A stretch of DNA of 64,000 bases, taken from the NCBI GenBank assembly GCA_028583605.1, contig CM053329.1:620001-684000 (forward strand), in the 5' to 3' direction. Below the pieces are notes generated by a model. It ran no database searches, was not told the DNA's origin, and saw only the letters and a program-made list of their open reading frames with translations. Made by a program: the position numbers and the translations under genes. This document shows positions 1 to 64,000 of this stretch, in pieces. Source of the stretch: Dastarcus helophoroides. Its lineage: Eukaryota > Arthropoda > Insecta > Coleoptera > Bothrideridae. Every line of letters begins with the position of its first letter. Within the stretch, counting starts at the first letter, position 1.

Positions 1-183
1 CGTTCCACTTAACACCAATTAGATAAGTCGTGGTTTGAATACACGCGGATAATTTTAGCCAATGCTCCCCGAACGTTGTGCATGTTCCACAACAGCTGAT
101 TGGACAGTTTGTTGTGGCATCGCGTGGCTGTAGAATGGTGGTGAATTGTGTCGAGTTTAGGACTCGTGACTTAATTGGAAGAT
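1..183 (+). other. 5' flank / probable 5' UTR of KChIP exon
   Basis: This stretch precedes the first visible coding exon and is richer in G+C than the intron that follows. It has no TATA box that I can see. The reading frame of the exon is closed upstream by a TAA at 172-174, so translation cannot enter from further left in the same unspliced transcript. A TTTAG at 156-160 could be a weak 3' splice site, in which case 161-183 would be the 5' UTR part of an internal exon. Otherwise the whole stretch is leader or promoter. The sequence alone does not decide. Confidence 0.4.
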
Positions 184-339
184 ATGGCGACACCGTCTGA
201 CAGTCCAATTGAAGAAGTTGTTTTTGAGATCGAACCGTCCAGGGTTCCTAAACCGGTGCCTGTGGCCTTAGAAGACCTTTGTAGGTTAACCAAATTCACC
301 AGACAAGAAATACGAATAATGTACAGGGGCTTTAAAACG
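184..339 (+). CDS. KChIP: Kv channel-interacting protein (KChIP), N-terminal coding exon
   Basis: This exon encodes the N-terminus of a calcium-binding neuronal calcium sensor protein that, in known KChIPs, binds the cytoplasmic N-terminus of Kv4 (Shal) channels and tunes their surface expression and gating. The ATG at 184 is chosen because the frame is closed by TAA at 172-174; it has G at -3 and G at +4. The 52 codons start MATPSDSPIEEVVFE and end with the family hallmark LEDLCRLTKFTRQEI followed by MYRGFKT. This segment sits just before the first, degenerate EF hand. The exon stops after the ACG codon at 337-339 in phase 0, and GT follows at 340. The donor GTTCGT is weak (T at +3). No complete EF hand lies in this exon. 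Assignment to the KChIP family is confident; the isoform and the existence of upstream exons are unknown. Confidence 0.9.
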
Positions 340-518
340 GTTCGTACTCGTTTTCTTATGGTTATTTAAATATATTTGTTCATGTTATCAAATGGTGTTT
401 AAATATCCTTATATTTTTTAAATGTGTTTATATCGTTTACATCTTTAAGAAGTCTGAAAAATCTGAAAGCTTGTATAGTTTTTATGTTTAAATCTAAGAA
501 TCTTTAAATTAAACATGA

Positions 519-749
519 GTTTTGGTGGAACACGACTTGTCCTTGGTTATCTTCGAAAATTGATATACAAATCTTGTCCCCTCAAACCAAGAAAGATTAA
601 AAAATACAACAGGTGCTCTAACGCGTTTCGATAGCCAAGCTATCATGTTCAGAGAGGTGTCTCTCTGAAAACCAAAACGCGTTAGAGAAACTTTTGTTGT
701 ATTTTTTAATCTCTGCTGCTTTCAGGGGTCAAGATTTGTATATCAATTT
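519..749. mobile_element. PLE family A, inverted head-to-head dimer (copy 1)
   Basis: Two arms of the same sequence face each other. The left arm (about 560-657) reads ATACAAATCTTGTCCCCT then a run of AAATACAAC and ACGCGTTTCG; the right arm (658-745) is its inverse with the stem II segment deleted. The left arm on the minus strand carries CTGAACA, a GATAGC/GCTATC hairpin and GAAACGCG, which is a hammerhead-type core with one core base changed (G8 to C). TTAAACATGA occurs at 509-518 and again at 750-759, a candidate 10-bp target-site duplication. There is no coding sequence. Confidence 0.65.
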
Positions 750-788
750 TTAAACATGAAGACCATTTACAGACAAAAAGAAAATCTC

Positions 789-1160
789 TATACAGGATGG
801 ACCATAAGTAATGGTTCATAGAGTACAAAAATAATGTAATTTGAAAGTTGACATTAACCAAGATACAGAATGTCAAGTTAAAAAAAATGATTTTTTTGCA
901 TTACTGATGAACACATTTCAATATAGACAAGAAATTTGGCATAGGGGGTTTTCTACCCCGTATTATTCTAAAACAGCATAACTTTTGTTTGGCTCGATGT
1001 ACACTTATTTTAAATAGATACTTTTATTTATCTACATTTTTACGTAAAAAAAGGTATACCTTCTGAATGTTGATACAAGCAAGCGTTTTCAATATATTTG
1101 CCTTCAAATTTTGCCGTACGTTTATTTTAAGTTATGTCATTTGCGGCTGGTGACTTTTTG
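789..1160 (+). repeat. single arm of the TATACAGGGTGGACC repeat family
   Basis: The stretch begins TATACAGGATGGACCATAAG and runs through the same order of blocks as the arms of the element at 2397-3696 (a GGCATAGGGGGTT block, then ATGTTGATACAAGCAAGCG, then TTTGCCGTACGTTTATTTT). The opposite arm is missing, so this is half of an inverted-repeat element. It has no coding capacity. Confidence 0.65.
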
Positions 1161-1679
1161 ACAAGGAGTGCGCAGATGCAAAAATATTAATAGTTAAGAG
1201 TCTAGGTGACTCCAGTGCCATAGCAAGATATTAAATTAAAAAAAAAAAAAACAAAAGTGATACAAAAGGGGTGATATTTAATAGTATTTTTACGAATTAA
1301 ATTTAATTAACATCTTATAACCTCCAAAATATTTTTAGTTTGTTATCATTTCTAAATTATTTTCATCGAGTACAAAAAAAAAACATTATCGACATTTCTG
1401 AGCCCCTTTAAAGTATCCTGTGCGGTTGTCCTCGTTACGGTTCTAGGTTATTTAATTAAAATTGTTTGCTTTCATAGGAATAAAATTATATCACTTTTTC
1501 ATGAAAACTGCATTTGAAGATAAAATGTATTTTATTACAAAGTTCTAATTAAACTCTAGAAAAATAGAAAAAAAAATATTTTTTTAAACAAAATCCGCTC
1601 TACGATCTTTTAAAGAAATAAAGTGTTCATTACTTTCTCAGCAAAATTGTTTAAATTCAAATCTACAAATTAATAATTA
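1161..1679. other. no feature recognised
   Basis: AT-rich intronic sequence with homopolymer runs (A13 near 1236) and stop codons in every frame. I see no repeat partner for it in the window. Confidence 0.5.
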
Positions 1680-1965
1680 GACTCTAGACGGAGTACTGCT
1701 ATGTCTTTGTGAATAGCGGTACTATTGACAGTTAGGCCTGTAAGCGGCACAATTAGCAATCGCAATCAGATCAGTCGGAACCTATGCATTTAGCATCATA
1801 AACCGTAAATACACACTTCAAATTCTGACTCGTACTCGCCACTTGGCAACATCGCACGAGCGGAGCGGCGTACCGAGAGCTAGCTTTAACGTGGTGTTCT
1901 GTAGTCTACTTCTCCATATCCTGTGGAGGTCGTTAATAGGCATCGCACTGCAGCCAAGCTAGGTG
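1680..1965 (+). other. GC-richer unique stretch, possible alternative promoter or leader
   Basis: This stretch stands out from the AT-rich surroundings by its base composition and several CpGs (for example GCACGAGCGGAGCGGCGTACC around 1853). It has no repeat partner in the window and no open frame worth calling. It might be an alternative KChIP promoter or 5' exon, or the leader of an unrecognised transposon. Nothing beyond composition and position supports a function. Confidence 0.25.
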
Positions 1966-2396
1966 CATAATTCTGCGTGTACCAACTTATTTAAATTTCC
2001 ATTGAACAAATTAAAAACAAATGTCAAATGTAACGTGGAATTTTACACAGGGTTAGTTCTCGATAACCCACGCAAATACCGCCAGTCAACGATTAGAAAA
2101 AAGCATTTTATAATAAAACGGGGGGTTAATTTGATCACTGAAAAATCAAGTTTTAGTTAATATATTGTGTAAGATATCATTCGAAAGAGCTTCCTCTAAC
2201 GATCATAAAATATTTTTTTAGTCCAGTGGTTTCAAAGATACAGCTCAAAATGTGTAAGAAATAACTCTTCCTCCTGAATCCGTAGGTTGCTAAAGATAAC
2301 ATTTAGATTTTAATAGGGTTAGTAGATATTGTATAATAGATCATCAAAAAACTGCAGGTTTTTTCGATATCGTAACAGTTGTTGAGAAATTAATAA

Positions 2397-3696
2397 TATA
2401 CAGGGTGGACCATAAGTAATGGTACACAGAGCAATGGTGGATTTTTTGAATAAAAATAATGTGATTTAGCTACATTTACCTTATACCAAAAGTTGATAAT
2501 AACAGAGATCCAGGGGGTCAAAGCTGAAAAAAAAATTACGATTTTTTTGTATAATTATTGAATAAATTGTAATATAGGCACGAAATTTGGCACAAGGGGG
2601 TTCTTAAGTCGACAAACTCTAATTTGCTAACATATTACCAATAACTGATAGGGGGCGCTACCTGCGCTATCCTACATAATTCTAAATCATCATAATCTTT
2701 TGTGCACCCACGTATATTAACTTTGAATGAGTTATTTTATTTCCTCATATTTTTTACGTATAAAAGGTGTACTTTCTCAAAGTTGATACGAGCAACCGTT
2801 TCCAAAATATTTGCCTTTAAAGCTTGACGTGCCTTGGTTTTAAATTACTAAGATATTAAATTGTCGAAGTAGGCTTAAAAAAAAGTAATCCTAAGACAGC
2901 TTTAAGACTAATTTATGTAAAATATTACTTTGCTGATAATATTAATACCTAAATTTTGAAAATCTCAATAAATAAAATCCAAAAAATTAAGACGTAATTT
3001 ATTTTCTAACATAGAGATGTGAGATATGATCTCTGAGTCCGCACAAGAAAATTATAATAGTTGGGGTGGTCAAAGCAGATATTTGGAAATAAATTTCAAT
3101 AAAAGACAGCCAGATTTTTGTTTACAATTCCTTTACATTTTGATATTTTATTTAAATTTGCTTTAGAAATTTAAAAAATATGTGTAATAATAATGTCAGT
3201 AGAGTAATATTTAATATTTACTATTTTAGAGCCAGTTTTATTACTTTTATTTTGAAACTTACCGCGAAAAATTCACATTTACATAACTTAAAATAAATGT
3301 ACGGCAAATTTTGAAGGCAAACGGTTGCTTGTATCAACATTTAGAAAGTTAATAAAAATATCTATTTAAAATAAGTATACATGAGGGCACAAAAAAGTTA
3401 TGATGCTTTAGAATAATACAAGGTAGCGCAGGTGGCGCCCCTTATGAGTTACTGACAATCTGTTAGTAAATTAGAATTTCTTTACCAAAGAAACCCCCCT
3501 ATGCCAAATTTTATGTCTATAGTAAAATGTGTTCATGAGTTATGCGAAAAAATCACATTTTTTTTTTAAATTTGACACCCTGTATCTCTGTTAATAACAA
3601 ATTTTGGTATAAAGTAAATGTAGCTAAATCACGTTATTTTTATACGAAAAGTATACCCTTGCTCTAGGTACCATTACTTATGGTCCACCATGTATA
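2397..3696. mobile_element. long-inverted-repeat element with TATACAGGGTG tips
   Basis: The left arm (2397-about 2850) begins TATACAGGGTGGACCATAAG and the right arm (about 3270-3696) ends with the inverse, CTTATGGTCCACCATGTATA. The arms are each about 430 bp, roughly 80 percent alike by eye, and share a GGGGCGC-type block and a GATACGAGCAACCG-type block. The middle, about 420 bp, is AT-rich without an open frame. It behaves like a non-autonomous inverted-repeat DNA element. I cannot assign a superfamily and no clean target-site duplication is visible. Confidence 0.7.
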
Positions 3697-3795
3697 CAAA
3701 AATAGGTGCTTGGAATCCAAGTGTTTGACCCTATTAATTTTTTTTCAAGTGAAAAAAAACTTGATTTAGTCGACGGGGAGAATTCAGATCAAATT

Positions 3796-4059
3796 TGAAG
3801 GGTGCAGGCACAGAAGGTGATAAGTCAATTTTTCCCAAAAATGATTTATCTGCGTCACATGCTAGCCAACGGTGTAAGGTTTAATTTGGTTTAAAATCAC
3901 ACGCTAAAAATCAACCAAGTTAGGAGTTATAATACATGTTCGTTTTCCTTTAATAAAGAAATGATAGAAAATGTCTTAATCTTAATGTCTTAATCTTAAA
4001 ACCCATTTTTCTGAAAACTATTTATTTTCACTTATCGCCTTCTTTGCCTGTACCCTTCA
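3796..4059. mobile_element. miniature inverted-repeat element, 264 bp
   Basis: The ends read TGAAGGGTGCAGGCACAGAA at the left and the near inverse, TTCTTTGCCTGTACCCTTCA, at the right. The match continues inward through GGTGATAAGT / ACTTATCGCC, giving imperfect terminal repeats of about 30 bp. The interior is AT-rich and non-coding. Superfamily is unknown. Confidence 0.6.
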
Positions 4060-5580
4060 TTATTTCATTTAAGTGAATACTTTTGGAGATAGTACGGGAT
4101 TATTAAATTGCACACATCGCAGTGATTGCGTTTGGAATCGAACATTTTAGCGCGATCCGGGACGATTCTTTGCGAATTGTGAATTAATTTTTTTTAGCTG
4201 AGACATTAACACACTCACCACTTCCATATGTATTGCGATTGATTTTAGAAGAAAGTGTGTATTTGAAAATGGACAATTTTTTATTTTTCAATTGAAACAC
4301 AGGAAAATTTTGGTAAAATTTCTAATTCATACATAAGTTAAAAACATTTAATTTGGTCTATTGACTGTTTTCTGTAGTAAATGGTGCGAAACACTCATTG
4401 TGCTAGCCCAATTGTCTTTAAAGTGAAAAATGGCAGTAATAATTAAGTTTAAATATAGAATTGAAAACATTAAAATTAAATTTTGAAGAATTTAATTTTT
4501 GAATAATTGTGAATTATGCTTCTGTTTCAAATAAATTGGTGATAGCTAGTAGAGTATGGCAGTGGTTATAAATAAAGTAAATTAAAATAATATATCGAAT
4601 TTTGGACATATTTTCCAAAATAAACCTAAACAATTATAGATTTTAAAAAGCCCAATGTTTAATTATTAGATCAAAATCAATCGGTGGCGAGTTTGCTTCG
4701 TCACATAATTTTCGGCGCCAACTAAAGCCGGTAATCTGTTTTTACTACGCTTGTAGCATTAAGCTCACTGATTTTGTGTACTGTCATTATTATTATGAAC
4801 GACATTTCTAAAACCGTTCCGGTATTTTTTTTCCAGTATATAAGGTTTGGCTACTATCGAAAACATCAATTCTCATCAACCGTAATATGTTAGGCATTTT
4901 GAAAGACGTTTTAATTTCAAAAAAAAATTGGAGAAAAGCAAAATTGTGAAAGGACTAAAATTGTAAAATATGTCCAAATTTCGAAATATTGGAAATAAGA
5001 AAAAGTGGAAAATTTGATCGCAATATTCAAAATATAAGGCGAAATATTAGAGAAGGTGAAATTTTCATTAAACATTTTTAAAAAAATAATTGAAAATTAT
5101 TAATAAATTTGAATTTAAAAAAGTCGGATTTGCAAAATAGTCGAAATTTCGAGTCAAAATTAAGAAAAAATATATACATTTTTCGAAATTTGCAAAAAAT
5201 AAGATCAAAAATTTTCAAAAAATTAAAGTTTTCTAAAAAATTTAAAACTTTTAGATAAAGTAAATATATTCAAAAAGAATTTTAATTTTGAAAAAAGTTA
5301 AAATGATGGAACAAAAAATTTTCATGAAGATAAAAATGATCAAAAAAACAAAAAATCGAAATAAATATACAGTGTGTCTCACCGGGAATAGCCTCTATCG
5401 AAATCTGGCAAAAAAAATTAAAATTTTGGCAACTTAGCAAAGCCAGCGAGGCCAGCGCAACTAAAATATTCGCAAAGTTTTAGTACTTCCAGTTATACCG
5501 CAAGTTGACATCAACTTCGTTATTTTAAATGAGAGTTCACTTAATCTTTTTTATAAAAACGGTAAAATTTGGTACCATTT
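4060..5580. other. no gene; cryptically simple AT-rich sequence
   Basis: About 4890-5370 is a run of short A-rich words of the type GAAAAA..TTTCGAAA without a fixed period. A variant of the tip motif (ATACAGTGTG) occurs near 5370. I see nothing else. Confidence 0.45.
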
Positions 5581-7004
5581 TATACAGGGTGTCCACCTAA
5601 TGCGGAATAGTAGGATATCTCAGTAGCTCTACAAAATTAAAATATGGCGGAGTGTGCAGGGTGTTCAATTTTCCCTCTACAGCCACTTACTTCATGTTTT
5701 TAAATTACAACCTTTTTTTTATTTGAATTTTTGATTCCTTATGGAAAATAAAATGTCTTCAGATTATTTCGCAATAGGATTCAAAAATGCATAGAAGAAA
5801 GTCAAAGACATTTTGAACATCTTTTATAATGCTGCTTTTTTTACAATTTGTGAGGGCCGTTATAGGCCCTATCACCTAGATTCAAAATCCTTTGTAATTT
5901 TTACAAGTTTATTGGAGTCTCACTCAGCATGCTGCTTTAAATTTATTTTTCATTTGTGATGCATATAACTTTTATAATATTATACTTAAAAATTTATATC
6001 GAAAATTACAAATACTTATCACAAGAAGCTAGAGTGTTTGTGTATTAGGTATTTAAATGTAATAGTAGGTATACACACATGCACACATGCAAGCATCATT
6101 AACTTTAATTTCTTATTTGCTTCAACGTTGTATCACTTCTTCATTGAAGCAATTTTTTGATAAAATATTTATGTTATTATGTTCGATAAGATTATTATCT
6201 TCAGTTATTTATCTATTATCTGGGAGGACATTGTTCCCTGTCTTTGCATATTAATAAGCAATACATTTTATGGAAAATAGCGTTCTTCTGAGAATAGTAT
6301 ACTTCATACTTTTTTTATTCTGATACTTTTGTTTAAAGTTAATTAAAATAGATTTTATAAAAATGATTAACCAAGAGTTTTTATTTGATATTTGGCAAGT
6401 AAGAGAAGAAACAATTTAATAGAATTTTTGGTCAACGCCTGCTTGTCCAAATTTTTGTTGCAGTTGATGAATTTTATCGTCTGATTAAAAGAAGTAACAA
6501 TATCTCGATAACCAATAATTTTTGGCATAGGGAGCATTTAATAAAAGTTCTAGATAATTAAAAGGCCGATTTAATCACTATTTAAAATAAGCGAGTTTTG
6601 GCCATTCGAAATTCTCTAAGAGCGAATTAATTTTTTAATCTAATTGAGTAGCTATTTGTTGATAATTTCTAAAACAAATTATTTCTCCATGATGTGTACT
6701 GTAGGCCTAATGGACATTTTTACATTACGCGGTAAATTGTCTTTTTTTGCACAAACACCTGAATTACTCGAACAATGTTGGATATTCTAAAACTTTTTTT
6801 ATAGCTACCCCCATAAGGAATAAGAAAATCAAATAAAAAATACAGGTTGTAATTTAAAAAATTAAATTTGATGCCTGTACATGGAAAAATAAACACCTTG
6901 TATACTCCGCCATATTTTAGTCTTGTAGAGCTTTGGAGAAGACGAAGAACTTCAATTAATACTGAGATATCTTACTATTCCGCACTAGATTGACACCCTG
7001 TATA
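5581..7004. mobile_element. inverted-repeat element with TATACAGGGTGTCCACC ends
   Basis: The left end reads TATACAGGGTGTCCACCTAA then GCGGAATAGTAGGATATCTC; the right end is the inverse, with GAGATATCTTACTATTCCGC at 6964 and CACCCTGTATA at 6994-7004. Terminal repeats extend for about 120 bp with small gaps and include a shared ATATGGCGGAGT block. The 1.1-kb interior is AT-rich with no recognisable transposase. It is a second subfamily of the TATACAGGGTG-tipped elements in this window. Confidence 0.7.
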
Positions 7005-7188
7005 ATAGTCTGTAGCAGCGACAGAAATTAAAATAAATAAATAAATAAAGTGCGATCGATATATTAAAGAGACCAAATTTGAAGAAAACGGTATTGAAAA
7101 AAAAATTTTTGACGTCTCCTCATCGCTTTAATCTTGAAGATAGAACAAAAATTAGGATAACAATGCATGCCTTTTCAATATATCACAT

Positions 7189-7518
7189 TGCAACAGAATG
7201 TAATTATAAAAATTTAGCTAGAAATTTTCTAGAAAATTTGATAAGGGGAAGCGGCCACGATAATGAATCAAACGGCAGATAAGCGTTACAGAAATTTCGG
7301 CAAACGATAAGTCTTATCTGCTTGTTCCTTCTAGAACCCGAAGCGGTTCCTATATAAGGAGGTCGCTTTTCCCTCAGGTAGTTAGTTAGAAGTCCATGAA
7401 TAAGTTAGTGAATTAAACAGTGTTAGTGAATTACAATTGTAGTGTTCCGAGTTCAGTTTTGAAATCAAGTGGTTACAATTTACCAAGTGTTAATCATTCG
7501 AACCGATAACTCGCAACA
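7189..7518 (+). repeat. LTR of an LTR retrotransposon (copy 1)
   Basis: The sequence begins TGCAACAGAATG and ends CGCAACA, a TG...CA unit of 330 bp. It matches the solo LTR at 36213-36588 throughout: GATAAGGGGAAGCGG, GGCAGATAAGCGTT, a TATATAAGG box at 7351, AGTTAGTTAGA, and CGAACCGATAA near the end. The left boundary is set by alignment with the other copy. The TATA box and downstream leader give plus-strand orientation. Confidence 0.7.
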
Positions 7519-8069
7519 ATATTTTGGCGAAATTCAGAGAAAATGGCAATTTTTGATTGGGTAACACCTGTTACGCTACCTAATGGTCATATTAGAAACT
7601 TAAATATATTTTCCAGTGATTTTTTAGGGCCACTTTCCTTCATGTAATTTTTCCCCAAAGCTGTGCGATGCTTCGTTCTTGAGATATCCCCGACATTCAT
7701 TCTTATTGGGATACCCCGTACGAGAAATAATTAATTTGTTATTTTACGATATAATGATTTCTCAGCAATCACTGCTATAATTAAATATTTATAATTTCAG
7801 CACTTCATAAACATTATGGAGCCTTGGTGCGTCATTAAGAAACAACTAAATTATTTAACTCATTTAATAGAGACGCCAGTTCCCTGGGTGTTTATTAATA
7901 GAAAGTTCATCCCCGAGGAGTGTTGTTATTCCTAACAAAATTGCCAACAGCTACCTCTCTTGAGTGGTTTGTGTCTGGTCGTTCTAAAACACCCTCGGTT
8001 ATAATTAAAGCCGACAAAACTACAGGAACCCTTAGAATAGAGGTGAGAAAGGAAGTCATTATGCTCTGA
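7519..8069 (+). pseudogene. possible remnant of the element downstream of the LTR
   Basis: Directly after the LTR, TTGGCGAAATTC at 7524 is where a primer-binding site starting TGG would be expected. A 34-codon frame opens with ATG at 7542 (MAIFDWVTPVTLPNGHIRN then decays). A second piece opens with ATG at 7816 (MEPWCVIKKQ) for 39 codons to a TAA at 7933. An overlapping frame then runs from 7932 to a TGA at 8067 and contains LPTATSLEWFVSGRSKTPSV. The composition of these pieces looks protein-like rather than random, but I do not recognise the protein. Linking them to the LTR is inference. Confidence 0.35.
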
Positions 8070-8811
8070 TAATATTTTTTTACTACAATTGGGTCAAAAT
8101 ACTAGACACTCCGCCTAATGATATTAATCTCTAGCTTTAACTAAATTACTTATGAAATTGGGCTATTGTATTTAACTAGTTCCTTTTGTAGGGCGGAAAT
8201 GACTTCTAAGCAGGATTCACGAATACTATTTTCAGCGACTTAATGGATCATGCTATTAGACCTAGTAAATAATTGTTATACTGGAATTATATTTCTAAGA
8301 TTAGGATTGTGTTAAATAATTAACTATTTCCATAATATATTATTAGGTAGTGCAAAATTATTTGAAAGCTATATTACAAAGCTATAATACAATTATAATT
8401 TTTATATGCTTTTTTCCAGCAAAATTTCTTGGTGCATATTTATCTGAAAGATATAGATATAAATTGAGCAACTTCTATTTCAAATTTCACTTAAAATTCG
8501 CTTTTAGGTAATTATTAATTGAATTTTTCATTTAATATACCTGCACCAAATTTCATAAAAAAAACATGATTTAAGACAGCCTAATGTAAATTTAAATCTA
8601 AGCTTTTACCAGCACCAAACGGCTTGAAATTTTTGTATTCCAGAATTAAGTACTGCAGTACTAAGCTAAAGGTTATTTTTCTAGCACCACCTAGTGAAGT
8701 TATCAATGAAATTTGTCTTATAAATAGATTCTTCAACAGATTTAACATTCAAGTAAATTTTTAAGCTTTGGATTTATGAAATTTGCTTAATTATTTCTAA
8801 ATTGATATACA
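8070..8811. other. no feature recognised
   Basis: AT-rich sequence with no usable open frame and no repeat partner that I can see in the window. Confidence 0.5.
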
Positions 8812-9813
8812 TATACAGGGTGATCCTAACTTTGTTATTATTAAATATACAAAATTGGTTAAATTACCAAACTAATACGGTTTTTGTGACTGATTAAGAC
8901 GAAATCATGGGAAAAAAACAATTTAACTTCTCGTAGTTAAATTTTTTGACAAAGCTACAACTTTTTAAATTTTACGTTTTTATGAAAGGTAGCAGAGTTT
9001 AAAATAAAAATATTTACAATGAATTTTTTGCTGAGATGAATATCGGTGTTGTGAGGACCCAAATATACATCATAAGAAATACAAAATTAATTAATTAAAT
9101 TTCTATCTATTTAACATTTGTAATCTTTATTTTGTGGAATTCTTTAAAATTCATAGCTGTTAAACTTTAATAACGATTAAAACAACAAAAGATATTAACA
9201 TTTCCACGATGTGTCGATAAATATTTTCTTTGACCGGACCTGGTTTCACTTTTCAGCACCATTAGCGGTTATACCAGCAATTTGCTTAGCCGTTGTTATA
9301 CTAACAAACTCCATGGATCATAGACTTCCACGAATATTTCGTCTAATCTGAATTCTCGTCGTTTGCTGCCTTCAGAAATAAACATCCAGAAAGACCATAT
9401 TTTGCAAAATTAGAAACACAACATAAACTTTATGCGCGAACGCAGTAGAAATATTATATATATATATGTAATGATATCAAAAAACTTAATTTCTGAGAAG
9501 CTGTAGAAATTCACAAATATTTACAATCTAGTCAATTTACACTTATGCACAAGCAGCTTGATCTTCTGAACACACCTTTATTGAATCTATGGACGAGAAT
9601 TCGGATTAGATGTAGCTTGTTGGCATGACCACGGCTAAACAAATTGCTGGTATAACCGCCGATGATACTGAAAAGTAAAACCAGGTCCGGTTATACCAAA
9701 TATATATCGAAACATCGTGGAATTTTATAATATCTGTTGTTGTTTTAATCGTTAATAGTTTAATAGTTATGAATAAATTTGTATCATTAATAATAACAAA
9801 GTTAGGAATGTGG
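8812..9813. mobile_element. PLE family C palindrome bounded by TATACAGGGTGATCC-type arms
   Basis: The outer arms are TATACAGGGTGATCCTAACT with TTTGTTATTATTAA at the left and the inverse, TTAATAATAACAAAGTTAGGA, at 9788-9807. Inside, two copies of a PLE terminal segment face each other, at about 9130-9380 and 9590-9790. The shared blocks include GACCGGACCTGGTTT at the left and AAACCAGGTCCGGTT at the right. The spacer (9360-9480) holds a piece related to the end of the PLE endonuclease region, matching 29380-29425 in inverse. There is no intact coding frame. Confidence 0.6.
9649..9697 (+). ncRNA. decayed hammerhead-like motif, PLE family C
   Basis: A perfect 10-bp stem I is present: GGTATAACCG at 9649-9658 with CGGTTATACC at 9688-9697. 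Between them are CCGATGA (core CUGAUGA with U4 changed to C), a short TAC/GTA hairpin, AAAACC in place of GAAACC, and GTC at 9685-9687 where cleavage is expected. The facing arm near 9260-9300 (minus) has CTAATGG and GTGAAACC, so different core bases are mutated in different copies. The family consensus looks like a type I hammerhead; this copy should be inactive. Confidence 0.5.
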
Positions 9814-12009
9814 CAGATTTAATTTGGATTAAATTAAATCTTTATCGAACCATATAATTTTGAGTTTCTCTGTGTTTTCTTTTAAGCGATTTGAGTGACA
9901 GTAAGGTAAGGTCGTGATGTATGCTGGAACAGGCATTGTATTTTGCGAATTATAGTTGGAGTAACTTCTCTGCAGTTGTTGTGCCGCTACAGAATTTGGC
10001 AGTTTCTCACTTTAAAGGTATGTCCGCAGAGGCACCAGGAAACTACCTACTTCCTCTTTTACCGGATTTATATAACCGTCTTCTGCTGTCTTCATTTGTT
10101 CTCTCAGAAGACTACCAATGTTATAGAAATTTTTGTTAGATTCCTACAATTTTGCATACAATTTTGGAAACTTATAGTTTTCTTTATTTTGGGACTACGC
10201 AAGTTTTGAAAGTGGATCTCCACGGTGGTTTACGAGCCGCGAATCAATGTTACCATCCATTCAATTCTTTTTAATGTTGTAACGCACACTTATGGGAAGC
10301 GATGGAAAACGACGTTCGAAGAGAGATTTGGTTTTCGGTGCTTCCTTTCTCGTACGGTACAGTATATGTCCGTCAACCTTAATGGTTTTACTTCCTTTTC
10401 CCTATTGTTGTTTGGCAATAGTAGAGAAATTTTGAGCATTTCATTGCTTGAGGACAGCCTGTTGTAAAATGGATTTTGTAACACTGGAGTATTGGATTCT
10501 AGTATTAAAAAATACAAATTATAACCCATATGATTGAAGTATAACAGATATTCACATGAACAAACAGCCTTAACACTAACGCGCTAAAGTCTAACTTAAA
10601 ATGCTATTATTATTATTATAAAAGCGATCACCAAACTTACAAAAATAGTTTTTATTTTATCACTGAGAATTAAAGAGAAATGGAGAATTTGAGAGGAATC
10701 TACTTTAAAAGAAACTGTTTTCTCTCATAATTAGCCCAAAATTTATAAAAATGTTCTTTCAAAATGTTTGGAAAAAATTAAAGCATCGATATTAACTTGA
10801 CATTTTAGTAATTTCTATAAATTCGATATATCGAGAAGCTATAAATCAAAAGTATTAAAAAAATCAGAATTTTAAAAAACTGTTCCTAAATTTGTGAAAA
10901 AAAGATCGATATTGCAAGACTAAAATTAAAATTGAGGAATACGAAAATCATAGGAATTTCCAGAAAATGGATAAATATGCAAGTTTTTATAAAATAAGTC
11001 ATAAGAGTTTAATTTTGCGAATAAGGACGAAAATCGGAAAAGAAATCCCCAAAATGTATAAAAAAATCCCTTAAAAGTGGTAATTAGGAGATGAGCGTCA
11101 TGGTGGAAAAATAAGGGACAAAAGTTTGTATGGAAATTGCATCATGTTTGAAGTTGAGTTGAGAGTCATGGTGAAGGTGCAGCAGTTTGCGGATGAGAAA
11201 TTGCATCGGGCACACGGTCGGCAGTACAATAAACATATGCGGACATGCTAGTCGGCACGACAACAAATTCGCGTGTAACTTGTTATACCTCGTTATACAT
11301 GTTGATGTCTGCTGGGATACTTTTCACCAATAAAATCAAATTCATTCATGTAGAAGAGGAACACATTTGGAATTATATTTCTTACAATTTTGCATTTGAA
11401 TGATGGAGAAAATTATGTAAATAAAATAAACAGTCTGTTATTTTACAATTTATTATCATTGTGTTAGCCAAATGTCTACAGATTTAACATATTTTCACCA
11501 TGACGTGATATGATGAAAAATTGGATGTTTACAACAAATATCAAAGATTGCTCACAAAGCATATAGTTAGATATTCAAAATGTAAATACATTTGTTTTTT
11601 GATATATTGTGGATTGATTTATAATCCTTCGCAATTATTGCTGTCCTGAATTCGTATGTCTAAAATTGTACTGAGTGCTATTTTAAGCAAATTCTGATTA
11701 TTTTAAACATAATTTTATGTTGGTTCTAGTTAGAGGAAGCAATAAAGAGAGAATTTTAAGTCGTTGTCTTCAAATTAGCGGTCTTGTATAAATTAATTTC
11801 GGACTAAAGAATAATAAATAATATATACCAAGAGTTTCTTGGAATATAAAAGTATAATTTTTTTTTCTCTAGTAACTTGCATCAAAAAATACGAAGATGT
11901 ATTGAAAAATTCTTAGTGTGCTATAAACATATTCTCATCTTAATTTAAGTATATTTATTACCCCGAACCTGAAACGTCTCTAGACCTAAAAAAAGTTTTA
12001 CATTGCTCT
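9814..12009. other. no gene recognised; short anonymous frames
   Basis: Frames of 60-90 codons at 9921-10139, 9943-10209, 10225-10467 and 11084-11266 overlap each other on both strands and match nothing I know. 10680-11080 is cryptically simple (short A-rich words). I treat all of it as intronic sequence. Confidence 0.5.
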
Positions 12010-12700
12010 GAAAATCAAGCCTTCACAAATTCTAGTCTCTTCGTTGGAAGAAAATTCACTAGCCTTTAAAGTTTTTTTTAAGTTCAGGAAAGGGATAATA
12101 GTTGGACGGTGCCAGATCGGGTGAGTAATTTGTGGGCAGATGTATTGTTCAGAAAAAAACTTTAGCAGCTTTCCGCGTCTTCTCCCCTTATTTTTTTTCT
12201 CGTAAAGTGGTCAGTAACATTGAATAGTAATCCCCACTTATTGCTCTACCTTTATCCAGATAATTAAGCATGATTTCTCCATGGCAACCCCAAAAAACTG
12301 AAGCAAGAACTTTTTCATCAGACCTTTGAACATGAAATTTCTTGGGGCTTGGAGAACCAGACTGCATCGATTGCTGCTTTGTTTTTGGGTTATAGAAATA
12401 TATTCAAATTTTATCCACAGTAACAATTCTGGATCTTTTTCAAACCGAGCACTCTTCTGGTCAACATTCAGGCATTTGGCGATTGATTTTGAAGAAATTT
12501 TTCCCACATCCAAATCGACGTAATCCATATAATGAACTCGTTCAAATATTAAGTGCCTCAGATATTCTTTTTAGTCCAATTTTACGACCTAATAAAGTCA
12601 TGTTATGAACTGCTTCAATATTTTCGAGGACTAACACATAAACTTACTTTTGCGATCTTTCTTCATCTTCAATCGAAAATTTACCGCTTTTGTACCTTGC
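12010..12700 (-). pseudogene. mariner transposase, degenerate
   Basis: Read on the minus strand from about 12700 to 12010, the fragments occur in the order of a mariner (Tc1/mariner superfamily) transposase: a helix-turn-helix region (GKFSIEDEERSQK, LGRKIGLKRISEALNI), then SIAKCLNVDQKSARFEKDPE, then SLVLQAPRNFMFKG, and finally SPDLAPSNYYPF with LKASEFSSNEET. Such enzymes cut and paste at TA dinucleotides. Frames are broken many times, and the third catalytic Asp of the DD34D triad is Asn in the APSNYY motif, so the copy is dead. The terminal repeats are not obvious. Confidence 0.75.
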
Positions 12701-13019
12701 AATTCAATTTTTCACGTACGCATGTAAAGGATATTGATCACCAAGGGTAAATCTACTTACCTCTTAACCCCTTCAAATTCGGGTACTTTATGATGGCTCG
12801 ATACCCCAATATTTCGTTTTTCACAATTTCGGTCGACATCCTTTTTTTTTCAAATTTAATTGCGGAAAACGTGTTTGCCTTTTTGACGTGAAACTTTACA
12901 AAGATATTTCTAATAATGTATTTTTCATTGCTAGGGTTTCGCAATGTTGTGTTTATCCATGCAACTGGTCTAGGCTAGCTGGATATCAATACATTATAGT
13001 AATTAATTAAACATCTGAT

Positions 13020-13190
13020 TCTGGATTCTGGATTCGTTGTGGGTTGCTTAAAGTTTAGGCCAGCACTTAGGCCACCCTTTCCGGGCCCATTGTGCTATCC
13101 CCGTGATTGAGGTGTCCTTGGTCATTCATTCAGCCACCCAACCTTGTTGAGAAACTGAAGAACGTCCCTTGGATGCGCCTCTCTCAAACT
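13020..13190. repeat. GC-richer unclassified fragment
   Basis: A short stretch with GGCCAGCACTTAGGCCACCC and AACGTCCCTTGGATGCGCC stands out in composition from its AT-rich flanks, with sharp edges. It looks like the end of a transposable element, but I recognise neither termini nor coding sequence. Confidence 0.3.
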
Positions 13191-13199
13191 AAAAACATC

Positions 13200-15929
13200 T
13201 GATTGTTTTAATATTTACTTGTTGAAAGGTATTTTTAACTTTAATAATTCAGATATCGCAAGTGTAAATATAAATTAAAGAAGTTCAATCTCTGCTCAAG
13301 TTAAATAGAAAAACATTAGTCCTAATGAGTTATCGCGAAATTTCGATTAACTGTGTAAACTTTTGAGAATCTAATTTTTTAAAATATCCAAATTTGTACA
13401 AAGGCTTATGAGGAAGAATCGTAGCAAAGATTTAGCTTTTTTAATGAAATAGTTAGCTTACCCTGGAGTTGAATGAGATATTTGTAAAAAAAATAGAGAA
13501 AGAAAGATTAACCACCAATAAAATGAAGCCGAAACGTTTGGCAATATTGCACGGGCACGCACTTCAGATCTTCGAATACATGGTTCTATTATCGCAAAAT
13601 GTAAAAAATTCGACTTTTTGCATAAACTATTTATATCTCGAGTAAATTAATATTAATGTAGCCATTTAGGTAGAGGAGGGTTTCGTTTAGACGTCTGAAT
13701 AATGATACCAGCTGTATTTAATGCAACAATTCGCCGCTGAAATATGGCATGCAATTCTGTCAGTTGGCCTATGTGTATATTACACGATCTACATGTCGCA
13801 ATTCTTGACCAGTTTTTCAGATTCTTGTTTCTATCAATTGGGAGTTTCTTAGAATTGAAGACTATTAGATTAGATTAGCTATTTCTCAAATAGTTTAATT
13901 TTTATTCAAGGATAACATAGTTTATAAAATACAATTTAGACAACATAAGTCCTTATAACTTCTTACACGGCGCGTCCATAAAGTAATGCATAATTTTTAG
14001 AAGCAAAGGAAACAATGTAAGCATGCTGAACAAAAAATCGTTCTGATTTATCGATTTTGTTTTATCTTCTCACTTTTGCGAGTATTCAACTTATAGGGTG
14101 TTTTAAGAACACTACTCTCATGTATGTGTAGTGTAATGTAGACGTAATTCGCTTTCATTTTAGAGGAAAAAACCTATTTCTCCAAGTTTTTTTCTTCCCA
14201 TTTCATCGAAACTCTTTTGGGTTCTTTTTTAAAATATATCAGTCATGGAAACTGGGATAAGTGCTGAAAACTATAGAATAAGCCACGAATGTTTGAATAT
14301 AAGATACCGAATTTTCTGTAGTTATTGTATACATTGTATTCCAATTTTTAGTTGGAAATTTCATCTTTAAATCCTTGCAGTAAAGTTCATTAGAGAAGGT
14401 GCTTAATAACCGGACAAAACATTTTTATTTTTAATAGTTAAGTGAATATATGGAAAACGCAATATGATGAGGAAGATTTTTTGTGAAACCCATGTTTCAT
14501 TATACATAAGGTTTGTTTATATTATTTAATAATAGATTTGAGAAAAAATAAATTTATACATATGTTGGGTTTGAAAAAAACTACGATATTGATATGAACA
14601 TAAAAATACATAATTCATGGATTGCGTATTCTGAATTACCAATTTAATAGGATTTTCCAGCTTGACCTACAAAAAATCCTGTTTTTTGGGAATTCAAGCC
14701 GAATATCTTTTTAGTTGGGGCATTTTTCCTATTGTTTGACAGAACAATTTATTTCGTTTTATTTAGTTGTCAAAAATTATATTTGGAGGAAGTTTTTATT
14801 TTAGTCGACAGAAACTGTATCTGAGGCAGCTATTTTAGTGTTTTGTTTTTTGCTGCTGAAAATATGGAGTAAAATTTTCTTCTAATTTACATATTTTTTG
14901 CATTCAGTATGTTTTGATGCTATTGTTGACTTTGAGACACTTGGAAATTTTCTAGCATTTTTGACATAAAAAATTCAAAAATTATGATTAGATATTTTAC
15001 TATTTTGTGAACTTATTTATTATGAAAGCGGTGATCTTATTCCTTATGGTTATATTGTCTCGGAACTAGATAATACAGTTAGTAGAAACTAGAAGCACAA
15101 TGCTGCCAAATCACTTACACACACAATTTAAGACCAGCCGATTTAAATACGTGAAAACTACGTAGTTTAATATTTAATTTTGTCTTGTGTTTTTCATATA
15201 TATTTTACTTACGTATGAATTAATCTTTAAAATTATAATTCAAATTGAATCTTAGTACTTTTTTGACTGTAATTTCGGTGTAATTACATTTTTCAGGAAC
15301 AACTTTATCATCGTGGTGAAAATAAGGTACAAATTTGAAGATTTTTTTCTTCATAAATAGAGGCAAAGTAAAAAGTGTACCATCTGCATCCAATATTCAT
15401 AGATAACACAACTACAAAAATAATATACAGAATGATTGGGGAGGAACCTCCAATATTTATAAATCATCTGTGAGGGGACAAAGCTAAACAAAAAAGTGTA
15501 ATCAATATATGCTCGCATATCGACGGTTACTGAGATATGGATGAAAACGTTTTTACACAAGAAAACAATTTTAATGCATCAATAGTGTGGTTATTCTGTA
15601 TTATAAATTTAGTATACCTGTAATGGAATAAGGATCCAATATAACAAAATTAAATAATTATTATATTTTCATCATCCGTGTTGATGCTGTGGGTTGCATA
15701 GATGGCTCGTCAAAGTGCATAACGAATTTGTCTTATGAGTGGTAATCATTGGTGTTTTACAATTGACTATCCAATCGACTGATGCCTCGCTTCTGTTCAG
15801 TGTTATTACATAAATTAATGATTTGAGGTACATCCGAGGGAATAAAAAGAATTCAAAGTTTTTGATCTAGGCGGTCAATTTTAAAAACCATCACGGTAAA
15901 CAAGCACAGCAGGAAACGATTGCTAAGAT
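13200..15929. other. no gene recognised
   Basis: AT-rich intronic sequence. The phrase GGCGCGTCCATAAAGTA at 13969 looks like the tip of a mariner-type element, without a partner. TATACAGAATGATTGGGG at 15424 is a variant of the recurrent TATACAGGGTG tip. No coding frame is credible. Confidence 0.45.
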
Positions 15930-16131
15930 AGGGGTCGGCAACCTGCGGCCCGCGGGCCGCATGCGGTCCTTTGCAACCGTTTGCGCGGCCCTCCAAAGTA
16001 CCAATATAATTTTAGGAAAAATCAACAAGCTTAGAGCGTGAGCACTGTTTAAGTTACATTTGAATATGCAGCCCGCATAAAAAAATTATTTTGAAAATGG
16101 CCCGCCGTTCGAAGCAGGTTGCCGACCCCTG
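15930..16131. mobile_element. hAT-type miniature transposon with 8-bp target duplication
   Basis: The 202-bp element starts AGGGGTCGGCAACCTGCGGC and ends GCAGGTTGCCGACCCCTG, terminal inverted repeats of about 17 bp of the CAGGGGT-type used by hAT elements; the first C is lost on the left. GCTAAGAT is duplicated on both sides, at 15922-15929 and 16132-16139, matching the 8-bp duplication diagnostic of hAT insertion. The interior is GC-rich near the ends and codes for nothing. It would have been moved by a hAT transposase supplied in trans. Confidence 0.85.
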
Positions 16132-16954
16132 GCTAAGATGATCAATTACAATAAAAGTAAAATGAGGAAAATGACTATCATGCTAAAACTAAATGTATTG
16201 CCTAATATTCAGTGGAACATCGTCCAGTAAATTTATGAAATTATTTTTCAAACATTTCTATCTCCAGCTAGACGCTTATTAAGGTAGATGGCCTAAATTT
16301 AGACATTGTCCATAATTCAGATATTTCTGTTTATTCCACTAAAATAAGAAATTTAAAATTCTCAAAATATATGTTGAGACATCCACTGATACAATTTAAC
16401 ATTAGTTTTTTTAATCAAGATTCATTTTCTAATTTATTGACATTTTTAGTGACAAGTGATTAAGACTTGTTTGTTGTGTCTAATAGATAAGTATTTCTCA
16501 TATGATAAGTAGATTTTGACTATTTTTTTTCCTTATGGTAAGGCGCCACTAATTGATTGACCATTAATTGCTTCACTTCTGATTGATTCATCGACATATC
16601 AGATTTTGAAACAAGCTGTACTATTATTGTCCGGATTATGTGATATTGGGCTAGGTTTATTCTTCATGGTAGACCTTTATTGACCGGAAATATTATGTTT
16701 TTTTCAATTTATTTAACATTTCTTCGGCCCAGTTTGGAAATATTTAAATTTTTATGGTTTGTTGACAATTTTTTAAACAGTTTTTGAAATGCGACTACGT
16801 GATATTTAAATTTATTGAAAACGTCACTTCATGACAGTTCACAAATTAAGAGGTTAGTTTATTTTACATAGAATAAGAAAAATGAAAAATAGAAGACCAA
16901 AAATTAGATATGGAAAAAAATAAAAATTTGGTTTTTTGATAAATTAGGAAAATA

Positions 16955-17001
16955 GCACTGGACATCGATGTTTCGCTCTCATTTGAGCTCGTCAGCAGTG
17001 C
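16955..17001 (-). ncRNA. type I hammerhead ribozyme (PLE family B, left arm)
   Basis: Read on the minus strand from 17001: GCACTG (stem I), CTGACGA (conserved core), GCTC-AAATGA-GAGC (4-bp stem II with loop), GAAA (conserved core), CATCGATG (self-complementary stem III), TC, then CAGTGC (stem I partner, 6 of 6). Every invariant core position is present and cleavage would follow the GTC. Such ribozymes process transcripts of Penelope-like elements. All helices and the core are intact, so this copy could be active; stem III is short, which in related ribozymes favours activity of dimeric RNAs. Confidence 0.8.
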
Positions 17002-17564
17002 ATAACATGGAAAGAAAACAATGAGGAAGAAATACTTAAAAATAAACATTTTTTTATTTTAAATATAAAAAAAGAAAAATAAAGAAATTTTAACATGAAT
17101 AGATGTTTCATCATCAATTTACTGTGTTAAAAATTTAAATATTTGAAGCCCGATCGACAAGAAACAACTACTCCAAGGGCTAATACCCCTTCCGGCATTG
17201 AACTACACTTGTGGGTCGAACTTACATGCTCTTGGTGACTACTGTTCCTAACCGCTGAAATCTATTCAGCTGGGTAGTTAGAAGCACTCTTTATGGTAGA
17301 CCCTTATTGACCGGAAATATTATGAACAGTAGTCACCAAGAGCATATAAGTTCGACCCACAAGTGTAGTTCAATGCCAGAAGGGGTATTAGCCCTCGGAG
17401 TAGTTGTTTCTTGTGGATCGGGCTCCAAATATTTAAAATTTTAACACAGTAAATTGATGATGAAACGTCTATTCATGTTAAAATTTCTTTATTTTTCTTT
17501 TTTTATATTTAAAAAAAGAATTATTTTTAAGTATTTCTTCCTCATTGTTCCCCTTCCATGTTAT

Positions 17565-17611
17565 GCACTGCTGACGAGCTCAAATGAAAGCGAAACATCG
17601 ATGTCCAGTGC
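17565..17611 (+). ncRNA. type I hammerhead ribozyme (PLE family B, right arm, one stem II mismatch)
   Basis: The facing arm carries the same 47-nt motif on the plus strand: GCACTG, CTGACGA, a GCTC...AAGC stem II with one C-A mismatch, GAAA, CATCGATG, TC and CAGTGC. The core is intact and only the stem II base pair nearest the loop is lost. Because this ribozyme and the one at 16955-17001 are inverse copies, a transcript through both would fold back on itself and compete with ribozyme folding. Confidence 0.75.
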
Positions 17612-18116
17612 TACAACCTTTTTTTATGTATTTTTTATATTTTCGTAATTTATCAAAAAAACAAATTTTTATTTTTTTCCCTATCGAATTTTTGGTCTCC
17701 TATTTTTCATTTTTCTTATTCTATGTAAAATAAACTAACCTCTTAATTTGCGAACTGTCATGAAGTGACGTTTTCAATAAATTTAAATATCACGTAGTCG
17801 CATTTCAAAAACTGTTTAGAAAATTGTCAACAAACCATAAAAATTTAAATATTTCCAAACTGGACCGAAGAAATGTTAAATAAATTGAGAAAAAAAAATA
17901 TTGGGCTAGGTATTAAAAAATATAAATCAAAGCTTCTTATACAAAGTTTTATGGTGAAAAAAGTGGTCGCAACTCCTTAAGAAAAAGTATAAATTGAAAC
18001 AAAATTAATACTGATAAACGTCCATTTTTAAATACATTAAATAAAACATAATTTAAATCTTTAAAGGTGTCTGAATTTGGGCCATTTACCTTAAATACAT
18101 CTGGGCTAAGTAACTG

Positions 18117-18160
18117 GTATAATAATAATAATTATAAATATAATAATAATAACAATTACT
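18117..18160. repeat. AT-rich (AAT)n microsatellite
   Basis: Imperfect runs of ATA/AAT triplets. There is no element boundary next to it that would mark it as a LINE tail. Confidence 0.6.
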
Positions 18161-18250
18161 AGTCACTTATGCATTCTGTTTAGAATGCATGGTCTCCACA
18201 AAATAAAATATCAAGTAATGAGTTTTCACAAAAAAACAATAAAATACATA

Positions 18251-18497
18251 AAAAATTTATATACAAATCTTGTCCCCTGAAACCAAGAAAGATTAAAAAA
18301 TACAACAAAAGTTGTTCTAACGCGTTTCAAAAGCCAAGCTATCATCTTCAGAGTATCTTAGTCTCTCTCTGAAGATGATAGCTTGGCTATCGAAACGCGT
18401 TAGAACAACCTTTGTTGTATTTTTTAATCTCTCTTGGTTTTAGGGAACAAGATTTGTATATCAGTTTTTGAAGATGACCAAGGGTCCGTTGCACCAA
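18251..18497. mobile_element. PLE family A, inverted head-to-head dimer (copy 2)
   Basis: This 247-bp insertion is flanked by a 13-bp direct repeat, AATAAAATACATA, at 18238-18250 and 18498-18510. The two arms read outward from a short centre near 18355 and match over about 95 bp: ACGCGTTTC / GAAACGCGT, TACAACAAA / TTTGTTGTA, ATACAAATCTTGTCCC and its inverse. There is no coding sequence. With copy 1 at 519-749 it shows that the palindromic dimer itself is the mobile unit. Confidence 0.75.
18369..18400 (+). ncRNA. hammerhead-type core (PLE family A)
   Basis: CTGAAGA at 18369-18375, a GATAGC-TTG-GCTATC hairpin at 18377-18391 as stem II (with one unpaired T before it) and GAAACGCG from 18392 form the core half of a hammerhead. 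GTTA follows where GTC would be cut. I cannot find a good stem I partner, so this is a recognisable but probably inactive derivative. Confidence 0.5.
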
Positions 18498-18510
18498 AAT
18501 AAAATACATA

Positions 18511-19148
18511 TTATCTTTACTCTATCAGTAAACCTTAATATTTCATAATACATGTTTATTAAACTTTTTTTCTTTACTTTTATCCTCCTAAAAGCTACTT
18601 TGAATTTTGAGATTCCTCTCTCCTCAATCACCCTGTATGTATAAAAACAGCAGAATTGGTACAAAATATAGTGGCTTGAGAAAAAATTGATTGTTTATAT
18701 AAAGAAACTTCTTAGAAATTAGTTTTCAAATCAGTAAAGGCATTTTTATAATATTTAAAACGATGCGAAATTGGCAACGGAATTGATACGTAAATGTTCC
18801 AAATAACAAATCATTAAGTATACGAAAACAATTGATACATTTATATTCCCTTCTGTCTAAAATTAGCATTTTTGTTGCAATTTTATAACTTGTAACACCC
18901 GTTTCTTAATGTGTTTACGATGGAAATACAACAATTTGATGAGTCGACAAAGGAAGCGATTAATATTATTTACGTAATACTTTTGACGTAACACTGCTAA
19001 TGTCCAAACACAGATTCGCTAATGAACTGTTTACAGAATGTTTTAGTATTTTTCCCACTCCCACCCGTATATTCACTGTTTTCTTTATACCTTACGAACA
19101 GGATAGATAGACCATATCAGTCTAGTGAACGGATATAACGAAAGTCGC
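18511..19148. other. no feature recognised
   Basis: AT-rich intronic sequence. A CACCCTGTATGTATA tip motif lies near 18629 (inverse orientation) without a partner. Confidence 0.45.
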
Positions 19149-19208
19149 GCCGTGATTGGTCGATTTCATATCCACACTAGTGTGGATATGAAATTGACCA
19201 ATCACGGC
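19149..19208. repeat. 60-bp near-perfect palindrome
   Basis: Two 30-bp arms meet at ACTAGT. Left arm GCCGTGATTGGTCGATTTCA then TATCCACACT; the right arm is its inverse with one mismatch (AATTG for AATCG). It has no loop, so it can extrude as a cruciform. It resembles two ends of a miniature transposon joined back to back. Confidence 0.85.
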
Positions 19209-19555
19209 ATGCGATAAAGACGAATGTCATTTTTAGATTCAGAATTATACCATAGAATCTGTCAAACTGACTTCGGTATTTACCAAAGAAAGTATTTAAA
19301 ATGAGTGCTTTTAGTGCAGAATCAGTAAACTTTATCCCAGCGGACATTTCTGAGGCTGCAAATGATATATTCAAGATATCATTACCTTAAAAATAAAATA
19401 GTAAATATGAATTTTGTTGCGATAAATTTATGACGTTTCATTGACACATGGACACTATATAAAATATATTAGAAACTGCAAATGTCACATGAAAAACTAT
19501 TAATTTGCTAAATCGTATTTTAGTCTGATAGATCGTATTCGTGGGAAAAATTCGC

Positions 19556-19674
19556 TGTACAACTCGAGCGGATTGTCCATATCGCACTCGAACGATTGAG
19601 GCACTCCGCCTTCGGCGTCGTGCTCAAACTTCTTTCTCGTGCGATATGGACATCATATCCGCTCTTGTTGTACA
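19556..19674. mobile_element. hairpin miniature element, 119 bp
   Basis: The left arm reads TGTACAACTCGAGCGGAT then GTCCATATCGCACTCGA and the right arm is the inverse (CGTGCGATATGGAC, ATCCGCTCTTGTTGTACA). The centre holds GCACTCCGCCTTCGGCGTCGTGC, itself a small hairpin. It is much more GC-rich than its flanks. No target duplication is evident and the superfamily is unknown. Confidence 0.65.
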
Positions 19675-19953
19675 AACTACTATAGTCTTTTTTGTGTAGT
19701 ATATATTGCAAGACATTTCAAGAATGTCAAAGGATGCTATTATTACTTCCATTTCAACGTAGAATTTTTAATTATTCATTAATAATATTAATAATAATTA
19801 TTCAAAATGATGAAATTGGGAAATTTATACGTAATATATTTACACCAAAAAATGAAATTAATCTGACGGAAATTTAGCGTAGCAATATTATTTTTTGAAA
19901 ACATTCCGAGTAATACCGTTTGATAACGTTTGTTATATAACAGACCGATGAGG

Positions 19954-19973
19954 CACCCTGTATTTACAGGGTG
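19954..19973. repeat. back-to-back TATACAGGGTG-type tips
   Basis: CACCCTGTA and TACAGGGTG are separated by TT, so two tips of the recurrent element family meet head to head with nothing between them. The flanks GATGAGG and TGTCATC extend the inverse symmetry weakly. Confidence 0.6.
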
Positions 19974-19979
19974 TGTCAT

Positions 19980-20774
19980 CATGACGAGAACGGTCTGCAA
20001 ATTTTTGAAATTTCGTTCTGAGTGCGATAGGTAATATTATTAGTGCACATTTCAAAATTATTTTGATTTATTCAGAGTGTTTAATTAACCTATTTTTATA
20101 AATGGAACACCACATGTGTTCTGCCATTATTGGATGCTGATCAAATTAACGTATTGTATTGAGTGAAATTCAGTCGTTTTTCTGCTAGAGGGGGTTTATT
20201 GTAAAAAAAGTGGTGTTACTTTCGACTTGAGATATTGACATAAATATTAATTTCACATAAAAATAGTTTTTTTTTAATTTCATACATGCTTTCTACGCAT
20301 TAACGCATTACTTTTCTGCACATCAGCAGAATCCAGGAAATTGTCGAAATTTCGGTCAGTTTATTAAATTTTTTATTTTCCTCGCATTTCCACAATTCGT
20401 TGACATATTTTTTAAGTATAACAAATTTTAGTCTGCCTCAAATGATTTTCATATTTCGAAATTTTTAAGAGTTTATAACACTGTCATGCCCATACCCATC
20501 CAAATCAGCTCGTCCTATGGTTTACGGGTAATGGGTATGATACGAATAAATGATTGACACTTTTTTTCAGATATAATTAAGCCAAAGAAAAATATTTTTA
20601 AAATCATAACTTAAACCCCTTTTTGCACTGCCATTGACTCTAGAGCTCCTAAAGCCCAGCCAAATAGAAAGAAAAAGAAGTGACGACTGCGCAATCGGGT
20701 CTCAGTCAAAACAAATTAAGAAAAAAAAAACATTTTGAATAACTAGATGCCCGTTATTGTCAAATTCGCCTTTT
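19980..20774. other. no feature recognised
   Basis: AT-rich sequence with no repeat partner or coding frame that I can support. Confidence 0.45.
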
Positions 20775-21062
20775 AGATGCTAGGCTTTCTTTTTTGAGCT
20801 AAAAAACACTTTACAACGAAAGTACTTTTTTATGTATACAAGACAATCAGAGATACCGAATTCGTGCACAATCCAACCTGGCACGGGGAGAACTTAGGGC
20901 GACTTTTTTTTTCTATAGAACTTCCAACTCTAAAATTGCTTTCTTGTTAAGCAAAATATTTCCTAATATTTAAAATTTATTCTTATTTAAATTAACAGTT
21001 CGTCGCACTTTATCTTGATTTCCACCTCCTACTCGCAGTGCTCCAGGGGCACAATGCCCTTT
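20775..21062 (+). pseudogene. decayed CR1/Jockey-like LINE 3' end
   Basis: Scattered blocks match the LINE at 24526-25145 in the same order: GCTAGGCTTTCTTTTT, CTATAGAACTTCCAA, and a GCAGTGCT block near the end, along with the CAATCAGAGA / CAGTCGGAGA region. All frames are destroyed. It is an older copy of the same family. Confidence 0.55.
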
Positions 21063-23234
21063 GTAAATTGAAGTACTTTAAAAAAGTTCCCTAATTCTCA
21101 GTAACAGCCAATAACTAGCCTTTTTAGATGCATCTCGTCAGCCATAAGAAAAAAAAAATGGAATTGTAGAAAAAGCTGCGGACCGAGTAAAAACTTTGAA
21201 ATTTTAATCATTTGTTTTTCTCATAATAAAAAACATTATTTAAATTTTTACTGGGTGTTCTCATTTCTTTGTCAGTGAGTCTATTACCTCTATACAATAT
21301 TACTTCTCATGCGTGTCCATAGGTTTTACAGACGCACGATGGTTTTTGTCTCGTAAAAAGTGGAGGGGGGGGCTAAACATATTCCAATTTAAAAAATATT
21401 TAACATACGTGGAAAACATTGGGAAACCTTTTCCAGCGTAGTCGTGTTCAAATTTTAATATTTCTTTTTATTAAGGGGCCGGGCAGGGAGGGTTAAACAT
21501 TGAAATAAAAAAAGTAAAAAATACCCCCATCATTTAAAACCATTTCTCATCTTTTGACGCTACAGCCTATTTAAAATTAGAACATCGACCCACCCTATTG
21601 TACATCTTTTTCCTTTATGGCTGCTTAGCTCTTGCTAAACGCTAAAACGGATCCGTCATTTGAGTAAAATACTATGTTATCTCAGTCATATACATGGAGA
21701 AATAATGTCTGTTTTATTTATTCGCCTGATACATAGTGCCTTTTAGGGAAATGACTAGTTTGGACCAGTCAAATAACAAAATATTTTATAACTTTGTTAT
21801 TTGCTGGTGTTTACCAAATTGTCTAGACTTCTAGTTAGAAACCGCCTTAATCTAATAAGTGGCTGCGACATGTATAATTTTCGATGTTAATAAATGTACT
21901 AATGTTTAATTTTAAATGTTATATACGTTACTCCAATAGTAGTCACCGTGCCATAACCTATATTCATTTTATTATTATCAATATTACCTTGCGTACCCTT
22001 ATCAGCCAGAGTGATTTATAGACTCTGACTGTTTCTCTCTAATTTAAAATGCAAAAGAATGTAAAATAACAACTTAACGCAAGAATATTAATTAAAAGTG
22101 TTTCATATCATTTGCATTTTCTACAGTTGCCGCGTGAAGTTGGCACAAATTGTCGCTTATTTTAACATTATGATCCATAAATAGATTCTGGTGATTCAAA
22201 TGAAATATTTACTATTTCCGCCACTGTCTTGAAATAGGTAAACGCATTTATTTTCTCATTATAAATTCGTTCACCATGTTTGACTAATACTCAATTTATT
22301 GACAACTAAAGTTCATTTATTTTGACTTAATCAACTTTAGGAGGTTGATCTTTAGAAGACCAATAGAAACCAACTTATTTAATAGATGGCAAAAGTATGA
22401 ATGCCAACAGAAAATAGTTTATTTGTGTACGTTATGGTTCATTCTCTCTGGAAAACATAATCTAAAACTAGGATATATTTAAACGCCACATAATTGTCAA
22501 CTCACAAATTGACATAGCAGTTTCAATTTGATATTACGTGACTGAGTCTGATTATACTAAAACAGTTTGCATGTCATATCCTTTTATATTAATACTTTTT
22601 ATCTTGCCACACTTTTAAAATCGCGTGTCTTATTTAGAAGTGATAACTTTTGGAATTTTTTCCAAGTTTTATTAATAATAGTAGGAAAATATTATTTTTA
22701 GGCATTTTTGTATGAAAACTAGGAAATATTTGCCAAGTGTATGAAACTTGAAGTCTTTACGGGGTTAAATCGTATCTTTAAACATGAAAGAAATTTTGGT
22801 GATTGTTTTATGTGATGTCACATAAAAATTTGAAGGCTTAACTTGCCTCGATATCCGAAAATCGACATGAAAAATTAGAGCATTTAAAAAATAAAAAAAA
22901 CACTTCAATGTTAGATAATAACATTGAAATGTTCCAAAAACTACTGTACATCTGAATTTTTGGAATAAAAATACTTTTGTTTAACATTGGGATTTTTAAT
23001 CGAACAGTATACATTTCAAAGTTTCAGCGCCATCTCTGATATAGTAATAGTAAATTGGACTTCCGGAAGAAGAGATTAAGTATAAAAATCTATTACTGTT
23101 TAATTAATAAAAACATTTCTTTTATTTTTAGAGTAATCGGTTGTCGGAATGTTAACTGAAACATTTTATATATTATACAATTTTATTTTAATAAAAAATT
23201 GTATTAGATTTTGACTTGTAGAGTAGTGGTCGAA
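21063..23234. other. no gene recognised
   Basis: AT-rich intronic sequence. 21350-21540 contains two purine-rich G runs (GGAGGGGGGGGC, GGGGCCGGGCAGGGAGGG) of no obvious origin. No coding frame or RNA gene is seen. Confidence 0.45.
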
Positions 23235-23402
23235 CAACATTAATACCACCTTAATTTTTGTATAATCTAAATGGTTCATAATGTAATTGCAACAATATTG
23301 CATGATGAACACTGCTGCGTGTTCAAATCTCAAAGGAAATCGATTCAACAAAAATAGCTGGTGGAGTGCACCAATGCCAATTACAGTGTCATTGCAAAAT
23401 CA
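23235..23402 (+). repeat. 168-bp repeat, copy 1
   Basis: This segment recurs at 31594-31760 with about 95 percent identity. Shared ends are CAACATTAATACCA and CATTGCAAAATCA. Inside lie GGTTCATAATG and GTGTTCAAATCTC, the latter faintly like a pol III B box. The short frame inside it is not convincing as a protein. It may be a SINE or a fragment of a larger element. Confidence 0.7.
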
Positions 23403-23768
23403 TTTAAATGTGCCTTTTTCTGCAGACAGATTTGATTTGATTGATTTATTAAAGCTGGTTGACTTGTAAGAGGAGTGTTAACTTGTTAAATGGCGACACT
23501 CAAATTAGATCTTTCCTTTCATTAGCAGAGAACTTACGTACAAAATCTTAAGAATTTACTTCATTTAAAGGGTTCTTATAGAGATGTATCACCATAGTCT
23601 CTAAAATTACTACATACTTTCTTGTAAGCTTCTCACAATGTTATAAACTTCCCTTAACTAATGGTTTCAATTTCTCCTTTACCTTCTAAATATTTATTCA
23701 TGTTGGTCGAAGAAGCACAAAGTGGTCAATATGAATTGAAGTAAAATAAAAATTTATAAAGGCTAAAG

Positions 23769-24041
23769 GCTAATACACGCTCGTAGACAAAATCAAGCGA
23801 TTGTCTATAGACAGATCGAGGGTTTTTTCTCTAGACAGTTCCGAACAAGTTCCAAAATGGTCTAGAGACTTTTTAAGACGTTTATACCTGAGCAATTTAG
23901 CTAAACTAGGTTTTCAGACACCATGACAAACGAGACAGCGACCAGTGAAATTGCTACTGTGTGTTTTCCATTTGTTTATAGAAAATCCCACTTTGCCTAC
24001 AGACACCAGTTCCGCGATTTTGTTGCGAGTGTGTACTAGGC
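23769..24041. mobile_element. miniature inverted-repeat element, 273 bp
   Basis: The left end GCTAATACACGCTCGTAGAC with AAAATC matches the inverse of the right end, GATTTTGTTGCGAGTGTGTACTAGGC, in about 20 of 26 positions. The subterminal parts include CTATAGACAG and CTGTCTAG-like words. The pattern suggests a PIF/Harbinger-like miniature element but that is a guess; no target duplication is clear. Confidence 0.5.
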
Positions 24042-24499
24042 ATAATGGTGACCATTGAATTTGCAACAGGCCGTATAAGCAATAGTGCTTATTAGTAGTG
24101 AATTGGAAGCTTTTTGTAAATAATATACATAGAAACTTTCCTTATCGGTAACAATGATTCCAGAAAGAAAGGGTAAACTCGAATTGAATTTTAAATTATT
24201 GTTGGAAACTCGTTTTCTTTTCCGAAATTTGGAGCGAAAATAAAAATTTCGGCTTTAAATCTATTTCCAGAAAACTCTTCAAAACATATGTTTTTAAATT
24301 TCTAATTTTATCAAGGATAATTATTTTAGAGATGTAATGAATAAAAAGAATCTCATTTTTTATGGTGCTTTGTCAGCCATCTCCTAAGACGAGATTAATA
24401 ATGGTTTTTCGGAGAAAAGCACGATATTAGGCTACTGCCCTACGTAAAGCTGTATTTGAAATTGAGAATGAATATTCGTTTCACTGTATGCAGCAGCAG

Positions 24500-25200
24500 G
24501 AATCTAATAATTATAAATCCTTCCGATGGGATCTAATCTATCTATCCTAGGAGTGAATGGGAGTACTAACTTCTCTTGGGACGATCATGTGCGCGATATT
24601 GCCAAATCCGCCTCTCAGAAGCTAGGCTTTCTTTTTAGGGCTAAAAAGTACTTCACGGCTCATCAGCTATTAACACTATACAAAGCTCAAGTTAGGCCAA
24701 CACTAGAATACTGTTCTCATGTTTGGAGTTTAGCCCCAAAACACGCTCTCTTGGATTCAATTCAAGAAGAGCGATTCGCCTAATTGATGACTAGAGTCTG
24801 ACCGATTCTCTCGAAACACTAGAGCACAGACGTATGGTTGGTGACTTGTCCCTTTTCTACAAGTACTATCATGGAAGATGCTCGCAGGAACTAATACGAT
24901 TGATCCCCCCAAGGGCAAGATTCTTGAGGTGTACTAGACAGTCGGAGACAGCAAATTCCTGTGCGGTCCAGCTTGACACAGTGAGGACTTCTGTCTACGG
25001 AGACTCTTTTTTCTATAGAACTTCCAAGTTACGAAACTTGTTACCGAAAGGAATTTTCCCCAAAAATTACAACCTATCCTTGTTTAAGAAGGCAGTTCAT
25101 CGCCATCTATCCTTATTTCCTATTGGCAGTGCTTTGAAAGCATAATGGGGTTACCTTTTGCGAGTCGATTAAACTTAAAAAAAAATATATATTACAGCAC
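24500..25200 (+). pseudogene. CR1/Jockey-group LINE, 3' end of the reverse transcriptase ORF
   Basis: Two open stretches cover the C-terminal region of a non-LTR retrotransposon polymerase. The first (24526-24783) contains FSWDDHVRDIAKSASQKLGF, then LFRAKKYFTAHQLLTLYKAQ and RPTLEYCSHVWS; the second (24834-25145) contains HRRMVGDLSLFYKYYHGRC, IPPRARFLRCTR and ends NYNLSLFKKAVHRHLSLFP. A one-base frameshift near 24770 and an in-frame TAG about 30 bases later separate them. The catalytic RT motifs lie further upstream and are missing, so the copy is 5'-truncated and dead. The C-terminal architecture is of the CR1/Jockey group; the exact clade is uncertain. An A-rich tail follows near 25178. Confidence 0.8.
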
Positions 25201-25387
25201 TAATCTTATGCATCCTAGATAAGATTACTCAAGTTTTACCATGTTTTTTCCTAGATCAGTTTCAGACTGACAGTTCCATGCATGTAAAGTCTTCAGTTAA
25301 ACGTTATTATCTGAAATCTAGTTGTTTATCAGGTTCAGCCCATTTAGATAAAAAGATGATAGAACGATAAAACTTGAAAGACTCAAA

Positions 25388-25476
25388 AATTGAAATACAG
25401 AACTTGTCCTCTGAAACCAAGAAAGATTAAGAAACACAACAAAGGTTGCTCAACGGGTTTCAACAGCCAGGCTGCC
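25388..25476 (-). mobile_element. PLE family A fragment
   Basis: A single arm in inverse orientation: ACTTGTCCTCTGAAACCAAG, AAAGATTAAG, ACACAACAAAGGTTG, then CAACGGGTTTCAACAGCC. It matches one arm of 18251-18497. The hammerhead stem II is broken. It abuts the 90-bp tandem units of family D directly. Confidence 0.6.
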
Positions 25477-25707
25477 AGAAGAGTTTCGCCACTGGTATTG
25501 TGGACATACTGAGTTACCGTGCTCTTCTGTCTAAACTTTCTTATCCTTTGTACCAATTTTCAATTCAGAAGAGTTTTGCCTCTGGTATGGTGGACATACT
25601 GAGTTACCGTGCTCTTCTGTCTAAACTTTCTTATCCTTTGTACCAAATTTTCAATTCAGAAGAGTTTCGCCTCTGGAATGGTGGACATACTGAGTTACCG
25701 TGCTCTG
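25477..25707 (+). repeat. tandem array of 90-91-bp units (about 2.5 copies)
   Basis: Units start at 25477, 25567 and 25658 with AGAAGAGTTTCGCC or a close variant, continue through GTGGACATACTGAGTTACCG and TGCTCTTCTGTCTAAACTTTC, and end TTTTCAATTC. The third unit diverges after GTGCTCT into PLE family D. The same GAGTTACCGTGCTCTGATG junction occurs at 54320, so the unit belongs to the family D terminal repeat. Confidence 0.85.
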
Positions 25708-25920
25708 ATGTTTTGAAATTGGCCTTTTCATTCTTTTATCTTTGCATATTCCCTTATATTTATTTTTATTTATTGTTTTTTTTCTTTGTTCCTGAAGAAG
25801 CCCCCTACGATGGTGGGCGAAACGTCGAACACTTTTAGTAGTTCTTTGAGACGGTCCAGTCCCGGAAGAAGTATATCTTGTACTGACTCTGGCCCTGGAA
25901 GCCTTCGCTATAAAATAAAT
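25708..25920 (+). mobile_element. PLE family D terminal segment (copy 1)
   Basis: This matches 54336-54550 at about 90 percent identity: GATGTTTTGAAATTGGCCTT, the CATATTCCCTTATATT block, TGATGGTGGGCGAAACGTCG-like core, AACACTTTTAGTAGTTCTTT, and CCTGGAAGCCTTCG near the end. The segment carries a hammerhead motif and no coding sequence. Confidence 0.65.
25787..25831 (+). ncRNA. hammerhead-type motif with minimal stem III (PLE family D)
   Basis: Stem I is TGTTC at 25787-25791 with GAACA at 25827-25831. Between them are CTGAAGA (core), GCCC...GGGC (stem II, 25800-25818), GAAA, CG and TC, with cleavage expected after GTC. Stem III is reduced to nothing but the CG dinucleotide, so a single copy may not fold alone, as described for very short stem III hammerheads that work as dimers. 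All invariant core bases are present. Confidence 0.6.
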
Positions 25921-28900
25921 GACTGAATTATTTTGAAGATGCTGTCCTGAAATGAGCCGAGAAATGTATTAATGAGCGAGGAAACATTTTCAAACAACTT
26001 CTGAAGGCGTATTAGCGATTTTAAGGATTGGACATTAAATAATCTTCCCTGTTTGTTAATACAATACTTATTCTAACATTCCTAAAGCAGACATATTAAA
26101 CTGTTGACATTTAGTTTCATAGTTCAATAGGCTAATTTCATATTGAGTTTCGATTTCTTAAAATGTACAGTGATAGTCATCAAGAGTGCTCAGCAACTTT
26201 TCGGACATATTAAGTTGATTTTGTAATAAAACTTTATGTGGCCATTTCGCAGTATCAGAAGGCCTCAACATTTTTTTAAATAGAGACATGTATTTTTTTT
26301 CAGGCCACGGAACAGTATGTTTAAAGGGCAAACATCTTAGATGAAGTTATGAATAAAATGTCGTAAAAATTGATAATATGAATAATCATTACGAGAATGC
26401 ATTCGAAAGCTCATGAACAGATAATTAGAGGGTTAAGGTAGCTTTAATAAAGATGGATGCCTCATAGAACATTTATTGTAATTTCTTCTTTGAAATTAAC
26501 TAATAAAATTTTATAAATAAATAAGTTAAGTAAGGTAAATAAATAAAATCTTTTTATATTTCACTCCATTATTTTTAATCAGTGCACTGTTAAGTTTGAT
26601 TTTGTTAGGCCAGTTCTAAACTGCAATCATTTTCAAAAAAATTGGAATATATGTTACACTTACCGTCTTTATATAAAATAGTATATTACATTCCGAGGTG
26701 GAAAGTATTTCATTCTTGTCGATAGAAAAAGATGATTTACCGAGGCTTGTATCTCTGAGGCGAACAATTTCTCGAGACAAGAGCAAAACTTTTCACCGAG
26801 GTTTTTATCTATTTTATTAACAACCATACGTTTTAAATGCAAGTGATGGTTTTTGTAACAAATATAATTACGAGAGAAATTATCAAAGTCAGATATCTCT
26901 ATAACGACACCACAGATTAAAAACTGTCAAGTTGACAATTTGACAGTGGCAATAAAAAAGTTAAACCTACAAACTTATATTAGTGGCATTTTTGACAAAT
27001 ATTCAACAAAAAAGTATTTTCGAAGGCAATTCCCAATTCAGAAGAAATTATTTGTACTTCTCCTTAACTGAGAAAAACCGCTGAAAGTTTGGAAAGAGAT
27101 TTTTTCAATCAAACATCAAACATTTTGGTTATTCAATGAATTTGAATGTTGACATTTACCTGGGCCGAAAGTGACATTTACCTGAGTGGAACGTACTTAC
27201 TTTCCACCCGGGTAAATGTCACTTTCCACCAGGAAGTATGAAATATGTTTCTTTCAAACTTTATTTAAGTTTGAAATGTCAACATTATATCTATGTAAAT
27301 AAAAATATGTAACATTTTTTTACAGATTTAAGTAGTTATAATCAAATAACCGTTCAAAATATATATGAAGTTATGACATTTTTGAAAAGCTCTGTAAACC
27401 AACTTTCCAGTGGTGTGAAAGAAAATACCTGTTTCTATTTAAACAAATATCGATATTTTGTGGTACTGTGAAATGAATCATCCTGTATATAAACGAACAA
27501 GTCCAATTTATAGGCCACCACGTGTCATTTATTGGCCATATGAAGTTCTTTTATGAAATCGACTTTATAAGGTCAAAAATAGGCGAGCACTCCTGGTGAC
27601 ACACTGCACGTTTAGGTCCTGATGACTAATATGGCCATTTGTGCTTATGTAACGTGAGGAAACACCATATTTACATAAATAATTGCTCACAATATTACTG
27701 CTAAGGGCAGAAGCTCAATCCTATAGAAGTAAATTGTCCAAAAGTCGTAATATTTTGGTATCTTTAGTTTAGTGTTGGTCCGTTATTTCTGATTCACCCT
27801 TTGTTTAAATTCCTTTGAATTTTATATATAATTTTTGGTTAACTTAATTAATTAATAAAACTATCGACAAACTGAACTGAGGACCTTTTTAGTTCTTTAA
27901 TTTTAAAAGATCTTTTACTTAATTCTTTTTTTGTCACTAGTATGAATAAAGTTACTCTTTTTTTGTTTACTGTTCAAAGCTGATCTCCCTATAACATTTT
28001 CACCAATTCAATAACACTAAATAAATTGAGAAAAATTGTTGCGGAACTTAAGAGAATATTGATTAAATCCTATGCATTCGAGTCGTGTCTGAGCTAAACG
28101 AATCAAAGGGGAAGTTTCAAATTTGTCCGAAGATCACTTTCTCGTAAAATTCTTATAACAGTTGAGAGAAAAGCCAGAGGAGGCAATATGTCTATACGAT
28201 CAAGTTTTCTAGGACTAAATGAGGATAAAAGAAGTCAAAGACCTGTAAAATAGACCTTCGGCGGATTTTCCGACAAAAAGCGTCAAACCACTGTGATTTA
28301 TGAAGGTTCTGTCTATTCACGGGATAGCTTTTTGACTTTCATAGCGGTTGTTTTATAAAGTCGTCGCAAATAATAGCCGAGCAATAATATACATTTTGGA
28401 ATGTCGGAAGACACAATTTTTATATTCCTTTTCCCGTTGCCACCTAGAAAGAAAATGAATGAATATCGTTACTAAGCATTAATTCGGAAAATAATTAAAT
28501 TAAAATTAATGACAAACAATAATTATATTGAAAAATGCATTGTTTACTTGTTAATATTTTATTTTAAATTTAAGAGATTTTTCAGAATGCACCACCACTA
28601 CCATAACGATGTTATATTACCGATACCTTATAACTTTGTTGTAATTTTTCAAATTAATTTTGAAAAAATAATTTATACATATTAAAATAAAATATAATAC
28701 ATACATATGCAATCAATTTAGGTGCTTGTGACCAATTTTGCTTTGACCGATGAATAATTTTTTAACCATTATGTGAACTCAGTGATACTAGACTCTAAAT
28801 CTGAACCCTGGATTATAAAGAAAAGCTTTTGTGTTCTGTGTCCAAATTAAGAAGGGCAAGTATGGAAATGGTAAGAGATACTTATTTGGCCAAGTGAGAA

Positions 28901-28979
28901 AAATGTTAATTATTAAAAGGGTAAAAAAACTGACGTAACCCTTTCTAAATCAGCTAATAAGATTTATTGACATTTCTAA
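25921..28979. other. no gene; a hairpin region and AT-rich sequence
   Basis: 26690-27245 has weak inverse symmetry (GGTGGAAAGTATTTCAT near 26698 and ATGAAATA-type words near 27238) around the hairpin at 27171-27222 and may be a decayed inverted-repeat element. The remainder is AT-rich with no recognisable gene, repeat or RNA. Confidence 0.4.
27171..27222. repeat. hairpin with repeated GACATTTACC words
   Basis: GTGACATTTACCTGAGTGGA at 27171 faces TCCACCCGGGTAAATGTCAC at 27203-27222, arms of 20 bp with few mismatches around a 12-nt loop. A further direct copy of TGACATTTACCTG precedes it at 27150. Confidence 0.7.
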
Positions 28980-29935
28980 CCCTTACTTTCTGGAATTCTT
29001 TAATATTCATAACTAATAAACTTTATTAACGATAAAAACCCAACAAATTTTAAAAATTCCACAAGGTTTTCGATTAATATTTGTTAACACCGGACCAGGT
29101 TTCGCATTACTGTATCATCGGCGTTCATACCAGCAATTTGTTTAGCTGTTGTTATGCTAACAAGCTCCATGGATCACAGACTCCTGCGAATATTCCTACT
29201 AATCCAAATTCTCGTCCAAAGCTTCAATTAGAGGTGTGTTCAGAAGATCAAGCTGCTCGTTCATAAGTGTAAATTGACTAGATTCTAAATATGAATAAAT
29301 GTGAATTTCTGTGGCTTCCAAGAAATTAAATTTTTTAGTGTTATTACAAATATACTGTGTTTGCGCATGTATGTTTATGTTGTGTTTCTAATAGATGCTT
29401 TGCAAAATTTGATCTTTCTGAAGGCAGTAAGATGCTCGCTGTACCTTATATGAAAATTACGTGATGTTTGTCCTATATATACAGCATTACATTCAGAGCA
29501 ATTCAATTTATAAATACCAGACTTACCAAGTCGTGTAGATTTTTTTTTGCATTAAAAATCATGTTACTTAATGAATTATATGATTTAAAGGTGGGTATCA
29601 TTTGGGATGTATGAGAAATTATGTTACTTATCTTTTTCGAGATAGATAGAAAATATCTAATAGCAAAATAGTGTGTTTTTTTTGTTTGGTTGTTTAGGAA
29701 AAATATAATTAATAGCTAATTTGTGTTCTTTTATAGATATTAATGTATTAAAGGTGTTTTTAGAATATCCATTGCTATAAGCTATTTGTTTAATTATGTT
29801 ATTTTCTCGATTAAAGTTTTTCTTTATTCATTGGTACCATATAAGCTCTATTTATCATTGATTTATATGCTGCCAATTTGTGTGGAATTGGATGTAAGGA
29901 ATCATTTGGAATTGTTACAACATAAAAGCTAATAA
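28980..29935 (-). pseudogene. Penelope-like element, 3' part of the ORF with GIY-YIG endonuclease (family C)
   Basis: Read on the minus strand from 29935: a post-RT connector (PHKLAAYKSMINRAYMVP, then NIIKQIAYSNGYSKNTFNT), then the GIY-YIG nuclease domain, SGIYKLNCSECNAVYIGQTS and RNFHIRYSEHL (GIY at about 29510, YIG at about 29475), and the typical PLE C-terminus LMNEQLDLLNTPLIEALDEN closed by a TAG at 29199-29201. The nuclease cuts target DNA to prime reverse transcription. Several frameshifts and stops break the frame. The terminal segment after the stop (29198-28980) matches the palindrome arms at 9130-9790 and includes a decayed hammerhead (CCGATGA, GAAACC, GGTCCGGTG). The RT domain itself is not visible. 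Confidence 0.8.
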
Positions 29936-31593
29936 GATTTTTAATTTCCACTTTATTCTCCTAATGTTGGCTTTGGTTTAAACATTATTAGCAAAATGTT
30001 GATTTTTACTTTGACATTTTTACATTTTTCGACTTTAAATTTAACTTTATTTTTTCTTCCCTTCTTTTTAAAGCCTCAGTTTTAAGCATAGAAGTTTTAT
30101 TAGAAATTTTGCGTTACAGTTAAATTTTTTTATAAATTATAAATGTTTCACCAAAATTCGACTGTTCAATATATTTTTTTTTCTATTTCAACTCAAATTT
30201 AAGGGTTTCAAATCAAATTTAAAGAATAAATAAGTCATTTTGACAATGAGATTAAAGTGAACATTTCGGGGCAAAAGTCGAAATGTCGAAGCAAAATTCC
30301 AACATTAAAACTGAAGACGATGTTTTGAGATTAAAGTAAAAAAAATTAGGGATTTTTTTTTCAGATTTAAATCAAATATTCAACATTTTACTAGACATTA
30401 AAAAAAAAAATAAAAAAATCAGGTGAAACTTTGAGATTGTATTCGAAATTTTGAAAAAAAAAATCTTTCGACATTGAACATAAAATTGAAACTAAAAACT
30501 CGAAATTTTAAAAAATAAACAACTGTTGTTGTCGTCAGAACGAAGTCTAACATTAACGGAACTAGTAATTGGTTCCCAAATTTGAAATCTAAAAAATATT
30601 CAAACTCGTCCGCCTTTTTTTTCTGCCTTTCTCACTGACGGTTCTGCCGAGGCCATGCAGGTCGACTATCTACTATCTGATAGCTAGGTCTTATTCTACA
30701 TATGCAGGCTGTTTCAATGAAAACTATTCACCCTAAATAACTTTTTAGCTCCTGATTTTGAATAAAAATGCAGAACTGCACGTCAATAAATACATGGTGT
30801 TTTCGAATAAAATGCTAATACTGAAGGTGCATAATCTTCGAACGATTTTAAGGAAGTGCATAGGTTGAGAATAATGGTATTAAGACAGTGATAACCTACT
30901 TCACATATGAGGGAAATTATGTTCGAAAAAATAAACTAAAAATTGAAGGTTGCTTCTACTATCACCGGAGAGCTAGAGAGAAAGGGAGTCCACGAGCTCT
31001 ATTTGTTACAGGCTGAGAATCGTGACTTCAGTGGTAACCTATTTCATGTTCTTGTTGGGTAACAAAATTACAATGTTTGAATATTCGAATCACTGTAAAC
31101 TTTTTTATTTTACTATAACTAAAAAATGTAAAAAAAATAGGAACATCAACTTTTTTTAATCCGTCTGCGTGGCAATTGAAAATTCCTAAAAATAAACAAG
31201 AAAAAATATAAAAAGTGGTGACCAAAATTGAATTGATTTATGTTATTGTGATTACTTTTTTTTTAATATTAAACGAAAATATCCACTTATAGAAACATAT
31301 TACCGAAAAAAGCTAATAATATTGGATTAGGAGGTTTTTACCTAAAGTTGATTAATAAAAAAATATTTTGAATAAACAAATAATTCTTTCAAAATCAACT
31401 TTAAAACATATTAATTTTCAACTAGCAAAGTTAGGTCCTTTAAAAGAAAGCAAGTTCTTTTGCCACCAATACTAAGAACTTTTAGGACTTCATTGTGTGA
31501 TGGATTTACTACCAATGTTTTCCTCTATGTAAGAAATAATAAATTTGTGAGTACAAATAAAAAGATAAAATTATAGTAGGGATTCCTACATTT
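29936..31593. other. no gene; cryptically simple AT-rich tract
   Basis: 30000-30520 is built from short words such as TCGAAAT, TTTGAGATTAAAG and AAAATT without fixed period, like 47700-49640. No credible frame occurs. Confidence 0.45.
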
Positions 31594-31760
31594 CAACATT
31601 AATACCATCTTAATTTTTGTATAATCTAAATGGTTCATAATGTAATTGCAACAATATTGCATGATGAACATGCAGCGTGTTCAAATCTCAAAGCAAATCG
31701 ATTCAACAAAAATAGCTGGTGGAGTGCACCAATGCCAATTACAGTGTCATTGCAAAATCA
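31594..31760 (+). repeat. 168-bp repeat, copy 2
   Basis: Same orientation and ends as 23235-23402, with about 95 percent identity over its length. The sharp loss of similarity on both sides marks the limits of the unit. Confidence 0.7.
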
Positions 31761-32692
31761 GGGGAAAGTATTATACTGGGTGGTAGTTTGCTACGCCCAC
31801 TCACATCTTTTTTTTTGTTCAATGGGTAGCGTCAAGTAAGACGCTAATTTATTCTAAATAAATTTTGCCTCCTGAAAAATTTTCTACAGGTCTATTAGAT
31901 GTGTGTTTGTTAGGATTTGTGAAGTAAGTGCCATGGATTTAAACCTTTATGTTTAATGGACAATCGGAACAAACTTTTTATTAGTGTTTTAGTGCTATTA
32001 GGTAATGACAATATGTTTGATTTCTATGATTGAAGGCATCTTTTTTCATTTTAGTATTAAATAATTTTAAAAGTTTTTAAATTTATTATTATACGGACCG
32101 CCCTCTTCAGCTGCTACCTGAATAAAGGAATTAATTCTTAATGTTGTTTAAATAATTTAAATACTGTTTGTAGTATGCCGAAATAATTAAATGTATTAAT
32201 ACTTCGGAATAGATAATCTGTTTAAATTATAAAAAGTCGAATACATTTTTCATAAAAAAATTACCATTTATTGAAGCTCGAACGTTAATTTTAAATTGAC
32301 TTGAAAATGAAATTAATATACGGTTCCTTTTCATGGACTACTGAATGAAATGTTTTAATTTGGTTACATTCATTATAGAAATAGACACAAACAGACTCAC
32401 AAAAGTCATTTTTCTCAGAATGATTATCTGTAAGCGATTTTTTCAAAAAGCAAAATTTATTTGCAATCAAATTGTCTTTTTTTGGACCATGAAAAAATAT
32501 CTTTAACAGGATTGGACTGAAAATTAAATAAAATATATATTTTAGGATCCTTAAAGGTAGCTCTTTTACATGATACCTCACACGATATATTAACTAAACC
32601 CTGATTCATGGTATTTGCGTGGATCATGGAGAACAAACGTTGTGCAAAATTTCAAATTTTCACGTTACAGAGTTTTTGAAGAAGAGAGATGG
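31761..32692. other. no feature recognised
   Basis: AT-rich sequence; the minus-strand frame of 96 codons at 32291-32581 resembles nothing known and is probably chance. Confidence 0.45.
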
Positions 32693-32700
32693 GCGGCTAG

Positions 32701-33007
32701 CATATATGTAATACTTCTATATGAACAGGTCCCTATTCTCTTCGCGAGTTTGTTCAGACTAAATCCGATAAAGATGGAACATGGATAAATGGCGAGTATT
32801 GCGCATGAATGAAGGAAATGAACCAATCGCTACGCGCGGGTTAAACGGGTGTTTATGTTTGGCCGTACACAGCTGACTTTGGCCATGTACAGATGATTTG
32901 TAACACCTGCGCTTTGGGACTCATTAATGCATGTGAAGGTCAGCGAGAAAGAGAAGTCTTTCCTATAAGAAACGAGGAACTGGCCATATAGAAGTATTAC
33001 ATATATG
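32701..33007. mobile_element. miniature transposon with perfect 23-bp terminal repeats
   Basis: CATATATGTAATACTTCTAT plus ATG at 32701-32723 is matched perfectly in inverse at 32985-33007. The flanks repeat GCGGCTAG (32693-32700) and GCGGCTAT (33008-33015), 7 of 8 identical, which looks like an 8-bp target-site duplication and points to hAT- or P-type integration. The 307-bp body is more GC-rich than its surroundings and non-coding. Confidence 0.8.
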
Positions 33008-33224
33008 GCGGCTATAGACGAGAGTGATTATAACGGCTGAGTTTTTTCCTTTTAAGGTGCGGAACCCTAAAAAAAGTAATAAGTGATCAAATCGACTTCC
33101 ATTGACCTTCATACAATGACATAATGTATTTTCAGTGGCATTTCTAACCTTACTTACGATAACTTTGACAGCTACACTCAATATAAATATGATGATATAC
33201 GGGTCCGCCATTAGTGCGTGGATG

Positions 33225-34890
33225 AAGATAGCTCTTAAGTCTGAGAAGATATCAAAATGAAGTTTTGTCCAGTAGCATACGTCTATAGGGAGCACATTTT
33301 AAAATAATTTTCTGTAATTTATTGTACCGATCTTATACAGAGTTGATATAAACTTACTTTTTATTTTAATAGAACACCCTATATATTTTTACATATTTGG
33401 ATAGCTCTGTAAAAATGTAGAAAAATTATATCGAGTTTATGGGGATGTTGATGGGTCCTAGAGGATCATAAATGCTTAGATAGGACTCCGATACAACCAT
33501 TTGTAAACACTCACTATGATGTAGTATTAACCAATTAGCGACATAAACAATCACTGATAGTCTTTTAGTTTCCATAAATCATTAAGATGTTGTTTTATAT
33601 TTTTTAGCTATACAGAGTGATGGAGATTTGCAAATCCAAGAATTACTAAAAAACTTTAAACAGAATGACCTATCTTTATTACCTGATGTGAAAAGGAGAT
33701 AAAATTACCTGTTCAATAAAACCAATAACGTAGAATTTCTTTTGATAGGTTTCATGCAAATTAACTTTCAAATTTTTTTTTTAATTTTTAAGTTTTTGGT
33801 TAATAAAACAAGGATTTTTTGTAATTATTACTAATTAAATTTATAATTGGTATCAATAAGATTTAGATAAATTGTTAACATTCGTAAATAATAATCGAAC
33901 CTGAGCAGATATTTAACTGAGTGCCGAAAAAATTGACAATTAAAAATATGTATTTTACATGAAAACTTTCGGAAGTTGGAAGAGATATTAAAATAAAATT
34001 TTGTTTAGTAACGTACATCTATAGGAAGCACATTTTAAAATTATTTTCATTTTATTGCACTGATCATATGCAGAGTGTTGACATAAACTTGGTTTTTTAA
34101 ATAGAATACCTTGTATATTTTCGAATAGCCCTATAAAAATGCAGCAAAAAATATGGAGTTTATGGAGGTTTTGATGGGTTATTTTCCTAGTAAAGGCTCC
34201 TAAATCAGACATTTGTAAACACTCCATTAACCAATTTGCGACATAAGCAATCATTATAGTCTCAAGTTTTTAGAAACCATTGAAATGTTGCCGTATATTC
34301 TTTAGTTATACAGAGTGATCCAGGTTTACAAATCTAATAATTACTAAAAAATTTTAAATGAAAAGTTCATTTGCATGAAAACTATCAAATGTAACCCCAC
34401 ATAATGTAGTATTGTTGGAAAGCTAATATTATCTACTTTTCATATTAGGTAATAAAAATAGGCCTTTTCATTTAATTATTTTAATAATTTTTGGATTTGC
34501 AAACCTCGTTCACTCTGTATAAGTAAAAAACACAAGATAACATGTTTGTGGTTTATAGAAACTAAAAAACTATCAGTGATTGTTTTCGTTGCAAATTGGT
34601 CAATACTACATCATATTAAGTGTTTACAAATGACTGCATTAGAATCCTGTCTCCGGATTTATGATCCTCTATTAGAAAAACCATAAACCCTATATTCTTT
34701 TGTTGCATTTTTATAGGGCTATCCAAATATGGAAAAATCTGCAAGGTGTTCTATTATAAAAAAAGTATGTTTATATCAACTCTGTATATGATCGGTACAA
34801 TAAAATGAAAATAATTTTAAAATGTGCTCCCTATAGACGTACGCTACTGGGCAAAATTTCATTTTGATGTCTTCTTGTAATATTTCAAAA
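33225..34890. repeat. three copies of a ~450-bp repeat, two direct and one inverted
   Basis: Copies lie at about 33245-33720 (plus), 33984-34370 (plus) and 34440-34885 (minus). Shared blocks are TACGTCTATAGGGAGCACAT, AGAACACCCT, a TTTGTAAACACTC block, AGTTTCTA/TAGAAACT and CAGAGTGATCCAGG-like tips. The second and third form an inverted pair around a short centre. The tips resemble TATACAGGGTG, so this is probably another subfamily of that element type. Short frames inside it are not genes. Confidence 0.65.
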
Positions 34891-36212
34891 ACAGTTAAGT
34901 TTAGGGGCGTGGAATGTCAAATAAAATATGTGAAAAATTTTCAGAAAAATTCAAAAATGAAGACTTAGTTGGGTGTGTTTTATTTAAAAAAGAAAATTTG
35001 ATTTTGATTCTAAAAAGCGCAATACTCATTATGTCACAAATTTATTTCAAACAAAAATTTAAGTGGTTTCTAGAAAATTTTGTATTTAATATTTTTTTAT
35101 ATCTATAAAATTTTGAAAGTCTAATGAAAATTGCATGTATAACCAAAGGCGGCCGTTTAGTTTGGCATAAAATAAATGGAAATCTAAGAAGCTTCTTTAT
35201 TTATCGATTCACTTTGCTTTAATACTATGAGACAACGGCAGCTTAATTTGATCCTACTAAACTTTATTGATCGTTTGGATGCTAAGTAATGGACTTTTTG
35301 TATCTTGCGTGGGTAATTAAATCGTTAATAATGTTTATATTTTCGAAAATGTCCAACCAAAACAGTTTTTATCATGCTGCTTCAGATTTAAAAGTGGAAA
35401 TATTAGCGCATCATAAAATATAGAAATTTTAAAATTGATTTTGATAATGTTCAGGGATAACTAAATATCCTAATTACCAATCCAAAAATGTAATAATATA
35501 CAGGCTGTTTTGTTTAAAAATCAAAAGTTGGTATGAGTTTTAGCGAAAGTGACCCTAATGAGGATGTCATTTTTTTGTCAAAATTTGACATTTTATAACT
35601 ACATCAAGTGTAGCAAATTTGAAAATTTTATCTTCATAAATAAAGAAAATATATGGGTTGTACCATAATTCTGTTACAGCCGATATAAATGAGGATGTTT
35701 TTTGTTATAATTTGGTTTTTTCTAATGGATTTCCTGAATTATATTAATAGCATTATTTTTCGTCATTATTATATCATTTAATGAATATTTCGTCGGTCCA
35801 CTTTTCATTTAGCAGTGGCTTGTCATATCTCTTACTATTTGAAAATTTCTATGACAACCTAAAAAAAAGGTTTCTGAGGATTGTTGCCTTGGACGTTTAT
35901 GTTGTGTATTTAGTCTGATCTTTTTAGAAGTTTATATTTGGAGACAGTATTTTTTCGCTGTATGAAATATGAAATTTGCGTTCCACCTGGTGTGTGCAAC
36001 CATTACACATTATATTTTATTTTAGATGGTTACTATAGATAATTAATAATAACTTAATTAATAACGCATTGGTTATATGTAAGCTGTGTTTATATTTGAT
36101 TTGTTTGCTACCATTTTGTGTGAAAGAATATGCAGGAAGTAAGAAATTTAATGTTGGTTGGTTTTATTTAAATTCTAATTTATTTGACTAGTTTCCTAGC
36201 AAAAGTTTATAT
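34891..36212. other. no gene recognised
   Basis: AT-rich sequence. A tip-like TATACAGGCTG occurs at 35498. The 64-codon frame at 34914-35108 is of low complexity and is not a gene. Confidence 0.45.
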
Positions 36213-36588
36213 TGTAACGCAATGTAAATAGATAGAATAGACTTTAGAATAGAATTTAGTGCGTAAGAAAAGTTTCTAGAAAGATCTGATAAGGGGAAAG
36301 CGGTCGCGATAACGAAACAAACGGCAGATAAGCGTTCCAGAAATTTTGGAAACGATAAGCCTTATCTGCGGGATTTTTCTAGAACCTGAAGGCCAAAACT
36401 ATATAAGGCGGTCAGCTTTCCCTCGAAGTCAGTTAGTTAGAGTCGGCGTAGTTAAGTAGTGAGTTAGCAGTTAGAAATCAATAAGTAAGTTAATTGTTTA
36501 GTTGTAGTGATCCGAGTTGAATTTGAAAATAAAGTGGGTATTATTCAATTCACATGTTAATCAATTCGAACCGATAAAGTCTGTAACA
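36213..36588 (+). repeat. solo LTR (copy 2) with ATAT target duplication
   Basis: A 376-bp unit starts TGTAACGCAATG and ends CTGTAACA. It is flanked by ATAT at 36209-36212 and 36589-36592. It contains the pair GGCAGATAAGCGTT / GCCTTATCTGC, a TATATAAGG box at 36400, an AATAAA at about 36529 and the CGAACCGATAA block. No primer-binding site follows, so it is a solo LTR left by recombination. ATAT duplications are used by several insect Ty3/Gypsy elements; superfamily assignment remains tentative. Confidence 0.75.
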
Positions 36589-36852
36589 ATATTTTTTTAA
36601 ATTTTAATAATTTGAGTGCAAATTTTAATTTGTTCTAAAAATTCGTCTAATTGAGTAAAAAAGCCCGCAAAGTAAAAAGTTTGTACATTATCATACCTGT
36701 ATCCCTCGACTCATAGGAATTAGAAATTTAGTTTTCTAAATTGTTTATAAATATATTTGACAATATTGTAGAAATCGGATTACTCAATCGATTTTCTTTG
36801 AATGTATATTAATTCTGTTTAACACATATTAAAAATTTAAATCAACTTAATA

Positions 36853-37040
36853 AATTGGCGTAACTAGGAGAGCAAGGGCGGGGAATGCCAATTCTAGAAA
36901 TTCCTTAGAAATTTTGTAAGGACATTTTATGTTTGTCATCAAAAATTACTTGGGTAGTGCACAAATACAAAAAATATGAATTAAGGACAAGAACCCTAAA
37001 TTGCTCCTCCCCACCTAGAAGAAAATCCTACCTACGACGA
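36853..37040. mobile_element. possible hAT-like miniature element
   Basis: TTGGCGTAACTAGGAGAGCA with AGGGCGGGG at 36853 resembles the GGCGTAGC-type tips of the hAT element at 62701, and CCTCCCCACCTAG with CCTACCTACGAC near 37012-37040 could be the opposite end. The match is weak. Confidence 0.25.
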
Positions 37041-37309
37041 TGTTCAACTAACAGAGCATTTGAATTTATTTATTTATTAGGTTTTTTTCTAAAAAGTTAA
37101 GATAACCTTAACGTCATTATTTAGTTAAAAGAAAATTAATTTATTCTTCGAATAATTAACAAAATTTTGCCATATATGTGGAGAAAAAAATTGGCCAGTC
37201 ATGTGGACTGCCGACAGAAGTGAAAACTTAAAACTAGGAAATAACGGTGATAACATTTTTCTTGATGTTATTTAATACGAAGTAATTTAATTGTTCTGGA
37301 ACTAACCTA

Positions 37310-38015
37310 AAATGTTTACATATTTTGATATCTTCGGGATATCATGCTTCATATGTCCCCAGAAATAAAAATTCAAAGGATTTACATCCAGGGGATGCGG
37401 TGGCCATGCTATTGGACCTCTTGGACCTATTCATTTATTAGGAAAATGATCATTTAACCAATCAGTAACTTGTCCGCCTTTATGAGGTGGTGCACCATCA
37501 TGCTTATACTACATATTTTGCACAATATTAAACTCTACGTCATCGATGAAATCAAAAAGGTTGTATTCCAAAAAATTTAAATACAGATCTGCATTTAAAT
37601 GATCCAATGACGAAAGTCTAATCATTGTCGCGCATCTCCAGGATGTAACGCTTGCACATTTTGACGATGAAATGGATAAAACATTTCTCTGTGTAATACA
37701 CGCCACACAAAATTCGGTGACCAAAATGAGGATGATATGCTATACCCGAACACTAATTGAAAGATTGTCCTGAACAGCTTCTATTACATTTTCTTCATCT
37801 TGTATATCAACAGGATGAATAGCATTTTTTGGAACAGGGTTACCTGATTCTCGAAGTCTACGAAATGCCGCACTAAAACTGTGTGAACAGGTTGATGTCT
37901 ATTTGGATACCTTCGTTGATATTCTCGAGCTGCTTCTCTGGCGTTCCCATTGGAATATGCATAGACAAAAACAATATCTGCATATTCTTAACAAATGCAT
38001 TTTTTCATTTAGCAC
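37310..38015 (-). pseudogene. Tc1/mariner-superfamily transposase, degenerate
   Basis: Read on the minus strand from about 38015: an N-terminal helix-turn-helix part (NAREAAREYQRRYP-like and VHTVF-like words), a middle part (NPVPKNAIHPVDIQDEENV), then HDGAPPHKGGQVTDWLNDHF, IGPRGPIAWPPH and NPLNFYFWGHMKHDI at about 37330-37500. The HDGAPPH and PPH..D.NPLNFYFWG motifs are the second and third catalytic regions of the insect Tc1/mariner (Tc3-like) DDE enzymes. Stops and frameshifts break it. No terminal repeats were found. Confidence 0.75.
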
Positions 38016-38058
38016 TCTCACACTATCTGAGGGATAAATAAACACAGTGACACCACTA

Positions 38059-38150
38059 CAGAGGAGCCTCTAAAAATCGAAACCCTGCCTAATTCGATGA
38101 TCGCGGTAATCCGAACGGCCCGAATGAAGGGCCGGAAACTAGTTTAGACT
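38059..38150. mobile_element. pogo/Tigger-like terminus
   Basis: CAGAGGAGCCTCTAAAAATC follows a TA at 38057, and AATTCGATGATCGCGGTAAT with CCGAACGG comes next. The spaced TCGAA and TAATCCGAAC words are typical of pogo/Tigger terminal repeats, which insert at TA. The opposite end is not found, so only a fragment remains. Confidence 0.5.
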
Positions 38151-40289
38151 AGTTAGTTTCGCATTTGCAATTCGATCGTTAGATATTGCTGTATTATTTT
38201 CTCTAGTTTTATTTAAAAATTAAAGCTTGTTTTGATAGACCTGAAAATATTGAGGCATTAAAGGACATGATCCACCAAAGCATCACCTCTATTATCTCAC
38301 AAATGTTAGGCAATATTTAAAAGGCCTTAGTGACTTGACTAACTCGTTGTTAACGTACACCAATTTGAACATATGATTTAATTTGTAATTTTCCACTGTT
38401 TTGTTATTTATTAAAAATTGATTTTTAAATGTTGTTTGTTTCCCAATTTGTCAACATTCTTTGCAACTTTAGAGGAAATAATGAGAAAGACAAAATGCAA
38501 TTGTTCCAACCACTCATTGACAGTTCCAGTTCAGCAAGGCTCGCTCGAAAATTGGCACTTATTTAACTCATTTTGGCAAATATCTCAGTTATTTATCAAC
38601 CGACTATAAAAAACTTTTTTTTTGTTACATTTAGTAAAAAATCTATCAATCGAGGTATGATAAGGGGTACTTAGCTATTAGAATTTTTAAAGTTGGGGTT
38701 GCTAGCCCTTAGGAGTGAAGTGGTGAGGGATTGAAAATTACATATCAAAATGGCAATTTAAAAACAAAAATAAACGTTTTTGAGAATTCTTCTGAAATAT
38801 GTTTCGTCGCGGTTTGGGAAGCACAGCATATTTTTAAAATGCTTGTAACTTGTAAACAACAATAAATCGGACCTATGTTCATTGACGAAAAAGTGTCATA
38901 GCTATCATCTGAAAAAGTTGGTCATAGAGCTTGTAGAACACCCTGTATAAGGCATACTGTTCCCATCTAATATAATGTGTAGGTACACTACTTGGTTTTT
39001 TAAATTATCTTCTTAAAATACTGGCTATTTTTGTTTCGTTTTGGCATTTAAAAGCTGATTGGATGTTGTTCTTTCTTCAATTGCCTCTGGGGCTGTTTGT
39101 GATTCTATTTTGTGTGAATATATTTGTTTTGTTCACATGTGTATTTACATTTGATGGTAAATAATAGAAATTATCTGTGCGATCATTAGTTAATTATTTT
39201 TTCTTTTACTTCAAGAACAAATTGAAATTAATTAATGCCTTTATAAGTAATTAACTACATTTAATAGTAAATACACAAAGATTATGGAATCATTTCATTG
39301 AATTTATCGTTAGACTTCTAAATTATTTTGAACATTGGACAATTCCACATAATTATTAACCTGTTGCATCGATTAACAATGTCACTGTAGAGGCGACAAC
39401 GCAGTGCAACAAATTAAAAACAGCACTATTTAAGCACTTTTTCAAAACTCTCTAAGCCATTTTTCGGAATATTTGGAACAGTTTTCTTGCAGTAGATCTT
39501 GCAGATATTTACTATAGCTGACAACAATGCCAATCTCATCGATATTTCTTAACATCTTAACAATGCACTGGAAAATGCTAAGCGAATTGAGAAATATTAT
39601 CGACCAGATGATTGAACCTGGAAAATCCAAGGCATGCAGGCTTGATGTGAAAAATGTCTGTGTCAAAAAAGTTTAAATTAGTTGGTGTTTATAATATTGT
39701 AATTTAGTGAAAACCCAATTTAGCAAGCAATAAGAATCTTCATAAGAGGAAATAATAGAAGAAGGGATATGTGGAAGGAAATAGTTCGTAAAGTTATCAA
39801 GAGGAATATCTCAGCAATTTGCCAAAGTAGAAATGTGTCTGGTGAATATCCAGTGAGGCCACATGGTTAGAATAAGACAAGCTTTATCGATCCCTTTCAG
39901 CTTTCCCGTGACGTCATCTTCACGTCATGTTTGGATGCGCTTCACAGAGGCGCATCTTTTTATTTGTCTGTATACTTCTGTTCAAATTTATGTTAATTTT
40001 TATCTTTCTTTACTAGGGCGCTTGCCTTTCCTAGAGATAGGCGCATACACATAGTGTTAATAAAAATGACCCAAAGATTCAATTATTTTACAGTCATTTC
40101 TGACGTAGCAAATAATAGTTTGAAAAAACTAAGTTTTTAAAATTTTTAAAAAGGGCACAATATGAGCGAAGCCTTTGAAAACTTAATTAAAAAAAAATAT
40201 TTAGTTATTTTCAATGGTAAATTTTTAAACAATGAACTTCTGATTTTTGTAAACTATTTTACATACTTTATGTCAAAAACTGTGACAGA
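38151..40289. other. no gene recognised
   Basis: AT-rich intronic sequence. A lone arm of the TATACAGGGTG type ends at 38947 (CACCCTGTATA). Frames at 38418-38609, 39442-39666 and 39863-40054 have no recognisable similarity and are not called. Confidence 0.45.
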
Positions 40290-40866
40290 TTGATACCGGA
40301 TCCGCGTAAATTTGGTAAAAATAAAAATTAAAAAAAAATCGAAATAGTTTTTTTTTAGTCTGAAAGTCTATAGCACTGATGTTCACCGTCGGTTCAAAAA
40401 TCACTAGGCAAAACTGTCGGGAAAGGCTAGGCCTTTTGTGTCTGACACGGGACTGCCTCTTGTTTGTCCACCGAGGCCTTTTATTGGGAAGTGATTGTCA
40501 ACAAGATTCAAGTTACCACCCCAACGAATTCTATTCTTAGAAGGAATGGTTTTGGCCTATCTCAATTGCAGTTCCATTAAAATGAAACGCAATTAGGACA
40601 GTTGATGGTAAACATCTACTAAACATCCGGGCTGTAATGGACCCAGGGACAAAAGCTTTTAGCAATTATCCGAGGCTCGACATTACTCACCCTTTGTCCA
40701 TCCTAATTGGGTTTTCATGGTAAGGAAAAGCACTTAAGACGACAAACATCCTGTTATTCATCGGGGTGTAATTATCTTATCACTTTGGTGAATACTTCAA
40801 TTTCTGCCTAGCAATTTTTTTTCTACCGTTAAGCGTCGTCAAAAAGATGGATATACGGTATAAAGA
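40290..40866 (+). repeat. left arm of a 577-bp inverted duplication
   Basis: This segment is repeated in inverse orientation at 61044-61623 with roughly 90 percent identity. Blocks include TTCACCGTCGGTTCAAAAA, GCAAAACTGTCGGGAA, TGTCCACCGAGGCCTTTTAT, GGGCTGTAATGGACCCAGGG and TCCTAATTGGGTTTTCATG. It is more GC-rich than the surrounding intron, has no open frame, and begins and ends with short inverse words (ATACCG, CGGTAT). I do not recognise it. Confidence 0.85.
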
Positions 40867-41448
40867 TAACTATTGAGGAAAAAACTGGACTCGAAATTTT
40901 ATGTAAAATGTAAACGTGAAGTTAAAATTGGGTCTCTATTAAACAAACAAAAATAGCGTTCATTTTCCATATTTTTTTAAATGGTTTGAGAATATTTCAT
41001 TTAGACTTGCAGCAATCAATAATTATGGCCATCTAGCAAATCGTATATTATTGTGATTTTGGGAAGCCAAATCTTTCCTAGCGAATGGTTTGCTTGAACT
41101 ATCCTGTATATCAAGCCAAAATTTGTATGTTAAATAAATATAGTTGCTTCTTTTATTAGTTTTTAGTTTCAGTGGGGAGAGATGACTCATTACTCGAAAA
41201 TCATTGGATAAATTAATTCTTTTGCAATCTTTTGATTATAAAAAATATGTGATATATCCACCAGTAATAAAAAATAATGCATGAATGAACAGAAAAATGA
41301 TTTTATATTAACATCTTCTGATTAAGTTTTTAGGGTTTATGGGAAAGTGTAAGCTGAATCTTCCATAATCACCCAGTTTATAAGTCTGATGTCTGTTCAA
41401 ATGAGTTAATTTATTCTATTTCATTTTTCATTTTTTGAAGCCTCAATC
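40867..41448. other. no feature recognised
   Basis: AT-rich sequence; a TATCCTGTATATC variant of the recurrent tip lies at 41099. Confidence 0.45.
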
Positions 41449-42018
41449 CTACGGAATATCCGTTTTTTTGTATACATATGATCTACAAATTTTATAACTC
41501 TTTTTGCGATAAAGTTCATTGCTTAGAAGATATTTGGTACAAACTGATGCGATTCTTTTTAAAAAATGTATGTAGCTTCTAACCGCCGATAATTGCAGAC
41601 GGTCTAATTTAATATTTTTTATGAGTAGAGCTTTTATTGCATCTTTTAAAGTGTTTTGATCTGCAAGCGATTTGGAATGAAGTAATGCCATATAATTTGT
41701 TCGTGGGACAAAAAAAAAGTTGGATCGTACAATTTCGTTCCTAATACAAGTTAATTAAAACTTTAACTGATCTAAGCACAGTAGCGCAACCATTATTTGT
41801 TCAATTTCGTTGGTAATTGCTTCGAATCATTTGCCATCTACTATATCCGTCTGGAACGAACTCGTTAATTTCAATAACTTAGGACAAACCGTCTCCAACA
41901 CAAAGCCGATTTGTGGCCCCTGCCAAAGTTTTAATGGTTGAAATTTTTGAACTCGGTTATAATCGGGAAAGTCACCGAAAGCATATTCAAGTTTAACCTT
42001 TTCAGCATTGTCCATCAA
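41449..42018 (-). other. two unassigned minus-strand frames
   Basis: The upstream frame (42018-41827) reads MMDNAEKVKLEYAFGDFPDY then NRVQKFQPLKLWQGPQIGFV and has a protein-like composition. The downstream frame (41691-41449) starts MALLHSKSLADQNTLKDAIK and is followed by a lysine/tyrosine-rich end. A stop and 135 bases separate them. I do not recognise either. They could be an eroded transposon ORF or exons of an intronic gene, or chance. Confidence 0.25.
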
Positions 42019-44850
42019 TCTTTAAGAATCTAAATGTTATGTGTGCATGTGTATAGGCAAAAGAAAAAACTTTTTCATTTTCCTACTAAATAACTGTAAA
42101 GAGAAAATTAACAATGTTAGAAAGTGGTGGTAAAAAGGTAGAATAGAACCTCGATTATTATCTGTGAGTTGTGCAATCACGGAGGCTTAACCTTACTCAA
42201 TTTTGGTTTTCAGTTATTCATATTTCTATATTGACATTCTGGTGACTCATTAAAATTTTCATTTTCTAATGATATAATTTAATTTTTGATTTAAGTACCC
42301 CTTTTCTTCCCCGTTGTGTTTAAATAAGATCAAACTAGTTCTAATACATTTTTGAATTATCTTTTGTAATCAAGTTGACAAGGAAGTGTTATCGAATTAA
42401 ACCAACAATTCACCTTAACGTTTTATTTTAACAATATCTCAATGCACTGATTTTTCAATTTTAATGAAATATGCAAAGAAAGTGAATTTGGTTTGTCGAA
42501 ATTCATGGGACACAAATATGAGAAAGGTATAAATTAAAAAAAAAAAGAAAATTCATTGTTAGAACTTTAACTAAAATAATCATTTTACGTTAATGACTTA
42601 TTTAGTCATTTTTCTATCAACTTCTCAAAAATCATGTTCATTATAATAATAATTGCATTGATTTGCCAGATTAGCAACTTGGTTTCTTTCAAAAGTTTTG
42701 AAACGACATTCAACAAATCAAGTGTTCCGCAATTAATTATAAGATCTGGTTAATTAACTAACTTTAGAAGTCTAGATTTTTCCTTTAATTAATCTATATG
42801 TGTTTTCGTATACATCACATAACATAGTTCCTTGATGTTCTGAATTATCGTAAGAAATTGATTTTGCAGTTGTCTTCAGTCTCTTTGAAGTCTTTTGTTT
42901 TTGTTTATTTATTCCTTTAATCAGTGGAACTCGGACCAGTATCATAACCTAGTCACTACACTTTTCTAAGGTTAATGCTTTAATTAAAGTGACTATTCCT
43001 GATCAAAAAGTGGCTAAATTGATCTTAGCCATAAAAAAACATTCAAAAAGAAACGGGAAACTGATAATACGTTCTTCATCCTTTCACCAATATACATTGT
43101 GTACTTTATGGGATGGTCCAAACTATACCAATAGATTCTAGGACGAAAATTAATGGGGAAAGTTATATACAAGGTAATTCTAAATGTAGTATCATAAATT
43201 TAGATTTGTATTTTAGAGCCCAAAATAACACGAAAAGTCTATATAAACATATGTCGTAAAACACTTCATTTGGGACTGGAAAGTTAGTTTCTAATTATAG
43301 TTTTTAATTAATAGTAGCGAAATGTGTACAGGTAATTGAAAGAAATTTGGCACAACTCCATACCCTTTAGTGCCATTTTCAAAATGTTTTTTTCTAATTT
43401 GACTTGAGGAGTTTTTATTGAAAATCTACATTACTTGCTGCGATTACACGTTAATACAAAAAACCAGTGTTTTGCAAACTATATTTTCGAAGACATCTAG
43501 AAATCATTAGTTGCACCAGTAAGTCCTGAGATTCTAGGCTACATAAATATTTCCATAATTATTTCCTAACAAAATCTGTTCCATTCATTTGTGTTTATTG
43601 GTTGTGGATTTTGATTAAATTGCGTCTATAGTACATCCGCCAAATTTGAGAAATTTTATTTTAGACAGTTATTCAAATTATAGCTTAACTTATAATAAGA
43701 ATAATAATAAAAAATGTTTACAGGTGTTAAGTTTTAACTTTAATTTATTGTTTATTAATGTTATTTAACATTTCTGCGACCCAGTTTTAAAAAATTTAGA
43801 TATCATGTAGTCATATTTCAAAACTATTGGATTTACCGCCCCCTGACATGGGTCTACATTTTATTAAAAACTTTTAAGTAATGATCATTTTATTGACAAA
43901 GAAAAAATGCTTATTAAATTCTTATTTTCATAAATTTATTCTCAAAATTGAGATATTCATGTTCATTTTGTCAGAAATGACAAATTCAAATGTAAGTATA
44001 TTGTGATAGTTTGTCATGGAAAACCTTTGTTTAAGAGACAAAATAGTGATTGCATGTCTTGCTGGTTAGAACATTACTTAGATTTTTAGAATATTTTAAA
44101 AGGAACCCTCGTCATAGTATCAATTGGACTAATACAAGTCCTAATATCCCCAAAACAAATATTAGAAAATCCTTGGACAAATCAAAATAAAATTCTTTAA
44201 ACCATGCATTGCCATTTTGTCAATTAAAGTTAGGGGGCAGTGAGTCCAGTGGTGTGTGCATATTTTTTCTAAAAAATCGCTACTAAAAATTAATAAATTT
44301 TAACTCCTCAAAATCGACGTAGAAGGTCTTGAATTTTAAGAATTCTAAAATATTTATCTCAGAAATACCTCTGATCAAGCTTTGCAATTAAAAAGAAATG
44401 TGGTCAAGGTGGCATAATATATACATTTTCTATAGGGTGACTCAGAAATAAATGTGTCACACTGTTTTTATAGATAAATATAATAATGAAATTTTTGACT
44501 CACTATTTTTTTTATAATTCGAAATTTTGTTAATAAGGTCCAAATATTGATGGGAATGTTAAAACAAGCAAACATTTAAAAAAATAAGGCACGAACCTTT
44601 CGTTTACTATTCTCTTTAGATTTCGACTTTTCTTAGATATTTCGTGTGGGTTTGTGAAATTTTGTATTTAAAAACTATTAAAATTGCAGCAAATTTCGAG
44701 TTTAAAAGTGAAAATATCGACAAAGAAATTGTATATTTTTCATAATTTTAAAGGGCCGAATAATATAAACCTCATCGCCTGCGGTTTGGGGTATCAAATA
44801 TTTCCTTCGTGTGGAATATGGACCATTCCATAACTTGTTGTAGAATATAC
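42019..44850. other. no gene; a PLE family B scrap at 43745-43830
   Basis: TTATTTAACATTTCTGCGACCCAGTT near 43758 followed by a TCATGTAGTCATATTTCAAAA block is a diverged match to the outer part of the family B arms (ATTTAACATTTCTTCGGCCC, near 16710). The rest is AT-rich with no other feature. Confidence 0.4.
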
Positions 44851-45182
44851 TGTTGCGCGTTATCGGTTTGGAAATTAAAACTTCGTGAATTGTAATTTTA
44901 TTTCAAACCTATTTCGAAACACTACGATTATGACTCACTTAACTATCAGACTATCTAACTATCTCACTATCCGACTAACTGACTGAGGGAAAGACGACCG
45001 TTCCTGTTTCTAAAACTGATCTCCGTACAGATAAGACTTATCGCTTGCGGAAACGTCTAGAGAGCTTATCTGCTGTATGATTCATTCTCGCGGCCACTTC
45101 CAATTATCAAATGTTTTTAGAGAGTTCCTTACAGTACACAATCACTAATACAAATTTTACTACTGCAGTTTGTCAGAATACA
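44851..45182 (-). repeat. LTR (copy 3), inverse orientation, diverged
   Basis: On the minus strand the unit ends with CCGATAACGCGCAACA (44851) and contains GAAATAAAATTAC, AGTTAGTCGGATAGTGAG, CTTTCCCTCAGTCAGTTAG, GATAAGTCTTATCTG and GAAGTGGCCGCG, all in the order of the LTRs at 7189 and 36213. The 5' end is placed near 45182 (TGTATTCTGAC on the minus strand) by alignment only. The TATA box is not conserved. No internal element sequence is seen. Confidence 0.6.
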
Positions 45183-45353
45183 ATTCTATAACACAAGCTG
45201 GAAGTTACGTTCTCTACGAATTACATTTCCTTGCCAACTTTAAGGGCAGATTTTTTCAAAAACTGCGCATCACATCGATATTTAACAAAATATAACATTT
45301 GTGTTAGGAAAACATTGAATATTTGAAAAATAATATTTATTTCCGCTTTGCCC

Positions 45354-45400
45354 AGTGGCGTAACATTTTATGTAGAAAAGGGTCTCTAAGACATAGTGTT
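45354..45400 (+). mobile_element. possible solo hAT terminus
   Basis: CAGTGGCGTAACATTTTATG resembles the CAGCAGCGTAGC tip of the hAT element at 62701. No opposite end or target duplication is visible. Confidence 0.25.
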
Positions 45401-45579
45401 TTGAATGAAAGTTCGCGTACCGCGTAACTGATGCGCTGTTATAATGAATGAAATCAAATAAATAGTAATGGTTATACTATTTAATCGTATACTAACTACT
45501 AACACTAACTAAGGCAACTAAATGAAATGTGCAAATGACTTAGAATGTGTTTGAGTGAACTAAACGAAAGAAATGAAAT

Positions 45580-45652
45580 TATGAATGAATGAATGAATGA
45601 GTGACTGAATAAATGAATGAATGAATGGATGCCTGAATGAAGGCCCAATGAA
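45580..45652. repeat. (GAAT)n microsatellite
   Basis: About 15 tetranucleotide units of GAAT/AATG with a few substitutions (GTGACTGAATAAATG in the middle). Confidence 0.85.
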
Positions 45653-47699
45653 AGACAGTTTTAAAGAAGAGAGAGAGTGAGCTTTGCTGAAGGCCTATTT
45701 TTCTTCTTCCCCTCTACAAAACTTCCCTAACATAACAATTTTAAGATGGGGAAAATGAACCATCTACAGTTAATTTGAAAAATTTCCTAGTCAACTTATG
45801 TAAACAACATTCTTAAGCCATTGAAGCTTCCAAACAATTCCAAATTAACTTGAGAGATTAAAATGTTTACTACTTAAATTGTTTGCAAGCATCTTGTTAT
45901 TAAAGGGAAGCTATTAATATTTTGCACCTTGCATTAACTGAATTATGATTTAAAGCTACTTATATTAAATAAACAAGTTTTTAAAATCAATATTTTCTAA
46001 TGGCCTAATATTCACTAAACACATAGTTTACATTCCACAGATTTTTTGTATTGGGGTGAAATTACAGCAAATAATGTAGTTCCCCATTATAAGTGCTCAT
46101 ATCAAATGGGAAAAAAATCCCTTAACGTATCTCAGATATTTTTTCAACTTCAACAACCTATATTTCGATAAATAAGGTTTTATGAGCAATATTGCATATA
46201 ACATTTACCCATTAACATTCATCGTAGAATATGTTGGTAAAGTTTGGTTCATTTAATGGACACCTTATATATTTTAAAGGTTTTTAAAAATTACACACTT
46301 CAGTTTTTATGTTCAAAATTAGAAATTTTGATGTTTAAGCCGAGATTTCAATAAATTTCAAGACTGAATTAAAAATTATGGTTAAAAACTCGCAGTTTTG
46401 AGCGAACATAAAAGTGTTGAATTCTAAATCCAATTTTTGCTTGTTTATGGAAGTTTGGTGCTAAAAATATGTTCCAAGTTAAAGTTAAAAGGTGGAAAAA
46501 AAATCGAAAACAACTGCAAATTATAAAATCAAGCCCTGAGGTGTGCATCCTTGGTTTCCCCAACAATTTGCATAATTTTAACTGTTCTTCAATTTTATTT
46601 GGTTAGGAATCGGATCTGACTTACGCTGATAGTCGAGGTTTTTATGTAAGTGGAGCCAACTAAAATATAAACCTTTGAGAAATATTAAAATTGTATACGA
46701 ATGCTTTCCACATTTTTTTTGAAAACTACGAGTATAACGACTTGCGTGACGAATATTTCGGACCTTTTAAGACCAATGTCCTGCACGCAATGCCGTATGC
46801 ATATTTCTAACAATAAAGATATTCAAACAATTTATGAATTGGAAAAAAGGATATTAAAGCAATCAGTTTATAGCGTAAAAACACATTAAAGTAAGGTATA
46901 CAAGTACGCCATATCCGATATTTAACCCCCAAAGTTTGCTGACACCAATTTCGTTCAAAATGAAATTTTGCCTGTGTAATATTTTACCGGATACAATAGT
47001 GTAGCTTAAAAACAAGAAGGAAGTAAAATATATCATGATAATTTAAAAAAAATACAGCCAAAAAGTAAAAGCCTTGGTAAATAAAAACGGCTCAATTCTT
47101 GAGTTAGTCTTATAGTTTAAATTTTAAGTTTTATATTATATTTATTATCCTATTGTAAATTCAGTTTCTAACTTTGTAAGAATTTAAAATTTTGGAAGGA
47201 ATGTTATCAGATCGAAGTTAAACCTAAGATTTATACTTTTTTTTGTTCAAAATATCAAATTTTCGGTTTAATTTTGAAACAATTTTTTTCTCAAAACTAC
47301 TTTCACTTCAATACTACTGCTACTCGAATTCCTTACTTCATTATCATAATATTTGGACTTTAGCTGTTTGCTATTTGCATTTTTGAAAGGAAATCTTCTT
47401 TAGGCGCATTGAGCGACTTTTGATGGGGTCGTCACCATCGCGCTAATTTGTGTTATCAACATGCTCTAAAGTAAACAACATGAGTAAGACATGTAAGAGA
47501 ATGAAAAAAATGCTTGATCTGTAGCGAGGTTCAACTCCGACGGAAAAGGCTACCGTCCTACGCATTAAGCCATACCCCCTCGCGAACGAGAAGCTTAATT
47601 CGCTTGATAACTAGAGACCGGATTTTATGCAACATAAAAAGCTTGAAATATGCTTGCAAATATGCAAGCATTATACTTAAAATATGCACTAAAAGTGTC
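45653..47699. other. no gene recognised
   Basis: AT-rich intronic sequence. The 128-codon frame at 47514-47900 starts in a non-repetitive stretch but runs into the simple tract that follows, is Lys/Ser/Phe-rich, and resembles no protein I know. Confidence 0.45.
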
Positions 47700-49640
47700 A
47701 AAAGCGATTTTAAAAAAAGAAGATTTTTGAATGAAAATACCAAAAAGTTTGAGATTAAAGTCGAATTTTGGAAAAATACTTATTTTATTAGAAAAAATCA
47801 AAATTTCGCAAAAAAATTAATTCCAAAGTCTAAAAGTCCAGAAACTTCAGGAATTTCAATTCAATTCAATTTCAAATTTCTAGAAACTTCAGGAATTTAA
47901 CCAAAATTTCTAGACATTGAGATTTTTAGATATCCAAACTTCCAGAAAAATAAACCTAAAGTAACGGAATTTGGAAAATAGGGTGAGAGAAAAACAGTCG
48001 AAATTTCCATGGTCGACTTTCGAAATTTTCCAAGCAAAGTTGTGTTTAAGACAATATCGAATTTTGGAATAAAATGAAAATTCGTGAACGAATGAAACGA
48101 ACCGAAAATCTCGAAAAAAACTTATTTCATGCAAAAAGACGAAGCTTTAAGAAGACAATAGAAACTCAGAAAGTTAAATTTTGAAAAAAAAATAGTCAAA
48201 TTTTGAGAAGGGTCGACTACGAAAAAGACGAATTTTGAATAAAAAATCGAAATTTTGAGAAAAAGACAAATTTTGGAAAAAAGTTGAGCTTTGAAGAATC
48301 ATAAAAGTAGAAATTTGAAACAGGTGATTTTGAGAAAAATGTTGAACTTTTCAGAAAAACACGAATCTCAAGGAAAAAATTCTAAATTTCCAAAAACCAG
48401 TTTTGAGTAAAAAAAAAAGAATTTCGAATAAAAGATCTAAATTTCAAAATCAAGACTAATTGTGAAGAAAAAGTCTTCATTTCTAAAAATATTCAGTACC
48501 AAATTTTGACATAAGTATCAATATTTCGAGAAAAAGGCAAATTCTAAGCAAATAGTCAAAATATCTGAAGGTTCTTATTCTAGCAGGAAGAAAATTTCAA
48601 AAAGAATCTAATTTTAAAAAAAATAATGGAATGTCCTTCAAATTGAGAAAGTAAAGTTTGAGAGTAAGTCAAGTTTTAGCAAACAAGTCAAGTTTTGTGA
48701 ATAAAAGTGAAATTAAAAAAGCCAAATTTTGAAAGGAAAAGAATCAAAATTTCGAAAAACAAACGAATTCTCAGAAAAAATTAAAATTTTGCACAGAGTC
48801 AAATTTTCAGGATAGAGGTTTATCAAGGAATTTTGAAAAAAACTTAAATGTTGAGGAAAAGATGAATTTCGAGGATACAATTAAACATTCTAATCAATAA
48901 ATTGTGATAAAAAGATTCCTGAAAAAGTTATTACGAGAAAAAGATCGAAATTTCAAAAAAAAGCTGACGTCTAATAGAAATTTGAAATATCTCAGAGTCT
49001 TCAATTTTGTTAAATTTTGAAAAAAAAAGTGCCAAAAAAGTCAACATTTTTCTGTTGAATATTTATTTTTTCTTGACTGCGTTAGTCAGAGGGAGACAAG
49101 TGCCTCACCATGACGTCAGAAAATATCCAATATTGAGATAAATATCAATTTTTTGAATTTTTCAGAAAATTGGATTGAAAAAAATCTCGAACACTTTAAA
49201 ATTCACAAAGAAATTTTCTCAAATTTTCGTGCTTTCACAAATAAATAGAATTTTTAAAAAGTTTTTTCAAAGTTTCTACTTTTTTATCAAAAGATCTTTC
49301 AAATATTAAGAAAAAAGCAAATTTTTATAAACACTTTAAATTTTTCAGAAATTTGGATTTTACATCAGTGGAGATTTTTAAAAAAGGTCAAATTTTGAAA
49401 AGTGGAAATTTTGAAGAAAAAAAAGCGAAAAATATAGAGATAAAAATTCAAAATTTTAAAAGAGATTAGTTTTTGATAAAAAAAGTTAATAGAGAAGTAA
49501 GTAAATTTCAAAATAAAAAAGACAAATTTTGCGAAAAAAAGAATAATGTAGAGAAAAAGTCAACATTTTGGTTAAATTTCAAAATTTTAAGGAAACGACG
49601 AATTTTGAAGAAAAAATGGTAATTTTTGGAAAGCCTACTT
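47700..49640 (+). repeat. cryptically simple A-rich tract, about 1.9 kb
   Basis: The plus strand is an endless shuffle of words like GTCAAATTTTGAGAAAAA and CGAAATTTCGAAAAA with a loose spacing of 15-25 bases but no fixed unit. It is strongly A-biased on one strand. A short interruption at 49060-49120 (GTTAGTCAGAGGGAGACAAG) is unique. Every frame is closed. Similar but shorter tracts are at 4890-5370, 10680-11080 and 30000-30520. Confidence 0.65.
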
Positions 49641-50245
49641 AGTTGACTATAAATTTTAGATCGCCTGCTTTAATCAAGGAGAGTAAATGGCCCACCCAGC
49701 GCCTATGTTAGTGTATTATTTACTCTATTATTAACTTTTTGTTTTGTAGAAAAGATGCACAGTATTTGGGAGCATTCTGTAAGTTATGTACCTACCCAAC
49801 TCGTTCATTTAATTGATTTTTTTGGTTACTAGGTACTAAAATGTGGTTTGGTCTTTTTTTCAGCAAAGATTATAACTTATAACTTATATTCTGAACTATA
49901 TGCTAAAGACCAATATTTCAGAATTTGTGGCTTGGTTCCTTTCTACAAAACTCACAAAAGACACAACATTTTAGATGCTGGGCATTTTTTCAAAATGTTT
50001 TCATAATTTATTTTAAGTTTCCGCGAGCCTACGCCTAGCCATGCGAAGTTCATTTGGCCAATTTTATTCATTAACTGAATAGATTTAGTTTCACCCATCA
50101 AAAACTTTTGTAAATATAGCTAAAATATGTATCATCATTTGCATATGCATATAATAATCTGTATAACCTATCCTGCCGCCTGCAATATACGAGGTAAATT
50201 GTGGAAAAAATGTGTAGTATAATTCTTTAAATTGTGTTTTAATTT

Positions 50246-50587
50246 TATTATTATTATTATTTGTAGTCTTGTTTACCAGCCTTTTGCTGGTATTCATTTA
50301 ACCATCCCAAGTATACTTAAATACTACAGGGGTAGGTGTGAATGTTAGTTTGTGCTTAAAAACTTTCTTACAATGCGACAGGTATTCAATATAACAGCCT
50401 TTTGGATATCAATATATGTGTTGTTGTGTAGCCCTAAAGTGTCTATGCCCTTATGAAGGTTTTCGGGGATAAGTCCAGTTGATGACACCACTACTGGTAT
50501 TATTTTTACTCTCTTAGATTGCCAGATTTGTTCTATTTCTCGTGCTAGTTCTGCGTACTTGTCTTTTTTTTTCTCGGTATTTTTCCA
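50246..50587 (-). pseudogene. R2/R4/Dong-group LINE, 3' end
   Basis: On the minus strand, 50587-50345 encodes the very C-terminus of a restriction-like-endonuclease LINE polyprotein: KDKYAELAREIEQIWQSKRV then KIIPVVVSSTGLIPENLHKG, and IDIQKAVILNTCRIVRKFL before a TAA at 50345-50347. A short 3' UTR follows and ends in a (TAA)n tract (ATTATTATT on the plus strand, 50246-50261). The upstream part is cut off at the PLE family B fragment. The same C-terminus appears in the three copies at 54660-58655. Confidence 0.8.
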
Positions 50588-50604
50588 TCAAATTGTTGTT
50601 TTTG

Positions 50605-50812
50605 TTTATTAATTTTATTTAACATTTATTCGGCCCAGTTTGGAAATATTTAAATTTTTATTGTTTGTTGACAATATTCTAAACAGTTTTTGAATATTTA
50701 AATTTATTCAAAACGTCACCTCATGACAGTTGACAAAATAAGAGGTTAGTTTATTTTACATAGAATAGGAAAAATAAAAAATAGAAGACCAAAATTAGAC
50801 ATGAAAAAAAAA
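50605..50812 (+). mobile_element. PLE family B fragment
   Basis: ATTTAACATTTATTCGGCCC through GGTTAGTTTATTTTACATAG and AATAGAAGACCAAAATTAGA matches 16705-16915 of the left arm at about 92 percent. It stops before the ribozyme. Confidence 0.75.
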
Positions 50813-50814
50813 AT

Positions 50815-51590
50815 TAAGTACTTTATGTCTTTCCTTTCCTCACCTCTTTGGGGGTAGCCACTCCAACTTTTTTTTTTATAAATATGAACCAATCTTGTTT
50901 GGCACATCGTTGGAAAGCTCGTTGCTTTCTCTTTACATTCCTATATTGAAATCTTAAATCGCACTATTAGTTCTTAAGATATCGATGATATCAATGTTTA
51001 AAATAAGCAACATTTTTGAAAACTCATAATTTTGATTAAATTTTAGCTAAAAAATTTTGTCATGAAGGATTCAAATACACGTCGGGAAACCAAAGAATAT
51101 ATTTATTGACTCATCTACCCTTTCCCGTCCTTGGGGCTAGTCTCCCCTATTAATTTTCTTAAAATGAGAACCACCTCATGCGATACCTGCTTGTAAAGAT
51201 TTACCTGCTTCTCCACGCCTGTAAAGAGGAATAATAATCCTTTTTAACCACGTATTACATGGGGGGGAGGGTTTTTTTTTTAGAAAAATTAATAGGGTTG
51301 GTGAGCTACTAGAGAAAGTGAGTCAAAAGCACATTCTTTAGTTTTGCTAATGTGTATTTCAGATTTTCATGATAAAATTACTAGTTTTCAAAAAAAGTTG
51401 CTTAATTTAAACACCGATATCTCAAAAACTAATCGTACAATCTAACACTTTACTATAAGGACTGTAAAGAGAAATTAATGAGCTTTCCAACGGCGCACAA
51501 GATAGGTTCGTATTAAAAAAAATAATTTAGGGTGACCACCCTCTAAGGGGTGAGGCAGAATAAGTCAAAAAGTACTTCATTTTGGTTCCC
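50815..51590. mobile_element. inverted-repeat element, 776 bp
   Basis: The left arm has AAGTACTTTATGTC, CCTCACCTCTTTGGGGGTAG, TATGAACCAATCTTGTTTGG and GTTGGAAAGCTCGTTG; the right arm is the inverse, with AATGAGCTTTCCAACGGCGC, CAAGATAGGTTCGTATTA, CTCTAAGGGGTGAGGC and GACTTA-like ends before AAAAAGTACTTC. Each arm is about 150 bp. The interior also shows weaker symmetry (two AAAAATTAATAGGGG-type blocks facing each other). Non-coding; superfamily unknown. Confidence 0.65.
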
Positions 51591-53280
51591 CTTCCAATCA
51601 CCGATATGTGTTTCAGTTTATAATTGTAGCAATTTTTGTCTAGGAGATAATTCCGATTGCGCTACTTTTCAAATTGTCACCCTGTATATTATCCGGCAGT
51701 GGCTGTTTATTTATACAGAAGGAGACAGAAGTAAATTTTCGTTGGTGGGCGAGACCTTCGTTATAGAGGAGGTGGTTGAAATCTCATCAATTAGGAACTT
51801 CAAGAAGGCAATTGTGGGGCCGCTGTGAAGGTTTTTTAAAATGGACAAAAATGTTTTGAACGTTTACTCAGTTTAATTGAAGCCAGTTGTTGATAGATAG
51901 GTAAAGGTAAATTTGTTTAATACTTTTCAATTTTTAGAGTTTATTCTATTTAGTAGAATAGTTCATTTGTCATAGTGCGGAATTTATCAATTTTTGATGA
52001 AAAACATGTGGTTCAAGACAAAAATGCAATATTTTTATGCAATATACATTATTGCGCCACACCCATTTGTTGAATAAAAAGTTTAACTTGTTTGATAACC
52101 TATTCTTACGACTACGTGGAAAGTGTGTATACTAAGGAAATGTTTAAATTGTGTTTTAATTTGATTATGCGGATGTGGGATTAAAACAGAAATATTACAC
52201 AGTCAGCGGGAAAAGGTATAAAAACAAATACTATTATATATCGTATACAAATAAACAAGATATAAATTTAGAAATAATTATGAAATTTTTTTTTGATATT
52301 ACAATTTGAAAATTCAAAAAAAACTTTGTTATATCATAGCTTTAAATTTTTACTTCTGTCGGCGTCCCCATAACTCCCCATTTTCTTATTTTTAGTTTTA
52401 CCTACATTTATGGACTATATTTTAATTTTTTTCAGAGCTACCTCCTAAAATGCTAAGAGAAGACACACAAACAGATATGATTTTTCTCACAAAATAAAAG
52501 ATGTATTTAAATTAAATAAATGTGTTTGCCTTGAAAATGAAATAATGCATAATGTAAGAGATGCTAACTGCAATACAAAAGGTAACATACGAATAGTGTA
52601 CATTCAGACAGCATGTTTCTTGATGTGTTATTTAAAATTATTGATGATCGTATACCTCTAATCTTTACCCGTTCCAAGAAAAAACTGAAAAGCAATGGAT
52701 GCAGCATTTGCCAAGAAATATAAAATTAATAAAAAGCTTCTAGAGATCCATATCGTTAATGTACACAATACGAGTGAAAAAGCTTCCTTGCTGTACGTCA
52801 TTTAAGTTTTCGTACTAATTAATTCACTGAATCCTTGGATATTCCAAAACAACCACAATAAAAATGTTATACGTCTTGTGATTTATATTTATAGAAGGGC
52901 TTATAGCAAATTGAAGCGTGTAATTTTTAAACTTTATAGCCTGCGATCACGTACAGAATAAATCTATGTTTAATATCATTTCTTAACATAATTGCAGTTT
53001 ATTAAAACTTTATTAAAAAAGACAGTTGGGTAAGCAGGTATTTCGAAAATGAAAAATAAGACGATTTTTCTTTAATGAAAACCTTATAAAAACTAGGAAA
53101 TGCACTCCTGTAAATTTGAATTGTCTAGAATTTCTCTTCCTTGACTAAGCCAGCGTTCATTTATTTTCCTGACCTTCCTGCGTTGAATAATGTTATATGA
53201 GAGTTTGTCACGATCCATTTTCTAGAAATATATTCTGTGTAGTGTCGAGGCTTCACTTAATTAATTTATTTCTGTTTCAG
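51591..53280. other. no gene until the KChIP acceptor
   Basis: A CACCCTGTATATTATCC tip lies at 51679. The 92-codon frame at 51550-51828 has no recognisable similarity. The rest is AT-rich intron leading to the acceptor at 53280. Confidence 0.45.
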
Positions 53281-53350
53281 GAGTGCCCCGAGGGCGTCGT
53301 TCACGAAGATAGCTTTAAGGATATTTATTCAAAATTTTTTCCTCATGGAA
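53281..53350 (+). CDS. KChIP: KChIP internal exon (start of the EF-hand 1 region)
   Basis: This 70-nt exon begins in phase 0 after a textbook acceptor and ends one base into a codon before a perfect donor, GTAAGT at 53351. It encodes ECPEGVVHEDSFKDIYSKF plus FPHG, the helix-loop of the non-canonical first EF hand of KChIPs, where the Cys-Pro at the start of the loop prevents calcium binding. A 70-nt exon with these phases is also typical of vertebrate KCNIP genes. The next exon, expected to continue into EF hand 2, is not in the window. Together with 184-339 it gives 75 complete codons of the protein. Confidence 0.93.
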
Positions 53351-54311
53351 GTAAGTACCATTTAGATAACTTTTCTTCGTAATAAATACAGTTTTTTTTT
53401 CATTCATGTTTTTAGCGTTCTATAAATTGACACAAGTTAAAAATCACTGCAATTTGTTTTTTAACCACTCGCGTAAGTCTATACAGGTTGTAACAAATTC
53501 GCTACTCACTACAGGGATCTCGAAAACTGTCAGAGATACAGCATCGGTTAAATTAGAGCAGAGTTGCATAATTTAGCGGCCATTAATATGCCCTCGAGAA
53601 ATCGAAAATATCTCTTGCTGATCTTGAGATCTTTTGACATAAAGTAAAATTTTGGATTTTTTTTAATGTTTTTAGTGTTATTTGAAGAATGATAAAAAAC
53701 TAAAAACTCTTTTTTTGTTGTTTTCTATCCTTTACAAGATATCTTAAAACCTTTTTTTTTATTAGACATTTCACCTTCTCGCTACCATCATCAAGTGCGT
53801 TATTTTAAATACGGACCTGTAATTTTTATTGCATCTTGTGTATGTGTGGATAAAAGTTTCACTACTATAAACTATCATAAAAAAACCTTTTTTGGATTAA
53901 CCTATTTTGGTTAACCAGAATGTAATAAAATGCCACAAACGAAATGCGTTTTATTATTTATTTGTTATTCTAAACATCCATAGTTTCTTTGTCCGGCGTT
54001 ATTAGTTATTATTTTTGCTGGTCAGTTACTTATGATTGTGTCTGCTGTTCTTTTTTAAAATTTATTAGTTGTGCCATTACCTTGTTTTCTTAGATATGGA
54101 AAAATTAAAAATCGAGATAGATGGTGCAATCTATACATTTTTGCATGTACTATGTACCCGGTAAACATTTGCAGATAAAACGTTGATAGTTTTTCATATA
54201 TAGCTAAAAATTGTTTTGGCGAAAAATGATGAAAGTGCCTTGCGCTTGATGGAATACTGTTGAGACAAGATTTTCAATAATACCCTGTACCCTGGAATCT
54301 TTTACTTGACG

Positions 54312-54550
54312 ACTTACTGAGTTACCGTGCTCTGATGTTTTGAAATTGGCCTTTTCATTCTTTCATTTTTGCATATTCCCTTATATTTCCCTTTTTATTT
54401 ATTGTTTCTTTTCTTTGTTCCTAAAGAAGCCCCCTATGATGGTGGGCGAAACGTCGAACACTTTTAGTAGTTCTTTGACACGGTCTAATCCCGAAAAAGT
54501 ATATCCTGTACTTACTCTGGCCGTGGAAGCCTTCGTTATCATATTGAAGT
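54312..54550 (+). mobile_element. PLE family D terminal segment (copy 2)
   Basis: CTTACTGAGTTACCGTGCTC at 54312 starts a match to 25690-25920. The hammerhead core here reads CTAAAGA instead of CTGAAGA (54421-54427), which removes an invariant G, while stem II, GAAACGTC and GAACA are kept. This copy should be catalytically dead. Confidence 0.7.
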
Positions 54551-54659
54551 GAAATGGATTTTTCCATCCTCTTTTTAAAACAAACAAGAGATGACGATCA
54601 TATTGGTACTTGTTAATTTAAAAGACGGCGTAAATTTAACACTTTATTTAAACTAAAAA

Positions 54660-56906
54660 AAACAGAACGTTATACAACAACCAACGACAAATTAATGCAA
54701 TCCTAAAGGGAACAGAAGTACTCCCTGAATTTGCTACAGGAGCATGACGTATATGATTCCAAAAAGCGAAGATATTAGAAATCTTAAGTCTTATAGACCA
54801 ATAACATGCTTATCTACTATTTATAAGCTAATTACATCAATAATATTGCAAAAAATTACTGAGCACTTGGATAGGTACAATATACTAACTGAATAAAAGA
54901 AACGCTGCCGTGCCAAGACACAAGGCTGCAAAGAACACATCATAATTGACACAGTCGTCACGCAAGAGGCTAAACATGAGATGCGAAATATATCAATCGC
55001 ATGGATCGATTATCAGAAAGCCTACGATAGTGTTCGGCACTCGTGGTTGATACAGCTGTGGTTGATTCAGGTACTGTAATTGTATAAAATAGACAATATC
55101 ATCAACTTTCTGAGAACATGTATGAGTAGCTGGAGCACCACATTACTTTTCAATTCAAAGGAAGTTAAAATATCAACTAAAGAGATAAAGACAGACATTG
55201 GTATATTTCAGGGAGATGCTTTAAGCCCCATCTGGTCCATTTTAAATCTAAACCCACTTTCCAAAATGTTGCAAAGTTCAGAACTGGGATACTTGCTGAA
55301 AAATAATCGCAACAAATATTATCTTAGCCATATTATGTCGATGACCTAAAAATATATGCTGGATCGGAGGGCAAACTTGATAGACTTCTAAAAATGACAT
55401 CTGAGTTGTTTAGCAATGACATAAAAATTAAATTTGGGTTGGACAAGTGTGCTAAATTAACAGCAATAAAAGGCAAATCAGAAACATACAATAACCTATT
55501 AGAAGATAATACAATTCGTTATCTCGACAGAAATTCCAGCTACAAATACCTAGGCTATAATCAGCGATTAGTTATAAAACAGAAGGACGCTAAGAAAACA
55601 TTGGAAAGCAAGCTGAAGACGCGTAGTATAAAAGTACTTCGTACAGAGCTAAATGGCAGAAACACTGTAAAAGCCATTAATAGCTGGGTGATACCTTCAG
55701 TTAGCTACTCATTCGGAGTTATTAGATGGTCAAAACATCGAATTGGAAGCACTAAATAGTTTAATTAGAGTACAACTAACCTAACTTAGGAAACATCATA
55801 CCCAGTCGTGCTCGGAAAGATTATACTTACCACGCAACACTGAAGGATATATTAAACATGCAGGTATTACACGCTAAGATTGTAAATGGGCTGACTAAAT
55901 ATTTTATCAGCAGATTGAATGTGTCCAAATTACATGGGATAATAAACGCGACTGACAAGTATTCACCTCTACGACTTTGTGACGGAGCACAAACCGAAAC
56001 ACCTACATTGAACGAAGCTAAGAATATCTGAATAAATAAACCTCTTTATGGGAAATATCATCAGAAACTTTTGCTTTCAAATGCCGAACTATCAACACTG
56101 TGGCTCAGAAAAGGAATACTGTACCCTGAAACGAAAGGTTTTATCATAGCGATAAAAGATGGGATAATAGCAACCAGAAACTACCAAAAATATATAGAAA
56201 AACAAAACATAACTAGCGATAAATGTAGATTATGTGGAAAAGTTTCTGAAACTATAGAATGACTAACATCGGGATGCACTACACTAGCAGTTAGTGATTA
56301 CACTAAAAGACACAATTTGACAGCAGGAATAATACATCAAGAACTGGCATTAGGTACTGCTCTATCAGAAAGCAAGAAAGAACCATATTATAAATACATT
56401 CCTTATCCAGTTTTAGACAACGAGCATTACTTGTTATACTGGGATACGACCATCATTACTGATAGGCCGATTGCGGCAAACCATCCAGATGTAGTACTAG
56501 TAGATAAATCTCAAAAAAATGTTTTCCCGAATGATCACAATTTAGAACAGAAAGAACGAGAGAAGATTGGCAAATATCTGGAACTTACTGAAGAATATAA
56601 ACAAATACACAAACTAAAATCAGTGACAGTAATACTAGTGGTGGTGTCGGTAACTGGTCTGTTTAGCCGACAATTTCTAAGCTACTTACAAAACATAAAA
56701 GTACTAAACACAAACATAATTGCAACAACAAAAGAGATGCAAAAATCCGTCATCCTAGAAACATAAGAATAATAAGAAAAACTCTGAATATCGAGGAGAA
56801 CGTTTACTTAACCGCAATTTAAACACTGTGAATGAATGGTTCTAAGAACCCCAGTTACAGGAAAACCCATCAAAGGAGAAAACAAAAATAATAATAATAA
56901 TAATAC
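54660..56906 (+). pseudogene. R2/R4/Dong-group LINE, copy 1 (RT to endonuclease)
   Basis: The frames encode a site-specific-type LINE polyprotein lacking its 5' part. In order: RT start (KSYRPITCLSTIYKLITS), TQGCKEHIIIDTVVTQEA, the first catalytic Asp in SIAWIDYQKAYDSVRHSWL (about 55000), FQGDALSPI (about 55207), the YVDD box (about 55334, with a one-base loss just before it), a C-terminal zinc knuckle DKCRLCGKVSETIE where the His codon is now TGA (56262), and the restriction-like endonuclease, NHPDVVLVDK (about 56480). It ends QKSVILET, a 3' UTR and a (TAA)n tract at 56886-56906. The stops and frameshifts show it is dead. Such elements are reverse-transcribed at a nick made by their own endonuclease. 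Confidence 0.85.
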
Positions 56907-57796
56907 CAACATTGAATGAGAGTAAAGAGGCCTGGATCATCAAACCGTTGCATGGTAAATATCCTCAAAAACACTCAAATGTAAACCTAGAGCCTTCGAC
57001 AGTTGGCTTAAAAAATGTAACCTATTCACGGAAACCGCGAAGGATTTGTTGTAGCAATACAATATGATTGCTACTCGTAACTATCGAAAATATATTGAAA
57101 AGCAATCCATCGTGGATGAGAAATACAGAATGTGCGGAAGATATTCAGAAACCGTCGAACATCTCATATCAGGATGCACCATCCTTGCTCCCACGGACTA
57201 TACACAAAGGTACAACTTTACAGCAGACACCTTACACGAAAAGCTTGCAGTAGTCATGCGCTTAATTAAAGATAAAGACGTTTATTATAAATAAGTACCA
57301 CATCCGGTAATGGAAAATGAGAGATACCTTCTATATTAGCCTAATTATACTATATTATTACTGACAAACCTATAACTGCAAACCGTCCAGATATGGACCT
57401 TTTAGATAAAACTGAGAAAGCTGCATACTTCCCCTCGATCATAACCTAGAACAGAAGGAAAAGGAAAAAGTAAACAAGTATTTGAAATTATGTGAAGAGT
57501 ACCGTAAAATACAAAACCTGAAAACAGTAGTAGTAGTTCCAATCGTAGTATTAGCAACTGGTGTCTTTAGCAAAAACTTCTTGAAGCATCTGGAAAAAGT
57601 CAAGTTATTAAAAGCGAGCACTGCAACCGCAATCCAAAAATCTGTGTTACTTGATATGTGCAGGATAATCAGAAAAGTTTTAAGAATAAATTAACATCAC
57701 TTACCTGTCTGTCCACTTTGTGTGAATGGTCTAAGGAGCCCACACACAGTTAAACCCCCAAAAGAGAAAATATTAAATAATAATATAATAATAATA
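56907..57796 (+). pseudogene. R2/R4/Dong-group LINE, copy 2 (5'-truncated)
   Basis: This copy starts right after the (TAA)n end of copy 1, at a point equivalent to about 56006 of copy 1, and runs to its own (TAA)n-like tail (57775-57796). It contains MIATRNYRKYIEKQSIVDEK, a zinc knuckle with the first Cys changed to Tyr (YRMCGRYSETVEHLISGC), an endonuclease remnant ITANRPDMDLLDK and the C-terminus YRKIQNLKTVVVVPIVVLAT to QKSVLLDMCRIIRKVL. The frame is broken several times. It differs from copy 1 by many substitutions and so is a separate insertion, not a recent duplication. Confidence 0.85.
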
Positions 57797-58655
57797 TGTG
57801 CAACGCCAAAGAGGAAACTCTCAGCCACATATTATCCGGGTGCACCATTTCCGCTACCACAGAATATCTACATCGACACAATAAAGTAACCAGTTATACA
57901 CACTGGACAATCTTTAAGAAATTTGGAAGTGAAGTGACAAAAATGGTACAAATATGAACCCCAACTAGTCAGCAATATTATGGATTGTGTCATTATGAGG
58001 GAATACAGGATCATCATGGATCTTTGATAGTTTAACGCGGTTCCGAAACTTTCGTTCCTTTCACCGCCGTCTTTTAGTGAACATTACTGTGGTGATAATT
58101 TTGTGAGCTTCGGAGAACGCCGATCGAAAGCTACTCAATTCACCTCCGATGGCAGGCGTCCGTGATCGACAGCAGTCACTCTAAAGAAGGCTACTCGGTC
58201 CACCTTCTTTAGCGCGTGCCGTCGACCGCGCTCGTGTTGTTAGGGGAATACAGCAGCAAAACAGTTCGAACTTTTAAAGCTAACCGACCGGACATCGTGG
58301 TACACAATAAAGAGAAAACATGCTTGCTTATTGACGTTGCCATTCCTGAAGACTAAAATATTTCGGTTAAGGAAACTGAGAAATACAAGGATTTGCAGAT
58401 AGAAATTCAACGGATGTGGAACTTAAAAGCTAAGACCTTACCCATGGTAATAGACGCATTAGGAACCATTAAGAAAGGAATTTATAAGCATCTGGAGCAA
58501 ATTCTCGGAAGCTAAGTGTTTATGAAATGCAGAAGATTGCACTAGTAGGATCCGCTCATATATTGAGAAGGCTGATAACAGAATAAAAAGCCTTAGAACA
58601 CTTGTTGAGTTCCGGCAAAGTAAAAACCGACAGAACTGAGATAATATAATAATAT
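57797..58655 (+). pseudogene. R2/R4/Dong-group LINE, copy 3 (5'-truncated, interrupted)
   Basis: It starts within the zinc-knuckle region (MCNAKEETLSHILSGCTISA) directly after the tail of copy 2, is interrupted by the 235-bp insertion at 58009-58243, and continues with the endonuclease motif FKANRPDIVVHNKEKTCLLI plus DVAIPED, then KETEKYKDLQIEIQRMWNLK and the C-terminus. It ends near a TAA-rich tract at 58640-58655. Of the three tandem copies its endonuclease motif is best preserved. Confidence 0.8.
58009..58243. mobile_element. 235-bp insertion with 10-bp target duplication
   Basis: GGGAATACAG occurs at 57999-58008 and again at 58244-58253, bracketing a 235-bp sequence that splits LINE copy 3. 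It is clearly more GC-rich than its host. It contains two related blocks, GCTACTCAATTCACCTCC (58131) and GCTACTCGGTCCACCTTC (58190), each followed by GCG- and GTCGAC-like words. It has no terminal inverted repeats. A SINE-like short retroelement is possible; the family is not known to me. Confidence 0.6.
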
Positions 58656-59527
58656 TTAATGGCTATTATAAATGATTCTAAGACGTTCCTAGCTGACGAT
58701 AAATCAGTTAATTGATAAAATAAAAATATGAATAAAAAACCTTAAATAGCATCAATTAATCTATTGTAATGCGTTTTCAAAACTTTTTAGTCAATTTTCA
58801 TTTTTCTTGAAATATCATTTTAAAAATGAGATTTGAACTAAAAAAATTTTTTCTTGAAGTGGTTTCTCAATATTGTCGGTTTAAATTTTACGATTGAAGA
58901 TTTGAAACTATCTTTATTTTTCGTGTTTTTTCTTCAGATCTACTTTTTTTTACATAAGTTTTTAGTTTAAACTTGAAAATAGTACTTCATTCTAAAATTG
59001 CAACTTTGAAATCCAAATTATGAGTTAAATCTCAAATTTGATTTATAAACTTCGAGTTTTTCTCTAAATTTGATATTCGTTTTTTGCAAATTACGTGCTT
59101 CGATCAATTTTGGACTGAAACCGAAACTTTGGGGGTAAATCACTAACTGTTGTTGCGGTTTCTAGTGTGTGAAATATGCCATTCCAAACGTGTTGTAGAC
59201 TATACTTTCTTTAACAAGATTATAGATAAATCCCGAAATGTTCATAAAGACTTTCAGAATAGATTACAGTTTTGAAACGCAAAGCTTTAAATAAATACTT
59301 TAATTATTATATGTAATCATAGCAACAAAAACACGCCCTAAAATGAATCTAAAGTCGTACTAGAAGTTTAATAATCTAAACGGTGTATAGAATTACGAGT
59401 ATTCTGAATAGGTGCTGGAATGACGTTTGTTCCATCATAATTTCTAGTCCTAGAATGTGCAGTTTCTATAATAGTATTAGAGAAGTAATATTGATTGTGA
59501 TTTTACACGAAAATAGTATGTGTACCT
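58656..59527. other. no feature recognised
   Basis: AT-rich sequence with a cryptically simple part at 58770-59110. No gene. Confidence 0.45.
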
Positions 59528-59618
59528 CTTAGTAAAAGCATATTCCCGGACTTTGATGTTTGTTAGCCTCGGCTAACGCCTCGGTTGTCCTCCGGATATA
59601 TATTGCTTTTAATACTAG
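59528..59618. mobile_element. hairpin miniature element, about 90 bp
   Basis: TAGTAAAAGCATATTCCCGG at the left faces CCGGATATATATTGCTTTTA with ATACTA at the right, and the centre GTTAGCCTCGGCTAAC is itself a perfect palindrome. The CG-rich middle differs from its AT-rich flanks. Family unknown. Confidence 0.55.
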
Positions 59619-61043
59619 ATACACAATGTGCTATAGTTTTTGCATAATTATTGTTACGTAATAAGCTAAAGTAGTTTTATTATTAAATTAAAAGTCTTGA
59701 GACTTGCATTACCTACTATACATTTTTTGTTTAAAAATAATAAAATACTTTTTCTAACTCACTTTGCCACATTTGACGTAAGATAGGTTACAACAATAAT
59801 GTTTATCACGTTTAAAGAAAAAGTTATTAGCAACCGCGGAGTAAAATTAACATTCTCTGCGGTTATGTTGGTTTTTCTTAAACTTGATGGCGCCCATTAT
59901 TATTGCTACCTACCTTACTTGAGTTTACAATTTGGCTTAGTCAAATTGTGAATAATGTCCTTATGTCCGTAAACGCATCCACAACTCCACAAACAACCGC
60001 TTGCTGCCAGAACGATACGCGGTATTTATATTTTTTATTTAATACCATTCAAGCAATACATGATTTTCCTATTGTGCTAAATATTGTGGGATAACGAAGG
60101 ACCAATATATTTGACTCCGATTTTAAGCAGAAATAATCGTAAATTTGATCTTTGGCAAATTAGTTCAAATATTTTTTAATTACTGATTACAAATTATAAA
60201 CAGCCAATTAGAAACGTAATTTGCGCAAAAATATCAGAGCAGGGTATATTCCCAAAATTTGAATCGTTGAATCAATACAAGGAACCTCTCATTGATTGTA
60301 ACTTTATAACAAAAAGAAACTATTTGTTGGGGGAACGAGTTCATATTAAATAGCTTCTAGGAAGTAGTACTTTAAGCGTGTTATTTTAGTGAGCATTAAA
60401 TAAAGGTTAACGGTGTATAACCACGATAGCATTAAACTTCTAAACAAAGGATATCAATTAACTTAAATGCGGTAGGTTTAACCCTGCCAATAGGATCTTA
60501 GGCCTGATATGTTAAAATTGTTATGTATATGTGCAGATAAGGATGATCGATGTTCTCGAAACATTGACATACATAGACTAATCATCAATGTAGTATCTAT
60601 ACGCCTGTATGTTTAAGTATGTGTAAACTATCCCACGGTCATTAAAAATGAAACATCGACCTTCAAATTCGCAAAAATTAAAAATTTTGAATAATTTATT
60701 TTAACTCGAGAACTGAACCGTAAATCCTAATCTAACAGCTGGAATAACTGGATCGTTTGGGCTATACAAAAGGATTTCATATTAGAAGGGAAGCATTATT
60801 TACAAAATTAAAATTTTCCAATGGGTAGTTCGATTTTCACTATCTTTTAAAATTAACTTTTTAATACTATAAACTCAGCAGACAGTTTTGCAAAGTGGTT
60901 AAGTTTCTAAAGAACAAAGTAGTTTGTCAGACATCCGTAGAAACAGAGAAATATGGTCCTAATGAATATTGTTTCACGAATTCATACTTAGTTCGGCAGA
61001 GGACGCGCATTTAGAGAGTTCTTTCGCATAGATGCAGATAATT
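59619..61043. other. no feature recognised
   Basis: AT-rich intron; the 63-codon frame at 59903-60094 is not convincing. Confidence 0.45.
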
Positions 61044-61623
61044 ATACCGTATATTCATCTTTTTGATGACGCTTAACGGTAGAAAAAAAAATCGCTAGGC
61101 AGAAATTGAAGTATTCCCTAAAGTGATAAGATAATTACACCCCAATGAATAACAGGATGTTTGTCATCTTAAGTGCTTTTCCTTATCATGAAAATGCAAT
61201 TAGGATGGACAAAGGGTGAGTAATGTCGAGCCTGGGATAATTGCTCGAAGCTTTTGTCCCTGGGTCCATTACAGCCCGGATGTTTGGTAGACGTTTACCA
61301 TCAACTGACCTAATTGCGTTTCATTTTAATGGAACTGCAATTGAGATAGACAAAAGCCGATAATTATATTCCTTCTAAGAATAGAGTTCGTTGGGGTGGT
61401 AAATTGAATCTTAATGACAATCGCTTCCCAATAAAAGGCCTCGGTGGACAAACCAGAGGCAGTCCCGTGTCAAACACAAAAGGCCTAGCCCTTCCCGACA
61501 GTTTTGCCTAGTGATTTTTTGAACCGACGGTGAACAGCAGTGCTACAGACTTTCAGACTATAAAAACTATTTCGATTTTTTTTAATTTGTATTTTTACCA
61601 AATTTACGCGGCTCCGGTATCAA
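61044..61623 (-). repeat. right arm of the 577-bp inverted duplication
   Basis: Inverse copy of 40290-40866, starting TTATACCGTATATTCATCTT and ending GCTCCGGTATCAA. The differences from the left arm are scattered substitutions and a few small gaps, one of them close to GAATATAATTATCGGC. The spacing of about 20.2 kb spans the second KChIP exon, so the two arms lie in different introns. Confidence 0.85.
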
Positions 61624-62700
61624 TAAGACAGTACCTTTTCGAAACGCTAGCAAAAATATCATGCAACTAATGCGAAACAAATATTCAATACTCAAACAGC
61701 CGGAACTATTTGGTTTCGGAGCCTGTTAAACATTTGATGGCAATTATGTTATTGTTTAATACGAAAAATGTCTCAACGACGGAATTTCCAGCCGAAACAT
61801 TTAACATTTCTTGATAGGTACTGTGAACTTAGTAGAATTTTTCAAATACTAGATAAATAGTGAATTATTTAAAGAACACATGATTTATTGGTAAACACGT
61901 AATGTAAAAAAAATGTCTATATCCCATAGATTCATAAAGCTCAACATTGTTGGACTGGCCGTCAGAAAATATTTCTCTTCTATCTACTTCATAACACTTG
62001 TTGCAATTTTGTTTTAAAATATAAGCAATTTATCTTTAGACAGACTACCCAGGAGGAAGATTCTGTTACATTTTTTAGTGAATTTCGAAAGTAAAGAGTA
62101 TATGTAGAATATTCCTGGAAATAAATAAAACTGTCTTTGAGAAAACATTTCATGTTTTAAAATAAAACCCGATAACGCTGTTATCTTAATTTACTTTGTC
62201 CATTTCTTCAAATAATAAGAAATTTGATCTTTCTTTATTACTTGTACCGGGTGTTCATGCGAAAACTGTAGACCTTTGAGCTTCTGTATCTCGGAACTTA
62301 TTAGGTATATTACTAAAAAACAGTTGAAGATCAGATACAAGCTTGAAGTAATTTAACTTTATTTTTTTAAATAGAACACCCTGTATAGTTTTATGTATTT
62401 CGATATTGCTTTTCATGCCAATTTTATTAATACATAATTTATATATCACATCCTCAAAAATTACTTAAATATTGAGAAAAAAATATTGTATAAAATCACA
62501 AAAATATCTACCATAATAATATGAAAGGAAAGGTAAATTGGTTTTTTAATAAACAAGGAAGTTGTTTTAATATATTTACAAGATAGTAGCAACAAATAGC
62601 AATTTAACTATAATTATAATAGAAAATTATTGGGATTTTATGAATATTTTGCTTGTTTCTATGTAGACAATTTTCGAGGATAATATACAGGGTGTTCACC
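61624..62700. other. no gene; lone arm of the TATACAGGGTG type
   Basis: CACCCTGTATAG at 62387 (inverse tip) and TATACAGGGTGTTCACC at 62685 are tips of the recurrent family. The 64-codon frame at 62255-62449 falls inside such an arm and is not a gene. The remainder is AT-rich. Confidence 0.45.
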
Positions 62701-64000
62701 CAGCAGCGTAGCTAGCATGGATGGCACCCGGGGCGGATATTGTAGATGTCACCCCAAAACTCAATCAAAATTTCTAGAATAAACCAACTAAATTTGTTTC
62801 AGATATCGTTGAATTAATAATAAAATGATGTAAAAAAATAATTTGTAATATTTTAATAAAACATAAATTATTATAATTTTTCTTTTACATTATTTTATTA
62901 TTAATCAACGATGTCTGAAACAAATTTAGTTGGTAAAAAATTAAAATTTCTTTCTTCTAACTTAAACACTTGCAAACTTCGAAATCTCAACATCGAAATT
63001 TATATTTTGTGCTGCTTCATGTTCTATCGTTAAAATTTGGTTTTAGTCATTCTAGCCCGCAAGTAATTTTTGATTAATTTTAATTTGTTGAAACTCCTCT
63101 CACATGAAGCAACTGATACGCATATTGTTATAAATAACTTTAGTGCGACTATTAGATTTGGAAGCAATTCTGTAAAATCCCATTCCACAATGAATTTCAA
63201 ATACTCCAGAGTCACCCAATCAGAAACAGTAACATTGGCCGCTTTTAAATGTCTTCACAGTCTTGGTATCTGTAAGAGGAGTTCTGTTTCTGATACATCA
63301 TCGTAAAAGTCAGTAAATTTTGATATAGCAAATTTTAACTCTTTAGTGTTTGTCAAAAGCAAAGTTTTTGACTGCACAACCTCAAACAATGAACTTACAT
63401 CTTGAATGGACTTTAATCTTATTTCGCGTTCAATATTGAATCTGTCAAGACATTCTAACATGTTCTTTTGAAGTTCCGCTCTAAGATCCAGCATCGGTGG
63501 ACGATGCCGACTCACCTGGGCATGCGTATCTTGCGACGAATTCGTCGTTCTATCGGAATGTTGTATTCTTCCGATTTTTGTATAGCAAAGCCTATTGCCT
63601 CTTCTGCAAGATATATCCGTTTCTCTTCAATGAAAAGACAAAGTGCTTCTAGTTTTATGACTATTTCATCAACACTTAAGCCCTTACTTTGTAATGCAAT
63701 CTGAGCATTATTCGCTTCCCTTAGCACAACATTCCAAAAGAACAGATAGATTACTGCAGCATAATGATCACTCCAGCGCGTTGTCGAAAGTCTTTTAACA
63801 GATGCTTTGCTGTGTTTGAGGAGCACTTCCCAGCGCTTGTGGAAGTAGAAGAAAAATTGAATATTGCTTCTACTTCCCCGAAAAATGTAACACAAGTCAC
63901 ATTTTGTGCGAACGAATGTTGGCCACATAAATTAATTGAATGATCTATACAACCAACAAAAATTACTTTATTGTTTTTTCTTTTATAATAGCTTGCATTC
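62701..64000 (-). mobile_element. hAT transposon, 3' half; continues past the right edge
   Basis: The element ends at 62701 with the tip CAGCAGCGTAGCTAGCATGG. On the minus strand from 63928 to 63030, three frames give the C-terminal half of a hAT transposase like those related to ZMYM1: STTRWSDHYAAVIYL, then KGLSVDEIVIKLEALCLFIE, then FNIEREIRLKSIQDVSS and finally the hAT dimerisation motif SVASCERSFNKLKLIKNYLR. Frame changes near 63512 and 63255 show it is broken. The N-terminus, the zinc finger and the other terminal repeat are outside the window, so the target duplication cannot be checked. Confidence 0.8.
62783..62934. repeat. 152-bp hairpin nested in the hAT 3' end
   Basis: ACCAACTAAATTTGTTTCAG at 62783 is matched in inverse by CTGAAACAAATTTAGTTGGT ending at 62934. 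The arms continue inward for about 50 bp with few mismatches (TCGTTGA, TTAATAATAAAAT). It lies between the stop of the transposase and the hAT tip, and may be a nested miniature element or a subterminal inverted repeat. Confidence 0.8.

Follow-up and report, generated by a model that had tools for sequence, protein, structure and literature searches.

In the available text of PMC3846280, Penelope-like elements (PLEs) are described as open reading frames (ORFs) flanked by pLTRs together with an adjoining inverted pLTR, with target site duplications (TSDs) of 8–10 bp and, optionally, a 31-bp tail on one inverted pLTR; self-priming was proposed there for palindromic PLE junctions. One PLE enzyme cleaves and extends both strands, and two internal RT start sites delimit the tail; no strand difference in start site was seen in vitro (PMC11167929). 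In the same work PLE hammerhead mutants still inserted, and the PLE hammerhead self-cleaved only with protein added. PLE hammerheads are minimal forms according to the accessible parts of PMC7229834 and PMC7761336, which also name PLEs as likely mobilizers of animal retrozymes on the basis of shared hammerheads, tandem copies and co-occurrence.

The window analyzed here is a 64,000-nt stretch of the Dastarcus helophoroides genome (contig CM053329.1, positions 620,001–684,000). Its plus strand carries a KChIP gene, the exon peptides of which match Kv channel-interacting protein 1 (E 2.3e-18, PDB search). An exon piece at 259–339 (plus strand; tblastn, sequence and PDB search) and an exon at 53,281–53,350 (plus strand; tblastn and PDB search) lie 5' and 3' of a 52.9-kb intron (340–53,280). 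Inside this intron sits a complete palindromic insertion of 1,241 bp (16,657–17,897), delimited by its target duplication and by arm comparison. The duplication, ATATTGGGCTAGGT, is an exact 14-bp direct repeat (16,643–16,656 and 17,898–17,911) and was scored against mismatched flanks. The arms were 90.5% identical over 589 columns (16,689–17,251 against 17,902–17,320).

The right arm was searched against the window's own 539-Mb genome, giving 44 matches with the best 40 of 2,084 first-look candidates scored; the query itself aside, family matches among these were 91–96% identical. The family is large, as the 2,084 first-look candidates indicate. Altogether 39 copies were examined, namely 38 in two sets plus the window copy, all of them best-scoring matches rather than a random sample. 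Copy L027 served to define the repeating unit, which was 695 bp long with 31% GC and held the hammerhead at positions 322–368. A unit length of 627 bp, taken from the window copy alone, was rejected: 40 nt of the unit are missing from the middle of that copy and another 26 nt next to its left stem I, and sister copies give 695 bp. ATG ORFs in a unit dimer reached at most 49 aa, and neither an RT nor a GIY-YIG ORF was found there. Direct tandem units occurred in only two of the 39 copies (L027 and L055), both running off the fetched stretch.

Two outer 3' ends recurred in the family: a tail-less end within an A run at about position 651, and an end with the 44-nt tail at 695. The window copy has one of each. 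Its antisense arm (16,657–17,324, minus strand) corresponds to reference positions 41–700 of the unit plus a second tail piece, and its outer (3') end is tailed (16,657–16,697, minus strand), matching the tail end in sister copies. Within this tail, 16,661–16,697 forms a 37-nt direct repeat with the central second tail piece (17,288–17,324, minus strand), which begins an extra partial unit and beside which the 40 nt are absent. The sense arm (17,325–17,897, plus strand) covers reference positions 79–654 and terminates tail-less in the A run. Inner (5') arm ends in the family clustered at unit positions 581–691 and 69–88. The window also contained a truncated copy from the family comprising the 3' part without the hammerhead (50,605–50,813, minus strand; 86% over 226 columns) and a very short copy with matches on both strands (43,742–43,823).

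The sequence-only reading had placed type I hammerheads in opposite arms of a palindromic element inside a KChIP intron, and all three parts of this statement were borne out. The two 47-nt motifs lie at 16,955–17,001 on the minus strand (predicted cut after C at 16,961) and at 17,565–17,611 on the plus strand (predicted cut after C at 17,605). A stringent descriptor, requiring the invariant core, at least 5 bp in stem I and at least 3 bp in each of stems II and III, matched only these two places in the 64-kb window and gave three matches when the whole window was dinucleotide-shuffled 300 times; as the motifs are copies of each other, they count as a single surprise. The best Rfam model was RF02275 (Hammerhead_HH9), with which core and inner stems are shared, at 40.7 bits for the left motif and 32.3 bits for the right (E-values 1.6e-8 and 7.8e-6 in a 1.6-kb search, 6.2e-7 and 3.1e-4 window-wide). 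A covariance-model score below threshold had been named beforehand as evidence against the ribozymes, and this was the formal outcome: both motifs fell under the HH9 gathering score of 52, and the Rfam scan at gathering score was empty. However, the E-values were significant and sister copies scored alike (36.3–40.8 bits, 17 matches in the 12 loci searched). HH9 is a conserved intronic hammerhead of amniotes, which the present motifs are not. A genome search with RF00163 gave a single match, from another family, at 32.6 bits and so under the gathering score of 34 (best 73 of 91,202 candidates scored), and two pattern scans of viral contigs returned nothing.

Both arms have the invariant core, the three stems and the open stem I of a type I hammerhead. 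In the right arm one stem II pair is broken, as claimed, leaving three; this private G-to-A change was absent from the other 24 of the 25 motifs compared. The left motif, called complete in the sequence-only reading, does keep the invariant core, but 26 nt present in the right arm are gone directly after its stem I (gap at 16,953–16,956, minus strand, from the arm alignment), and the sister copies compared agree with the right arm. This loss removes AAC, possibly an outer stem I partner of GUU. Helix III can form from ACA-UCGA-UGU; it does not appear when the 47-nt motif is folded without constraints. The UUA/UAC next to stem I, which would bear on any loop 1–loop 2 tertiary contacts, is similar in sequence to the HH9 consensus. 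The 25 motifs (at most eight mismatches) came from 21 loci of the first set and of a contiguous sample (see below); 15 were identical, including the window's left motif, which thus matched 14 of the 24 others. Across 24 recent motifs, 9 of 1,128 positions differed inside the hammerhead compared with 283 of 9,091 around it, a weak signal of conservation because the surroundings are inflated by poly-A/T runs. The old copy L008 had 3/47 differences in the hammerhead, one at a core base.

Two facing hammerheads in one intronic transcript had been regarded as a less common arrangement. That such a pair is special to this site is not supported by the family: near-identical hammerheads occurred on both strands in 7 of the 39 copies. 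In a contiguous sample (the window and L002–L022, 272 kb, with L002 chosen around an earlier match) there were seven family places, five with matches on both strands.

Several other repeats were observed. The palindrome at 1,442–1,661 of L001 belongs to a different family and has its own hammerhead (1,484–1,555, minus strand; 34 bits with HH9), helix III of which is a loopless ACCGGU palindrome, like minimal PLE forms. Window positions 18,251–18,480, 553–759 and 25,383–25,473 belong to a separate inverted-repeat family, and one arm of the copy at 18,251 contains CTGAAGATGATAGC..GCTATCGAAACGCGTT, which resembles a hammerhead core. Another repeat, at 25,684–25,911 and 54,311–54,539, contains CTGAAGAAG..CGAAACGTCG (CTAAAGAAG in the second copy), like a degenerate PLE hammerhead. 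A 1.6-kb inverted repeat at 33,244–34,875 (arms 81% over 526 columns) with internal direct repeats was not matched by the hammerhead element. The fold-back element at 15,935–16,135, with GGGGTCGGCAACC ends, we take to resemble a small hAT-type element. A short palindrome at 19,146–19,211 matched the mir-1537 model at 39.1 bits, under the gathering score of 63, and is probably a chance hairpin.

Among the 39 copies, 21 were two-armed with both outer ends recognizable, and each of these had exactly one 44-nt tail (12/12 in the first set and the window; 9/9 in a second set fetched in order to test this rule). L030 was counted after its boundary was read by eye, and the nine include L058 and L063, which have additional small pieces at the centre. 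TSD scores of at least 9 were found in 20 of the 21 counted copies compared with 3/396 and 2/522 mismatched-flank controls; the sole copy under that score, L024, has flanks alike with one mismatch and a shift. The duplications of L039 and L041 are in part T runs. None of 12 one-armed or damaged copies tested reached a score of 9 (L010, L023, L033, L035, L036, L037, L042, L047, L048, L053, L057 and L059, of which L010 is outside the 39). Judged from sequence, then, the arms stand head to head with 3' ends outward, between TSDs, with one tailed and one tail-less outer end.

Eighteen of the 39 copies were left out of this count. Read leniently, L028 (TSD not found) and L040 (TSD found) also conform to the rule; L033, L036, L047 and L053 had one end damaged; L023, L035, L037, L042, L048, L057 and L059 were one-armed; L027 and L055 were the direct tandems running off the fetched stretch; and L051, L061 and L064 were complex or running off. 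L033 had the tail on neither end, because one of its ends, at reference position 630, stops 21 nt short.

Ten insertions had arms overlapping enough for comparison. Arms differed by 0–0.6% in six of these (L031, L032, L039, L051, L052 and L054), by 1.6% in L049 and L064, by 2.7% in L040 and by 4.1% in the window copy. Between insertions the mean difference was 3.27% and the mean shared variant fraction 0.109 (1,105 pairs), and the window arms were no closer than unrelated copies. Variants shared by both arms and absent from all other loci among the 39 were found in four of the ten pairs (L032, four; L039 and L040, three each; window, one); in the remaining six, every shared variant was also present in other copies. 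At least some insertions therefore drew their two arms from a single source; paired arms tend to share the variants of one template, and do so in several insertions. Overlaps of at least 3 nt were present at 14 of 29 inner junctions, a modest excess over the 22–26% simulated. Hammerhead-cut RNA as the usual template was rejected, none of 76 block starts lying at reference positions 355–371 around the cut at 362/363; with about two of 76 expected if starts were uniform, and some of the 76 being alignment breaks, zero excludes only strong enrichment at the cut.

The same genome contains autonomous PLE relics. At least 91 matches to GIY-YIG domains were found with the best 150 of 1,070 candidates scored, and a 417-aa open frame of L045 contains both RVT_1 (E 1.2e-11) and GIY-YIG (E 1.2e-6). 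With the 3' end of this PLE family as query, the best 40 of 1,990 candidates were all 99–100% identical over 211 bases, which suggests very recent activity of the family (e.g., L045, L046 and L065–L074). Compact two-armed PLE copies with both ends in view had exactly one tail, of about 35 nt, in six of six cases (L007, L020, L044 with its tail end read by eye, L066, L067 and L074), and a TSD was found in five of the six compared with none of 30 mismatched-flank controls at that score. Outside the count were L004, L005, L014, L034, L045 and L046, further L065, L070, L071, L072 and L073 (which run off the stretch), and the pair L068/L069. This last pair consists of facing PLE ends 2.9 kb apart, with a tail on both and no TSD, and may be two separate insertions. 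A comparison of the hammerhead family with the one PLE family sampled gave low-complexity matches only, so this PLE family need not be the partner of the hammerhead family. An Rfam hammerhead search of L044–L046 found none.

The sequence-only reading had called the element a PLE. In its insertion architecture this holds: inverted or partial-tandem pLTR-like arms, a TSD and a tail are all present. As far as the available descriptions of Penelope/Poseidon-clade PLEs go, the family resembles them in its head-to-head arms, similar-length TSDs, tail at one end, partial tandems, 5' truncation and hammerhead within the repeat. It differs from them in that the 695-bp unit lacks an ORF with RT and GIY-YIG endonuclease and that its hammerhead is not the minimal form but has a predicted helix III; on these grounds it is read as a non-autonomous, PLE-mobilized element rather than as a PLE. 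Among the copies counted the tail rule also held without exception, whereas the accessible text of PMC3846280 and PMC11167929 presents the tail of PLEs as optional. Compared with animal non-LTR retrozymes as characterized in the available part of PMC7229834, the family likewise is non-coding and low in GC, with a type I hammerhead, a short tetraloop-capped helix III, TSDs longer than 4 bp and tandem units, the last in only two of the 39 copies. In contrast, the unit exceeds both the ~150–450 bp expected of a retrozyme and the ~170–400 nt given in that source, and inverted pairs, not direct tandems, predominate among the examined copies.

We consider it likely that the insertion in the window is an old member of a large family of retroelements that are non-coding, bear hammerheads and are mobilized in trans by a Penelope-type reverse transcriptase/GIY-YIG endonuclease. 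The PLE enzyme would nick both target strands and prime reverse transcription on each, one start lying at the tail end and the other 44 nt upstream on the same RNA template. The two cDNAs would then be joined at their inner (5') ends, in part by microhomology, and paired ribozymes would be a by-product arising when both arms are long enough. PLE-type mobilization of this retrozyme-like element is supported by the fact that the one-tail rule holds for the hammerhead family, by its TSDs, by the variants common to both arms of an insertion, by PLE relics in the same genome whose compact two-armed copies obey the rule as well, and by the matching anatomy of PLEs (inverted pLTRs, TSD, single tail and a dual-strand enzyme). 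Against it stand the merely low-complexity matches to the one PLE family sampled; the two tails of L068/L069 and the tail-less L033; the direct tandems L027 and L055; the six of ten pairs without private shared variants; the 4.1% separating the window arms; and the modest size of the microhomology excess.

Other origins of the palindrome were weighed against this reading. In snap-back synthesis a cDNA folds onto itself and copies its own sequence into a hairpin-shaped insertion. Inner junctions often near-homologous (e.g., reference 614/609 and 511/515), the template variants common to both arms in some pairs, and the self-priming suggested for palindromic PLE junctions in the available text of PMC3846280 all speak for it; yet in L032, L052 and L060 each arm has sequence missing from the other, and since neither contains the other's range, plain fold-back copying cannot make the second arm. 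Outer ends, moreover, halt at the tail and no-tail sites in 21/21 copies. As the window's sense arm lies within the range of its antisense arm, the window copy alone cannot decide on this point, and with the family considered snap-back seems improbable. We think it similarly doubtful that the insertions go back to autonomous PLEs from which an internal deletion removed the ORF, a pLTR-ORF-pLTR structure collapsing to inverted pLTRs. Such a collapse would suit the inverted pLTR, tail and TSD and the 40 nt missing from the centre of the window copy, but dispersal of the short unit at dozens of places at 91–96% identity, its direct tandems and the lack of an ORF over 49 aa indicate that the short unit itself seems to replicate. 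A long inverted repeat with a flanking duplication could also point to a foldback DNA transposon or an inverted segmental duplication. Arms unequal in length and inner end, together with common one-armed truncated copies, make this origin barely credible, and the foldback transposon was rejected on its unequal ends, as outer ends differing by the 44-nt tail are not the matching termini of a DNA transposon. An assembly artefact was likewise rejected, as TSDs and junctions differ across many loci.

A role in the host gene was considered together with these origins. Of the two motifs, as stated beforehand, only that of the right arm has the sense orientation of KChIP; this orientation and its intact invariant core bases speak for a ribozyme that cuts the intron and thereby tunes KChIP expression. 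In the whole-element minimum-energy fold (predicted −816.8 kcal/mol), however, 46 of its 47 bases are paired to the upstream arm, which is made before the right-arm ribozyme in KChIP transcription. Stem I was predicted with a probability of 0.05–0.06 even for the right arm by itself, compared with 0.35–0.36 for the left arm in its own sense. Because of this pairing, the low stem I probability and the stem II change private to the window copy, ribozyme action on the intron is unlikely; the insertion is also one member of a large dispersed family. Cutting that tunes KChIP expression is thus a very remote prospect, and a KChIP function was rejected on the stem II lesion and the sequestration of the ribozyme in the hairpin. 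On the modeled folds the ribozyme is probably idle in KChIP, and a long dsRNA hairpin would be the likelier outcome in this intron. The hammerhead at the locus has no evident function and in the source element probably serves RNA processing.

The paired hammerheads are thus a real observation but not rare in their family, and the insertion rule is the more interesting result. In the accessible portion of the open-licence literature, no earlier report was found of facing hammerhead pairs, or of a one-tail rule that holds strictly. PLE mobilization, the favored account, may extend into a wider rule, which we offer tentatively, with belief and doubt nearly balanced. In each complete insertion that the PLE machinery of this genome makes, autonomous or parasitic, a single RNA would be copied exactly once from each of the two internal RT start sites, a different site serving each target strand; the tail would be the footprint of an obligatory asymmetry in a two-enzyme complex, and hammerhead retrozyme-like elements would spread by supplying that RNA. 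The mobilization of animal hammerhead retrozymes is left open in the available text of PMC7229834 and PMC7761336. A non-coding hammerhead family with a PLE insertion signature that includes TSDs and the one-tail rule, beside a young, multicopy autonomous PLE family of the same genome, makes the proposal of PLEs as mobilizers testable, and a strict one-tail rule, if true, constrains the mechanism of the PLE enzyme.
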